From: Sulfurovum sp. | GTDB lineage: Bacteria; Campylobacterota; Campylobacteria; Campylobacterales; Sulfurovaceae | Assembly (NCBI GenBank): GCA_026989435.1 | Contig: JALSJI010000072.1 | Location: 1 to 52,115 of the forward strand | DNA length: 52,115 bases | Direction: 5' to 3' | In this document: positions 1-52,115 of the stretch, piece after piece | Layout of the letters: the number at the start of each line of letters is the position of its first letter | Position numbering within the stretch: the first letter of the stretch is position 1 | Translations under genes and position numbers: made by a program | Notes under the pieces: generated by a model | Database searches by the model: none | Seen by the model: the letters and a program-made list of their open reading frames with translations, nothing else | What the model was told of the DNA's origin: nothing

Positions 1-124
1 TGATAAAAAGAACTTTAACTTGCATCTCAAAGAGTGTGAGTTCAGGTTCAATCACAGAGGTGAAGATCTGTATAAATTATTGTTACAGATCTTTAGAAAA
101 AAGCCTCTAAAGTTATCATGACCC
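1..124 (+). mobile_element. 3' end of an IS1595-family insertion sequence
   Basis: Reading from base 2 in frame gives the last 39 residues of a transposase ending at the stop at 119-121. It contains ECEFRFNHRGEDLYKLLL, which resembles the C-terminal end of IS1595/ISXO2-type DDE transposases. The rest of the element lies upstream of the window. The coding end runs into what is probably the terminal inverted repeat (ends ...ATCATGACCC, near 124). Directly after it the glycosidase reading frame resumes. The 8 bases at 125-132 (AAAGAAAA) would be the target duplication expected for this family, but the other copy is outside the window. The family call is from recall of the motif, not a search. 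Confidence 0.72.
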
Positions 125-125
125 A

Positions 126-1019
126 AAGAAAAAAAATATTGTCTGGATTGTTGGCGGTGATAGTAAAGCAGAGGATCCCAGAGTGCAAAATATATGGAGT
201 AAATTAGGCAGTACACTATACGATATTGTAGGCGACTCTCAACTGATAGCTTATCATCCCACAGGTGCAGTAAGTTCTAGTACATGGTTTCATAATGAGA
301 ATTGGTTGGCATTTAATATGCTTCAGTCCGGGCATTGTGCACCGGTGCAGCGAGGTATAGCTACATTGCGTAAAGATTATGAGAAAAAACCATCCAAACC
401 AACACTTGACGGTGAACCAAGGTATGAGACGATAGAGGAGTGTTTTTATAAAGAGATCAATAGTTCGGCACCTAAAGGAATAGGTCAAAGAACAGGTCAT
501 AGGTTTGATGATGCAGACGTAAGAGAAATAGCTTATAAACAAATATTCTCCGGAGCCTTTGGCCATACATACGGACATCACTCTATCTGGCAAATGAGTG
601 AAGGTAAAAAAGAAAAGCCTCAAGGAGGAATTGATGCCACAGTTAATAGTTGGCAAGATGCACTAGAGGCAGAGGGTGCTAGACAGATGGGATATATCGT
701 AAAACTGATGAAGGGTAGAGATATATTAAGTAGGGTTCCTGATAATACAATAGTAGAGGATTATAAAAAGAAGAATATTGTAGCCACAAGGGGAGAGGGG
801 TATGCCTTTATTTATCTACCTAAAGATACTACCGTAACTGTAAAATTCAATACAATAGCAAAAGATAAAGTCCGAGTATCATGGTTTAATCCTCGTACAG
901 GAAAAATGAAAGAGATTGAAACGGTCGAAAGTAGTATGCAAAAAGAGTATATGACAGATGGAGAAGATATGATATTGATAGTAGATGATGTCGATAAAAA
1001 TTATGTACTGCTTTTATAA
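126..1019 (+). pseudogene. 3' fragment of GH140/DUF4038 (apiosidase-like) glycoside hydrolase, split by the IS
   Basis: The frame is open from 111, just after an in-frame stop at 108-110. From about 126 it reads as the middle of a DUF4038 domain: KKKNIVWIVGGD, then DADVREIAYKQIFSGAFGHT with YGHHSIWQ directly after. These are hallmark segments of the family, and the GGD aspartate is probably catalytic. The last ~90 residues look like the small beta-sandwich domain (Collagen_bind_2 type) that usually closes these proteins. The N-terminal half, about 150-200 residues including any signal peptide, is missing and is presumably on the far side of the IS. A GTG at 183 could start a 278-residue product, but it would lack the NIVWIVGGD strand, so the gene is most likely dead. 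Intact relatives act on plant or algal cell-wall side chains. Confidence 0.8.
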
Positions 1020-1082
1020 AACAGAGTATTTTAATAGAATTTTAAACTTTTTTTGTTAAGCTTATATTATCGCTAAACTATA

Positions 1083-1137
1083 CCGCGAGGATAGGGCAGA
1101 AAACTACGGGTCTTTCTTTAAAGATAGCCGAGTTGCA
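1083..1137 (+). promoter_or_regulatory. possible structured leader resembling a shortened GEMM-I (c-di-GMP) motif
   Basis: The leader of the following lipoprotein gene contains AGGATAGGGCA, then AAACTACGGGTCT, a short loop, then AGATAGCCGAGTTGC. The last two segments match the P3 half of the GEMM-I riboswitch as I remember it (CGGGTCT...AGATAGCCGGGTTGC). GCA at 1096-1098 can pair with TGC at 1134-1136. The tetraloop helix normally found between GGGCA and the conserved AAAGC is absent, so this is either a degenerate switch, a different RNA class or chance similarity. The rest of 1020-1239 shows nothing else clear. Confidence 0.3.
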
Positions 1138-1239
1138 TAATATTTTATCGCAATGAAGGTTATTGTCATCTCTATTTATCGTATCGGGATTACTGCTTCA
1201 TATGACGATTAAAATATAATTTTTAACAAGGTTGATACC

Positions 1240-1995
1240 ATGAATAATTTAACATTGAAACAGGTATGTGCAGTATTATTGCTCTCTTTCCTTTTTGTAG
1301 GTTGCAGTAAAAAGTCAAACAACACTTCCCAAGAAGCTACAACAGGTGAAAGTACCATTACTAACGGCGGAATAAATCAAGAGGGAAATATTACAGTTGC
1401 AGACGATGTGGAGGATCAGGTAATTGCAGCTACAGGCGATGTGATAAAAAAAGAGATTATTACCAATTGTCTCGGTGAGGTGACTGTTAAAATACGAGAG
1501 TATGATAATAATGGAAATCTTATTAAGATAACAGAGTATAAAAATGTCACAGACAAGAATGATGTAACGGAAAACCCTTATGCGGTAAGGACATATACAT
1601 ATGATGAAAACGGTACGGTTATCAGTAGAACAACAACAATAGAAAATAAAACACCTATCACAGAAGAGCTCTCTAAGCCATCGAGAGTAGAGTATATAAA
1701 TGCAGACGGCACAGGAGATATCGTAACAGTTGATATTCTAGGTACGAAACGTACATTTAGTTATGAAAATGGCGTGCTAGTCTCAGGTAAAGCGGAATAT
1801 AAGGATGGAAGTATCAGAATCCATCATTATGACACAGATGCTGATGGCAAGATTATTAAGGTAACAGTGACCGATACCAGTGGAAATAATATAGAGACTA
1901 GAACATTTACCTATGATGATGAAGGTAATAGAATAGATGAAAAAGAGAAATCTGAGAATAGTTGTCCTGTTACAACTAAGTATGAATACTTTTAG
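1240..1995 (+). CDS. lipoprotein with YD/RHS-like beta repeats
   Basis: The 251-residue product begins with a lipoprotein signal peptide: hydrophobic LLLSFLFVGC with the lipobox cysteine at about residue 22, followed by a Ser/Thr/Asn-rich linker. The body contains degenerate repeats of the type YDxNGNLIK, TYDENGTVI, SYENG and TYDDEGNRI. These resemble the YD repeats of RHS proteins and related cell-surface beta structures. It is probably anchored in the inner leaflet of the outer membrane or at the surface. No enzymatic motif is visible. It stands alone between the GH140 fragment and rnhB, with an 11-bp perfect hairpin 30 bases after its stop. Function unknown. Confidence 0.75.
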   Translation: MNNLTLKQVCAVLLLSFLFVGCSKKSNNTSQEATTGESTITNGGINQEGNITVADDVEDQVIAATGDVIKKEIITNCLGEVTVKIREYDNNGNLIKITEYKNVTDKNDVTENPYAVRTYTYDENGTVISRTTTIENKTPITEELSKPSRVEYINADGTGDIVTVDILGTKRTFSYENGVLVSGKAEYKDGSIRIHHYDTDADGKIIKVTVTDTSGNNIETRTFTYDDEGNRIDEKEKSENSCPVTTKYEYF

Positions 1996-2024
1996 TATTA
2001 CGCTATAAACGTTACATTACATAT

Positions 2025-2049
2025 GTTGCTTGGAACTTTTCCAAGCAAC
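2025..2049 (+). terminator. perfect 11-bp hairpin after the lipoprotein gene
   Basis: GTTGCTTGGAA at 2025-2035 pairs fully with TTCCAAGCAAC at 2039-2049 across a 3-base loop. There is only a weak T-rich tail (GATACACATATTT). It probably ends the lipoprotein transcript. Its position argues that the upstream-extended reading frame of rnhB is not its true start. Confidence 0.6.
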
Positions 2050-2092
2050 GATACACATATTTCCTACATATTTTCCAAGGATAGTACTCCTT

Positions 2093-2677
2093 ATGTCTAA
2101 AACAACAGTCAATAATAAACACCTTTGCGGTATTGATGAAGCGGGACGTGGATGTTTAGCAGGCTCGTTGGTTATGGCAGGGGTAGTGATGACTTCTTTG
2201 ATCGAGGGGTTGATGGATTCTAAGAAGTTAACAGAGAAAAGACGCGAAGCACTCTATCCGCGTATTATTGAAAATTCTCGATATCATATCATATCCTTTT
2301 CGGCCCATCAGGTAGATCAGATGGGAATATCCAAGTGTTTACATATCGGTTTACTAAGTATTCAAGAGTATTTGACAGGAGTTGACTATCTCTTTGACGG
2401 TAATAGTACTTTTGGGGTTTCAAATATTAAGACTATGATCAAAGCAGACAACAAGGTGCCTGAGGTTTCTGCTGCCAGTATCCTTGCAAAAGTAACAAGA
2501 GACAAAGAAATAGTTGCGCTCTCCCAAAAATACCCGGAGTATGGCTTTGAAAAACATAAAGGGTATGGTACTAAAGCCCATATAGAGGCACTAGCCAAAT
2601 ACGGCAGGTGCGATATACATCGTAAAACGTTTAGCGTAAAGTGTTTGGATGAACTTGGGATTTTATCTAGTAGTTAA
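2093..2677 (+). CDS. rnhB: ribonuclease HII
   Basis: RNase HII removes the RNA part of RNA-DNA hybrids and single ribonucleotides left in DNA. The ATG at 2093 is chosen because AAGGA lies about 11 bases upstream, the product (194 residues) then has the usual family length, and GIDEAGRG falls near residue 14 as expected. The further-upstream in-frame start would run through a terminator hairpin. The acidic metal-binding residues are visible in GIDEAGRG (D, E), in LFDGN and in VTRDKE, with the SAASILAK segment before it. RNase HI (rnhA) is also in the window, so both classes are present. Confidence 0.93.
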   Translation: MSKTTVNNKHLCGIDEAGRGCLAGSLVMAGVVMTSLIEGLMDSKKLTEKRREALYPRIIENSRYHIISFSAHQVDQMGISKCLHIGLLSIQEYLTGVDYLFDGNSTFGVSNIKTMIKADNKVPEVSAASILAKVTRDKEIVALSQKYPEYGFEKHKGYGTKAHIEALAKYGRCDIHRKTFSVKCLDELGILSSS

Positions 2678-2729
2678 ATGTTAAGAAAGGGAATATTTAC
2701 TTTATTTTATACTCTCTTCTTAACTCAGT

Positions 2730-4058
2730 TTACATCACTGTTTTCCCATTAACAGTAACATTACCCTTTTTTAGCTCAAGTATATACTCTTTTTTGTTAT
2801 GTTTGTCTTTAGGCGGGAACATCATAAGTACCATCATAATTGGCGGTTGCTCTGCCATGAGTGCAAACAGCTCGTTTGAAAATGTTAGTTTTGCATCTGC
2901 GTTGATTGCGTTTAGTGCAGATAAAGGGTTTCTCTCTAAAGCAGGAAAATCAAAATTTTCGGCAAATGTAAGCTGTGCAGCTAGATCAAACCCTTCTATC
3001 TTTTTTCCATCGCTTTTAATATGCTCTAGTGATAAAGCGGTAACTTCAAACACTACACCTTTTGAGAAGAGTTGTTTTAAAAGACTATTCATGACTTTTT
3101 CATTTGATAGATCTGCTTGTTGCATTTGATCTATGGTTGAAATATCAATATTGGATGCTTTCACCTCAAAATTGAAATGTTCCAAATCATAAGGCTTTTT
3201 ACTGTTTGTGATGTTTGTCTGTGCAATGCTTATTTTCATCGTTCCGGATGCAAGATTCTCTTTGACAATAGAGGCAGAGTCCACTCTGATATCTCTTAAG
3301 CGTATCTGTGTGATAGATTGTATATCAACAACAGCTTCTTCTATCTGGTAGTTTGTTGTGTAGTCATAGAGTGTTTTTCCCGTGACTTTATAGTTGCTTT
3401 TGAGACCCGATAAAGAGATTTTTAATCCATCAGAGAGTATGAAAGAGAGATTTTGTAATGTTTGTTTAAATGCATATATACTATTCTTTGTTATTTTACC
3501 TTCAAAAGTTAACTCTTTTGAGTGCAGTGTAGCCATCTGTTGTGCATCTTTGATAGTCTCATTGATGTCCTTCATATGACCCTTGAAACTGCTCGCAGTT
3601 TTATTAAGCATAAGGTGTATAAGCAATGTTTTGTTTTTCAATATCTCTTCTATCTGTTTGAGCAGTTCTCTTTTGTCACGTAAAGATGTAGTAATAACGT
3701 GGGGTAAGGCATGAGGATAGATATCCAAAGAGAGTAGAGAAGAGATATCGGGAAGATAGTGTATATCTACGCCCAACTTAAGCCCTTTGAACATCTCTGC
3801 ATCCTCAGCGGTTATCTGTACGCCTTTGCGATACAAAAAAGTAGATATTTTTCGGGTATCGTCAAACGAGATAATAAAATGCTCTTTTTTCTCTTTGATG
3901 TGCCTCTGCTCTATCTTAAATCCCTCCTTTTGCAATGAAGCAAGCTGAGTGTCTACGTGCATCCTTACCTCTTGTGTAAGCCGGGAAGCCCCAATTGCAA
4001 AATAGTAGATAGCCGCTGCCAGTATGAGCCCTATAAGCCCTAAACCTATTTTTTTCAT
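2730..4058 (-). CDS. membrane-anchored DUF945 (YdgA)-like protein
   Basis: The product has 442 residues. An N-terminal hydrophobic segment (GLGLIGLILAAAIYYFAIGA, residues ~5-24) acts as an uncleaved anchor, followed by a long soluble part without cysteines or catalytic motifs. Its beta-rich pattern of repeated short units (LSLSGLKSNYKV, GKITKNSIYAF) and overall size resemble the DUF945/YdgA family of exported inner-membrane proteins. Its ATG overlaps the aroC stop by 4 bases, so it is the last gene of the rnhA-rnc-aroC run. The family assignment is tentative and the function unknown. Confidence 0.55.
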   Translation of the reverse strand: MKKIGLGLIGLILAAAIYYFAIGASRLTQEVRMHVDTQLASLQKEGFKIEQRHIKEKKEHFIISFDDTRKISTFLYRKGVQITAEDAEMFKGLKLGVDIHYLPDISSLLSLDIYPHALPHVITTSLRDKRELLKQIEEILKNKTLLIHLMLNKTASSFKGHMKDINETIKDAQQMATLHSKELTFEGKITKNSIYAFKQTLQNLSFILSDGLKISLSGLKSNYKVTGKTLYDYTTNYQIEEAVVDIQSITQIRLRDIRVDSASIVKENLASGTMKISIAQTNITNSKKPYDLEHFNFEVKASNIDISTIDQMQQADLSNEKVMNSLLKQLFSKGVVFEVTALSLEHIKSDGKKIEGFDLAAQLTFAENFDFPALERNPLSALNAINADAKLTFSNELFALMAEQPPIMMVLMMFPPKDKHNKKEYILELKKGNVTVNGKTVM

Positions 4059-5140
4059 CCGTTTTTCCTTTGATATATCTCTTTTAGATGTTCCATTTTT
4101 CTGCCCATATTAAGCAGTACCATATCAGCCAAAACAAGTGCCATCATCGCTTCGCATACTACGGCACCGCGTATGGCAACACAGGGGTCGTGTCTCCCTT
4201 TAAGGTTGCATGTTGCCTCTTTATTGTCGGTAGTCACCGTCTCTTGCTCTTGAAAGATGCTTGGTGTAGGCTTAAAGTGCGTTTTGACTATGATCTTTTC
4301 TCCATTGCTGATCCCTCCGAGTATTCCGCCTGCATGATTGGAGGTGAACCCCTCAGGAGTGATTGCGTCGTTATTTTGACTTCCTTTAAGGGAGGTAGAG
4401 GCAACCCCGTCTCCTATCTCTACTGCCTTTGCTGCATTGATACTCATCATCGCTTCGGCTAAAAGAGCATCAAGTTTATAGTAAATCGGTTCGCCAAGTC
4501 CCACGGGAACCCCTGTGGCAATAGTAAGTACTACACCGCCTACAGAGTCGTGTTTGGCTTTGGCATCTAAAATAGCCTGCTGCTGTGCGGCTTCTGCTCC
4601 AGGATCTAGGGCATAGAGTTTTGAGGTTTTGGCATAGGCAAAGTCTTGTATGGTGCCTTTAATACCGTCTACTTCACAAAGACCGGACTCTATCTTGGTG
4701 CCTAACTCTTTAAGTATAAGCTTTGCGATAGCACCTCCGGCTACACGCACAGCAGTCTCTCTGGCAGAAGAGCGTCCTCCCCCACGGTAGTCACGCAGCC
4801 CATATTTGTGGAAGTAGGTAAAATCGGCATGGCCTGGGCGAAAGAGATCTTTGATAGTCTCGTAGTCTTTTGATTTTTGGTTGGTATTAAAAATGATCAT
4901 CGCAATAGGTGTGCCGGTACTTAGCCCCTCAAAAACACCGGAGAGTATTTCAAACTTATCATCTTCTTTTCTGCCTGTTTCCAGTTTTGATTTTCCCGGT
5001 TTGCGTCTGTTTAGTTCGGATTGTATAAAATCTTCATTTATATGAAGTCCTGCGGGCACACCGTCTAGTATGCATCCCAGCGCTTTTCCATGGGACTCCC
5101 CAAAAGTAGTTAGGGTGAGTTTTCTTCCAAAGCTATTCAT
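4055..5140 (-). CDS. aroC: chorismate synthase
   Basis: It converts 5-enolpyruvylshikimate-3-phosphate to chorismate, the last shared step of aromatic amino acid synthesis, and needs reduced FMN. The product has 361 residues, full family length. Visible signatures are [19 protein letters not shown] at the N terminus, [18 protein letters not shown] near residue 120, [10 protein letters not shown] near 270 and the HDPCVAIRG segment near 315. It overlaps rnc upstream (ATGA-type, 4 bases) and the DUF945-like gene downstream, so translation is coupled. The rnhA-rnc-aroC order matches Campylobacter jejuni. Confidence 0.97.
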
Positions 5141-5817
5141 CTATTTGATTCCTTTAATGATTTGAGTGCTATCTCTGCAGCACGCTGTTGGGCCTCTTTT
5201 TTACTTTTTCCTTTTGCCGTGGCAATGGTGTTTTGATCCAGTATAACGGCTATCTCAAACTCTTTTTGATGGTCCGGTCCCGAGGTACTTAACAATACGT
5301 ACTCAGGCGTAATACCATGTGTTGCCTGTGTCAACTCCTGTAAAGCTGTTTTATAGTCTTTTGAGAGAGATTGTAAATCGATTTTAGGGTGACACGCCTC
5401 AAGTAACTCAATCGAAATCTCTTTGGCTTTTTCTAACCCCGCTTCAAGGTAGATGGCACCAATTACCGCTTCAAATGCGTTGGAGAGAAGAGAAGGTTTA
5501 TCTCTTCCGTTATTGTTCTCTTCCGCAAGAGAGAGATAGATATAAGCACCCAAATCAATTTTTCTAGCAAGCAGTGTAAAGCCGCTTTCATTAACAAGCG
5601 ATGCACGTATTTTGGATAAAATACCCTCATTGGATTTCGGAAACTTATTAAAGAGATACTCTCCGACAATCAGATCAAGTACTGCATCTCCCAAGAACTC
5701 AAGCCGCTCATTATTGTAAGGCTTTTTGTGACTTTTATGTGTCAAAGCCTCAATAATCAACTGCTTGTTTTTAAATGTATAGTTTAGCTTTTTTTCCAGT
5801 TGGCTGTAATCATGCAT
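5137..5817 (-). CDS. rnc: ribonuclease III
   Basis: It cleaves double-stranded RNA, notably pre-rRNA. The 226-residue product has the catalytic signature [14 protein letters not shown] near residues 37-50, the second acidic cluster around [15 protein letters not shown] (~residues 112-126), and a C-terminal dsRNA-binding domain (~155-224) ending in the [18 protein letters not shown] helix typical of that fold. It starts 3 bases after the rnhA stop and its end overlaps the aroC start by 4 bases. Confidence 0.96.
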
Positions 5818-5820
5818 TCT

Positions 5821-6285
5821 CTATCCTTTATCTCCCGGCAAATTCATACTCTTTTTTATCCTTTCTGCTTCATCACGCGCGAGCTTGTCGCAACGTTCGT
5901 TTTCTAAGTGTCCGTCATGGCCTTTTATCCACGTAGCGTGTATTTGATGAGGTTTGGATACCTCCAGATACCTTTGCCATAAATCAACATTTTTTACCTT
6001 TTTAAACCCTTTTTTAATCCACCCGTCAAGCCATTCGTTAATGGCTTTGACCACATATGAGCTGTCCGATACTACCTCTACGTTACAAGGCTCCTTGAGA
6101 AGCTTAAGCCCCTCAATCACCCCTTGAAGTTCCATACGGTTGTTTGTGGTATAGGTATCACCCCCGGAGTACTCTTTTTGCCTGCCGTGATACTCTAAAA
6201 TACCGCCATATCCACCGGGTCCAGGATTGCCAAGACTCGAACCGTCACAGTAGAGAGTAATCTGTTTTCGGACTTGTTTTTCCAA
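5821..6285 (-). CDS. rnhA: ribonuclease HI
   Basis: It degrades the RNA strand of RNA-DNA hybrids. The 154-residue product shows the family core: YCDGSSLGNPGPGGYGG (first Asp), NNRMELQGVIEGL (Glu), VVSDSSYVVKAI (second Asp) and HDGHLENERCDKLAR (His and last Asp). The start is a TTG at 6285 with AAAGGA five bases upstream. It lies inside the 3' end of the TPR gene, overlapping it by 41 bases, so the two are probably translationally coupled. Confidence 0.95.
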   Translation of the reverse strand: MEKQVRKQITLYCDGSSLGNPGPGGYGGILEYHGRQKEYSGGDTYTTNNRMELQGVIEGLKLLKEPCNVEVVSDSSYVVKAINEWLDGWIKKGFKKVKNVDLWQRYLEVSKPHQIHATWIKGHDGHLENERCDKLARDEAERIKKSMNLPGDKG

Positions 6286-7297
6286 TATTTTCCTTTACTT
6301 CTACAGAGTGTATTGCCATACAGTTTGGGCAGCGTTTAAAGCTCATTGGGAAACTCTGTTTGCACTTTTTGCATAAATAAGAAAAGTACAATTCGCCCTG
6401 GTCAAATCCATATTGCCTAGCCGTGGCTAATAGGTCAAGGGCAAATACGCCGCTCTTCCATGGTTTCTGCAAAGGTTTTTGTAAATATCCTTTTGCATAA
6501 TAGAGCGTATATAGTGCATGATTGGCTTTGATTATATCCAAATCGAGTTGTGAATTTGGTAAGAACCAAAGTATATCGAGTATCTCTTTGATACGCATAG
6601 GGTCAATGATCTCCCACGCCTCTTTGATATCGAGTTTGAGTAAGGCAGCTGTCACTTCGCGGTAGAGGTTGGGCTCCTCCTTTAAAATATGCTTGAGTCG
6701 TTTTATCTTATGCTCTGCGGTACTGGATCTGTTTGCCTGTATTTGCAGTAAATCCAAAAAGATTTTGAGCGTATAAGTCTCCTCGTCAAGGAGCTCAAGA
6801 GGGGGGAGTATCTCTTGAGCTTTTTTATATTTATGCATCATCTCATATACGATACCCAATTGATAGAGCACCTTTACATTGCGTGGTTTTTTGCGTAAAA
6901 TATCTTTGTAGATTTGTTTGGAGCGTTCTAAAAATCCTGCATGCAAATAGGTATGTCCCAGTCGCTCCATAAGCTCTAGTTTATCGTGTTCTTCAGGGAT
7001 ATTTTTGATAAGGTAGAGATAGATAGAGATGGCTTTATGGTACTCTCCTGAGGTTTCAAATGCCTTGGCAAGGAGCGCCAAAGGTTTTAGCATATGCATT
7101 TCAAAAGGCATGCTATGCGTATCAAGTGTACACTCGGATGTCTCAAATTTATCCAGAAATTTAAGCAGATAACCTTTCTCTTTTTGTTGTTTGTAGACTC
7201 CCCAAGCATAGGTAGATACTGCAATAACAAGACCCAGAGTTACGATCAGCATGATACTAAAAAGAGGATCATCGTATGCGGGTAAAATAGGTTCCAA
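6245..7297 (-). CDS. membrane-anchored TPR protein with C-terminal zinc ribbon (LapB-like architecture)
   Basis: The 350-residue product starts at a TTG (7297) preceded by AAGGA. Residues ~13-32 (SIMLIVTLGLVIAVSTYAWG) form one membrane anchor. TPR helices follow, e.g. LGHTYLHAGFLERSKQIYKD and VLYQLGIVYEMMHKYKKAQ. The C terminus carries YLCKKCKQSF and RCPNCMAIH, a CxxC/CxxC rubredoxin-like metal knuckle. Anchor, TPRs and rubredoxin-like tail in this order match LapB (YciM), which controls LPS synthesis in E. coli, but overall similarity cannot be judged here. In C. jejuni the same slot between dnaG and rnhA holds an uncharacterised protein. A TATAAT at 7338-7343 on this strand is a likely promoter. 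Confidence 0.75.
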   Translation of the reverse strand: MEPILPAYDDPLFSIMLIVTLGLVIAVSTYAWGVYKQQKEKGYLLKFLDKFETSECTLDTHSMPFEMHMLKPLALLAKAFETSGEYHKAISIYLYLIKNIPEEHDKLELMERLGHTYLHAGFLERSKQIYKDILRKKPRNVKVLYQLGIVYEMMHKYKKAQEILPPLELLDEETYTLKIFLDLLQIQANRSSTAEHKIKRLKHILKEEPNLYREVTAALLKLDIKEAWEIIDPMRIKEILDILWFLPNSQLDLDIIKANHALYTLYYAKGYLQKPLQKPWKSGVFALDLLATARQYGFDQGELYFSYLCKKCKQSFPMSFKRCPNCMAIHSVEVKENIGKTSPKTDYSLL

Positions 7298-7337
7298 ACT
7301 TATCCTTGCCGGATTGATCTTTGAGATTACGATATAT

Positions 7338-7343
7338 ATTATA
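7338..7343 (-). promoter_or_regulatory. -10 box for the TPR-rnhA-rnc-aroC transcript
   Basis: TATAAT on the minus strand, 40 bases before the TTG start of the TPR gene. It lies almost back to back with the dnaG -10 box on the other strand. Confidence 0.5.
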
Positions 7344-7353
7344 GCGAATTAGA

Positions 7354-7359
7354 TATAAT
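7354..7359 (+). promoter_or_regulatory. -10 box for dnaG, consistent with a leaderless transcript
   Basis: TATAAT ends 6 bases before the dnaG ATG, so transcription would begin at or next to the A of the start codon. No Shine-Dalgarno sequence is present in the CTTTT stretch before the ATG. Confidence 0.5.
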
Positions 7360-7365
7360 TCTTTT

Positions 7366-9027
7366 ATGATTGACAACAGTTCTATAGAATCTCTTAAAAA
7401 CAGTATAGATATTATCGATGTTGTAGGGTCTTACGTAGAGCTTAAAAAGGCAGGGGCAAACTACAAGGCGAATTGCCCCTTTCACGGAGAAAAAACACCC
7501 TCTTTTGTCGTAAGTCCTTCTAAGCAGATCTATCACTGTTTTGGTTGTGGGGTAGGGGGAGACAGTATCAAGTTTATCATGGAGATGGAAAAACTCTCAT
7601 ATCCTGAAGCCATAGAGAAACTAGCCTCTATGTTTAACTTTTCACTTAATTATACCAAGGGAAGTTCCGACTACTCCGATATTAAGCGCGTACTGGAAGC
7701 AATTGGCCAATGGTACGTAAAAAATCTTCATCAAAACCCCACAGCTAAAGCGTACCTCACGAGCAGGGGTGTCAGTCAAAGCTCTATAGAGCGTTTTGAG
7801 ATAGGGTATGTTCCCTCCGGGAAGGAGGTAATACGGTTTTTGGAGTCGGCACTGTTATCTTTGCCAAAAGCGGTAGAAGCAGGCATTATCGCAATGGGTG
7901 AAAACAAGCGGGGATATTATGCACGCTTGGCCGAACGTATCACCTTTCCCATATATGCCCCTAATGGCGGTATTGTAGGATTTGGAGGTCGGACAATTAC
8001 CGATCATCCGGCCAAGTATATTAACTCTCCGCAGACAAAGCTTTTTAACAAGTCTCGACTTCTCTATGGGTATCATCTGGCAAAAGAGAGTATTTATAAA
8101 AATAAAAGGCTGATTATATGCGAAGGCTATTTAGATGTCGTGATGTTTCATCAGGCAGGTTTTACGGAGGCAGTAGCAGGGATGGGTACGGCGTTGACAC
8201 CGGAGCATTTGCCGATGTTACGCAAGGGAGAACCTAAAATTATTTTAGCTTATGACGGAGATAAGGCCGGTATAGCAGCAGCACTGAAAGCGGCCTCTAT
8301 GTTAAGTAAAGCAGGGTTTGACGGAGGGGTGGTACTTTTCCCTCAAGGAGAGGATCCTGCCGATATGATAGCTAACGCAGAGAGTGAAAAAGTAGCTGCC
8401 TTGCTACGCAAGGCAAAGCCGATGATACCCTTTGTTATAGAGAAGACATGCGAAGGCTATGATCTTCATGATCCCCGTGCGAAAGAGGCAGCTTTTGCAG
8501 CCCTCAAAGAGTTTCTGGGAGGATTAAGTCAGATTGTCAAGGATGCCTATATCCCTCTGGCATCTACTCTACTGGGCATAGCGCCTGCGATGTTCAACAA
8601 TCAAACACGTATCTCTCAAGCCAAAGAGCGTTTTGCCGAGCGTAGAGACGATATTGCCCAGTTAAGTATTTTAAAAACGCTGTTGGAGAAACCGGAGCTT
8701 ATCGATATGGTTTTGAATGTGGTAGATAGAGATATGTTTGGAGAGTATGCCGATCTCTTTTCTGCTCTTTTGGAGGGGCAAAAAGAGCATCCAAAGCTTT
8801 CGGGTCTTTTGGTTGACGAGACATACCGTGTAATGAGCAAAGAGGAGATGAAACATCTTCTGCAGAATTTTCTGATAAAACAGTATGACAGAAAACTCAA
8901 AAGTATTGTCTCCGACACAGAGATTCCTTTTGCAAAAAAAAGTTTTTTTATTCGTAAGATCAAGACAGATATTATTCCTAGACTCAAACGGGGTGAACTT
9001 GTCACCTATGATATAAACTTAAGTTAA
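7366..9027 (+). CDS. dnaG: DNA primase
   Basis: It makes RNA primers at the replication fork. The 553-residue product has the N-terminal zinc finger (CPFHGEKTPSF, then CFGCGVGGD, residues ~38-65), the RNA-polymerase core with FGGRTI, and the TOPRIM motifs ICEGYLDVVMFHQAG (~residue 250) and LAYDGDKAGIAA (~305). The C-terminal part (~430-553) corresponds to the helicase-binding domain. The start is supported because residues 2-20 align with the usual DnaG N terminus. It diverges from the TPR gene, as in C. jejuni. Confidence 0.96.
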   Translation: MIDNSSIESLKNSIDIIDVVGSYVELKKAGANYKANCPFHGEKTPSFVVSPSKQIYHCFGCGVGGDSIKFIMEMEKLSYPEAIEKLASMFNFSLNYTKGSSDYSDIKRVLEAIGQWYVKNLHQNPTAKAYLTSRGVSQSSIERFEIGYVPSGKEVIRFLESALLSLPKAVEAGIIAMGENKRGYYARLAERITFPIYAPNGGIVGFGGRTITDHPAKYINSPQTKLFNKSRLLYGYHLAKESIYKNKRLIICEGYLDVVMFHQAGFTEAVAGMGTALTPEHLPMLRKGEPKIILAYDGDKAGIAAALKAASMLSKAGFDGGVVLFPQGEDPADMIANAESEKVAALLRKAKPMIPFVIEKTCEGYDLHDPRAKEAAFAALKEFLGGLSQIVKDAYIPLASTLLGIAPAMFNNQTRISQAKERFAERRDDIAQLSILKTLLEKPELIDMVLNVVDRDMFGEYADLFSALLEGQKEHPKLSGLLVDETYRVMSKEEMKHLLQNFLIKQYDRKLKSIVSDTEIPFAKKSFFIRKIKTDIIPRLKRGELVTYDINLS

Positions 9028-9050
9028 AAAAGGTGTATCAAACCTTAAAT

Positions 9051-9073
9051 CAAGGCAGATTTTATCTGCCTTG
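9051..9073 (+). terminator. perfect 10-bp hairpin between dnaG and tRNA-Ala
   Basis: CAAGGCAGAT (9051-9060) pairs with ATCTGCCTTG (9064-9073) over a TTT loop. There is no run of T after it, so as an intrinsic terminator it is imperfect, but its place 24 bases after the dnaG stop fits that role. Confidence 0.6.
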
Positions 9074-9076
9074 AGC

Positions 9077-9082
9077 TACAAT
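9077..9082 (+). promoter_or_regulatory. -10 box of tRNA-Ala
   Basis: TACAAT, 18 bases before the first base of the mature tRNA, directly after the dnaG hairpin. No convincing -35 box is seen. Confidence 0.4.
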
Positions 9083-9100
9083 ACATCTCTACAAAATCCC

Positions 9101-9176
9101 GGGGAATTAGCTCAGCTGGGAGAGCGCTTCGCTGGCAGCGAAGAGGTCGTCGGTTCGATCCCGATATTCTCCACCA
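9101..9176 (+). tRNA. tRNA-Ala (anticodon GGC)
   Basis: A full cloverleaf can be drawn. The acceptor stem GGGGAAT pairs with ATTCTCC and includes the G3:U70 pair that defines alanine identity. The anticodon stem CTTCG/CGAAG encloses loop CTGGCAG. A T arm with GGTTCGATC follows, and a genomically encoded CCA sits at 9174-9176. It reads GCC and GCU codons. Confidence 0.97.
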
Positions 9177-9191
9177 TGTTACTATGAAAAC

Positions 9192-9875
9192 TTACCGTAA
9201 GTTTATATAAGCCTTCGCATCATGCAAATTCAGGTAGTAGCGTAGATAGTTTATCCTCTTGTTTCCAACCCATGAACTTATCAGATGGTATTTAAATCTG
9301 CTCTCTTCAAGCAGGCTGTAGATATTGGGATTAAAGAGTCCTTTTTGGTATAAAAATAACCTGTTTCCTTCTACTTTATATAGAGCAGTCATAGGGGGTA
9401 TATCGCCTAAAATAGGCGTGTAGCTTACTTGAGTATTGCCAAATACTACCTTGATTAAATATTTTTTATCTTTGGAAGATCTGAGTACGGGAGCAAGATA
9501 AAATGTTTTATCTTTCAGCAAAGCATAAAAATTCTCTTCATCTTTAGCTGATTTTTCTGTTGAAGCGTGTTTGGAATGCGTAGGCCTTCTGGGGAAAAAA
9601 GTGGTTACAATAGAGGCATGGGGAAAGACTTTTTTGTAATGAGGCAAAAGTGTTGTCAAGAGGGATCTTTTTTTTGTCAACACCGTTCTAACCCTGTAGA
9701 TATGTTTGTCCTTTTCTATCACTATTGTGTCGCGTAGAGCCGGAGAGAAATTTGACAATGTTTGGTTGATCTCTTTTATCTCTTTGTAGATTGCCAGGTT
9801 GACAGTATAGAAGGAGCCAGCCAGCGTATAAAGAGGCGCTATAAGAAGTATGAGTATGGTTAAGGTGCGTATCAT
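9192..9875 (-). CDS. exported protein of unknown function
   Basis: The ATG at 9875 is preferred over a TTG two codons upstream, giving 227 residues. The N terminus (IRTLTILILLIAPLYTLAG) is a signal peptide, probably cleaved after LAG. The next ~70 residues (SFYTVNLAIYKEIKEINQTL..., KDKHIYRVRTVLTKKRS) resemble a SPOR-like alpha/beta unit (a conserved Y-V start and an arginine-rich strand), but this is weak. The rest, about 110 residues, has no recognised motif. A TATAAT lies upstream on this strand. It is flanked by tRNA genes on both sides. Confidence 0.65.
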   Translation of the reverse strand: MIRTLTILILLIAPLYTLAGSFYTVNLAIYKEIKEINQTLSNFSPALRDTIVIEKDKHIYRVRTVLTKKRSLLTTLLPHYKKVFPHASIVTTFFPRRPTHSKHASTEKSAKDEENFYALLKDKTFYLAPVLRSSKDKKYLIKVVFGNTQVSYTPILGDIPPMTALYKVEGNRLFLYQKGLFNPNIYSLLEESRFKYHLISSWVGNKRINYLRYYLNLHDAKAYINLR

Positions 9876-9936
9876 AGGCAAACTTTTTTAGGGTATTATA
9901 GTAGAATTCGGCATGATTGTAAAATCTGTTGTATGG

Positions 9937-10011
9937 TGGTGACCCCACGGAGACTCGAACTCCGGTAACATGGATGAAAACCATGGATCCTAACCGCTAG
10001 ACGATGGGGCC
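9937..10011 (-). tRNA. tRNA-Glu (anticodon UUC), copy 2
   Basis: On the minus strand it reads GGCCCCATCGTCTAG..., with anticodon stem CATGG/CCATG around loop TTTTCAT (anticodon TTC), T arm GGAGTTCGAGTCTCC, and an encoded CCA (complement TGG at 9937-9939). It is identical to the copy at 10033-10107 and separated from it by a 21-base spacer. The two are presumably processed from one transcript. Confidence 0.97.
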
Positions 10012-10032
10012 GATAAAAAGTACAAGAAAAAG

Positions 10033-10107
10033 TGGTGACCCCACGGAGACTCGAACTCCGGTAACATGGATGAAAACCATGGATCCTAACCGCTAGACGA
10101 TGGGGCC
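10033..10107 (-). tRNA. tRNA-Glu (anticodon UUC), copy 1
   Basis: This is the first-transcribed of two identical tandem tRNA-Glu genes, 75 bases including CCA. On this strand a TATAAT box (10128-10133) lies 20 bases upstream. Confidence 0.97.
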
Positions 10108-10127
10108 TTTGATTACTTGTGGTCGAG

Positions 10128-10133
10128 ATTATA
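10128..10133 (-). promoter_or_regulatory. -10 box of the tandem tRNA-Glu genes
   Basis: TATAAT on the minus strand, 20 bases before the 5' end of the first tRNA-Glu. Confidence 0.5.
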
Positions 10134-10167
10134 GTTTTTGAGTGCTTAAATCACTCTTAAAATAGGG

Positions 10168-10173
10168 TATACT
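10168..10173 (+). promoter_or_regulatory. -10 box of the lipoprotein-nfo pair
   Basis: TATACT 27 bases before the lipoprotein ATG. AAAGGA at 10186-10191 serves as ribosome binding site. Confidence 0.45.
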
Positions 10174-10200
10174 TTTTTAAAACACAAAGGAAAAAAGAGA

Positions 10201-10701
10201 ATGTTACGATGCAAAAAAGCAGTATACGTATTTTTGACACTCTCTTTAGGGTTCTTTCATGGCTGTGCCCCTAAGGAGTATGGAAAGCAAGAGAGTGCAT
10301 TTATCCTTTTTAAAACGCCCTCTTTTAAATATGCGGATTTGGGTTTTGTCTATGAGAATAAAGATGAGATAAAAGTAGAGATTTACGGAAGCGGCAAGGC
10401 ACTGATGCAGTTGGAAATTACGGCGAAAAAGATATGTATGGGCGTATTGGCATGTATGGATAAAAAAGATTTCAACACGAAGGTCTTAAACCGGAGTTAT
10501 CCCGATGATCTGATAGAGAATATTTTTAGAGCCAAGGCTATTTTTCATGCAGAGGGATTACAAAAAAAACGTAACGGCTTTACCCAAAATATTCTCAAGC
10601 CCCGTCAATATGATATTAAATACACTGTTTTCAATAAAGAGATATATTTTCATGATAGAATCAATCATATTGCTATTCAAGTAAAGAGGATGGGTTCATG
10701 A
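10201..10701 (+). CDS. small lipoprotein of unknown function
   Basis: The 166-residue product has a lipoprotein signal with [12 protein letters not shown] (lipobox cysteine ~22). The mature part is a mixed alpha/beta domain without recognised catalytic residues; it has only two further cysteines ([14 protein letters not shown]). Its stop overlaps the nfo start (ATGA, 4 bases), so the two are co-translated. A role in DNA repair is not implied by this alone. Confidence 0.75.
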
Positions 10702-11588
10702 AATATGTAGGGGCACATGTAAGTGCAAGCGGTGGAGTGGAGAATGCACCGCTCAATGCCATGTCAATAGGAGCAAAAGCATTTGCACTTTTTACCAAAA
10801 ACCAAAGACAATGGGTGGCAAAACCATTAGAGTCAAAAAGCATTGATGCCTTTCACGCAAACTTGGAAAAATCCGGTATTTTGCCTAAGCATGTGCTACC
10901 CCATGACTCCTATCTGATTAATCTTGGACACCCTGATGCGGATAAACTTGCAAAATCCAGAGAGGCGTTTATCGACGAATTGGAGCGTTGCCGTATCTTG
11001 GGTTTAGATAAGCTCAATTTTCATCCGGGATCACATCTGGTTAAGGTACCTAAAAAAGATCCTGAATACAGAGATAAGCTAATGAAAGCGGAGCTTGATT
11101 GTCTGGATGTTATAGCAGAATCAATGAATAGAGCCATAGAGGCAACCAAGGATTCAAATGTCAAGCTGGTGATAGAAAATACCGCAGGGCAGGGGAGTAA
11201 TCTGGGATATAGATTTGAGCATTTGGCTCATATTATAGAGAAGGTAGAGGATAAAAGCCGTGTAGGGGTATGTATAGATACCTGCCATACCTTCACGGGA
11301 GGATATGATTTAAGAACAAAAGAGGCCTATGCCGAAACGATGGATACTTTTGGAAAGACGGTAGGGTTTGAGTATCTCATGGGAATGCATATCAATGATT
11401 CTAAACCGCCGCTAGGCTCCAGGGTAGATAGGCACCACTCTTTGGGGCAGGGTGAGATAGGTTGGGATGCTTTTAGGTGTATTATGCATGACGATCGCAT
11501 GGATGATATACCGCTTATTTTGGAGACTATAGATGAGTCGATTTGGGCAGAGGAGATTCAAGCACTGTATGCGTTTATCCGGGAGTAA
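10698..11588 (+). CDS. nfo: endonuclease IV (AP endonuclease)
   Basis: It cuts DNA at abasic sites using three zinc ions. The 296-residue product begins with [16 protein letters not shown], carries LNFHPGSH (~residue 110), [20 protein letters not shown] (~155-175), [16 protein letters not shown] (~195), [20 protein letters not shown] (~230-250) and ends with LILETID. These contain the His, Glu and Asp metal ligands of the family, and the length is typical. Confidence 0.96.
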
Positions 11589-11608
11589 GTATTGAAAAGG
11601 AGAAGATG

Positions 11609-12832
11609 ATGCAAATTAATCCGAAAACATTGGTATGGTGTGCGGTGCTCTCATCGGCAGCAGTAGCCGGAGGGTATAAAATTCCGGAGCAATCTTTAAA
11701 CTCTATGGCACTAGGAGGGGCAAATATTGCATATACTACAGGGGCCGATGCCAACTATGACAACCCTGCAAATATCAGTTATTTAAAAGCAGACAGAAGT
11801 TATGTCGAAGGGGGAGTTACACTGGTGCACTTGCCTTCTAACATATATACGCTGATAGATCCCTATTCGGGGAAATCCGAGATAGAAAATATTCCCATTC
11901 CCTTTTTACATTATGTAGCAAAACCTATTGGTGACTTTAGGTGGGGTGTGAGTATGGTAATCCCCGGAGGACTTACAAAGAGATGGGAGAGCCAACCCCA
12001 AAAATCCTTTGTTGAAGAGTTTAGTCTTAAGGTGATAGAGATCAATCCGAATCTTTCCTATAAAATTGCCGATAATGTTAGTATCGCAGGCGGTGTGAGG
12101 TTTGTCTATAGCGAAGGTATTGTAAAAAGTACAGGGCAAATTTCTCGTGATATGGAGGGTAATACCTTTGCTTTTGGATACAATACGGCACTGCTCTACA
12201 AGCCAACGTCAGATATCAATTTTGCACTGACCTATCGCTCCAATATAGATTTAGATCAAGAAGGAAATGCAAAACTATTCTCCGGTACTCAGCTGGTATA
12301 TGATGCAAAGGCCTCCGTATCCGTACCTTTACCTGCGAGTTTGAATCTCGCCGTCTCTAAAACATGGCAGGAAAAATTTACTTTGGAGTTGAATTATGAA
12401 AGAACTTTTTGGTCAACATACAAGCATTTGGATTTTGAGTATGGAGGTGCAGATATTGGCGCTTTAAAAAGCTTTTTTGATACCCCTATACCCAAAAACT
12501 GGAAAGATACTAACACCTTTCGCATCGGTGCGACTATCGATATGGATAAGATAACTGCCATGTTCGGATTTGCCATAGATGAGACGCCCGTACCTGTGAA
12601 TACACTGGGGTTTGAAACACCGGACACAGATGCAAAAATAGTATCTATGGGGATGAAGTATCGGCAAACAGAAAATTTTTCATGGGGCATTGCACTGCTT
12701 TATGATAGCAAAGAGGCTATTCGTATAGAGCCAAATACCACGATTACCAATAATCCGGTGCTTGCCAATGGAGGCACGTTTACCGGAGGCGGGGCATTTC
12801 TCGGTACCATAGGCGTATCATACGAGTATTAG
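11609..12832 (+). CDS. FadL-family outer membrane channel for fatty acids / hydrophobic compounds
   Basis: The ATG at 11609 is chosen because GGAG sits 6 bases before it; the preceding ATG at 11606 is too close. The product has 407 residues. A cleaved signal peptide ends at AAVAGG, followed by YKIPEQSLNSMALGGANIAY and DANYDNPANISYL, the plug-region signature of FadL/TodX proteins. The rest alternates short beta strands and ends in an aromatic residue (VSYEY), as expected for a beta barrel. One base separates it from the acyl-CoA synthetase gene, which suggests uptake and activation of fatty acids as a unit. Confidence 0.9.
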   Translation: MQINPKTLVWCAVLSSAAVAGGYKIPEQSLNSMALGGANIAYTTGADANYDNPANISYLKADRSYVEGGVTLVHLPSNIYTLIDPYSGKSEIENIPIPFLHYVAKPIGDFRWGVSMVIPGGLTKRWESQPQKSFVEEFSLKVIEINPNLSYKIADNVSIAGGVRFVYSEGIVKSTGQISRDMEGNTFAFGYNTALLYKPTSDINFALTYRSNIDLDQEGNAKLFSGTQLVYDAKASVSVPLPASLNLAVSKTWQEKFTLELNYERTFWSTYKHLDFEYGGADIGALKSFFDTPIPKNWKDTNTFRIGATIDMDKITAMFGFAIDETPVPVNTLGFETPDTDAKIVSMGMKYRQTENFSWGIALLYDSKEAIRIEPNTTITNNPVLANGGTFTGGGAFLGTIGVSYEY

Positions 12833-12833
12833 C

Positions 12834-14363
12834 ATGAAATATAGATTTCGTCATTTTTATCAATTGATTCAACACCATGGGGAAAAACGTAAAAATAAAA
12901 CGGCTCTGTTCGTAGATGAGAGTAAAATTACCTATGGCGACATTTTGGAGCAAGCAGATAAGCTTGCGGTATATTTAATAGAGCAAGGCGTAAGAGAGAA
13001 CGATAAAGTAGCACTCTTTTTGCGTAATTGTCCCGAGTTTGTTTATGCTATTTTTGCAGTCGCAAAAATAGGTGCTATTCTTGTACCCGTGAACACCTTT
13101 TTAAAAGAAGAAGAGCTTGATTATATTTTACAAAACTCTCAAAGTAACTATGTCATTGCATCAGAGGTATATCAAAATGTAATGAAGAAGAGTCAGGCCT
13201 CTACACTCTGTAAGGGGATACTTTGGGAGACTGAGAGAGAGGGATTCAGGTACGGTAAACATCCTGTGCATACCAAAGAGCACTTTGAACCGGTCCAAAA
13301 AGACTTGGATGATATCGCAGTCTTTATTTATACCTCCGGTACTACAGGTAAACCAAAGGGTGCGATGCTCAGTTACAGAAATATTCTCTCCAACACGGAA
13401 TCGGGTAGAAGAACCATTAACGTAAAACCAAGAGACAGAGCGATAGTCTTTCTTCCTATGTTTCACTCATTTACCTTCTCTATAGGGGTGATGCTCCCTC
13501 TTTATGTAGGAGCAAGCATAGTGATTATTAAGTCTCTACAGCCCTTTTCCAATATTTTTAAGCAGATGCTCACAAAACGCGTTACTATCTTTTTCGGAAT
13601 TCCCGATGTTTATAATGCCATAGCCAAGGCGAAGCTTCCTTGGTACTTTATGTGGTTTAATGCCGTTCGTGCGTTTATATCGGGTGCAGCGCCCTTACAG
13701 CCAAAGACACTCGATGCAATGGCTAAAAAATTTAAACGTGCAACACTGCTTGAGGGTTATGGACTCTCCGAAGCGAGTCCTGCCGTATCTATGAACACCT
13801 TTAAGAAACAAAAGGTAGGATCGGTCGGTACGGCACTTTATGGTTATGAGATAAAGGCGGTCGATGAGGAGATGGATGAACTGCCAAGAGGCGGTATCGG
13901 AGATATTATCGTAAGGGGCGATAATGTGATGCAGGGCTATTTTAACCTCCCTGAAGCTACACGAGAAACCATTGTGAACGGGTGGCTATTAACCGGAGAT
14001 GTAGGTTATATGGATGATGAAGGGTTTTTGTTTATTGTTGATAGAAAAAAAGATCTTATTATCTCCAAAGGGATTAATATCTATCCTCGCGAGATAGAGG
14101 AGGTGATAGATGGCTTTGAGGGGGTAGGTATGTCTGCTGTTGTCGGTATACCGGATGAAAAGAGCGGTGAAGTACCTGTGGCCTATATCGAGCCGGAGGA
14201 GGGTGTAAAGCATATAGATGAGAGGATATTAAAAGAGTATATGAAAGAGCATCTTGCAAACTATAAAATACCCAAGCAGATTCATATCATTGAGGCTTTG
14301 CCAAAAAATGCTACGGGGAAAGTTTTAAAACGTCAGTTAAAAAAATCGACACATCCTCTATAA
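12834..14363 (+). CDS. acyl-CoA synthetase (AMP-forming, long-chain type)
   Basis: It activates a carboxylic acid, most likely a fatty acid, to its CoA thioester via an acyl-adenylate. The 509-residue product shows the AMP-binding motif YTSGTTGKPKGAML (~residue 165), GYGLSEASPAVSMN (~305), LTGDVGYMDDEGFLFIVDRK (~385-405) with the Asp and hinge residues, and the catalytic lysine region PKNATGKVLKRQLK near the end. It immediately follows the FadL-type gene. FadD is the closest description; the exact chain-length preference cannot be read from the sequence. Confidence 0.9.
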   Translation: MKYRFRHFYQLIQHHGEKRKNKTALFVDESKITYGDILEQADKLAVYLIEQGVRENDKVALFLRNCPEFVYAIFAVAKIGAILVPVNTFLKEEELDYILQNSQSNYVIASEVYQNVMKKSQASTLCKGILWETEREGFRYGKHPVHTKEHFEPVQKDLDDIAVFIYTSGTTGKPKGAMLSYRNILSNTESGRRTINVKPRDRAIVFLPMFHSFTFSIGVMLPLYVGASIVIIKSLQPFSNIFKQMLTKRVTIFFGIPDVYNAIAKAKLPWYFMWFNAVRAFISGAAPLQPKTLDAMAKKFKRATLLEGYGLSEASPAVSMNTFKKQKVGSVGTALYGYEIKAVDEEMDELPRGGIGDIIVRGDNVMQGYFNLPEATRETIVNGWLLTGDVGYMDDEGFLFIVDRKKDLIISKGINIYPREIEEVIDGFEGVGMSAVVGIPDEKSGEVPVAYIEPEEGVKHIDERILKEYMKEHLANYKIPKQIHIIEALPKNATGKVLKRQLKKSTHPL

Positions 14364-14372
14364 GCAGCGTAG

Positions 14373-15509
14373 ATGAAAGCTATTACAAATGCCAAGCTCA
14401 TTGTCGGTGACAAGATTGTCAAAGAGAAGATACTCCTTTTTGACAATAAAATTATAGGTATAGACACATTGAGCAACACTCAAAATATAGATCTGATAGA
14501 TGCAAAAGGCAACTATGTCAGTGCAGGATTTATAGATATGCATATACACGGTTCAGGCGGTGCAGATGTCATGGATGCCACTTTTGAGGCTATAGAGAAG
14601 CTCTCCGGCACTCTCATATCGACAGGAACCACTTCGTTTTTGGCAACAACAATGACAATGCCTACGGAAGTGATTGACAAGGCTTTACGCAATATAAAAA
14701 AGTATAAAGACGCCGTAAGTGGCGCAAAGATCATAGGTGTACACCTAGAGGGCCCTTTTATCAATGCTTTGAGGCATGGGGCACAGGATAAAAACCATCT
14801 TCAAATACCTAATGTTCAACTCATAAAAAAGTATATGGATATCATCAAGATGATTACTCTTGCACCGGAGTTGGAGGGAGCAGAGAGATTTGTAAAGCAG
14901 ATAGCAACAGAGTATCCGCATGTGATACTTAGCGCAGGACACAGTGAAGCAAATTACGATGAAGCTATGGAGAGTTTCAAGTGGGGCATCTGTCATGCAA
15001 CACATCTCTTTAATGCTATGCCAAACTACCATCATCGTAATCCTGGTCTTATCGGTGCAGTCTTTGAGAGTGATGTAAGCTGTGATATCATCGCAGATTT
15101 GGTACATACGCATGCGAGTGCACTTGATGTGGCATATAGGCTCAAAGGCGACAAGCTTATGCTTATTACTGATGCTATGCGTGCAGGATGTATGAAGTCC
15201 GGTACGTATGATTTAGGCGGACAGGAGGTAGAGGTTAAAGAGGGTAAGGCATTTTTACGTGACGGTACCTTAGCAGGCTCTGTGCTTAAGATGAACGAAG
15301 CTTTGTCAAATATGTGTAAACATAGCAGTATGGGTATTGTCGAGGCCGTTAATGCGGTAACCAAGATACCTGCACAAAAGTTAGGGATTAAAAAAGGTGA
15401 ACTCAAAAAAGGGTATGATGCAGATATTGTGATCTTTGATAAAGCCTTTCATGTGATGCAAACAATCATAGACGGTGAGACAAAATATACAAGGATAACG
15501 GAGCTATAG
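14373..15509 (+). CDS. nagA: N-acetylglucosamine-6-phosphate deacetylase
   Basis: It removes the acetyl group from GlcNAc-6-phosphate. The 378-residue product has the amidohydrolase metal site motif GFIDMHIHGSGGADVMD (~residues 52-68), HLEGPFIN (~127), SAGHSEANYDE (~190), THLFNAMPNYHHR (~210) and the catalytic aspartate in LITDAMRAG (~267). It lies 9 bases after the acyl-CoA synthetase gene but belongs functionally with the PTS genes just downstream. No glucosamine-6-phosphate deaminase (nagB) is in the window. Confidence 0.94.
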   Translation: MKAITNAKLIVGDKIVKEKILLFDNKIIGIDTLSNTQNIDLIDAKGNYVSAGFIDMHIHGSGGADVMDATFEAIEKLSGTLISTGTTSFLATTMTMPTEVIDKALRNIKKYKDAVSGAKIIGVHLEGPFINALRHGAQDKNHLQIPNVQLIKKYMDIIKMITLAPELEGAERFVKQIATEYPHVILSAGHSEANYDEAMESFKWGICHATHLFNAMPNYHHRNPGLIGAVFESDVSCDIIADLVHTHASALDVAYRLKGDKLMLITDAMRAGCMKSGTYDLGGQEVEVKEGKAFLRDGTLAGSVLKMNEALSNMCKHSSMGIVEAVNAVTKIPAQKLGIKKGELKKGYDADIVIFDKAFHVMQTIIDGETKYTRITEL

Positions 15510-15555
15510 AGTTGTCTAAACAGATAGGTTTTGTGCAGGAAACTTTAAAAAGTCA

Positions 15556-15564
15556 TGTTACAAT
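15556..15564 (+). promoter_or_regulatory. extended -10 promoter for the EIIA gene
   Basis: TGTTACAAT (TGn plus TACAAT) lies 36 bases before the EIIA start. The 90-base gap after nagA therefore carries its own promoter. AGAGG upstream of the ATG is the ribosome binding site. Confidence 0.45.
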
Positions 15565-15599
15565 AGAGTGAAAAATATTCTAAATAAAGAGGCAGATAG

Positions 15600-16070
15600 A
15601 TGTTTGGATTTTTAAAACGTAAACATAGAGACATTGTCGCACCGGCAGATGGACGGATTGTGGCATTAGAGTCGGTGAATGATGAGGTGTTTTCACAAAA
15701 AATGGCAGGGGACGGAGTGGCAATCATACCGGTAACAGGAAGTTTTGCTGCACCCATAGACGGCATAGTCTCAAAAATATTTTCTACCAACCATGCCTAC
15801 AGTATCAAATCACATAAAGATTTGGAAGTGTTGGTGCATATCGGTCTTGAGACGGTAGCACTCGATGGAGAGGGCTTTACTCCTGTTGCCAAAGAGGGTG
15901 ATATGGTCAAAGCGGGAGATACTATTATTGATGCAGACCTATCCTATCTTAAGTCGCATGCAAAAGATATAGTCACGCCTATACTGATTACAGACGAGAG
16001 TGATGTCAAAACAATAGAAAAAAAATATACTATTGTAAAAACAGGGGATAAAATTATGGAGGTAAGCTAA
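15600..16070 (+). CDS. crr: PTS EIIA component, glucose/GlcNAc (Crr) type
   Basis: It accepts phosphate from HPr and passes it to EIIB. The 156-residue product matches the EIIA-Glc fold: ADGRIVALESVNDEVFSQKM at residues 16-35, MAGDGVAIIP, then NHAYSI with the accessory His65, and LVHIGLETVALDG with the phosphorylated His80. It is a free-standing protein, whereas in NagE-type permeases this domain is usually fused. The partner EIICB is encoded 2.9 kb away on the opposite strand. A 31-codon gene overlaps its stop. Confidence 0.93.
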   Translation: MFGFLKRKHRDIVAPADGRIVALESVNDEVFSQKMAGDGVAIIPVTGSFAAPIDGIVSKIFSTNHAYSIKSHKDLEVLVHIGLETVALDGEGFTPVAKEGDMVKAGDTIIDADLSYLKSHAKDIVTPILITDESDVKTIEKKYTIVKTGDKIMEVS

Positions 16071-16165
16071 TGCCGCAAAGCAATGATATCTATTACTATC
16101 TCGCGTATGCTGTGATATTGGTAGCATTTTTTGTTGTGATGAAAATGCCCAAAAAAAAGAAATAG
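16070..16165 (+). CDS. 31-residue single-span membrane peptide coupled to EIIA
   Basis: The start codon shares its A with the EIIA stop (TAATG), and the GGAGGTAAGC just before gives a strong ribosome binding site (GGAGG 15-11 bases upstream of the overlap). The product reads MPQSNDIYYYLAYAVILVAF then FVVMKMPKKKK: a short polar head, a ~18-residue hydrophobic span and a lysine-rich cytoplasmic tail. The topology is that of a small inner-membrane regulatory peptide. I recognise no family. Coupling to EIIA suggests a role at the PTS permease, which is inference. Confidence 0.6.
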   Translation: MPQSNDIYYYLAYAVILVAFFVVMKMPKKKK

Positions 16166-16203
16166 TAAGCTTGCAGTATAATATTTTTTTAATTTTACTT
16201 TAG

Positions 16204-16209
16204 TATACT
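16204..16209 (+). promoter_or_regulatory. -10 box for the response regulator gene, leaderless geometry
   Basis: TATACT ends 7 bases before the ATG at 16217. The intervening TTATTTT has no Shine-Dalgarno sequence. An AGTATA at about 16175-16180 forms an inverted repeat with this box. Confidence 0.45.
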
Positions 16210-16216
16210 TTATTTT

Positions 16217-16849
16217 ATGAAAATATTACTATTAGAAGATGATCGTATACTTTGTGAGAGTCTTAAAGAGTTTTTGGAACTTGAGGATTATAGGGTGGAT
16301 ATTGCCCATAAAAGTGCCGATGTATTTGATTTGACGTTTAAGCATACCTATGATCTCTATATTTTGGATGTGAATGTGCCCGGCGTGAACGGTTTTGATG
16401 TCTTAAACTCTTTAAGGGAAGCAGGGGATAAGACACCGGCTATCTATATTACAGCACTTACGGATATCAACTCTATCTCAAAAGGTTTTGATGTAGGAGC
16501 AGACGACTATATCAAAAAACCATTCAACCCTGAAGAGCTGGTGATACGTATTAAGCGTAAGTATCAAAAAGAAAATAGTCTGATTCGATTAAACGATATA
16601 GTCTACAATCCGCTTACAAGAGAGCTTAAAAAAGCCGGCAGAACTATCGGTTTGGGAGAGGTACAACAAAATATTTTTCATACCTTGATGATAGAACAAA
16701 ATAAAATCGTAGATAGCTACACACTCATGGAGTTTCTTGAACAGCCAAACCCCAATGCCCTACGTGTGAATCTCGCAAAACTAAAAAACAAATTGGGTAT
16801 AGAGATAAAAAATATACGCTCTCAAGGGTATATGATTGAAAACCTATGA
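16217..16849 (+). CDS. OmpR-type response regulator
   Basis: The 210-residue product has an N-terminal receiver domain with LLLEDDRI (acidic pocket, residues 4-11), the phospho-acceptor Asp51 in LYILDVNVPGVNGFD, the switch threonine in YITALTD and Lys101 in IKKPFNPEEL. The C-terminal domain (~115-210) is a short winged helix, ending RVNLAKLKNKLGIEIKNIRSQGY, which is the recognition helix and wing of OmpR/PhoB proteins. It overlaps the kinase gene by 14 bases. Lying between PTS genes, it could respond to sugar or envelope state, but no target site is evident. Confidence 0.92.
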   Translation: MKILLLEDDRILCESLKEFLELEDYRVDIAHKSADVFDLTFKHTYDLYILDVNVPGVNGFDVLNSLREAGDKTPAIYITALTDINSISKGFDVGADDYIKKPFNPEELVIRIKRKYQKENSLIRLNDIVYNPLTRELKKAGRTIGLGEVQQNIFHTLMIEQNKIVDSYTLMEFLEQPNPNALRVNLAKLKNKLGIEIKNIRSQGYMIENL

Positions 16850-17882
16850 GATAGAGTCTTTTCTTAAAACTTTTTTCATATTTTTAATCCTCTTGGAGAT
16901 TTTGCTCCTTATCAATTTCTGGAATGAGTATCAGATCAAAAAAGTTGAAATTGATGAGAGAATCCATACGAAGATGAAACTATGTGCCTATACGACAGAG
17001 TGCAAAGGCTTTTCTACCGATTTTGTAGAAAAAGAGAAAGACAAAGAGCAGAATATTCTCTATAAAGATGGTGATTTTTACGGCTATTTTAAAGTACCGA
17101 CATCAAAAAAATATTTAATGAAAATTGTCTATCCCTACGAAAGTTATCTCGCGTGGACAAAGAGGCTTGAGAAAAAGCTTTTAAAGAGGTTTCTTATCTA
17201 TTCTGTTTTGGCTGCACTTGTCTCTTTCTTATTCTCTTTTTATGCACTCTTGCCGCTGCGTAATGCTTTGCGGATCAATGAAGAGTTTGTCAAAGATATC
17301 TTGCATGATTTTAACACTCCTATTAGTTCTATGTTTATCAACTTAAAACTTTTTAAAAAAGAGATTGGAGAGAACCCCAAAATAGAGAGGCTTGAGAATA
17401 ATATTCAAAATATTCTTTCTTTGCAGGATAATTTACGTATTTTTCTTAAAGGCGTACCCACACAGTCGGAAAGTTTTTTTCTAAAAGAGATACTCGATGA
17501 ACAGGTACACTATTTTGAAGTACTCTATCCAAACGTAAACTATAAGATTGAAGCAGACAACATGAAGCTCAATACAAACAAAGACGCATTTAAACGGATT
17601 ATGGTAAATCTTTTGAGTAACGCCGGCAAGTATAACGTAGACGATGGAGAGGTGGTTATTAAGACCGAAGAGAAGGATTTAATAATAGAAGATACAGGCA
17701 AAGGCATTAAACATCCTCAAAAGGTATTTAACCGTTACTATAAAGAGCAGGAGCGGGGGATAGGTATAGGGTTGCATATTGTTAAAAAATTGTGTGATGA
17801 GTTAAAAATAGCAATTAAGATAGAGAGCCAAGAGCATAAAGGTACAAAGATCAGATTAAATCTTGCATATATAGTGATATAA
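16836..17882 (+). CDS. sensor histidine kinase
   Basis: The 348-residue product has membrane segments at ~13-29 and ~119-140, enclosing a ~90-residue periplasmic sensor region with two cysteines (~50, 56). There is no obvious HAMP domain. The H box is ILHDFNTPISSM with His157 followed by Asp instead of the usual Glu. The N box (NLLSNAGKYN, ~258-267), G1 (IEDTGKGI, ~284-291) and G2 (GIGIGLHIVKKL) of the ATPase domain are intact. It pairs with the response regulator it overlaps. Confidence 0.9.
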   Translation: MKTYEIESFLKTFFIFLILLEILLLINFWNEYQIKKVEIDERIHTKMKLCAYTTECKGFSTDFVEKEKDKEQNILYKDGDFYGYFKVPTSKKYLMKIVYPYESYLAWTKRLEKKLLKRFLIYSVLAALVSFLFSFYALLPLRNALRINEEFVKDILHDFNTPISSMFINLKLFKKEIGENPKIERLENNIQNILSLQDNLRIFLKGVPTQSESFFLKEILDEQVHYFEVLYPNVNYKIEADNMKLNTNKDAFKRIMVNLLSNAGKYNVDDGEVVIKTEEKDLIIEDTGKGIKHPQKVFNRYYKEQERGIGIGLHIVKKLCDELKIAIKIESQEHKGTKIRLNLAYIVI

Positions 17883-17890
17883 AGTAGATA

Positions 17891-18934
17891 CTATTTTAGT
17901 TGTTTCTCTCTTATAAGAGAGAAAATACGCGCTTTAAATACCGGATTTTTATTGCGTTTATATGCGGCGATAAGCTCTTCAAGGCTTCCCTCTTTAAGTA
18001 AGCATTGCTCTTGTAGATGCTCTTTTTTGCGTAGCAAGGCTTTATATGCTGAAGCTGAAACGCTTTTTTGGGTTGAATCTTTTGAAAGATAGCTTTCTAG
18101 CTCATCCAGTGAGGCCTTGTGCAGATAGTATGTGTAGGGTAGAGCCGTCTGTTGTTTTTCTGTTTGATTGATAGCAAAATCATACCAAGAAGCACTCTTT
18201 TTTTTACTTTGAATCTCTTCCTCTTCTCTCTCTTTTGGTATGATTTTCTGCTCTGTTTTTTTAGGTGTCAAAGTAGAGCTTTGTACTTTTTTTTGCGAAG
18301 GTTGGGGTATTTTAATCTGTAATTTTTTTGCAATCTTGTTAAGCTCTCTTAGCTTTTTGGGATCGGTTGTCTTTTTTCTATACTGTCTGTAGTAGCCCAA
18401 AATCAACGATTTGGGTAGTGGTGTTTGAATCTTTTTTATTATATTGAAGCGATATTTTGAAATGGCCTGCCTGTAGAGATGGAGCAAGCGGGTATAATCT
18501 TTTGATTCAAATAAAAGTGTTTTGATCCCTTTATAGCGTTTGTACGATACGGTGAGTATATACCCTTTGGAGGCAGGAGAGGAGAGTATCTCATACCCCA
18601 TGGATTTAAAATGTTTTAGTGCATATAGGTGCCCCTCTTGTCGAAGCGTCATTAGGGTGTAAATCTTCTCTTTAGGGTTTGAAAGCGTGTATAAAAAGAA
18701 GGTATTTTTGCGTTGTACAAGCACGGCGATGTCATTGGTGTCTTTTTTGTAGAAAAAGAGATATTTTTTATTGTTGTCGAGTATCTTGAGGTGTGTACGA
18801 GATATAAATGCTCTGTGTTCACGCAGATAGGGGCTATATTTTACTACGGTTACCTTATCTACCTCCAAAGGGGTAAATGGGTTGTAAAAAGTGCATCCCT
18901 GTAGTAAAAATACCATTATAATCAGTTTGTTCAT
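17891..18934 (-). CDS. lipoprotein of unknown function
   Basis: The 347-residue product begins NKLIIMVFLLQGC, a very short lipoprotein signal with the lipobox cysteine at 14. The N-terminal ~200 residues are Lys/Tyr-rich and mixed alpha/beta. A low-complexity charged linker (~residues 215-250, Lys/Glu/Ser-rich) leads to a helical C terminus. No catalytic motif is seen. It converges on the kinase gene with only 8 bases between stops, and a perfect 22-base palindrome lies in its last codons. Confidence 0.65.
   Translation of the reverse strand: MNKLIIMVFLLQGCTFYNPFTPLEVDKVTVVKYSPYLREHRAFISRTHLKILDNNKKYLFFYKKDTNDIAVLVQRKNTFFLYTLSNPKEKIYTLMTLRQEGHLYALKHFKSMGYEILSSPASKGYILTVSYKRYKGIKTLLFESKDYTRLLHLYRQAISKYRFNIIKKIQTPLPKSLILGYYRQYRKKTTDPKKLRELNKIAKKLQIKIPQPSQKKVQSSTLTPKKTEQKIIPKEREEEEIQSKKKSASWYDFAINQTEKQQTALPYTYYLHKASLDELESYLSKDSTQKSVSASAYKALLRKKEHLQEQCLLKEGSLEELIAAYKRNKNPVFKARIFSLIREKQLK
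17903..17924. repeat. perfect 22-base palindrome at the convergent kinase/lipoprotein ends
   Basis: TTTCTCTCTTATAAGAGAGA followed by AA is fully self-complementary and can form a 9-bp stem with a TATA loop. It lies 20 bases after the kinase stop and inside the final codons of the opposing lipoprotein gene. It may end both transcripts, although no T-run follows on either strand. Confidence 0.4.
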
Positions 18935-18988
18935 TGCATGCAGACCCTAAATATCATTTACATAAGTATAACCCAAATTGGTTAATAG

Positions 18989-20398
18989 TTAGCTAATACT
19001 TTGTCCTCTATGCTGCTTTTTTTCTAAAGAGTTTTTGATTTTTTCAGCGATAGGTTCTGCACGCGTACCCAGTACTATCTGTATAGATTTTCTATCGGGT
19101 CTGATAACCCCTTTTGCCCCCAAAGCGGTAAAATCTTCATCTTTTAAGTGCGTATTGTCCTTTACATGCATACGTAAGCGTGTGATACATGCATCTGTTT
19201 GAACAATATTTTTCTCCCCCCCCAGCGCGCTAATAAAATCCTCTGCAAGCGTATCAGCTTGTGGTACTTTTTCTTTCTCATCCTCTTCAAATATCTTGAA
19301 TTTAAAGCTTTTGATAGTGTAGTAACTCACAAAGAAGTAGATAAGTGCAAAGAGAGCGCCAAGCGGTAGGATAAGTAGAGGGTTGGCGGCAAGTTTATAG
19401 TTGATAAGGTAGTCTATAAACCCTGCAGAAAATCCAAACCCCGCACGGATCTCTAAAATCTGTGCTGCTGCAAGGGCAAGACCTGTTAAAAGTGCATGTA
19501 TGACAAAGAGTAAAGGGGCAACAAAGAGAAATAAAAACTCTAGCGGTTCAGTAATACCTGTAAGAAAAGAGGTAAAGGCAACGCCTGCTAAAATAGCACC
19601 TGCACGTTTTCGCGAAGGTTTAGGGGTGTTGAGGTAGATGGCATATGCCGTCGCAGGAAGACCGAACATCATTATCACGTAAAAACCGGACATATACACG
19701 CCTGCAGTTTTGTCTCCTGCAAAGAAACGGTGCAAGTCTCCGTTTGCGACAACTTCTACTCCCTCTTTTAGATAGCTATATTCCCCTAGCTGAAACCAAA
19801 AGACGGAGTTTAAGATATGGTGAAGGCCAAGAGGAATGAGTAGCCTGTTTAGCGTACCATAGATGAAGGTACCTATCTCATGCAATCCTATAATGGCATT
19901 GGAAAAGGCATCGATGCCTGTTTGCGCAAAGTGCCAGAAATACCCGGCCAATACGCCTACGGCTATGGCAGAAACCGCAGTGATAATAGGAACAAACCTT
20001 TTGCCTCCAAAAAAGCCTAAAAACTCAGGGAGTTTTATATCGCTAAATCGGTTATAGAGCACTCCGGCGAGTACCCCTATAATAATACCCACAAAGACAC
20101 CCATATTGACATCTTTGTCAATGTTGAGGTAAACGGCTTTGGCGATAAGTACCCCTATGGCACCGGAGAGTGCTGCTGCGCCATCGCTATTTTTGGCAAG
20201 CCCGTAAGCAATACCGATACCAAAGAGCAGATCAAGGTGAGAGAAGACGGCATCACCGGCAGACTTCATAATAGAAGCTATTTGTCCCTCTATCACAGGG
20301 ATATCTCCAAAGCCTAAACGAAGAAGCAAAGCAGCTACGGGTAAAACGGCAATAGGGGTCATCAAGGCTTTGCCTATTTTTTGCAATAGGTTAAACAT
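18989..20398 (-). CDS. nagE: PTS permease EIICB, N-acetylglucosamine/glucose family
   Basis: It imports and phosphorylates a hexose derivative. The ATG at 20398 (MFNLLQKIGKALM) is preferred over an upstream in-frame start because GGAG sits 10 bases before it, giving 469 residues. The EIIC part has ~8-10 membrane spans, with TPIAVLPVAALLLRLG at the N terminus and the GITEPLEFLFLFVAP loop (~residue 290), typical of the glucose/GlcNAc group. The C-terminal EIIB domain has the phospho-cysteine in DACITRLRMHV. GlcNAc is inferred from nagA nearby. It overlaps the HPr-EI gene end by 8 bases. The EIIA domain of E. coli NagE is absent and is supplied by the separate gene at 15600. Confidence 0.88.
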   Translation of the reverse strand: MFNLLQKIGKALMTPIAVLPVAALLLRLGFGDIPVIEGQIASIMKSAGDAVFSHLDLLFGIGIAYGLAKNSDGAAALSGAIGVLIAKAVYLNIDKDVNMGVFVGIIIGVLAGVLYNRFSDIKLPEFLGFFGGKRFVPIITAVSAIAVGVLAGYFWHFAQTGIDAFSNAIIGLHEIGTFIYGTLNRLLIPLGLHHILNSVFWFQLGEYSYLKEGVEVVANGDLHRFFAGDKTAGVYMSGFYVIMMFGLPATAYAIYLNTPKPSRKRAGAILAGVAFTSFLTGITEPLEFLFLFVAPLLFVIHALLTGLALAAAQILEIRAGFGFSAGFIDYLINYKLAANPLLILPLGALFALIYFFVSYYTIKSFKFKIFEEDEKEKVPQADTLAEDFISALGGEKNIVQTDACITRLRMHVKDNTHLKDEDFTALGAKGVIRPDRKSIQIVLGTRAEPIAEKIKNSLEKKQHRGQSIS

Positions 20399-22220
20399 GG
20401 CGTATGATCTCCTTGGTCTGTGCGACACTTTTTGGGTTGACAGAGAGCGTATGAAATCCTAGATTGACCAACCTCTCTATAGCATCGCTATCGGCTGCTA
20501 GTTCACCGCAAATGCTGACAGGTTTTGTTGCCTGTTTGACAACACTTTCAAGTGCGAAAAAGATAACGGGGGAAAGTGCATCTATCTTAAGAAGAGGATG
20601 GGTACGCTCTATAGCAAAAAGATACTGTGCAAGGTCGTTACTTCCTATGGAGTAGAAGTCTACCGCTTCGTTGAATGCAGGTATAAGAAAAAGGGTAGAG
20701 GGTACCTCTATCATGATGCCGAAGTCTATTTGACCGATCTCTATATTGTGTTTTTGTGCTACCTCTTTGGCAAAGCTTTTGGCTTGGCGAAACTCTTCTA
20801 CGGTAGAGATCATAGGAAACATGACTTTTACTTTTTTACCTTGGGCGGCTAAAAATATAGCATGCAGTTGCTCTGCTAGTATCTTAGGGTGCGTTTTAAG
20901 TAGCCGTACACCCCGTATCCCTAAAAAAGGATTTTTCTCTAAGGGGATATTGATATAGGGCAAGGTTTTGTCTCCTCCGACATCAAGCGTACGTACGGTA
21001 ACTTCTTCAAAGGTATCGAAAATCTCCCTATAGGCTTTGATTTGTGACTCTAAACTAGGCTTGGTTGATGTAAATAAAAACTCAGAACGTAACAGTCCGA
21101 TACCTTCGGCTCCCTCCTCTTTGGCGATTTTGGCCGAGAGCAGATCTCCTACATTGGCATAGACCTTGACGGTTTTTCCACGTATGGTGGATGCAGGCTC
21201 AAAGCGTCTAGAGGCAGCATCTTCTTTGGCTTTTTTGTGCTGTTTTTGTAAGAGTGTTGCTTTATGTATATCGTTACTACTTGGGTGAAGTACCGCAACG
21301 CCTGCATAAGTGTCTAAAATAATCTTTGAGCTTAAGGGTATTTGCGAAGTATCTGCGATGAGCGAAGGGATACCCGAAGCGCGTAAGAGTATGGCAGTAT
21401 GCGAGTTAATTGCCGTCTCTTTAAGTATGACGCCTTGGATCCGTGTTTTAGAGAGTAATGCGATCTCACTCGGGAGTAAATCATCAGCGAGCAGTATAAA
21501 ATCACCTTGGTCAAAGTGCATTTTTATCTCTAGTCCCAAAGCTGTTTTGACCTGTTGTAAAATATCTTGATAGTCACTTATTTTGGCTGAGTGTTTTGTC
21601 TTTTTAAGTGTAGCGGATTCTTCTGCGATCATATGTTCTAGGGCTTCAAGTGAGTTACACTTTTCTGCCAGCGTAGAGAGTAATGCCTTTTGTGCCAAGT
21701 AGATCTCTGCATTATTGCTCTTTTTCTGAGTCTCATATCTCTCTTCTAAAGCTTTGATACTCTTATCTACCGCATCTTGAAAGTTGAGCGTGCTTTCATG
21801 CTGTATTCTTTCGGTCTTATAAACACTAGCAGGAGAGATAGCCACGCCTTTTGCAATGATTTCCCCCTCTAAAATCTCACCCTCATAGCAGGAGTGCTCT
21901 TTTTTGATTTGTTCTGTTTCTCTATCTTCTTGCATCAGTGTCTCAAAAAGTGCTTGCAGGCGCATAAGTGCTTTTTGCGCCTCTTTGCCTCGGGCTATCA
22001 GGCTAAAAGTGTCATTTTTTTCCAAGGAGAGCGAGAGTAGGGAGTTTACCTTTTTGGCATCGACTGTTTTATGTTTAAACTTCGCTTTTATATCACACTC
22101 AAATGATTTGGCTAGAGTGGTAAAACGTGCTGTAGGTCTAAGGTGAAAGCCGTTAGGGGAGGTGACTTTGAGTTTTATTGATAGCGGTTTAGAAAATAGG
22201 TTTTTGAAAATCTGCATCAT
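20391..22220 (-). CDS. ptsI: fused HPr - PTS enzyme I
   Basis: It transfers phosphate from phosphoenolpyruvate into the sugar PTS. The 609-residue product starts with an HPr domain (~13-95) with the phospho-His26 in GFHLRPTARF. After a ~20-residue linker comes enzyme I: EGEIIAKGVAISPASVYK, the swivel-domain phospho-histidine His274 in INSHTAILLRASG, then the PEP-binding barrel with GIGLLRSEFLF, TLDVGGDKTLPY, YSIGSNDLAQYLFAIERTHP and the catalytic cysteine in VSICGELAAD. No EIIA domain is attached, unlike FruB or PtsA. It is the first gene of the HPr-EI/EIICB pair. Confidence 0.93.
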   Translation of the reverse strand: MMQIFKNLFSKPLSIKLKVTSPNGFHLRPTARFTTLAKSFECDIKAKFKHKTVDAKKVNSLLSLSLEKNDTFSLIARGKEAQKALMRLQALFETLMQEDRETEQIKKEHSCYEGEILEGEIIAKGVAISPASVYKTERIQHESTLNFQDAVDKSIKALEERYETQKKSNNAEIYLAQKALLSTLAEKCNSLEALEHMIAEESATLKKTKHSAKISDYQDILQQVKTALGLEIKMHFDQGDFILLADDLLPSEIALLSKTRIQGVILKETAINSHTAILLRASGIPSLIADTSQIPLSSKIILDTYAGVAVLHPSSNDIHKATLLQKQHKKAKEDAASRRFEPASTIRGKTVKVYANVGDLLSAKIAKEEGAEGIGLLRSEFLFTSTKPSLESQIKAYREIFDTFEEVTVRTLDVGGDKTLPYINIPLEKNPFLGIRGVRLLKTHPKILAEQLHAIFLAAQGKKVKVMFPMISTVEEFRQAKSFAKEVAQKHNIEIGQIDFGIMIEVPSTLFLIPAFNEAVDFYSIGSNDLAQYLFAIERTHPLLKIDALSPVIFFALESVVKQATKPVSICGELAADSDAIERLVNLGFHTLSVNPKSVAQTKEIIRHV

Positions 22221-22243
22221 TCTCTTTTATTTTTGGTAAATAA

Positions 22244-22252
22244 AGTATAGCA
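22244..22252 (-). promoter_or_regulatory. extended -10 promoter of the HPr-EI/EIICB operon
   Basis: On the minus strand TGCTATACT (TGn plus TATACT) lies 24 bases before the ATG pair at 22220/22217. Confidence 0.45.
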
Positions 22253-22309
22253 AATTTTGTTTATTATATACATGGTATTGTTTTTTGAAATTAGATTATT
22301 AAGAAATGA

Positions 22310-22467
22310 CCCGATTTAAAGGGGAGGAGCCTTAAGCGAAGGAACCTCCGGAGGCAAAAGCCGTAAAGCAAACGATACCTGCGTATAGTTTGTAGGCTCG
22401 CACGCCGATGCCAATCTTAGCGCGAAGCGCGTGAACCGGCAGACGGCTAGAGAGTTTATAGAAGAGT
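22310..22467. other. GC-rich hairpin cluster of unknown nature
   Basis: Within the 414-base gap 22221-22634 this stretch is clearly richer in GC than its surroundings and folds locally into consecutive hairpins. GGAGG (22323-22327) pairs with CCTCC (22345-22349), enclosing CCTT/AAGG. GGC/GCC lies at 22353-22362. AAACGATAC pairs with GTATAGTTT at 22370-22391, with one G/A mismatch. GCCG (22404) pairs with CGGC (22437), enclosing GCGC-gaa-GCGC. It has no open reading frame of note. It could be a small RNA, a dispersed repeat or an IS remnant; nothing in it matches an RNA I recognise. Confidence 0.5.
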
Positions 22468-22496
22468 TTGACATTTTCATACCTTTTGACTATAAT
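22468..22496 (+). promoter_or_regulatory. consensus sigma-70 promoter before the AAA ATPase gene
   Basis: TTGACA (22468-22473), exactly 17 bases, then TATAAT (22491-22496). Both hexamers are perfect. Predicted transcription start near 22503, leaving a ~130-base leader before the ATPase start. Confidence 0.8.
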
Positions 22497-22502
22497 CAAA
22501 GC

Positions 22503-22598
22503 ATGTTGAGAGAAGAAAAAACTTTAAATCATATCCGTCAAATGACCTACGGAGATATAGGTAGCAAATATATACGTATCCAAATGAATATCCGATAG
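22503..22598 (+). CDS. possible 31-codon leader ORF
   Basis: An ATG lies 6 bases after the TATAAT, the geometry seen at other probable leaderless starts here. It reads MLREEKTLNHIRQMTYGDIG and ends after 31 codons, 36 bases before the ATPase start. There is no Shine-Dalgarno sequence and no family resemblance. It could be a translated leader peptide or simply untranslated leader. Confidence 0.3.
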   Translation: MLREEKTLNHIRQMTYGDIGSKYIRIQMNIR

Positions 22599-22634
22599 AT
22601 ACCCGACTAAATAATCTAAAGATTAGGAACACCG

Positions 22635-24368
22635 TTGAAACATCTTATTGACTTTATCGAAACAGAAGAGGTGGGTAAAACTTCTATCTATAAGCATCTC
22701 AAATGTACCGAAGAAGAGGCACGGTTGGTGCAGTATATCTGCAAGCAGTATGTCCTGGGGAGTGAACAGGTCTCTGTTTTGGAGATGCTACAGGAGAATT
22801 TCTCTACAAAGGGCTATCTCTATCTGCAAAAACTGGGTCTTGTGGAAAATCTGCTTGATTTAGGCTGGATTATACAGGTGAGTTTTGGGCAGGTAAAAGC
22901 ACACGAGACCTCTAAGCTGGAGCTGCTCGCTGCCTATGTGATGCCTAGTGTCTCTCTTTTTAGACTTTTAGAAGAGGGCTCATTAGAGATATTTTTGCCC
23001 GAAGTCAAACCCTACACAGACCATCTTGAGTATCTGCAAGATCAGTTTGATATGGTCTCTCTTTTGCATAAGATTGCTACCTTTAAACAAGGCTTTGCAG
23101 ACAACTCTTTGGGTATAGAACGTCTAAAAAATAAGCTCTCTATGCTCACTGCTCGCATACAAGAGCGGGTTAAGATGACCAAAACACCTATTGTGGTGGA
23201 GGAGTTTTTTAAAGAAAAAGAGCTCGATGAAAAAGAGAAACGTATCTTTTTGGCACTGCTTAAGGAGGAGTATTCGGGAGGAGAAGGGCAGTTTAGGGAT
23301 ATGAACACCCTCATAGAGCTTATAAGCTTTGATGAGTACGAGAAGATAAAAAACCGTGCCCTGCTCGAAGAGGGTGCAAAGCTAATAACCGAAGAGATTA
23401 TAGACTATGAGGAGATACTCAATATGTTTGGAGGCGTAAGTCGCTCTTTTTATCTGCAAGAGGAGGTGATGCAACGTATTATTCACCCGAAAAAAAAGAA
23501 AAAAGTAGCCAAACTCAAGCTCAATGAGCTGGTAGAAGAGCAAGAGATCTTTGAGTATCACAAACCCGCAACCACACTCGATGACGTGGTGCTTCACCCC
23601 AAAACAAGAGAGACACTGGACACTCTCGTAAGACAGATGGACAAAGAGGTGTATAAAAAACTGCGTGAGTGGGGGATTAAAGAGAAGCGAAAGGGCATTG
23701 ATGCACGTATAATCTTTTATGGTCCTGCAGGAACAGGGAAGACGATGACTGCAATGAGCTTGGCGAAAACGCTTAAGCGTCCTATTTTGTCTTTTGACTG
23801 TTCTAAGATATTGTCAATGTATGTAGGCGAGAGTGAGAAGAATGTACGCAGAATATTTGATGATTTTAAAGAGCTGAGCAACAAGGCAAAGGTTGATCCC
23901 GTCTTGTTGCTTAACGAAGCAGATCAGTTTCTCTCTGCACGCAGTGAAGGTACGGGAAGTTCGGCAGACAAGATGCACAATCAGATGCAGAACATCTTTT
24001 TGGAACAGATAGAGAAGTTTGAGGGGATTTTGATTGCTACTACCAACCTGCCGGGTAATATAGATAAAGCTTTTTCACGTCGTTTTAACTATAAGATCGA
24101 GTTTAAAAAGCCGGACCAAAAACAGCGTTTGCGTCTTTGGCAGTATATGTTACCCGAAAATGCGGACTATGAAGAGGGCTTTGATATGGCTCGACTTGCA
24201 CGCTATGAGCTGACAGGCGGACAGATACACCTTGTCATCAAAAATACTGCCTATAAAGTAGCAGTACGCACGGAGTCGGTTTTTTCTAACCAAGATTTTT
24301 TAGAAGAGATAGAAAAGGAGACGGGATCAAGCTTTGAAGCCTCCAAGAGTATGGGCTTTAAAGTCTAG
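22635..24368 (+). CDS. AAA-family ATPase
   Basis: The 577-residue product starts at a TTG with AGGA seven bases upstream. The N-terminal ~320 residues are helical and charged, with no recognised fold. The AAA module spans ~330-560: Walker A FYGPAGTGKTMTAMSLAK (~365), Walker B VLLLNEADQFL (~422, with Asn in place of the usual Asp before Glu), sensor 1 LIATTNLPGNID, arginine fingers FSRRF and a C-terminal helical lid. This resembles the stand-alone FtsH/Spastin-like AAA proteins common in bacteria whose substrates are unknown. No protease domain is attached. It has no co-directional partner close by apart from the exported protein 89 bases downstream. Confidence 0.85.
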   Translation: MKHLIDFIETEEVGKTSIYKHLKCTEEEARLVQYICKQYVLGSEQVSVLEMLQENFSTKGYLYLQKLGLVENLLDLGWIIQVSFGQVKAHETSKLELLAAYVMPSVSLFRLLEEGSLEIFLPEVKPYTDHLEYLQDQFDMVSLLHKIATFKQGFADNSLGIERLKNKLSMLTARIQERVKMTKTPIVVEEFFKEKELDEKEKRIFLALLKEEYSGGEGQFRDMNTLIELISFDEYEKIKNRALLEEGAKLITEEIIDYEEILNMFGGVSRSFYLQEEVMQRIIHPKKKKKVAKLKLNELVEEQEIFEYHKPATTLDDVVLHPKTRETLDTLVRQMDKEVYKKLREWGIKEKRKGIDARIIFYGPAGTGKTMTAMSLAKTLKRPILSFDCSKILSMYVGESEKNVRRIFDDFKELSNKAKVDPVLLLNEADQFLSARSEGTGSSADKMHNQMQNIFLEQIEKFEGILIATTNLPGNIDKAFSRRFNYKIEFKKPDQKQRLRLWQYMLPENADYEEGFDMARLARYELTGGQIHLVIKNTAYKVAVRTESVFSNQDFLEEIEKETGSSFEASKSMGFKV

Positions 24369-24416
24369 CCAAGGGAAAAGATAACCGTTTTAACATTAGA
24401 GTAATGGTATTTTAGA

Positions 24417-24422
24417 TATAAT
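24417..24422 (+). promoter_or_regulatory. -10 box for the peptidoglycan-binding protein gene
   Basis: TATAAT 35 bases before the ATG, followed by AAAGGA as ribosome binding site (about 24447-24453). This makes the gene independent of the AAA ATPase gene. Confidence 0.5.
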
Positions 24423-24457
24423 ATATGTGAAAAAATCAAAGTAAAAAAAGGATAGAA

Positions 24458-25837
24458 ATGAGATATTCGACATTGTTGGCAGGAATATTGTTGCCTTTTA
24501 TGTTCTCACATGCACAAGAGGCGTCACTCACCCCTCCTGATGCAAGACCGGGAGAGTGTTATGCCAAGGTTGTGAATCCTCCGAAGTTTGAGACCGTAAG
24601 CGAAGAGATTATGATCAAAGAGGCGGCAGAGGCGATTACGATAGTACCTGCCGAGTATGAGACTATAGAGGAAGAGGTAGAGATAATACCTGCTACCAAA
24701 AAGCTTATCTCCGTACCGGCAACCTATAAAGATATGATCGAAACAATAGAGCTTCAGCCTGCCGAACGCGTATGGAAAACAGCTCTGAAAAAGGGGGCAT
24801 CTCCCGTCAATCCGGCATTAATCGATGCGATTAAAGCACAGGGTGTTGATCTGGACAATGCCGCGCCGAATAGCTGTTTTAAAGAGATCTATAAGCCGGC
24901 TGTGTATACAACGAAGACGGAGGAGATACTTGTACAAAAAGAGCGCAATGCCACGGAGGTGATTCCCGCAGAGTTTGAGACGATAGAGAAGCAGGTTGAG
25001 GTTATCCCCGCTACCAAAGAGCTGGTGGCGATAGATGCAGAATATGAAACCGTAGAAGAGAAGATCCTCGTAGAGGAGGAGAAGACGGTATGGAAAAAGG
25101 GACAAAACCCCGCACAGAAACTCTCCGGGGCTACGGGAGATATTATGTGTTTGGTAAAAGTACCTGCAAAATTTGAAACAATCAAAAAGCAGGTACTTAA
25201 AACACCTGCAAGAACCGAGATAAAAGAGATTCCTGCCGTGATGGAGACCATTGCGGTGCAAAAACTGATTGCAGAGCCGACACTTAAGCATGAAACTATT
25301 CCGGCAGTCTATACAACCGTAGAAAAGAGAGTGCTTGAGACGCCGGCTGCATTTAAGTGGGTAGGTGCCGATACGGAAATAGAAAAAGGCTGGAAAAAAA
25401 CAGGAAATCAGGTATGTTTGGTAGAGACACCAGCTGTTACGAAAGAGATTACCAAAACCGTGCTTGATACACCGGCAAGCATAGAAGAAGAGGAGGTACC
25501 TGCAACCTATGAATTGGTAAAAGTTAAAAAACTTGTTGCTGAAGCAAAAGAGGTTAAAACACCTATAGAGGCTGAATATAAAACGATAAAAAAACGTAAA
25601 AAAATTGCAGACTCCAGTGTAAGTTGGGAGCGTATTTTATGTCAGACAAACATGACAAAAGATGTGATAAAAAAAATCCAGAACGCACTCAACGAAAAAT
25701 CATACAATGTAGGCAAAGCAGACGGTATATTGGGCAAGGGTACGCGAAGGATGATAGAAAAATTCCAAAAAGAGAACGGGCTTGCAACAGGTGGCATTAC
25801 CTATGAGACTCTGCATGCCTTGAATATAGAACTTTAA
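24458..25837 (+). CDS. exported repeat protein with C-terminal peptidoglycan-binding domain
   Basis: The 459-residue product has a signal peptide (LLAGILLPFMFSHA, cleaved near residue 19-20). Residues ~34-390 are built from four long repeats. Each opens with a cysteine (34, 140, 231, 320), carries several copies of a unit like PAEYETIEEEVEIIPAT, and ends near a tryptophan (106, 212, 312, 390); a fifth cysteine is at 395. The last ~60 residues form a PG_binding_1 domain (VIKKIQNALNEKSYNVGKAD, then GILGKGTRRMIEKFQKENGL). It is probably a periplasmic or outer-membrane-linked protein holding on to the wall. The Pro-Ala-x-Tyr-Glu-Thr repeats are of unknown function. Confidence 0.8.
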   Translation: MRYSTLLAGILLPFMFSHAQEASLTPPDARPGECYAKVVNPPKFETVSEEIMIKEAAEAITIVPAEYETIEEEVEIIPATKKLISVPATYKDMIETIELQPAERVWKTALKKGASPVNPALIDAIKAQGVDLDNAAPNSCFKEIYKPAVYTTKTEEILVQKERNATEVIPAEFETIEKQVEVIPATKELVAIDAEYETVEEKILVEEEKTVWKKGQNPAQKLSGATGDIMCLVKVPAKFETIKKQVLKTPARTEIKEIPAVMETIAVQKLIAEPTLKHETIPAVYTTVEKRVLETPAAFKWVGADTEIEKGWKKTGNQVCLVETPAVTKEITKTVLDTPASIEEEEVPATYELVKVKKLVAEAKEVKTPIEAEYKTIKKRKKIADSSVSWERILCQTNMTKDVIKKIQNALNEKSYNVGKADGILGKGTRRMIEKFQKENGLATGGITYETLHALNIEL

Positions 25838-25851
25838 AAAAGCTTCATAGG

Positions 25852-25884
25852 GTCTCTTTCCTTCTTTCCGTGAGGAAAAGAGAC
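25852..25884. terminator. hairpin between the convergent PG-binding and rhodanese genes
   Basis: GTCTCTTTCCT (from 25852) pairs with AGGAAAAGAGAC (ending 25884) with one bulged base. It lies between two convergent genes and may terminate both. Confidence 0.6.
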
Positions 25885-25896
25885 AAGACCAACCCC

Positions 25897-26313
25897 CTAT
25901 TTTGCTATCTGGGCATTGGCTTTGATCAAAGCTGAAATACCGCCTTTTACATTGAGTGGCGTAAAGCCCTTTTTTTCCAATATACGCGAGGCGGCAACGG
26001 AACGATTGCCGGATTGGCAATAGACGATAATCTTTTTCTCTTTATCTCTTTTGAGCATACCGAGATTCGCCTCTAAGGCATAGAGAGGTATGAGTGTAGC
26101 ACCTTGAAGGTGTCCCTTTTTATACTCTTTGATCGTGCGGACATCCAAGAGTATTACATTCTCATCGTTCTCCAGCAGCGTTATCGCCTCTTTTGCATTA
26201 ATAGAATCAAAATTTGCAAGTATCCACCCCTTTGTATAGGCAAACCAAAAAAGTACGGAGGCCAGTACGGTCAGGTAAAGTAGATCGGTCGTTTTTTTAG
26301 AAAATATGGCCAT
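25897..26313 (-). CDS. membrane-anchored rhodanese-like protein
   Basis: The 138-residue product has one membrane span (~11-31, LLYLTVLASVLFWFAYTKGW) and a single rhodanese domain, with VILLDVRTIKEYKKGHLQGA and the active-site loop YCQSGNRSVAA (Cys99). The domain would face the periplasm. Such proteins move sulfane sulfur, which would suit a sulfur-metabolising host, but the substrate is not known. The gene diverges from nuoA. Confidence 0.9.
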   Translation of the reverse strand: MAIFSKKTTDLLYLTVLASVLFWFAYTKGWILANFDSINAKEAITLLENDENVILLDVRTIKEYKKGHLQGATLIPLYALEANLGMLKRDKEKKIIVYCQSGNRSVAASRILEKKGFTPLNVKGGISALIKANAQIAK

Positions 26314-26448
26314 GATGTTCCTCTTTTATGATTAAAATAGAGTCCCGGCATTATAAATCTCTTTTGCTTTGTTTCACATAGTTACATTAAGAAAAGTAAT
26401 TTTTAAAACCCTAGAGAGTAAAAAATGGTTTAATTATCTTTCAGATAG

Positions 26449-26456
26449 TATAGAAT
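26449..26456 (+). promoter_or_regulatory. possible -10 region for the nuoA operon
   Basis: TATAGAAT about 75 bases before the nuoA ATG in an AT-rich stretch. GAGGAAAGAG precedes the ATG as ribosome binding site. The rest of the 217-base gap shows no other clear element. Confidence 0.35.
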
Positions 26457-26530
26457 TAATATTTTAATCAAGAGTGAAACGGTTCTTTGAGACAGTAGCA
26501 AAAGATTGATAAAAAAGAAGAGGAAAGAGT

Positions 26531-26920
26531 ATGACACATGTAATGACCGAACATCCGTATTTGGGTGTTTTTGTGCTGTTTATATTGACGGTGACGGCAT
26601 TTTCCGCCACTTTGTGGCTCGCACGTTTCGTATCACGTAAAATGGCACGACTCGATACGGAAAAACTTAAACTAAGTATCTATGAGTGTGGTCCTGAGGT
26701 GACCAAACAGCCCAATACTATTTCGGCACAGTTCTATCTCATAGCACTTCTTTTTATACTGTTTGACGTGGAGATTATCTTTATGTTCCCTTGGGCGATT
26801 GACTTTAAACTGCTTGGGTGGTTTGGTTTTGTAGAGATGATGTTGTTTATATTGCTGTTAGCAATCGGATTTATATATGCATGGAAGAAAGGAGCACTCG
26901 AATGGCACAGCATCAAGTAA
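26531..26920 (+). CDS. nuoA: complex I subunit A
   Basis: Small membrane subunit of the proton-pumping quinone oxidoreductase. The 129-residue product has three membrane spans and the family signature [11 protein letters not shown] (~residue 51) and [18 protein letters not shown] (~75-92), the conserved DVE motif in the second span. It overlaps nuoB by 19 bases. First gene of the first nuo block. Confidence 0.96.
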
Positions 26921-27447
26921 ATTATACAAGCTCGGCAGGATTGCCCATCGCTTTAACTTCGGTAGACAAACTTGTAAACTGGGGACGTTCAAATTCGCTT
27001 TGGCCGCTTACTTATGGGTTGGCTTGTTGTGCGATTGAGATGATGGCATCGGGGGCAAGCCGTTATGATTTTGACAGAATGGGGACGATTTTTAGGGCAA
27101 GTCCTAGACAGGCAGATGTGATGATCCTTGCCGGTACACTCTCTAAAAAGCATGCAGAGTTTGCCAGACGGCTTTATGATCAGATGACAGAACCGAAATG
27201 GGTTATCTCTATGGGGTCATGTGCAAATACCGGCGGTATGTTCAATACCTATGCGACGGTGCAGGGGGTGGATCGTATTATTCCCGTAGATATCTATCTG
27301 CCGGGATGTGCACCTAGACCGGAGACGCTTCAGTATGCTCTGATGATGCTTCAGAAAAAGATACGTAGAGAGTCTGCAAATATGAATAAAAATCAGAAAC
27401 AGGACTTAACAACGCAGACAAGTAAAAAAAGAGCGAGGTTAATCTAA
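26902..27447 (+). CDS. nuoB: complex I subunit B
   Basis: Holds the terminal [4Fe-4S] cluster N2 that passes electrons to quinone. The ATG at 26902 is chosen because AAAGGAG lies 7 bases upstream and the product (181 residues) has normal length; a longer frame would begin inside nuoA. Cluster ligands are in LACCAIEMM (~38), [12 protein letters not shown] and [11 protein letters not shown]. The stop shares its last A with the nuoC ATG. Confidence 0.96.
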
Positions 27448-28229
27448 TGCGTAAATATGTTCCTAAAGATAATGTTCAGAAGAAAGCATATTATACAGAC
27501 AGGTATCATGTAGTACCTAAGGTACCTCAATCGGAAGTAGTAGAGGGAACTCATTTTGCAAAGGTGCTTGAAGCCTTGGAAAATCTGGTGCTTTCAAGCT
27601 CGGTACAGCTTGGACAGATGGTTCTTCATATCAATCCCAAAGATAATTTTGAAGTGATAAAAATCCTAAAAGAGCAGTGCGGTTACACCCAGTGTTCAGA
27701 GCAGTCGGCAGTGGATTATCTGGCAAAAGAGAATGAATTCGAGCTCTTTTGGCAGTTATTGAATATCAATGAAGCAAAAAGAGTAAGGGTTGTGTGCCGT
27801 TTGGCAAAAGGAGAAGCTATAGAGAGTATAGTCCCGCTATTTAACTCTGCCAATTTTGCGGAACGTGAAATGTTTGATATGTTTGGTATCAAGGTAAACA
27901 ATCACCCTTTCCTCAAACGGATTATTATGCCGGATGATTGGGAGGGGCATCCTCTACTTAAGACATATCCTCTCTTTGGAGACGAGGCCGCATCATGGTA
28001 TGAAGTGGATAAAATTTTTGGTAAGGAGTACAGAGATATTATAGGGCCTGAGAATAGAGATCCTGCCAAAATAGATATGAAAGACACCAAACGTTTTTCA
28101 CGTATAGGGTATGAAGTGCCTTTTGGTACGGAGTACAATGCAGATAAAGAAGTACCGATAGAGTATAGTGAAACACTCTTGGTAAATTACAATAAAAAAG
28201 CATCTAAACAGTTAGATGAAAGGAAATAG
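27447..28229 (+). CDS. nuoC: complex I subunit C
   Basis: Peripheral-arm subunit that packs against NuoD. The 260-residue product contains the 30-kDa subunit signature: FNSANFAEREMFDMFGIKV and LKRIIMPDDWEGHPLLKTYP. It is somewhat longer than stand-alone NuoC of many bacteria, with extra residues at both ends, and is not fused to NuoD. It starts on the A of the nuoB stop codon. Confidence 0.95.
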   Translation: MRKYVPKDNVQKKAYYTDRYHVVPKVPQSEVVEGTHFAKVLEALENLVLSSSVQLGQMVLHINPKDNFEVIKILKEQCGYTQCSEQSAVDYLAKENEFELFWQLLNINEAKRVRVVCRLAKGEAIESIVPLFNSANFAEREMFDMFGIKVNNHPFLKRIIMPDDWEGHPLLKTYPLFGDEAASWYEVDKIFGKEYRDIIGPENRDPAKIDMKDTKRFSRIGYEVPFGTEYNADKEVPIEYSETLLVNYNKKASKQLDERK

Positions 28230-28238
28230 GGGGCCTTT

Positions 28239-29468
28239 ATGCAAGTACCTAATAAACTAACACCGTTTTTTGAAAATCTTAATTTTGAGCGTGATGACAA
28301 TACCATGGTAATCAACTTTGGGCCCCAACACCCCTCCGCCCACGGTCAACTTAGGCTTGTGCTGGAGCTCGATGGCGAACAGGTGGTGAAAGCCTATCCG
28401 GACATTGGCTATTTGCATCGCGGTATTGAAAAGATGGCAGAGAATATGACCTATAATGAGTTTTTGCCGACAACGGACAGACTTGACTATATCGCATCCA
28501 CATCTAACAATTATGCCTATGCTTTGGCAGTAGAGAAGCTACTGGGTATTGAGGCACCTAGACGTGCTCAGGCAATTCGTACCATGCTCTTAGAGCTTAA
28601 CCGCGTGATTTCACATCTTTTCTTTATCGCTACACATGCATTGGACGTGGGAGCTATGTCGGTATTTTTGTATGCCTTTCGTGAACGTGAGTTTGGTATG
28701 GACTTGATGGAGGATTACTGTGGAGCCAGGCTTACGCACTCGGCCGTACGCATAGGGGGTGTACCGCTTGATTTGCCGGAAGGTTGGCTAGAAAATCTTG
28801 CAGCATTTTGTGACAAAGTAGATTATGAGATTGAACATACCTACGGTGCACTACTCAATGAAAACCGTATTTGGAAGATGCGTCTGGAAGATGTAGGCGT
28901 TATCTCTGCTGAAGATGCACTCAACTGGGGGTGTACGGGTATTATGCTTAGAGGATCGGGTGTCAAATACGATATTCGAAAAGAGGAACCTTACGAGCTC
29001 TACCCTGAACTTGATTTTGACATACCCGTCTCAGACAGATGTGATTCTTATGGACGATTTAGACTCTATATGGAAGAGATGAGACAATCTACGCGTATCC
29101 TAAGACAGCTTATTCCTATTTATAAAGAGACCCAACCCCAACTTATGGCACATGCCCCTAAATATATCTCTGCAACCAAAGAGGATATTATGACACAAAA
29201 TTATGCCCTAATGCAGCACTTTGTATTGGTAGCGCAGGGGATGAGACCACCGCGCGGAGAAGTCTATGTTCCAACAGAATCACCAAAAGGCGAACTTGGT
29301 TTTTATATAAAATCCGAAGGTGACCCTTATGCCTATAGATTAAAATGTAGAGCACCTAGTTTTTTCCATACGGGGCTATTGCAAGAGTTGCTTGTAGGCA
29401 CCTATTTGGCAGATGTTGTGACCATTATCGGTACAACGAACATTGTATTTGGAGAGGTGGATAGATAA
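28239..29468 (+). CDS. nuoD: complex I subunit D
   Basis: 49-kDa-type subunit that forms the quinone-binding site with NuoB. The 409-residue product has [20 protein letters not shown] at the N terminus, [23 protein letters not shown] and [19 protein letters not shown]. All are hallmarks of the family, which descends from [NiFe] hydrogenase large subunits. Its stop overlaps the next start by one base. Confidence 0.97.
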
Positions 29469-29794
29469 TGAAGAGATATGATTTAAGACATTTGCACGAT
29501 GACTTTTATGACAGAATGGTAGAATTAATCGATAAAGGTCTTAAGGTAGACGAGGTGGGGATTTTTCTTTTTGAAGTGGGAGATTTTTCTTCTATTCAAA
29601 AATCTGCAGATGTTATTAAAGAAACGGGTCATGAACTGTTGAACTCTCTAAAATTTAATGAAGTGGATTGGACTGTTGTAGTCAAAAAACTCTCTGAAGA
29701 GGAACGTAAAGCGCGTGCAGAAGCTTTTGCCAAAGAGCTAGAAGAGAAAGCGGCAGCAGAATCAGAAACAAAGAGCCCCGAAGAGAAGGTCTAG
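29468..29794 (+). CDS. small protein at the NuoE position of Campylobacterota complex I
   Basis: The 108-residue product (KRYDLRHLHDDFYDRMVELI...) has none of the four cysteines that bind the [2Fe-2S] cluster of true NuoE. It ends in an acidic, Ala/Glu/Lys-rich tail. In Helicobacter (HP1264) and Campylobacter (Cj1575c) small non-NuoE proteins occupy this site, and complex I takes electrons from flavodoxin rather than NADH. This gene fits that slot by position and size. In those species a second odd gene replaces nuoF; here no such gene follows, and a reversed flavoprotein gene lies there instead. Confidence 0.75.
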   Translation: MKRYDLRHLHDDFYDRMVELIDKGLKVDEVGIFLFEVGDFSSIQKSADVIKETGHELLNSLKFNEVDWTVVVKKLSEEERKARAEAFAKELEEKAAAESETKSPEEKV

Positions 29795-29828
29795 AACATT
29801 ATATTTTATGGATTTATCGTAAAAAGAG

Positions 29829-29849
29829 AGGTCTCTTTCTAAGAGACCT
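29829..29849. terminator. perfect 9-bp hairpin splitting the nuo locus
   Basis: AGGTCTCTT (29829-29837) pairs with AAGAGACCT (29841-29849). On the minus strand it is followed by CTCTTTTT, a good intrinsic terminator for the fqrB-like gene. On the plus strand it would also end the nuoABCD transcript. Confidence 0.7.
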
Positions 29850-29870
29850 TTGTAGGTCTTAGATAGCTTA

Positions 29871-30857
29871 TTAGCTTTTGGCAGCGATGTCATTGATAGC
29901 GAATGATGCATGGTTGAATGCAAGCGCAATACTCCCCTGATCAGTCACCACGTCACCGATAGTATAAAGTCCGGGGATATTTGTCTCCATTGTTTTTTCA
30001 TTAATAATCGGTTCATCCCATTTTCCCGTCTCTATCCCTGAGTTGACAAGAAAGTCTTTTGGGCTGGTTCCTCCAAGTGCATAGACCACTCTGTCATATA
30101 CTTCACTTGTACCGTCCGTAAAGTTTACCTTAACCAGTTCATCTTCCGTAGCTTCAACACTTTCGACATCCACGCCCATTTTATTAAGGAGTTTGCCGTT
30201 ATTGATATATTTCATGGTCAATTCCGTATTGACTGGATTCATTCTCGTGATTTCCGGTTTTCTATAGTTTAAGGTAACAACACAATCTTGCATATCATCC
30301 TGCTCAACCAGCCCATAAGCATATTCACCAGCAGTATCTCCACCCCCTACAACCATAACTCTTTCACCGTTTTTTACATCGGAAAGATTGAAATTGAGGC
30401 GGGGTTTAATGGCTTTTGGAAATTTGTAGCCCGGTTTGTTTGGCTTACCCATTCTTCCGACAGAGACAATTACGTTTTTGGTCTTGACGATATCTTGACC
30501 AAACGGGATATGAAATAATCCGTCTTCGCCTTTTTTCGCATAGGCGACCTCTGTATTATAGACAAATTTGTCCAGTACACCGTGAGAAGCAAGTAGATCA
30601 TCCATCTGTTGGATATACTCCTCTTTTGAACACTCTTCAAATGTGACATTGCCTTCAAATTCAAATTTGATACCCATCCAGTCTTTATCGACCCTTTTGC
30701 CTTTTTTGTAAAATTTGTGGATCATATAATTGTGTGTCTCTGCTTTGTCTACTACTATGATATTATGAATACCTGCCAATTTTGCTTCAATGGCACTTGC
30801 CATGCCTCCAGGTCCTGCACCAATGATTGCTATATCAAATATTTCGTTTGAAGCCAT
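29871..30857 (-). CDS. fqrB: FqrB-like flavoprotein (NADPH:flavodoxin/quinone reductase family)
   Basis: The ATG at 30857 is chosen because AAGGA lies 8 bases upstream and the FAD motif follows at once (FDIAIIGAGPGGMASAIEA), giving 328 residues. A second Rossmann motif is VMVVGGGDTAGEYAYGL (~residue 170) and the C-terminal FAD motif is IPGLYTIGDVV. It has the thioredoxin-reductase fold but no CxxC redox pair. ETHNYMIHKFYKKGKRVDKD resembles the same segment of Helicobacter HP1164 and Campylobacter Cj0559, shown to be FqrB, which exchanges electrons between NADPH and flavodoxin. It lies reversed inside the complex I locus, convergent with the NuoE-position gene and divergent from nuoG. A YpdA-type reductase is the alternative. 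Confidence 0.75.
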   Translation of the reverse strand: MASNEIFDIAIIGAGPGGMASAIEAKLAGIHNIIVVDKAETHNYMIHKFYKKGKRVDKDWMGIKFEFEGNVTFEECSKEEYIQQMDDLLASHGVLDKFVYNTEVAYAKKGEDGLFHIPFGQDIVKTKNVIVSVGRMGKPNKPGYKFPKAIKPRLNFNLSDVKNGERVMVVGGGDTAGEYAYGLVEQDDMQDCVVTLNYRKPEITRMNPVNTELTMKYINNGKLLNKMGVDVESVEATEDELVKVNFTDGTSEVYDRVVYALGGTSPKDFLVNSGIETGKWDEPIINEKTMETNIPGLYTIGDVVTDQGSIALAFNHASFAINDIAAKS

Positions 30858-31267
30858 ATATCTATCCTTTGTTATAAAATTTTGTAGAACAATACCATGA
30901 GCCGTTTTAAACATACATGAGATAACAAAATAGTGTAAAAAGTATCTAGTCAGTGAGTATTTAGGTGACATAAATGGAAAGTAATAGAAAAAATATTTAT
31001 CTTGTAATAAGCGTTTTTTCAACTACCTCCGTGTTAGACGATGCCATAAACGGTGCATACGTAGAGGCGAGGTTTGGGGGGGGGAGCATTTACGGTGTTT
31101 AAAATTGATACATTTTAACATGAAATCAAATAGAATGTAAATTTATACTTTAGTATTAAGTGCATATCTGTTATCCTCTAATTAAATTTATAAAATTCAA
31201 GAATTGACCGCTTATTATTTTTGTATTGTAGAAGGTCGATAATTTATAATAAAGAGTAGGAAAAAAT
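30858..31267. other. 410-base divergent intergenic region fqrB / nuoG
   Basis: It holds promoters in both directions. TATAAT at 31245-31250 lies 18 bases before nuoG, and an A/T-rich leader with AAGGA precedes fqrB. A block around 31021-31084 is GC-richer than the rest and ends in nine consecutive G. TTGACC (31204) and AGGTCGA (31233) form a loose inverted repeat upstream of the nuoG -10 box. No gene is seen. Confidence 0.6.
31076..31084 (+). repeat. homopolymer run of nine G
   Basis: Nine G in a row between GGTTT and AGCATT, 184 bases before nuoG and 219 bases before fqrB. In Campylobacter and Helicobacter, G runs of this length commonly change length by slippage. Here it is in a promoter region, not a coding frame. 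Confidence 0.9.
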
Positions 31268-33748
31268 ATGGGTGAAGTACAAACAATAAATACTATGGTT
31301 GATATCACAATAGACGGCGTGACATACAAGGCTAAGGAGGGAGAATTTATCCTAAATGCTGCTAGAGCAAATAATGTGTTTATTCCTGCTATTTGTTACT
31401 TGACAAGGTGCTCTCCGACCTTGGCATGCAGAATTTGTCTAGTAGAGGCGGACGGAAAGCAGGTCTATGCGTGTAATGCCAAAGTCAAAGAGGGCATGGA
31501 GGTTGTCACAAAGACACCGACTATTCTTGAAGAGCGTAGAGCTATTATGGAAGTGTATGACGTGAATCATCCTCTACAGTGCGGGGTATGTGACAAATCT
31601 GGAGAGTGTGAGCTGCAGAACTATACGCTTGAGCTTGAAGTAGATTCCCAATCCTATGCAATACCCGATACAAAAAGAGAAACTACAAACTGGTCGTCCG
31701 TACTCCATTATGACCCGGGTTTATGTATCGTTTGTGAACGTTGTACTACGGTCTGTAAAGATATGATAGGCGATGCAGCTATTACTACGGCAAAACGAGG
31801 CGGTGAAGCTGTAGATAAAGCCTATAAAGAGAGCATGCCTAAGGATGCCTATGCGATGTGGAATAAACTGCAAAAATCGGTGATTGCACCTAGTAACGGT
31901 ACAGGGGAGACAAACTGTTCGGACTGTGGAGAGTGTATCGCCGTATGTCCTGTAGGTGCATTGGTCTCACGTGACTTTGTTTATCAGTCAAATGCGTGGG
32001 ATTTAAAAAGAGTGCCTGCTGTTGCTGCACACTCCAGTGACGGTGCCCAAATTTACTATGAGGTAAAACCGACCTCTATAGCAAATAGAACGGAAAAAAT
32101 TTACCGAGTTACCAACGAATGGAACTATGTATCTTTGGATGGATCTGCACGTTTTGCCTATGATTTTCAAAATACCACGGCAAAAAAAGACGAAAAGGCC
32201 TTTCAAAAAGCCATAGAGGCATTTAAAAAGGCAAAAACCATCCGTTTTAATGCCATGATTACCAATGAAGAGGCGATGATGCTTCAGAGACTTAAAGAGA
32301 AAACGGGCATTAAGCTCTATAACCCTGAGGTAAGAGCATTTCAGAAATTTTTACGTGAGTATCAGGCAGCATCCGGAAATATGCTTTGGTCTACAGACAC
32401 GGATACTATAATGAAAGAGAGTGATTTTGTTATCTCTATAGGGGCATCGCTGAGAAACGATTCGCCTGCAATGAAATATGCATTCAATAACGTACAAAAG
32501 CTTAATAAGGGAGCAGGACTCTATTTTCATCCCGTAGGCGATACGTTGATTCCTACATTTGGGAAAAGTATAGAAGTATTTAATCATAAAGCGGGGCTTG
32601 AAGAGGCAGCGCTCTATCTGGTACTTGAGCTGTTTGCAGACAAAGAGAAACTCCCTTCGGACGTGAAAGAGTATCTTGATAGTTTTAAAAGTACACGTAC
32701 GGAAATAGTCAAAGAGAAAGTTGAAAAGAGCGTAAAAGAGAAGGTATTAAACGAAGAGACGGGAGAGGAAGAAGAGGTTACCAAAAAGATAAAAGAGACT
32801 GTAGAAAAAGAGATAACCGTAGATACAAACGCTCTTGTGGATTTGTTAGGAGGCGATGCGTCCAAGTTTGATGATGCTTTTGCAAAAATGATGAAGAAGA
32901 AAGAGCGCTTTTCAATGATGTTGGGAGAAGATCTCTACTATCACGATAAAGCAGAAAATATTGCAAAACTGGTAGCATTAATAGAGGCAACCTGTCCCAT
33001 TGACGTCGTCATGGCACCACCTAAATCAAATGCACTTGGCGTTGCGCTTATTTGTGATCTAGATGATGAAGCCGATGGTTATACCGTAGGATATAATGAA
33101 AAAGCAGATTTTGTACTCTCGGCTTTGGGCAGCGGTGATTTGGATATGCCTGCGATGAACCAACAAGAAGGGACACTGTGTAACATCGGAAAACGGGTCT
33201 TGCCTACCAATGCGGCAGTTGAGTACAACGGTTATGAGTTGAATGATTTAGTGAAAGTGTTTACGGGTGCACCGGAGTTGACAATAGATTGGACAAAAGA
33301 TTTGCCAAAAGATAAAGGATTTAGAGCTATCGAATTTGATGCGCTTCCCAATTGTTTTGAAAATGATGGTACGGATAACAGGGGATACAGGTTGGAAAAT
33401 AGTACGAAAGAAGTACCTCTTCCCAAAGTAGAGCGATTTGATGAACAAGCTCTATTGGACGGAGAGATTGCCTATAGATGTAATCCTGCAAGACAGTTTA
33501 ATGACTTTACGGATAAGTCGCATGAGATTTTTGAACCGTTTGGACTCTATGTGAGTAAAGAAAAATCAGAGAGTTTAGGTGAAAAAGTAGAAGTGGTATT
33601 TGAAAAGGGAAGTATTACTTTGGATGTGATTGTAGATGATAAAATGACGGGAGATATCGTAAAGGTCCCCGACTATAAAGCATTTGAAGGCATTTATGAT
33701 CTCTTTGACGGCTTAAGATATCAAACAGTAACACTAAGAAAGGTATAA
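31268..33748 (+). CDS. nuoG: complex I subunit G with two full four-cysteine cluster sites
   Basis: Large Fe-S subunit of the peripheral arm, 826 residues. In order: a [2Fe-2S] domain (CYLTRCSPTLACRICLVEAD, ~43-62), the His-Cys3 site HPLQCGVCDKSGECELQ (~97-113), LCIVCERCTTVC (~155) and NCSDCGECIAVCPVGAL (~218). Then follows a molybdopterin-oxidoreductase-like region whose active-site residues are not evident. The third and fourth motifs each have four cysteines in the CxxCxxCxxxC pattern, as in ferredoxins. Ordinary NADH-linked NuoG, such as that of E. coli, has just four ligands there. A Lys/Glu-rich low-complexity segment lies at ~475-520. It starts the second nuo transcript. Confidence 0.94.
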   Translation: MGEVQTINTMVDITIDGVTYKAKEGEFILNAARANNVFIPAICYLTRCSPTLACRICLVEADGKQVYACNAKVKEGMEVVTKTPTILEERRAIMEVYDVNHPLQCGVCDKSGECELQNYTLELEVDSQSYAIPDTKRETTNWSSVLHYDPGLCIVCERCTTVCKDMIGDAAITTAKRGGEAVDKAYKESMPKDAYAMWNKLQKSVIAPSNGTGETNCSDCGECIAVCPVGALVSRDFVYQSNAWDLKRVPAVAAHSSDGAQIYYEVKPTSIANRTEKIYRVTNEWNYVSLDGSARFAYDFQNTTAKKDEKAFQKAIEAFKKAKTIRFNAMITNEEAMMLQRLKEKTGIKLYNPEVRAFQKFLREYQAASGNMLWSTDTDTIMKESDFVISIGASLRNDSPAMKYAFNNVQKLNKGAGLYFHPVGDTLIPTFGKSIEVFNHKAGLEEAALYLVLELFADKEKLPSDVKEYLDSFKSTRTEIVKEKVEKSVKEKVLNEETGEEEEVTKKIKETVEKEITVDTNALVDLLGGDASKFDDAFAKMMKKKERFSMMLGEDLYYHDKAENIAKLVALIEATCPIDVVMAPPKSNALGVALICDLDDEADGYTVGYNEKADFVLSALGSGDLDMPAMNQQEGTLCNIGKRVLPTNAAVEYNGYELNDLVKVFTGAPELTIDWTKDLPKDKGFRAIEFDALPNCFENDGTDNRGYRLENSTKEVPLPKVERFDEQALLDGEIAYRCNPARQFNDFTDKSHEIFEPFGLYVSKEKSESLGEKVEVVFEKGSITLDVIVDDKMTGDIVKVPDYKAFEGIYDLFDGLRYQTVTLRKV

Positions 33749-33751
33749 AAT

Positions 33752-34780
33752 ATGGAAGCAACACATCTATTGCCGGAAGTTACGTGGGTTGGCGTATTGA
33801 TTAAAACAGTAATCATTTTGGCAATTATTTCAGCATTGGCAGGGTTTGGAACGTTTATAGAAAGAAAAGTTTTGGCATTTATGCAAAGACGTTTAGGTCC
33901 TATGCATGTAGGTCCTTACGGATTGCTTCAAATTGCAGCTGACGGTATTAAACTGTTTACAAAAGAGGATATTATTCCCCAAAATGCAAATAAGCTTATT
34001 TTTATGGTAGCACCGCTCATTACGGCGGCTACAGCATTTATCGCACTTGGAGCAGTACCTGTATTCCCTGATTTTACCGTGCCTGATTTTATTCCTTTTA
34101 TTGGCGGTACGTTTGTTCCCTCAATCGCATCTGATTTAAATATCGGTATTTTGTTTGTACTGGGGATGATGGCATCAGGACTCTACGGACCGCTTTTGGC
34201 AGGAATGTCTCAGGCAAACAAATGGGGTATTATCGGAGCAGCAAGAACTGCAATACAGTTTTTATCTTATGAGGTGATTACCGCACTTGCAATATTGGCA
34301 CCGGTGATGCTAGTGGGTTCACTCTCTTTTGTTGATTTTAATATGTATCAAAGCGGCGGTGTCTCTTCGTGGCTTATTTGGCAACAGCCCGTGGCATTTA
34401 TACTTTTTTTAATTGCCGGTTTTGCAGAGACGAATAGAACACCTTTTGATCTCCTTGAGCATGAGGCTGAAGTCGTTTCAGGGTATGCAACAGAGTACTC
34501 CGGAATGAGATGGGGGATGTTTTTCATAGGGGAATACGCCAATATGATTACGATTTCCGTAATTGCAGCGATTGTATTTTTAGGTGGATATGATGCCTCT
34601 TCTTCAATAGGATGGCTGACGATTATGCTTAAAATTGCATTCTTTTTCTTTTTAATGTTATGGGTGAGGGCGGCATGGCCTCATGTAAGGCCCGATCAGT
34701 TGATGTGGTTTTGTTGGAAAGTATTGATGCCGATTGCTGTATTAAACGTGTTGATTACAGCAATTATAGTATTGCTATAA
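33752..34780 (+). CDS. nuoH: complex I subunit H
   Basis: Membrane subunit linking the quinone site to the proton pumps. The 342-residue product has about eight spans, with FIERKVLAFMQRRLGPMHVG (~residues 31-50), the cytoplasmic loop ETNRTPFDLLEHEAEVVSGY and the final WVRAAWPHVRPDQLM segment, all family signatures. It begins 3 bases after the nuoG stop. Confidence 0.97.
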   Translation: MEATHLLPEVTWVGVLIKTVIILAIISALAGFGTFIERKVLAFMQRRLGPMHVGPYGLLQIAADGIKLFTKEDIIPQNANKLIFMVAPLITAATAFIALGAVPVFPDFTVPDFIPFIGGTFVPSIASDLNIGILFVLGMMASGLYGPLLAGMSQANKWGIIGAARTAIQFLSYEVITALAILAPVMLVGSLSFVDFNMYQSGGVSSWLIWQQPVAFILFLIAGFAETNRTPFDLLEHEAEVVSGYATEYSGMRWGMFFIGEYANMITISVIAAIVFLGGYDASSSIGWLTIMLKIAFFFFLMLWVRAAWPHVRPDQLMWFCWKVLMPIAVLNVLITAIIVLL

Positions 34781-34790
34781 GGGGGATAAG

Positions 34791-35414
34791 ATGAGTTTAG
34801 CACAATTTAAAAACAGAAATGTAGGTTCACAGTCTTATGTGACGCTTGACGTAGGTAAGCCACCTCAAGGCGGTTGGTGCAAATTTAAGCAGGTAGCAAA
34901 AAGAACATTCAAAGGTGAACTTTTTGTAGGGCTCTGGGTTGTCTTTAGAAATATGCTTCAGGCACTGTTTAAAAATGATATGCACACGGTAAAGTATCCT
35001 TTGGAAAAAATGCCTATCTCTCCTAGATATCGAGCGATTCATGATATGTTGAGACTTTTGGAGTCGGGAAATTACAGATGTATCGGATGTGGTCTTTGCG
35101 AAAAGATCTGTATCTCAAACTGTATAGCTATGGATACGAGATACGATGAGGAGCAACGCAAAGAGGTCAGTGAGTATACGATTAATTTTGGACGTTGTAT
35201 CTTTTGTGGATATTGTGCCGAAGTGTGTCCGGAATTGGCTATTGTACACGGTCCTAGGTATGAAAACGCATCAGAACAAAGAGCAGGTTTTTCTTTTTTT
35301 GAGGATATGTTGACTCCTATAGACAAATTGAATTTGCAACAAGAGTATGATGGTTTCGGTGCTATCTCTCCAAATGCAGACGAAAATATCAAAAAAACGC
35401 CATTGGCGTACTAA
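34791..35414 (+). CDS. nuoI: complex I subunit I (2x[4Fe-4S])
   Basis: Carries the two clusters between NuoG and NuoB. The 207-residue product has CIGCGLCEKICISNCIAMD (~97-115) and CIFCGYCAEVCPELAIVHG (~141-159), the paired ferredoxin motifs with standard spacing. The N-terminal ~85 residues include the amphipathic helix that touches the membrane. The C terminus is about 40 residues longer than the minimal family core. Confidence 0.96.
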   Translation: MSLAQFKNRNVGSQSYVTLDVGKPPQGGWCKFKQVAKRTFKGELFVGLWVVFRNMLQALFKNDMHTVKYPLEKMPISPRYRAIHDMLRLLESGNYRCIGCGLCEKICISNCIAMDTRYDEEQRKEVSEYTINFGRCIFCGYCAEVCPELAIVHGPRYENASEQRAGFSFFEDMLTPIDKLNLQQEYDGFGAISPNADENIKKTPLAY

Positions 35415-35425
35415 GAAGGGTAGTT

Positions 35426-36031
35426 ATGTTTGAAAATTTTATAACATCCTTAATGACCGTAGAGGGATTTGCTTTTTACCTGTTCTCCTTTTTAACTATA
35501 GGACTGTTTTCGGTGACGGTCATGAGTAAAAACATACTTTATTCGATGACGTCACTTGCAGCAGCTATGGTACTGGTATCAGGTTTTTTCTTCCTTTTGG
35601 GTGCAGATTTTCTTGGAGTGATTCAGATTATTGTTTATGTGGGAGCCGTGATTGCACTTTATGCCTTTGCAATGATGTTTTTTGATGCAACCAGAGATAT
35701 TAAAGAGAAAAATACGAATAGTTTTGTTGTCTTTTTGCTGGGGGGTATGTCGGCACTGGTGCTTGTGTTGATGTTTGCAGCACCGATACACTCAAACGAT
35801 ATACAGGCACTCTATCCTATGACCGAAGGTGTCGGTAATGCTCAGGATGTGGGTATGGTTCTCTTTACCAAATATCTTGTTCCTTTTGAGGTTGCTGCCG
35901 TGATGTTGCTTGTAGCAATGATTGCAGGTATTATTTTAGCAGGGAAAAAGATGAATCATTCCATTACCGAAAATATGGAAATTGACAATGATGCCAAGGA
36001 TGAAATAATGATACAAAAGGATAAAGAATGA
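35426..36031 (+). CDS. nuoJ: complex I subunit J
   Basis: Five-span membrane subunit of 201 residues. It contains FLGVIQIIVYVGAVIALYAF (~residues 62-81), the conserved third span with its pi-bulge glycine. The C terminus is charged and cytoplasmic. It overlaps nuoK by 4 bases. Confidence 0.95.
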   Translation: MFENFITSLMTVEGFAFYLFSFLTIGLFSVTVMSKNILYSMTSLAAAMVLVSGFFFLLGADFLGVIQIIVYVGAVIALYAFAMMFFDATRDIKEKNTNSFVVFLLGGMSALVLVLMFAAPIHSNDIQALYPMTEGVGNAQDVGMVLFTKYLVPFEVAAVMLLVAMIAGIILAGKKMNHSITENMEIDNDAKDEIMIQKDKE

Positions 36032-36330
36032 TAGGGTTATCCCACTACTTAATTGTCTCGGCGATTATATTTTCCATAGGTTTAATAGGCGTGCTTAGAA
36101 GGCGAAATCTGCTTATGCTCTTTTTTGCAACAGAAATTATGCTTAATGCCGTCAATATAGCATTTGCAGCCATTTCTCACTACTATAATGATCTTACGGG
36201 ACAGATGTTTGCGTTTTTTATTATTGCTATTGCCGCATCCGAAGTAGCAGTAGGTTTAGGTATTTTGATTGTACTGTATAAAAAACACGGTTCGCTTGAT
36301 TTAGATGATTTAGCAAGTATGAGAGGATAA
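36028..36330 (+). CDS. nuoK: complex I subunit K
   Basis: Three-span subunit of 100 residues with the conserved glutamates in spans two and three (FFATEIMLNAVNIAFAA; IAIAASEVAVGLGILIVLYK) that form part of the lateral proton path. It overlaps nuoJ by 4 bases and is 1 base from nuoL. Confidence 0.96.
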   Translation: MIGLSHYLIVSAIIFSIGLIGVLRRRNLLMLFFATEIMLNAVNIAFAAISHYYNDLTGQMFAFFIIAIAASEVAVGLGILIVLYKKHGSLDLDDLASMRG

Positions 36331-36331
36331 T

Positions 36332-38251
36332 ATGGAAAATTTAGTATATATCGCACTATTTGCACCATTTGCAGGGTCGCTGTTTGCTTCACTCTTTGGT
36401 ATGAAAGAGAGAGAGATTTTTGTAGGAGTTGTGGCTTCTATTTTAATTTTTATCTCATTTTTAGCTTCTGCACTGTTGGCAGCCAATCTCTATATGACCG
36501 GTGAGGTTATCCATGTTAGAATGATGGATTGGATAGCTGTCGGTGATTTTAATGTTGGATTTGGGTTTGTGGTAGATCATATTTCTGTAACGATGATGAG
36601 TGTCGTCACCCTTGTTTCTACGGTGGTTCATATCTATGCCATAGGTTACATGGATCATGATAGAAGTTTTAATAGATTTTTTTCATACCTCTCGGCGTTT
36701 GTATTCTCAATGATGATACTTGTCATGTCGGATAACTTTTTGGGACTTTTTATAGGCTGGGAAGGCGTGGGAGTCTGTTCTTGGCTACTTGTCGGTTTTT
36801 GGTATCACAAAGAGGACAAGCCAAAAGAGGAAAATCCTTCTATATCGCCTTCATGGGCAGCAAATGAAGCATTCATTATGAATCGTATTGCCGACCTTGG
36901 GATGCTTATTGGTATTTTTATACTTTACTGGAATACGGGATCTTTACGGTATGATGAGGTTTTTGCACAGCTTCCATACCTGAGCGAAACGGTTTTGGCG
37001 GGAGCAGCTATTGCACTCTTTATCGGTGCTATGGGAAAATCGGCACAGTTTCCGCTTCATACATGGCTTACTGATGCAATGGAGGGTCCCACACCGGTAT
37101 CTGCATTAATCCACGCAGCGACTATGGTAACAGCAGGGGTATTCCTCGTTGTTAGATCTAACCCTTTGTATGCAATGCCTGAGGTATCAGGGGTAAGTAT
37201 GTTTATTGCGAGCTTAGGTACATTTGTTGCTTTTTATGCAGCTTCAATGGCTTTGGTAGAGCGTGATCTTAAAAGAATCATCGCATACTCCACGCTTTCG
37301 CAGCTGGGATATATGTTTGCAGCGGCGGGACTAGGTGCTTACTGGATTGCACTTTTCCATCTTGCAGCGCATGCTTTCTTTAAGGCACTTCTATTCCTTG
37401 GAGGAGGAAATGTAATGCATGCCATGAATGATGAGTTGGATCTCTTTAAAATGGGTAATTTGAAAAAAGAGATGAGAGCGACATGGCTTTATATGGGGTT
37501 TGCCTCTATCGCCCTGGCAGGTTTACCCCCTTTAGCAGGTTTCTGGTCAAAAGATGCCATTATTGAAACGGCCTTTAATGAACAGACATATATATTGTGG
37601 TTTATGCTTGTCGTTACTGCGGGAATGACGGCATTTTATTCCTTTAGACAGGTATTTTTGTCTTTCCATGGCGAGGATAGGCATACCCCTTTGGGTTTTC
37701 ATCCGCACGAGATGTATACCTTTGCACTTGTAGCAATGTTTCCTCTAGCGGTATTAGCGCTTATTACAGGTTGGTTTATGTCCGCTTATAAAGTATTTAT
37801 TTATCATATAGGGGAGTCTGTACAGTATGAGATGTCGGAACATACACACCATCTAGCTATCTATTTGGGGCTTTTGGTTATCTTTATTGTGCTTGCGAGT
37901 ATTGCCTATGCTTACATGAAGTATGCAAGAACAGGGGATAAAGCATGGAAGCGTGATGAAGCCAAAGAGCAAGGGTTCTTCTATAAATTGCTTAAAAATC
38001 AGTACTATGTACCTAAGTTTTATGAAGAGTTCATTACCAAACCGTACAGTATGATTTCGGAGAAATTTTGGACAGGAGTCGATCTTAAAATTGTGGATGC
38101 CACTGTCGACAATATTGCCAAATTTTTCTATACTACGGGGGATAAAACCAGAAGTATGCAGACAGGTAATCTTTCGAATTACCTCAACTGGATGGCTGTT
38201 GGCGGAGTAATATTATTGGCAGTCGCTGCGGTCTCAGCGATATTTATGTAG
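36332..38251 (+). CDS. nuoL: complex I subunit L (antiporter-like)
   Basis: Distal proton-pumping subunit, 639 residues and about 16 spans. Signatures include NFLGLFIGWEGVGVCSWLLVG (~134-154) with the essential glutamate, QFPLHTWLTDAMEGPTPVSA with LIHAATMV directly after (~235-263) with the conserved lysine and histidines upstream, and HAFFKALLFLGGGNVMHA. The C-terminal lateral helix region (~500-600) is present. Confidence 0.97.
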   Translation: MENLVYIALFAPFAGSLFASLFGMKEREIFVGVVASILIFISFLASALLAANLYMTGEVIHVRMMDWIAVGDFNVGFGFVVDHISVTMMSVVTLVSTVVHIYAIGYMDHDRSFNRFFSYLSAFVFSMMILVMSDNFLGLFIGWEGVGVCSWLLVGFWYHKEDKPKEENPSISPSWAANEAFIMNRIADLGMLIGIFILYWNTGSLRYDEVFAQLPYLSETVLAGAAIALFIGAMGKSAQFPLHTWLTDAMEGPTPVSALIHAATMVTAGVFLVVRSNPLYAMPEVSGVSMFIASLGTFVAFYAASMALVERDLKRIIAYSTLSQLGYMFAAAGLGAYWIALFHLAAHAFFKALLFLGGGNVMHAMNDELDLFKMGNLKKEMRATWLYMGFASIALAGLPPLAGFWSKDAIIETAFNEQTYILWFMLVVTAGMTAFYSFRQVFLSFHGEDRHTPLGFHPHEMYTFALVAMFPLAVLALITGWFMSAYKVFIYHIGESVQYEMSEHTHHLAIYLGLLVIFIVLASIAYAYMKYARTGDKAWKRDEAKEQGFFYKLLKNQYYVPKFYEEFITKPYSMISEKFWTGVDLKIVDATVDNIAKFFYTTGDKTRSMQTGNLSNYLNWMAVGGVILLAVAAVSAIFM

Positions 38252-38260
38252 GGAGTGGAA

Positions 38261-39814
38261 ATGGAAAATATTTTAAGTATCTTGGTTTTTTTCCCAGCAG
38301 TTGCAGGATTGCTAGGGTTTGTGGTAACAAAAGAGAGTATCAGGGCATACGGTATTGCCGTGACCTTGGTTGTCTTTTTATTGACGTTGTGGTTATGGTT
38401 CTCTTTTGATATGAATAATCCGGGGATACAGTTTGTAGAGATGATCCCGCTGATTCCTGATTTTGGGATCTCTTATTATCTCGGTGCAGACGGTATTTCG
38501 CTCTTTATTATCGTGATGACGGCATTAATGACACTCATTGGTATGGCATCGATGGGAGAGACTAAAAATATCAAAAACATGATTATCTCTCTACTCTTCT
38601 TAGAGATGACAATGATAGGTGTTTTTGTCGCGCTTGATGCCATTATCTTCTATCTTTTCTGGGAGCTTTCACTTGTTCCGATGCTTTATATTATCGGTGC
38701 ATGGGGTGGACCGCTTCGTGTGTATGCATCTATTAAATTTTTCCTTTATACATTTACGGGTTCACTGTTAATGCTTGTAGGTATGTTATTTATGGCATAT
38801 ATTTATCATAATCTTACAGGCGTATGGTCCTTTGCCGTTACAGATTGGTATGCGTTGGTACTGCCTGTTGACTATCAAATTTGGCTTTTTGCAGCATTCT
38901 TTATCGGTTTTGCTATTAAAGTACCGATGTTTCCGTTCCATACATGGATACCCTATGCTCACGGGCAGGCTCCTACTATTGGTTCAGTAATCCTTGCTGC
39001 AATATTATTGAAGATGGGTACTTATGGGTTCGTGAGATTTTCGCTTCCGCTCTTTCCCGATGCGTCGGTGATGGCCATTACCCCTATCGCAGTCCTCTCT
39101 TTGATTATGGTGGTCTATACGGCAATGATAGCATATGCACAAAAAGATATGAAGCAGGTCATTGCCTACTCTTCCGTATCACATATGGGAATTATTATGT
39201 TGGGGCTTTTTGCAATGAATGCAGAGGGCTTGGGAGGTTCAATATTTCAAATGTTGTCTCACGGTATTGTCTCAGGTGCACTGTTTATGTTAGTGGGTAT
39301 GATTTACGACAGAAGGCATACCAAACTTCTTTCCGAGTTTGGCGGTCTTGCATCGGTAATGCCGAAATTTGCTATTATTTTTGGCGTGATGCTTATGGCC
39401 TCGGTCGGGTTGCCTCTTACTATCGGTTTTGTGGGTGAGTTTCTTGTGCTACTTGGATTTTATAAAGTATCTCCCATGATCACAATCATTGCGGGAACAT
39501 CTATTATTTTGGGTGCGGTATATATGCTAAGGGTGATGAAATTGGCTTTTTTCGGTCCGCTTAACAATGAAGCAAATCAAAAACTTAAAGATTTAAATGC
39601 GAGAGAGACATGGTCTCTTGTTCCTCTGGTTGCTATTGTCATTTGGTTGGGTGTCTACCCAAAACCTGTTTTGGAACCTATTAATAATTCGGTAAATGCA
39701 CTGTTGGCATTCATGGATGAAAAAGCGATTACAAAAGAGGCAAAAGACATGATTCATGTTTCAAACTCTTTTGAATCGGGTAGACCCACTCTATCAATTG
39801 CAGGAGGTAAATAA
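38261..39814 (+). CDS. nuoM: complex I subunit M (antiporter-like)
   Basis: Second antiporter-like proton channel. The ATG at 38261 is preferred to a GTG two codons upstream because GGGAG lies 5 bases before it; the GTG would overlap that ribosome binding site. The product has 517 residues, ~14 spans, with LFWELSLVPMLYIIGAWGG (~130-148) and FPFHTWIPYAHGQAPTIGSV (~225-245). Its stop shares a base with the nuoN start. Confidence 0.97.
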   Translation: MENILSILVFFPAVAGLLGFVVTKESIRAYGIAVTLVVFLLTLWLWFSFDMNNPGIQFVEMIPLIPDFGISYYLGADGISLFIIVMTALMTLIGMASMGETKNIKNMIISLLFLEMTMIGVFVALDAIIFYLFWELSLVPMLYIIGAWGGPLRVYASIKFFLYTFTGSLLMLVGMLFMAYIYHNLTGVWSFAVTDWYALVLPVDYQIWLFAAFFIGFAIKVPMFPFHTWIPYAHGQAPTIGSVILAAILLKMGTYGFVRFSLPLFPDASVMAITPIAVLSLIMVVYTAMIAYAQKDMKQVIAYSSVSHMGIIMLGLFAMNAEGLGGSIFQMLSHGIVSGALFMLVGMIYDRRHTKLLSEFGGLASVMPKFAIIFGVMLMASVGLPLTIGFVGEFLVLLGFYKVSPMITIIAGTSIILGAVYMLRVMKLAFFGPLNNEANQKLKDLNARETWSLVPLVAIVIWLGVYPKPVLEPINNSVNALLAFMDEKAITKEAKDMIHVSNSFESGRPTLSIAGGK

Positions 39815-41304
39815 TGTTAGAGCCTATTAATGTAAGTTTAGAGAGCCTTAACCTCATTACCCTTGCACCGATGCTTATTGCTATTGCAGGCGGGTTAATT
39901 ATTTTGACGATTGATTTGATCAATAAAAAGCTTGATAAAACACTCTATGTGATGTTGACATTGTTAATTTTATTTATCAATTTTGGTGCGGTTTTAGGAT
40001 TAAATGTCAATGAACGCGGATTTTTCGATGTGATGCTTATTGACGGTATCTCTATCGTCTCGCAATTAATGATTATCGGAGGGTCGATGATATTTATACC
40101 ATTGGCACTTACATCAAAAAGATTTCACGAATTTGCATATCCCGAGTTTTTTGCACTTTTTTTATTTATGATAGCAGGTTTTCAGTTTATGGCAGCATCA
40201 GACAATCTGATACTGATTTTTGTAGGACTTGAGACGGCATCACTGGCACTGTATACATTGATTGCTCTGCACAACAGAGCAAACTCGTATGAGGCAGCAG
40301 TGAAGTATTTTACGATGGGTGCTATGGCAGCAGGTTTTTTTGCAATGGGTTCAGCGGTGCTTTATGCCCTTACAGGTTCAATCGAACTCTATAAAATTGC
40401 AGAAATTATGGCTACACGTATGAGTGAGACAGGGCTTATGATAGCCATATTCGGATCATCGATTCTGTTGTTGGTGGCTTTTGGATTTAAGCTTTCACTC
40501 TTCCCGTTCCATACCTGGGCTCCGGATGTCTATGAAGGTGCATCGGCACCGCTAGCCGGGTATATGTCGGTTGTCCCTAAGGTTGCAGCTTTTGTGGTAA
40601 GTATCAGAATCTTCGGTATGTATATTGATTTGGGTCTTGAGTGGGTAAGATGGACCATATTGATTTTGGCAGTGATTACTATGACGCTTGCAAATGTTAT
40701 GGCGCTGGTACAAGATGATGTTAAGCGTATGCTTGCATACTCGTCTATCTCTCATGCAGGTTTTATTATGGCAGCACTTGCACTGGATACTACAGAGGGA
40801 AATACGGCGATATTCCTCTATTATGCACTCTTTATGTTTACCAACCTCGGTGCATTTGCCATGTTATGGATTTCACGTCACAAAGTAAGACGCTTCCATA
40901 AACGCTATGATCATCCTTTTGAGAAATTTGCAGGTTTGATTCAGATTATGCCGATGGGAGCGGTAATCATGGCGATATTTATGCTCTCTCTCGCTGGTGT
41001 ACCGCCATTTTCGGTTTTCTGGGGGAAAATCTATGTCATGCAAGCAGCAGTAAATGCAGGCTATATTTGGCTGGCTGTAATTATGGGGCTCAACTCAGCC
41101 GTTGCTGCATACTACTATTTAAAACTTGTTGTCTATATGTTCCTCAAAGATCCGGTAAAAAGTGTGGATATTGTCTATTATAATATATCCAAACCACTGA
41201 TGGTAATTATAGGGTTTGCTACCGTAGCAACCGTAACAGCCATTTTATACATACAGCCGCTTGTATCTTATTTGTATTATATGATATCTGCTAGCGGATA
41301 TTAA
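39814..41304 (+). CDS. nuoN: complex I subunit N (antiporter-like)
   Basis: Third antiporter-like channel, 496 residues and ~14 spans. It has FVGLETASLALYTLIALHNR (~138-157) with the conserved glutamate and SLFPFHTWAPDVYEGASAPL (~228-247) with the conserved lysine just before it. It closes the nuoGHIJKLMN run. Confidence 0.97.
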   Translation: MLEPINVSLESLNLITLAPMLIAIAGGLIILTIDLINKKLDKTLYVMLTLLILFINFGAVLGLNVNERGFFDVMLIDGISIVSQLMIIGGSMIFIPLALTSKRFHEFAYPEFFALFLFMIAGFQFMAASDNLILIFVGLETASLALYTLIALHNRANSYEAAVKYFTMGAMAAGFFAMGSAVLYALTGSIELYKIAEIMATRMSETGLMIAIFGSSILLLVAFGFKLSLFPFHTWAPDVYEGASAPLAGYMSVVPKVAAFVVSIRIFGMYIDLGLEWVRWTILILAVITMTLANVMALVQDDVKRMLAYSSISHAGFIMAALALDTTEGNTAIFLYYALFMFTNLGAFAMLWISRHKVRRFHKRYDHPFEKFAGLIQIMPMGAVIMAIFMLSLAGVPPFSVFWGKIYVMQAAVNAGYIWLAVIMGLNSAVAAYYYLKLVVYMFLKDPVKSVDIVYYNISKPLMVIIGFATVATVTAILYIQPLVSYLYYMISASGY

Positions 41305-41389
41305 GCAATAAGAGTGATTCTATAGAAAACAGGTAGTCACACTGTTGCTAAAAGGCAATTTTGAAGCTACTGTTTTATCTATTTTACAC

Positions 41390-41409
41390 GCTTCTCTAGG
41401 AAGCTTTGT
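41390..41409 (+). terminator. possible terminator after nuoN
   Basis: GCTTC-TCTAG-GAAGC followed by TTTGT, about 85 bases after the nuoN stop and just before the convergent miaA end. The stem is only 5 bp. A longer interrupted stem (AAAACAGGTAG ... CTACTGTTTT, about 41326-41376) precedes it. Confidence 0.35.
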
Positions 41410-41426
41410 ATAAAGAAGCAATTTGT

Positions 41427-42332
41427 TTATTTAGGGTATGACAAGAGCAGCCTCTCTAGCTCTTTTATGCTCCCTTTTATCACATCTTTAAATTGTGAGT
41501 TGTTGAATGTGTTTTGCCGCTTGGCTAGGCGTGCAGTGTTTATAGTGATTTTTTCACAAAGCATTGTTCTGTCATAGATACCGTCTAGATAGGCAAGTGT
41601 CTCTTTGATACCGATAGAGTTCATACAGTGTAGAGATCTTGAGTAGTTTTTTTCTAAATTAGACACTTCATCGATAAGACCGTTTTTTAACATCTCTTTA
41701 GTACGTTTTGATATACGGTCTCTTAGTAGTTTCCTCTCCCAGTGAATACTATAGATAGGCAAGGGTGTAGTGATAATAGGTTTGGGAGGATGGAGCATAA
41801 AATATTGTGTGGGAATGAGGGATGTTTCAAAATAGATATGCAAAGCCTTCTCTATGCGGTACCGGTCATTTGCCTCTATCTTTGCCATAAACCGTCTATC
41901 TAAATCATAAAGAAAGGCATAGGCTAAGTGTAGATTCCGTAGATATTGTTTTGTTTTCAATTTTGTAGCATCTGATACGGAGGGCATTTGGCTGATCCCT
42001 TCACTTAAGATTTTAAGATAAAAACCGGTACCGCCGACAATAATCAAGGGCCTCTTCTCTTGTGCACATATGCAATAGGCATCTTGATATAAACGGATAA
42101 AAAGTGTTACATCAAAATGTTCATGGGGATAGATACAGTCTATACCAAAGTGCCGAATACTTTTACGCTCTTTAAGGCTTGGCTTAGCTGAGGCAATATC
42201 TATCTGTTTATAAACTGCCAAGGAGTCCAGGGAGAGAATATGGGCATTGAGCTTCTGTGCAACTTTAATAGCAAGAGATGTTTTTCCCGAGGCAGTGGGA
42301 CCGATAATCGCTAGTTGTCGAATGCTTTGCAT
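41427..42332 (-). CDS. miaA: tRNA dimethylallyltransferase
   Basis: It adds a dimethylallyl group to A37 of tRNAs reading U-starting codons. The 301-residue product has the P-loop IGPTASGKTSLA (~9-20), SLDSLAVYKQIDIASAKPS (~34-52) with the catalytic aspartate, the VGGTGFYLKIL segment (~98) and NDRYRIEKALHIY (~155). It converges with nuoN and diverges from the phosphatidyltransferase gene. Confidence 0.95.
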   Translation of the reverse strand: MQSIRQLAIIGPTASGKTSLAIKVAQKLNAHILSLDSLAVYKQIDIASAKPSLKERKSIRHFGIDCIYPHEHFDVTLFIRLYQDAYCICAQEKRPLIIVGGTGFYLKILSEGISQMPSVSDATKLKTKQYLRNLHLAYAFLYDLDRRFMAKIEANDRYRIEKALHIYFETSLIPTQYFMLHPPKPIITTPLPIYSIHWERKLLRDRISKRTKEMLKNGLIDEVSNLEKNYSRSLHCMNSIGIKETLAYLDGIYDRTMLCEKITINTARLAKRQNTFNNSQFKDVIKGSIKELERLLLSYPK

Positions 42333-42337
42333 ATATA

Positions 42338-42346
42338 ATCATACCA
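42338..42346 (-). promoter_or_regulatory. extended -10 box of miaA, leaderless geometry
   Basis: On the minus strand TGGTATGAT ends 5 bases before the miaA ATG. The 5 bases (TATAT) leave no room for a ribosome binding site. Confidence 0.45.
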
Positions 42347-42393
42347 TAACACCAAACAAGGTAAAATAAGAGTTCTTAAATGGAGGGCAGAGT

Positions 42394-42951
42394 ATGGATC
42401 TATTTGATAAACACAATCGTTTTAATCTTGCAAATCTAGTAACATATCTCAATGTAGCTCTTGGGATTATAGCGATTTATTTTATTGTACAAGGTAACTT
42501 TTTTATAGCGATTATTGTGGCATGGATTGCAGGTGCGTGTGACATATTAGACGGTAAATTGGCACGAAGGTATAAGCTCTCAAGTGAATTTGGTATACAG
42601 TTGGATTCTTTTGCAGATTTTCTCTCTTTTGTTGTGATGCCTCCGTTTTTGCTTTTTTATGCAATGAAGCCTAGCATAACGAGTGTTTTTGCGGAGATTA
42701 CGGTGGGGTTTGTCTTTATATTCTATATTATTTCCGGTCTAAGAAGATTGATAGAATTTAATCTTAAGGTAGAAGAGGGGGAGGTTGCCAAATATTTTGA
42801 AGGCGTGCCTACACCGTTGGGCGCGATTTTGTTATGGGTGCTTTATCTTCTTTTTTCCTACGAGATATTTTCATCTTGCGCGATTATCTCTTTTTTGGTA
42901 TTTCTTATTGCATGGTCGATGAATTCAACACTTAAAATACCGCACCCATAA
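42394..42951 (+). CDS. pssA: CDP-alcohol phosphatidyltransferase, probably phosphatidylserine synthase
   Basis: The 185-residue product is an integral membrane enzyme with ~5-6 spans. It carries the complete CDP-alcohol motif: ACDILDGKLARRYKLSSEFG followed by IQLDSFAD (~47-75), with all four aspartates. The continuation LSFVVMPPFLLFY is closer to PssA than to PgsA, so phosphatidylserine synthesis is the likely role, but a related head group cannot be excluded. It is shorter than the ~240-residue PssA of Campylobacter. GGAGG lies 8 bases before the ATG. Confidence 0.75.
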   Translation: MDLFDKHNRFNLANLVTYLNVALGIIAIYFIVQGNFFIAIIVAWIAGACDILDGKLARRYKLSSEFGIQLDSFADFLSFVVMPPFLLFYAMKPSITSVFAEITVGFVFIFYIISGLRRLIEFNLKVEEGEVAKYFEGVPTPLGAILLWVLYLLFSYEIFSSCAIISFLVFLIAWSMNSTLKIPHP

Positions 42952-42998
42952 TTAGAGTCGTTCAAATGAGAAATGAGAAATTATTAAGAGGAGGCAGG

Positions 42999-43862
42999 GT
43001 GAAAAAGCTTCTGTCCGACTTTTTTGAGTTGGTGATGTTTAAGCACTCCGTATTCTCTTTACCGTTTATTTTTATTGCCATGCTTGTTGCTTCATTGCAT
43101 GAGAGTGGGAGTGGCTGGTTTGGATGGAGACTACTATTGCTTGCTTCGCTTGCAGCAGTTACTGCACGTAATTTTGCGATGGGTGTCAACAGATTGCTTG
43201 ATAGAGATATTGACATATTAAATCCCCGTACCAACCGAAGACCGTCGGTTGACGGTAGAATATCGCAAAATCAAATCATAGCCTTTATTCTTATCAATGC
43301 ATGCGGATTTGTTCTTACGGCATATTATATTAATGCATTGGCATTTAAACTCTCTTTTCCTATTTTGGCGATACTGGGTGCTTATACGCATTTTAAGCGA
43401 TTTTCTGTTCTTGCCCATGTTATTTTGGGACTCTCTTTGGGATTGGCCCCTATAGCAGGTGTTGTGGCAATTAGTGGAGAGATTACTCTATGGTCTCTTT
43501 ATCTGGCTATTGGTGTGATGTTTTGGGTGGCGGGTTTTGATCTGCTTTACTCTTTACAGGATATGGCATTTGATAAAGCACACAATCTCTACTCAATCCC
43601 TGCCAAGTACGGTATAAAAAAAACGATTTGGATTGCACGTTTTTTTCATCTCTTGACACTCTTTTTTTGGGCTTTGTTCGTCAATAGTTCCGAGTTGGGT
43701 ATATGGGCTAAACTCGCTGTAATTTTCAGTGCTGCAATGCTTAGTTATGAGCACTATATTGTGGCAAAAGACTTTACAAAAATAGACAAGGCTTTTTTTG
43801 TTGTCAACGGCTATTTAGGATTTGTCTTTCTTGCATTGGTGGTGATTGAAGTCTCAAACTAG
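42999..43862 (+). CDS. UbiA-family polyprenyltransferase (probably menaquinone pathway, MqnP/UbiA)
   Basis: It attaches a polyprenyl chain to an aromatic acid in quinone synthesis. The GTG at 42999 is preferred because AGAGGAGG lies 4 bases upstream; an in-frame ATG at 42966 has no ribosome binding site and adds 11 charged residues. The product has 287 residues and ~8 spans. The first Asp-rich motif is [19 protein letters not shown] (~68-86) and the second is in [20 protein letters not shown] (~185-204). Campylobacterota use the futalosine route to menaquinone, so MqnP is likely; that is inference. Confidence 0.85.
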
Positions 43863-43882
43863 AGACAAAATAAAGATACTTC

Positions 43883-43891
43883 TGGTATAAT
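43883..43891 (+). promoter_or_regulatory. extended -10 promoter of tRNA-Arg
   Basis: TGGTATAAT, ending 14 bases before the mature tRNA 5' end, in the 43-base gap after the prenyltransferase gene. Confidence 0.55.
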
Positions 43892-43905
43892 TGCACTCCA
43901 AATAT

Positions 43906-43982
43906 GCACCCATAGCTCAGCTGGATAGAGCATCGGTTTGCGGTACCGAAGGTCTCAGGTTCGAATCCTGATGGGTGTACCA
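43906..43982 (+). tRNA. tRNA-Arg (anticodon GCG)
   Basis: The cloverleaf is complete: acceptor GCACCCA with TGGGTGT (a G1:U72 pair), D arm with G18 G19 A20 (A20 is an arginine identity base), anticodon stem TCGGT/ACCGA around TTGCGGT, T arm CAGGTTCGAATCCTG and encoded CCA at 43980-43982. The first anticodon base is G rather than the A (inosine) usual for bacterial tRNA-Arg of the CGN box. Confidence 0.95.
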
Positions 43983-44045
43983 TCTCTTTTGATAGATACC
44001 TTTATTCTCACTGCTTAACAAACCAACCCCTAATCAGAGTTACAC

Positions 44046-44051
44046 TATAAT
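44046..44051 (+). promoter_or_regulatory. -10 box of the ChePep-like/gmk transcript
   Basis: TATAAT 28 bases before the ATG at 44080. Confidence 0.5.
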
Positions 44052-44079
44052 CATAAACAACATACTTATGGAGAAAAAA

Positions 44080-44844
44080 ATGAATATTTTACTCATCAAT
44101 ACCAATCCGGTAGTTTCTAGACTTTTGTCTCTTTGTATACGTGATCGCTCTATTGTATTAGAAGAGATTACGGAGCCGGAAGAGTCTCAACGCGATAGTT
44201 ATGAGTTTGTTTTTGTAGATGAGGCTTCATATACGAAAAAAGTAGAGCAGTTAGAGAGATATCTCTCTATAAGGAAAAAGGTATTTTTTACCAAAGAAAA
44301 TATCCATATTGAAGGATTTGACTTTTGTATACAAAAACCTTTTTTACCCTCTGAAATTTTAGAGATACTAGAGAGCAGCTATAAGGGAAAAAAGGAGGAG
44401 AAACAAGCTGGCACGAAGGTACTTGACAAAGAGGAGGTAGAAAAGATCAAAACATTGCTTGATCTGGATGAGACAGAGAGAAACGGCAACGATAAAGTAC
44501 TAAGTGAAGAGGCTCGCAAAATCGAGGCGATAAAAGAGCAGTTGACTGCACAAGGACTTAAGATTATCGCGGAGAAAGAGATATTTGACAAGACTGAAGC
44601 AGTCGGCATAAAGCATGATCTAACCCCTTTTATAGAGGAGTCTAAGTTTTTAAAGCAGTCAAAGAAGAAAAAAGTCAAAAACGGAGCATCCAAGAAAATA
44701 AAAAATAAAATAGCACATAAAAAAGACGATCTTATCGTGCAAGCAGTTGAAATGGCAATGCGCACGTTAAAGAAAAAAGAGCGAAAACGCTTGCTAAAAG
44801 GAAAAGCTGTACAAATTACAATCCAAATAGAAGGTGAGGTTTGA
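44080..44844 (+). CDS. ChePep-like protein: degenerate receiver domain plus charged tail
   Basis: The ATG at 44080 is chosen because GGAG lies 6 bases upstream, leaving 254 residues; an ATG four codons earlier overlaps that site. Residues ~1-105 look like a receiver domain (FVFVDEAS with a candidate Asp, VFFTKEN, FCIQKPFLPSEIL with the conserved Lys) but lack the N-terminal acidic pair. The remainder is rich in Lys and Glu and ends with a basic segment (LKKKERKRLLKGKAVQITIQ). The place directly before gmk-tatA-argS is that of HP0322 and Cj1178c, the poly-E protein ChePep, which acts at flagellar poles in chemotaxis. No flagellar gene is in this window. Confidence 0.65.
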   Translation: MNILLINTNPVVSRLLSLCIRDRSIVLEEITEPEESQRDSYEFVFVDEASYTKKVEQLERYLSIRKKVFFTKENIHIEGFDFCIQKPFLPSEILEILESSYKGKKEEKQAGTKVLDKEEVEKIKTLLDLDETERNGNDKVLSEEARKIEAIKEQLTAQGLKIIAEKEIFDKTEAVGIKHDLTPFIEESKFLKQSKKKKVKNGASKKIKNKIAHKKDDLIVQAVEMAMRTLKKKERKRLLKGKAVQITIQIEGEV

Positions 44845-45461
44845 TGCAAAAAGGTGCTATTTTAGTCCTATCCGGTCCTAGCGGTTCGGGGAAAAGTACG
44901 GTTATAAATGCTGCATCGGAAGAGATAGGAGAGTACTATTTTTCTATCTCAACAACCACACGAGCCAAAAGAGAGGGTGAGGTTGACGGGGTAGATTACT
45001 TTTTTGTCGATAGAGAAGATTTTGAAGAAGATATCAAGGCAGGCAATTTTTTAGAATATGCTCAGGTACACGGTAACTATTATGGCACATCGTTAAAACC
45101 CGTTAAAGAGGCACTGAAAGAGGGGAAATTGGTTATTTTTGACATTGATGTGCAGGGACATAGACTTGTACGTGCTAAAATGAACGATATAACCACCTCC
45201 GTGTTTATTACCCCGCCAACGCTTAAAGAGCTAGAAAAACGTTTACGTGCGAGATCTACGGATGACGAGGCTGTAATAGCCAAACGTCTACAGAATGCTA
45301 AAAGCGAAATAGCGGCTGCGGGAGAATATGATTTTACCATTATTAATGACAGTGTTGAGGTTGCTGCCAAGCAATTTGTTACCGTGAGCAAGGCTGCGAG
45401 ATTAAAGCAAAGCAGAGAGTCAAGAGAAAAATTTATCAAAGAGTGGTTTGGTGAAGAGTAA
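44844..45461 (+). CDS. gmk: guanylate kinase
   Basis: It phosphorylates GMP to GDP. The ATG at 44844 shares its A with the preceding stop (TGATG) and follows AAGGTGAGG; product 205 residues. The P-loop is LSGPSGSGKSTVI (~9-21). The GMP-binding segment is SISTTTRAKREGEVDGVDYF (~37-56), followed by the FLEYAQVHGNYYGTS segment (~72-86). Confidence 0.96.
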   Translation: MQKGAILVLSGPSGSGKSTVINAASEEIGEYYFSISTTTRAKREGEVDGVDYFFVDREDFEEDIKAGNFLEYAQVHGNYYGTSLKPVKEALKEGKLVIFDIDVQGHRLVRAKMNDITTSVFITPPTLKELEKRLRARSTDDEAVIAKRLQNAKSEIAAAGEYDFTIINDSVEVAAKQFVTVSKAARLKQSRESREKFIKEWFGEE

Positions 45462-45527
45462 ACTTAAACATTTTGCTGTATAATAATTCAAATTAATGTT
45501 CACTGTAACAAAATTAAAGGATTGACT

Positions 45528-45773
45528 ATGGGTATGCCAAGTATGCCAGAACTCTTGATTGTATTAGCAATAGTAGTGCTTCTTTTCGGGGCGAAAAAAA
45601 TTCCTGATTTAGCCAAAGGCATGGGTAAAGGTATTAAAGATTTTAAAAAAGCAATCAAAGAAGATGATGAAGAGCCTAAAGAGATTGCCAAAACGGAAGA
45701 TCAAAAGATTGAAACAACTATTGAAGAGGTACAATCAGGCAAGCAAGAGGAGAAAAAAAGCGAAAACGTTTAA
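45528..45773 (+). CDS. tatA: Sec-independent (Tat) translocase subunit TatA/E
   Basis: The ATG at 45528 has AAAGGA six bases upstream, giving 81 residues. One short membrane span ([20 protein letters not shown]) with the [20 protein letters not shown] hinge and amphipathic helix is diagnostic. A charged Glu/Lys tail follows. The gmk-tatA-argS order is conserved in Campylobacter and Helicobacter. Confidence 0.95.
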
Positions 45774-45790
45774 TGCCTTGTTCCCTACCC

Positions 45791-45816
45791 GGTTACGAGT
45801 GAAGGTTTTCGTAACC
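45791..45816 (+). terminator. 8-bp hairpin between tatA and argS
   Basis: GGTTACGA (45791-45798) pairs with TCGTAACC (45809-45816), 25 bases before the argS start. No T-run follows, so it may modulate rather than end transcription. Confidence 0.45.
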
Positions 45817-45841
45817 ACTACACCATCCACACGGAAAATCT

Positions 45842-47539
45842 ATGAAATTAAAATCACATATTCACAATATAATTAAAGATGCTTTTGTAAAAGCGGATAT
45901 TAAGTATGAGCCTGTAATGGTCTCTGAAGCCAGCAAACCGGAGTTTGGAGACTATCAGTTTAACGGTGCCATGGCACTTTCTAAAAAATTGAAAAAAAAT
46001 CCTAGAGAGATAGCACAAAATATTCTGGATGCATTAGATTGTACGGGAATGCTTGCTAAAGCAGAAATTGCAGGGCCCGGGTTTATCAATTTATGGCTCA
46101 ATCCTCTCTGGTTGGCAAAAGAGTCTCAGATAGCATTACAAGATGTGCGCTTGGGGATAAAAAAACGAGACAATCCTATAAAAGTAGTGGTAGATTACTC
46201 AGGCCCAAACATGGCAAAAGAGATGCATGTAGGACATTTACGCTCTACGATTATCGGCGATACTCTCGCAAATCTTCTTAGCTTTTTAGGAGATGAGGTG
46301 ATTCGCCAAAATCATATTGGGGACTGGGGTACTCAGTTTGGTATGCTGATTGCTTATCTTGAGATGAAAGATGAAGATGGCTCGGTAAGTTTAAAAGATT
46401 TAGAACAGTTTTATAAAGATGCCAAGGCTGAGTTTGATGCCAATGAAGAGTTTGCGGACAAAGCTAGAGAATATGTGGTAAAGATACAATCGGGTGATAA
46501 ACATTGTTTACAGTTATGGCAAAAGTTTATTGACATCTCTTTGGGACATTGTCAAGAGGTGTATGACAAGCTTGATGTCAATCTAAGACCCGATGATGTG
46601 AGGGCAGAGAGTTTTTATAATGATGCACTCCCTAAGGTGATAGAGGCGTTAGATGCAAAAGGGATGCTTGTACAAAGCAATGGAGCACAGTGTGTCTTTT
46701 TGGAAGAAGAAGAGACACCCGTCATTGTTCAAAAGGGTGACGGCGGATACCTTTATGCTACAACGGACCTTGCAGCGTTACGTTATAGAGTAGAGGTGTT
46801 GGGTGCAAGACGTATCTCCTATGTGGTAGATGCAAGACAGCGTGAACATTTTAAGCAGATTTTCATGGTAGCAAAAGAGGCAGGTTTCGTCTCTAAAAAT
46901 GTAAAACTTGAGCATATTGCCTTTGGTACGATGATGGATAAAGAGGGTAAACCTTTTAAAACACGTGACGGCGGTACCGTCAAGTTGATTGACTTGCTTG
47001 ATGAAGCTGTTGTCAAAGCAAGTGAAACCATTAAAAACAAAGAGGATTACAGTAAAGAAGAGATAGATGCATTGGCAAAGATTATAGGAATTGGAGCAGT
47101 AAAATATGCCGATCTATCTATCAATCGTGAATCAAACTATATCTTCAGTTGGGACAAAATGCTCTCTTTTGAGGGGAATACGTCACTCTATATGCAGTAT
47201 GCCTATGCAAGAATCCGGAGTCTTTTTAGAAGACATGGAGGCTCTATAAAGGGAGAGATTGTCATTGGCGATACACTAGAGCATAGACTTGTCGTGATGC
47301 TATTACGCTTTGAAGATGTTTTGGAGCGTGCGGCAGAAGATGCAAGCCCCCATTTGATTACGACATATCTCTACGAGTTAGTAACACTCTTTATGCGTTT
47401 TTATGAGCAGAATCCTATACTAAAAGACGGGGTAGAAAAAGAGGTCAAAATGAGCAGGTTGCTCATAGCAGATCTTACTGCCAAGACAATCAAACAGGGG
47501 TTGAGACTTCTTGGTATCAAGGTAGTAGAGAAGCTGTGA
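45842..47539 (+). CDS. argS: arginyl-tRNA synthetase
   Basis: It charges tRNA-Arg. The 565-residue class I enzyme has VDYSGPNMAKEMHVGHLRST (~115-134) with the HVGH signature, NHIGDWGTQFGML (~157-169), the tRNA-binding N-terminal domain (residues 1-100) and the C-terminal helical anticodon-binding domain starting near SLYMQYAYARIRS (~454). A tRNA-Arg gene lies 1.9 kb upstream. Confidence 0.96.
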   Translation: MKLKSHIHNIIKDAFVKADIKYEPVMVSEASKPEFGDYQFNGAMALSKKLKKNPREIAQNILDALDCTGMLAKAEIAGPGFINLWLNPLWLAKESQIALQDVRLGIKKRDNPIKVVVDYSGPNMAKEMHVGHLRSTIIGDTLANLLSFLGDEVIRQNHIGDWGTQFGMLIAYLEMKDEDGSVSLKDLEQFYKDAKAEFDANEEFADKAREYVVKIQSGDKHCLQLWQKFIDISLGHCQEVYDKLDVNLRPDDVRAESFYNDALPKVIEALDAKGMLVQSNGAQCVFLEEEETPVIVQKGDGGYLYATTDLAALRYRVEVLGARRISYVVDARQREHFKQIFMVAKEAGFVSKNVKLEHIAFGTMMDKEGKPFKTRDGGTVKLIDLLDEAVVKASETIKNKEDYSKEEIDALAKIIGIGAVKYADLSINRESNYIFSWDKMLSFEGNTSLYMQYAYARIRSLFRRHGGSIKGEIVIGDTLEHRLVVMLLRFEDVLERAAEDASPHLITTYLYELVTLFMRFYEQNPILKDGVEKEVKMSRLLIADLTAKTIKQGLRLLGIKVVEKL

Positions 47540-47578
47540 CAAGATGAGAAACAAGAGAGTAAAGAGTATATCGTGAAA

Positions 47579-47899
47579 ATGTTGATTATGTCGGCAACAC
47601 TGGCAACTATTGCTTTGATTTACTATCGCTATAGGCAAGAGAAAAACTTGAAAAAAATCTTGATTTCGCTTGGGACATTTGCAGTGATTGTCGCATTGGG
47701 CGTTGTAGGAAATATAACAAGGGCTATAGTACCGCTTTTTATAGCGCATGAAATATTGATCATAATAGCATGGGGTGCGTTGTTTTTTTATCTTTTTAAA
47801 AATCGCTACTGTATAGGGTGTTTTCTGGCACCTTTGGCAACCATAGTTCTGTTTTTTATTTTAGCATTTTTGGGCGGTTCAAGCGATTATGTCTTTTAA
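47579..47899 (+). CDS. small integral membrane protein of unknown function
   Basis: About 106 residues from the ATG at 47579 (a GTG two codons upstream is an alternative). Four hydrophobic segments are visible: the N terminus, ILISLGTFAVIVALGVVG, FIAHEILIIIAWGALFFYLF and LAPLATIVLFFILAFLG, with a lone pair of cysteines (CIGC) between the last two. The gene lies between argS and the convergent nadD-rsfS gene, whose end it overlaps by 4 bases. I recognise no family. Confidence 0.6.
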   Translation: MLIMSATLATIALIYYRYRQEKNLKKILISLGTFAVIVALGVVGNITRAIVPLFIAHEILIIIAWGALFFYLFKNRYCIGCFLAPLATIVLFFILAFLGGSSDYVF

Positions 47900-48810
47900 A
47901 TACGCTCTTTTTCTTTTTGTTGATTTTCAAGCAATTGGGTTAAAAATTGCTCCAATGAATAGCGCTGCCTATACTCCGGTATCATGATATGAATAAGGAT
48001 ATCCCCTAAATCAGCCACTATCCACTCATCGCTTATGTCGGCAGCCAAAATGGTATCTTCATGTGTTTTGAGAACTGTTTTTAGGTGCTCAAAAAGGGCT
48101 GTCGTATGTTTGCTGTTAAGTGCATTTGCAATGACAACCCGTTTCGCGATATATTCAGCCTTTTCAAGGTTAAACACTTCAATCTCTTCTGCTTTTTTTT
48201 CATCAAGTACGACTACGATGTTTTTGACTCTCTCTTCTATGTTCATTTGCTTTTTTCCTTTAAGTACGTCTTGTACGGATTTTTTTATTTTTTTGTCAAT
48301 ATAGTGGAGGGCACCCTGCTCTCTAATTTTGGTAGAGTTTGCATCACTTTGAAGTGTCAGTACTTTCCACTTTCTAAGGTGGTTTGTATACAGTTCATAG
48401 CCGTCGCGTGTGATAATGACCCAAGTCATATTGGCATTGAGCCACTCAAATTGATGCCATTGTGACAATCTCTCTAGGTTATCGGCTCCGATGATAAGAT
48501 ACTTGACACGGTACACCTTGCTGAAATATGTTACGGTGTCGAAAGTATACATGGGTTTACCTGCTTCAATCTCATAGGCTTCCACACTTACTTTGTCAAT
48601 CGAGTCAAAGAGTGTATGACACCACTTCAGACGTTGCGAAGGCAAAGCGTGGGCGGTATCTTTAAAGGGATTTAAATAGGCAGGGACTACAAGAAGCTTG
48701 TCTATCTCTAAATGTTCAATCGCAAGCCGGACAATTTTTTGGTGCCCTAAATGCGGAGGATCGAAACTACCCCCATAAAATGTGACGATAGGCTTGGACT
48801 CATTAACCAA
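47896..48810 (-). CDS. nadD: fused nicotinate-nucleotide adenylyltransferase - ribosomal silencing factor (NadD-RsfS)
   Basis: The frame is continuous for 304 residues. Residues ~1-188 are NadD, with TFYGGSFDPPHLGHQKIV (the HxGH nucleotidyltransferase site), IIGADNLERLSQWH and SDANSTKIREQ (the ISxxxxR motif). Residues 189-304, from NIEERVKNIVVVLDEKKAEE, form RsfS, ending with EWIVADLGDILIHIM and YRQRYSLEQFL. In Campylobacter these are neighbouring separate genes. An internal ATG (48246) begins the RsfS part and has AAAGGA nine bases upstream, so RsfS may also be made alone. Its promoter region is shared with gap. Confidence 0.9.
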   Translation of the reverse strand: MVNESKPIVTFYGGSFDPPHLGHQKIVRLAIEHLEIDKLLVVPAYLNPFKDTAHALPSQRLKWCHTLFDSIDKVSVEAYEIEAGKPMYTFDTVTYFSKVYRVKYLIIGADNLERLSQWHQFEWLNANMTWVIITRDGYELYTNHLRKWKVLTLQSDANSTKIREQGALHYIDKKIKKSVQDVLKGKKQMNIEERVKNIVVVLDEKKAEEIEVFNLEKAEYIAKRVVIANALNSKHTTALFEHLKTVLKTHEDTILAADISDEWIVADLGDILIHIMIPEYRQRYSLEQFLTQLLENQQKEKERI

Positions 48811-48829
48811 AAACTAACCTTATTTACTG

Positions 48830-48864
48830 TAATATTGCATAATTTTACCATAATATTACATAAT
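48830..48864. promoter_or_regulatory. phased 14-base direct repeat between nadD-rsfS and gap
   Basis: TAATATTGCATAAT (48830-48843) recurs as TAATATTACATAAT (48851-48864), 13 of 14 bases identical and 21 bases apart, two turns of the helix. The outer parts also form the inverted repeat GTAATATT...AATATTAC. It looks like a regulator binding site, or overlapping -10 regions of divergent promoters. Confidence 0.5.
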
Positions 48865-48897
48865 AAATTCTAAGAGCGAAGGGAATACGATATTCAC

Positions 48898-49890
48898 ATG
48901 GCAGTAAAAGTAGCAATTAACGGATTGGGTAGAATCGGAAGATGCGTGGCACGTATCATAGCAGATAGAGATGACATAGAGCTTGTAGCGGTCAATGCAA
49001 GTGCTAGTGAGGAGATGCTTGCGTATCAGGTAAAGTATGATTCGGTGCACGGAACACGTCACGATGTCTCCGTCTCAAACGGTTTTTTACATATCGGCAG
49101 TACCAAAGCACAACTATTTTCTCAGCGTGATTTAAGTAAGATTGATTTTGCTTCTGCCGGCGCTGAAGTGGTGCTGGAGTGTACGGGGGCATTTTTGACA
49201 GCAGAGTCCGTAAAGCCGTATTTGGATAACGGTATTAAAAAGGTACTCTTCTCTGCTCCTGCTAAAGATGATACTCCTACATATGTATTGGGTGCTAATG
49301 CAGAGGAGTATGCAGGGGAGGCAGTTATTTCCAATGCCTCATGTACGACAAACGGATTGGCACCTGTAGCCAAAGTACTTGACGATGCCTTTGGGATAGA
49401 AAACGGCTTGATGACAACCATACACTCCTATACTTCTTCTCAGCCCATATTGGATGCCAAACATAAAAAAGATCCTAGAAAAGGTAGAGCAGGTGCGAGC
49501 AATCTCGTACCTACAAGTACAGGTGCAGCAAAAGCAATTTCTAAAGTATTGCCTACATTGACAGGAAAACTGAATGGACAGGCGATTCGTGTTCCTACGG
49601 CAGATGTATCTATCGTGGATCTAACAGTTACACTTGCTAAAGACGTCACTTTAGAATCTGTACAAGAAGCATTTAAAGCAGCGGCAGAGGGTTCTCATAA
49701 AGGAATTCTCGGCGTAGATGAGGAGTACAGGGTCTCTATGGATTTTGTCGGTGAAGAGCTAAGTACGGTAGTCCCGCTAGATACGATTCAGGTCATTGGC
49801 AAGAATATGATAAAGGTACTTTCATGGTATGACAACGAGTGGGGGTACTCCTGTAGACTTGTAGATATGGCAGTACATATTAGTAAATAA
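48898..49890 (+). CDS. gap: glyceraldehyde-3-phosphate dehydrogenase
   Basis: It interconverts glyceraldehyde-3-phosphate and 1,3-bisphosphoglycerate. The 330-residue product has the NAD(P) site [16 protein letters not shown] (~5-20), the catalytic Cys149 in SNASCTTNG, the catalytic histidine in IHSYTSSQ (~177) and the substrate loop [17 protein letters not shown]. First of the gap-pgk-tpiA run; in an autotroph the main direction is probably gluconeogenic. Confidence 0.97.
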
Positions 49891-49900
49891 GGAAAGAGAC

Positions 49901-51094
49901 TTGAAAACACTAAAAGATTTGGAGATAGAAGGGAAAAGAGTATTTATAAGATGTGATTTTAATGTTCCCAAAGATGAGTTTGGAAATATTACTGATGATA
50001 GGCGTATTCGTTCGGCTCTGCAAACAATTCGCTACTGTATAGATAGAGATTGTAAAATTATATTGGCCTCTCATTATGAGAGACCGGAGCCCGGAAAGTA
50101 TGAAGAGAAGTACTCTTTGCTTCCTGTAGCCAAGAGACTTCATACCCTACTTAAAATAAAAAGAGATATCTATATGGCAGAAGATGTAGTAGGCGCAGAT
50201 GCTCAAAGTAAAGCAGCAAAGCTTGAAGCAGGAGATGTGTTATTACTGGAAAATCTACGGTATGAAGCGGGTGAAACATCCAATGACGAAGCGTTTGCAA
50301 AAAAGTTGGCAGATTTTGCCGATATCTATGTGAATGATGCGTTTGGTGCCTGTCACAGGAAGCATGCTTCTATACATGCCATTACCAAATTTTTTGACAA
50401 AGAGCATAAGGCAGCAGGGTTTTTGATGGGCAAAGAAGTCAATTTTTTCTCTAAAGTGCTTGAGAATCCCGTGCGCCCTTTTGTGGCAGTAGTAGGTGGC
50501 TCCAAAGTATCCGGCAAGCTACAGGCACTTACCAATCTTATTACCAAAGTGGATAAAGTTATTATTGGCGGAGGTATGGCATTTACGTTTCTTAAAGCTC
50601 ACGGCCATGAAGTGGGTAACTCTTTGGTAGAAGATGATTTACTCGAAGAGGCGAATAATATTATTCTAAAAGCTAAAAAACTCGGAGTGAAATTCTATCT
50701 GCCCGTCGATGTGGTAGTTGCTCAGGAGTTTTCTGAAAATACAACAGTAAAGTTTTTGCCTGTACAGGAGATTCCCAAAGATTGGATGGGTTTAGATGTC
50801 GGACCTGCGAGTACACGTCTCTATAGAGAAGCTCTTAATGATGCGCAAACAATTATTTGGAATGGCCCAATGGGCGTTTATGAGATGGATAGATACTCTA
50901 AAGGAAGCATGGCTATGTCAAACAATATTGCACAGACACATGCAACCACGATTGTAGGCGGTGGAGATACTGCTGATGTGGTACAACGTGCAGGTGATGT
51001 AGATGAAATGACCTTTATCTCCACAGGCGGAGGGGCAAGCTTGAAGCTTATAGAAGGAGCTACTCTACCGGGACTTGAAGCGCTTAAGAGCTAA
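49901..51094 (+). CDS. pgk: phosphoglycerate kinase
   Basis: It transfers phosphate between 1,3-bisphosphoglycerate and ADP. The 397-residue product starts at TTG (49901) with AAGGAAAGAG upstream. Signatures are [15 protein letters not shown] (~14-28), [14 protein letters not shown] (~143), GGSKVSGKL, the hinge FLPVDVVVA and the nucleotide loop [11 protein letters not shown] near residue 350. It lies 10 bases after gap. Confidence 0.97.
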
Positions 51095-51123
51095 AAATTT
51101 TATAGAAGAGCAAAGGGAAGAGT

Positions 51124-51816
51124 ATGATATATGCTGCAAATTTCAAGACCAATCACACACGCCAAAGTACACAAAAATATCTTGAAGCGTTGAGTGAAAA
51201 ACTGCATACTAAAAAAACCGAAGATAAAGTATATATCTTCCCCCCCTCTACCGCATTGGATGTATATAGCGGTGATTTTACTATAGGTGCACAAAACGCT
51301 TACCCTGCATACAATGGTGCGTTTACAGGCGAAATAGGAGTTGAGCAACTCGATGAGTTTGGTATCAAAACGATTCTCATTGGGCACAGTGAAAGACGTG
51401 AATATCTGTTGGAGTCTCAAGAGAAAGTAGCTCAAAAGTTTTCATTTTTTCAAGAGCAGGGCTTTGAAATTATCTATTGTATAGGAGAACCTTTAGAGAT
51501 ACGCCAAAAAGGGTTTGATGCAGTGATGGAGTACCTGCCGGCACAATTTGAAGGCATAGATGTTACCTATGAAAACCTCATCGTAGCCTATGAGCCTATC
51601 TGGGCGATTGGTACAGGACGTTCTGCTACAGTAGAAAAGATATCCGCTACACACAGTGCACTGAAAAAAGAGATCAATGACAAACCACTGCTTTATGGCG
51701 GCTCGGTCAAACTTGAAAATCTTAAAGAGATTACAGGCATTACCGGTGTGGATGGTGTATTGGTAGGATCTGCATCGCTTGATGCGGATAGTTTTTCTAA
51801 GATGGTGCTTTCTTAG
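51124..51816 (+). CDS. tpiA: triosephosphate isomerase
   Basis: It interconverts the two triose phosphates. The 230-residue product is the short form seen in Campylobacterota. It begins with IYAANFKTNHTRQST (substrate Asn/Lys), carries the catalytic histidine in ILIGHSERREY (~77), the catalytic glutamate in VAYEPIWAIGTGRSAT (~150-165) and the phosphate loop LYGGSVKLENL. The C terminus (GVLVGSASLDADSF) completes the barrel. In C. jejuni fabI follows; here it does not within the window. Confidence 0.95.
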   Translation: MIYAANFKTNHTRQSTQKYLEALSEKLHTKKTEDKVYIFPPSTALDVYSGDFTIGAQNAYPAYNGAFTGEIGVEQLDEFGIKTILIGHSERREYLLESQEKVAQKFSFFQEQGFEIIYCIGEPLEIRQKGFDAVMEYLPAQFEGIDVTYENLIVAYEPIWAIGTGRSATVEKISATHSALKKEINDKPLLYGGSVKLENLKEITGITGVDGVLVGSASLDADSFSKMVLS

Positions 51817-51872
51817 GCATCTAGATATATCTTTCTTAACATAAATTTTTTCTATCGACGACAACCGCAGGG

Positions 51873-51878
51873 TACAAT
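51873..51878 (+). promoter_or_regulatory. -10 box after tpiA
   Basis: TACAAT in GGGTACAATTGCACC, 6 bases before an ATG, the same geometry as at dnaG. Confidence 0.35.
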
Positions 51879-51884
51879 TGCACC

Positions 51885-52022
51885 ATGCAAGGCAATAAAA
51901 AGAGCATACACCAAATATCTAATAAAAAAATAGGAATGTATTCTTACTTATGCTACACTACAAGAAAAAAGACTTGTGATGTTAGCAACACTTTTGGAAA
52001 ATTCTGTCATCTATAATCGAAA
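51885..52022 (+). CDS. possible 45-codon ORF after tpiA
   Basis: It starts at an ATG 6 bases after a TACAAT box and has no ribosome binding site. The product (MQGNKKSIHQISNKKIGMYS...) resembles nothing I know, has irregular composition and may not be translated. The rest of 51817-52115 shows only a perfect 7-bp hairpin, CCGATGC-TT-GCATCGG (52031-52046), and no confident gene; a gene may begin beyond the window edge. Confidence 0.2.
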
Positions 52023-52115
52023 AGATTTCCCCGATGCTTGCATCGGTTGGAGTCAGGCTTGAACTGAAGATATGCTATGATTACAAATGAGTGATCATAT
52101 TTTCAAAAGCCACAA

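Follow-up and report, generated by a model that had tools for sequence, protein, structure and literature searches.

A nadD-rsfS fusion frame in Sulfurovum with a conserved putative internal rsfS start and recurrent changes between the fused and the split form

Introduction

Proteins of the RsfS family bind uL14 and block the joining of ribosomal subunits. In a draft genome of Sulfurovum sp. the gene for RsfS lies in one open frame with the gene for NadD, a protein of NAD synthesis, and a Shine-Dalgarno-like (SD-like) site with a start codon is found at the junction between them. The locus raises the question of what is made from such a frame, i.e., a joined protein, a free RsfS or both, and of whether the joining of the two domains matters to the cell. 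A preliminary description of this DNA proposed that the cell may make both products, linking ribosome dormancy to NAD supply.

Wolinella succinogenes belongs to the same phylum as Sulfurovum. It has a NadD-YbeB fusion protein, likewise with NadD followed by RsfS (YbeB) in one protein, which is given in a 2011 table entry as having no pyrophosphatase or NAD cleavage activity; the passages available from that source make no mention of an internal rsfS start, of free RsfS or of switching (PMC3223725). The fusion as such is already known from this case. A later Streptococcus paper names a NadD-YbeB two-domain protein in a general sentence, without detail in the excerpt available (PMC5462765), and the gene-neighbour and fusion passages of a further paper leave a NadD-RsfS fusion unmentioned (PMC3400551). 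Neither an internal start within a NadD-RsfS fusion nor switching between fused and split states was found described in the literature searched, which consisted mostly of non-subscription papers.

Materials and methods

Searches were made at the level of the genus (Sulfurovum, g1; 78 genomes searched, 74 with a match, all 74 classified from DNA), the family (175 genomes, 163 with a match, 119 classified, among the matches listed) and the order (398 genomes, 378 with a match). The order loci from outside the family, among the matches listed, comprised 80 whose match spanned both domains, two more of that kind and 20 with separate matches. A phylum search drew 121 genomes, all of which belonged to the same order. 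Counts were made on 224 loci (L001-L124 and L194-L293) minus five without an RsfS match (L094, L100, L110, L277 and L279), i.e., 219 loci. Named records L125-L193, many of them from the same genomes, were excluded from all counts, and one family locus (G176:C301) stands outside the classified set.

A two-domain gene tree was built from 170 + 105 columns filled in more than 80% of rows, linker columns possibly included, under LG+G4 with a quick search. Stop gains in the linker were counted by parsimony in the 146 in-frame loci. As a control for the junction, 20 random in-frame places were drawn from each fused frame.

Results

The window, i.e., the whole 52,115-nucleotide stretch analysed (contig JALSJI010000072.1, assembly GCA_026989435.1), carries the fused nadD-rsfS frame on the minus strand, which the preliminary description had left unstated. 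The frame, located from the open reading frame list and profile matches, runs over 304 codons at 47899..48810 from a TTG start, with its stop codon at 47896-47898. Its NadD part (48247..48810, minus strand, codons 1-188, TTG start at 48810) matches the NadD profile TIGR00482 at residues 11-164 with 128.1 bits (cut-off 112.45). The RsfS part (47899..48246, minus strand, 116 codons if the internal ATG is the start) matches TIGR00090 at residues 195-289 with 78.2 bits (cut-off 56.9), covering model positions 2-98 of 99, and the Pfam RsfS profile PF02410 with 72.1 bits (cut-off 21.6). Not one stop codon lies between the two domains in this frame, and the earlier claim of a single uninterrupted NadD and RsfS frame is upheld. 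The two expected products had been put at 34 and 13 kDa; the predicted masses come to 35.5 kDa for the fusion and 13.6 kDa for free RsfS.

The NadD nucleotide-binding motif GGSFDPPHxGH occupies residues 13-23 and is invariant, except at x, in 23 aligned rows. A second NadD motif, ISSTxIR, lies near the C end of NadD, and the corresponding residues 157-163 (48322-48342, minus strand) read ANSTKIR in the window: S159, I162 and R163 are kept, and residues 157 and 158 depart from the majority, unlike most of the 22 aligned relatives, which have two Ser ahead of S/T-x-I-R. To judge from the motif, this deviation may alter NadD activity in the window strain. In the predicted structure of the fusion (mean pLDDT 85.6, pTM 0.63) both domains are confident and the joint between them is weak (mean pLDDT 65 for residues 181-190), which is compatible with domains that are independent and connected by a short linker. 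In genus g32 (L062, L063, L067, L069, L070, L116 and L122) the NadD frame meets the RsfS start a few codons past AGC TCA ACA (S-S-T), and NadD there, fused and split alike, is apparently without the C-terminal helix present in window NadD.

Several features of the neighbourhood were noted by eye. The nadD-rsfS frame points away from a gap-like frame, and the spacer between nadD and that frame (48800-48897) holds TAATATTAC/GTAATATTG-like pieces. Of the 34 fused Sulfurovum loci, 23 have the identical block TACAGTAAATGAGGTTAG ahead of the nadD TTG, possibly a shared regulatory site. On the other side, a plus-strand frame of 108 residues (47573-47899), hydrophobic in appearance, converges on rsfS so that the stops share bases. 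Further off (45522-45773), a short TatA/E-type-like frame with a TTG start sits between gmk-like and argS-like frames.

The junction reads AAA GGA AAA AAG CAA, followed by ATG AAC. The AAAGGA at 48256..48261 (minus strand) has a predicted pairing of -5.6 kcal/mol as the SD-like site of the internal start, and 9 bases separate it from the ATG at 48244..48246 (minus strand), the putative start of free RsfS and residue 189 of the fusion. Programmed frameshifting at the A-AAA-AAG of the window was considered and set aside, the heptamer being absent from the other fused junctions inspected.

Across the 219 loci with both domains, 109 are fused, 37 have a stop separating domains that share a frame and 73 have the domains in different frames; outside Sulfurovum the sample leans towards fused loci because those spanning both domains were preferentially taken, and the fused share there is not an unbiased frequency. 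In Sulfurovum itself 34 of 74 genomes are fused, 7 are in frame with a stop and 33 are in another frame, which rules out that all close relatives are unfused. Fused loci occur in ten families (f1, f4, f6, f8, f9, f10, f13, f16, f19 and f20). In the order sample, among the matches listed, the fused state is found in 27 of the 39 f20 genomes with a match and in 15 of 16 in g10; being the commoner state there, the fusion may matter in these groups. The genes had been described as separate in Campylobacter, which agrees with Campylobacter sp. MIT 21-1684 (L160) and C. majalis (L182) but does not hold in general, since the locus of Campylobacter sp. isolate BH.8_9 (L152, a metagenome-assembled genome) is fused. 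Outside the order, the loci with the titles Opitutia and Puniceicoccales (L185 and L187) match both domains and are unfused. A tblastn search of a plasmid collection returned 34 records, none of which reached 80% query coverage among the matches listed.

The junction start is strongly conserved. A start codon stands there in all 109 fused loci (103 ATG, 6 TTG), with SD pairing of -4 kcal/mol or better in 106 and -3.2 in the other three (L019, L041 and L241), these being counts of related loci taken individually, so that only the tree counts below take shared descent into account. The AAAGGA and ATG which had been reported at the junction are present in the window, and an in-frame junction with an SD-like site and ATG is shared by 34 fused Sulfurovum genomes, more than chance would give. 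At the random in-frame places a start codon with SD pairing of -4 or better was met in 266 of 2180 cases (12.2%; 3.3% with ATG), and among 1181 other in-frame start codons 13.0% have SD pairing of this strength. SD strength alone cannot mark the junction, since 66 of the 109 fused loci have another in-frame start codon with equal or better pairing. The mean SD energy is -5.49 at fused junctions, -5.49 in in-frame split loci and -5.90 in off-frame loci, and the site is kept at base level irrespective of the nadD frame. The SD and start region (-15 to +3) has a predicted mean unpaired probability of 0.654 (n=109) vs 0.477 at random in-frame places (n=327).

ATG stands at the junction of every one of the 34 fused Sulfurovum loci, whereas at least 8 different codons are found directly ahead of it. 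Where the SD-like site contains a Gly codon, this is GGA or GGG in 32 of 32 of these loci, the remaining two having AGG; elsewhere in the 34 frames GGA and GGG make up 175 of 328 Gly codons. In family f8 a TTG start is found at the junction of fused L212 and L221 and of split L214, L220, L222, L229, L231, L238, L278 and L282; in f4 it is found in fused L215 and L216 and in split L194, L228, L280, L281 and L286, with GTG starting rsfS in split L195 and L276. The fused f8 and f4 loci retain TTG although any Leu codon would suffice for the fusion. The residues flanking the junction are also partly conserved (K/E-G-Q before, M-T-I after). For nadD itself the start is TTG in 34/34 fused Sulfurovum loci, with SD pairing of -4.0 in the window and -6.8 or better in the other 33. 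Given this weaker nadD site in the window, the internal ATG may outdo the nadD TTG as a start there. The internal rsfS start is very likely real.

Fused and split states interchange often. On the gene tree, which is not a species tree and whose quick-search support values can mislead, 34 changes of state are counted, falling to 20 when branches below 95 SH-aLRT are collapsed most favourably (34, 34, 30, 29 and 20 changes at collapse thresholds of 0, 50, 80, 90 and 95). A signal of kinship is also present, since shuffled state labels require 65-82 changes vs 34. Near pairs show how small the difference can be: L069 (TAT) and L070 (TAG) have junction windows that are 94% identical, and the corresponding values are 90% for L058 (TAC) and L059 (TAA), 87% for L011 (CAA, CAT) and L013 (TAA, TAA) and 86% for L039 (CAG) and L008 (TAA).

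Stop gains in linker codons -3 to -1 numbered 17 vs 21.5-24.4 expected, and in the 41 in-frame Sulfurovum loci 4 vs 5.5-6.0, all expected values being rough ones from simple parsimony and a rough substitution model. By this estimate linker stops appear nearly as often as chance predicts; since the gains fall slightly short of expectation, there is room for weak selection for an open linker. Since a locus is included only when both domains are open there, the flanking codons in Sulfurovum (-10 to -5, 0 gains vs about 8 expected; +7 to +20, 0 vs 5-6) provide a weak control. Over all families, codons -10 to -5 have 13 gains vs 42-50 expected, as nadD ends earlier in some. Neither the switching on the tree nor the linker stop gains (146 loci) gave evidence of selection keeping the fusion itself.

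Discussion

In the reading we favour, with a probability of about 0.7, rsfS has kept a protected start from which it is still translated, and the fusion arises by read-through as a nearly neutral product which the cell tolerates. From the open frame with its two domains, the kept SD-like site and start, the repeated switching and the near-chance linker stops, we infer that the cell makes both proteins, that silencing falls to the free RsfS and that the joined protein is tolerated as a by-product. The first of these points was already raised as a possibility in the preliminary description, and the shared frame together with the strongly conserved internal start leads us to expect it. The proposed link between dormancy and NAD supply, on the other hand, goes unsupported in view of the 20 to 34 switches and the near-chance linker stops.

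Under this proposal nadD and rsfS would form a compact neighbour pair in which the SD and start of rsfS lie inside or just behind the end of nadD. The rsfS SD and start codon would be under strong selection, and the position of the nadD stop would drift almost freely, i.e., before the rsfS start, overlapping it out of frame, or absent in a shared frame. With no stop, as in the window, ribosomes from the nadD TTG would give the 35.5-kDa NadD-RsfS fusion, and those entering at the internal ATG would give free 13.6-kDa RsfS. Where a stop separates the genes or their frames overlap, nadD termination close to the rsfS start may aid reinitiation, as in translationally coupled pairs (PMC12548453). 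In the parts of that source available, the downstream gene of an overlapping or abutting pair starts within the upstream gene or at its end, like rsfS in the off-frame loci here; the fused loci differ in that the nadD frame never ends before the end of rsfS. Reinitiation after termination could hardly supply RsfS in them, because the upstream frame runs to the rsfS end, and free RsfS would require new initiation within a translated frame. It could then bind uL14, as described for Staphylococcus aureus in the portion available of PMC7125091.

The fusion might conceivably bind as well, since in the mitochondrial relative, too, the RsfS part is preceded by further residues: in a solved chain of 228 residues the RsfS match lies at 91-189. 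Part of the preceding stretch may be the import signal. Genes with in-frame internal starts are also familiar from E. coli, i.e., infB (IF2) and cheA, where a single frame likewise encodes a long protein together with a shorter one made of its C-terminal part. The present case differs from these in that the short product amounts to an entire protein family, for which relatives have a separate gene.

That the fusion is instead a working two-function protein, placing NadD at the ribosome or letting NAD precursors tune RsfS activity, free RsfS being a second isoform, we consider unlikely. Its spread over ten families, its prevalence in f20 and g10, the good prediction of both domains and the slight shortage of linker stops all speak for such a role. 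Against it are the number of state switches, the near-chance rate of stop gains in the linker and the near-identical relatives that are split by a single codon. The Wolinella NadD-YbeB, without NAD cleavage or pyrophosphatase activity in the table entry, counts against it too, although this bears on those activities only (PMC3223725).

A related idea is that of a reversible fusion, in which the loss of one stop would create NadD-RsfS without the loss of free RsfS. As the rsfS start survives the joining of the frames, evolution could retest the joined protein repeatedly, and in family f20 and genus g10 this protein might have become permanent and brought NAD synthesis to the large ribosomal subunit. 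We regard this as something of a long shot.

Quite improbable is the reading in which the fusion is the sole product and the ATG and GGA-rich stretch are retained solely on account of the residues they encode. That the internal start is a prediction from sequence speaks for this reading, as do the partly conserved residues around it. However, the SD-like site is retained whatever the frame of nadD, the Gly codon is GGA or GGG in 32 of 32 cases, fused f8 and f4 loci retain TTG and an invariant Met stands beside variable residues, none of which sits well with selection on the protein only. Finally, an assembly or sequencing error that deleted a stop, for which one could cite the run of six A at the junction and the origin of the window as one contig of a 95-contig draft, is very remote indeed, given that the same in-frame junction with an SD-like site and ATG recurs in 34 fused Sulfurovum assemblies, of which G137 (L041) consists of a single contig, and that in the close relatives L002-L007 and L031, likewise fused, the codon spacing from SD to ATG is unchanged and different letters stand in place of the A run.

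Conclusions

Overall, the locus exemplifies, with good sampling, an arrangement of a known kind and is of modest interest. In this natural case the gene tree shows a domain fusion appearing and disappearing some 20-34 times with the downstream start retained, a caution that a fused frame alone is no proof of functional linkage. Annotation of just the product of about 300 residues would overlook the predicted free ribosome-silencing protein. Comparison of near-identical relatives set apart by a stop offers a direct test of what the fusion costs or brings.
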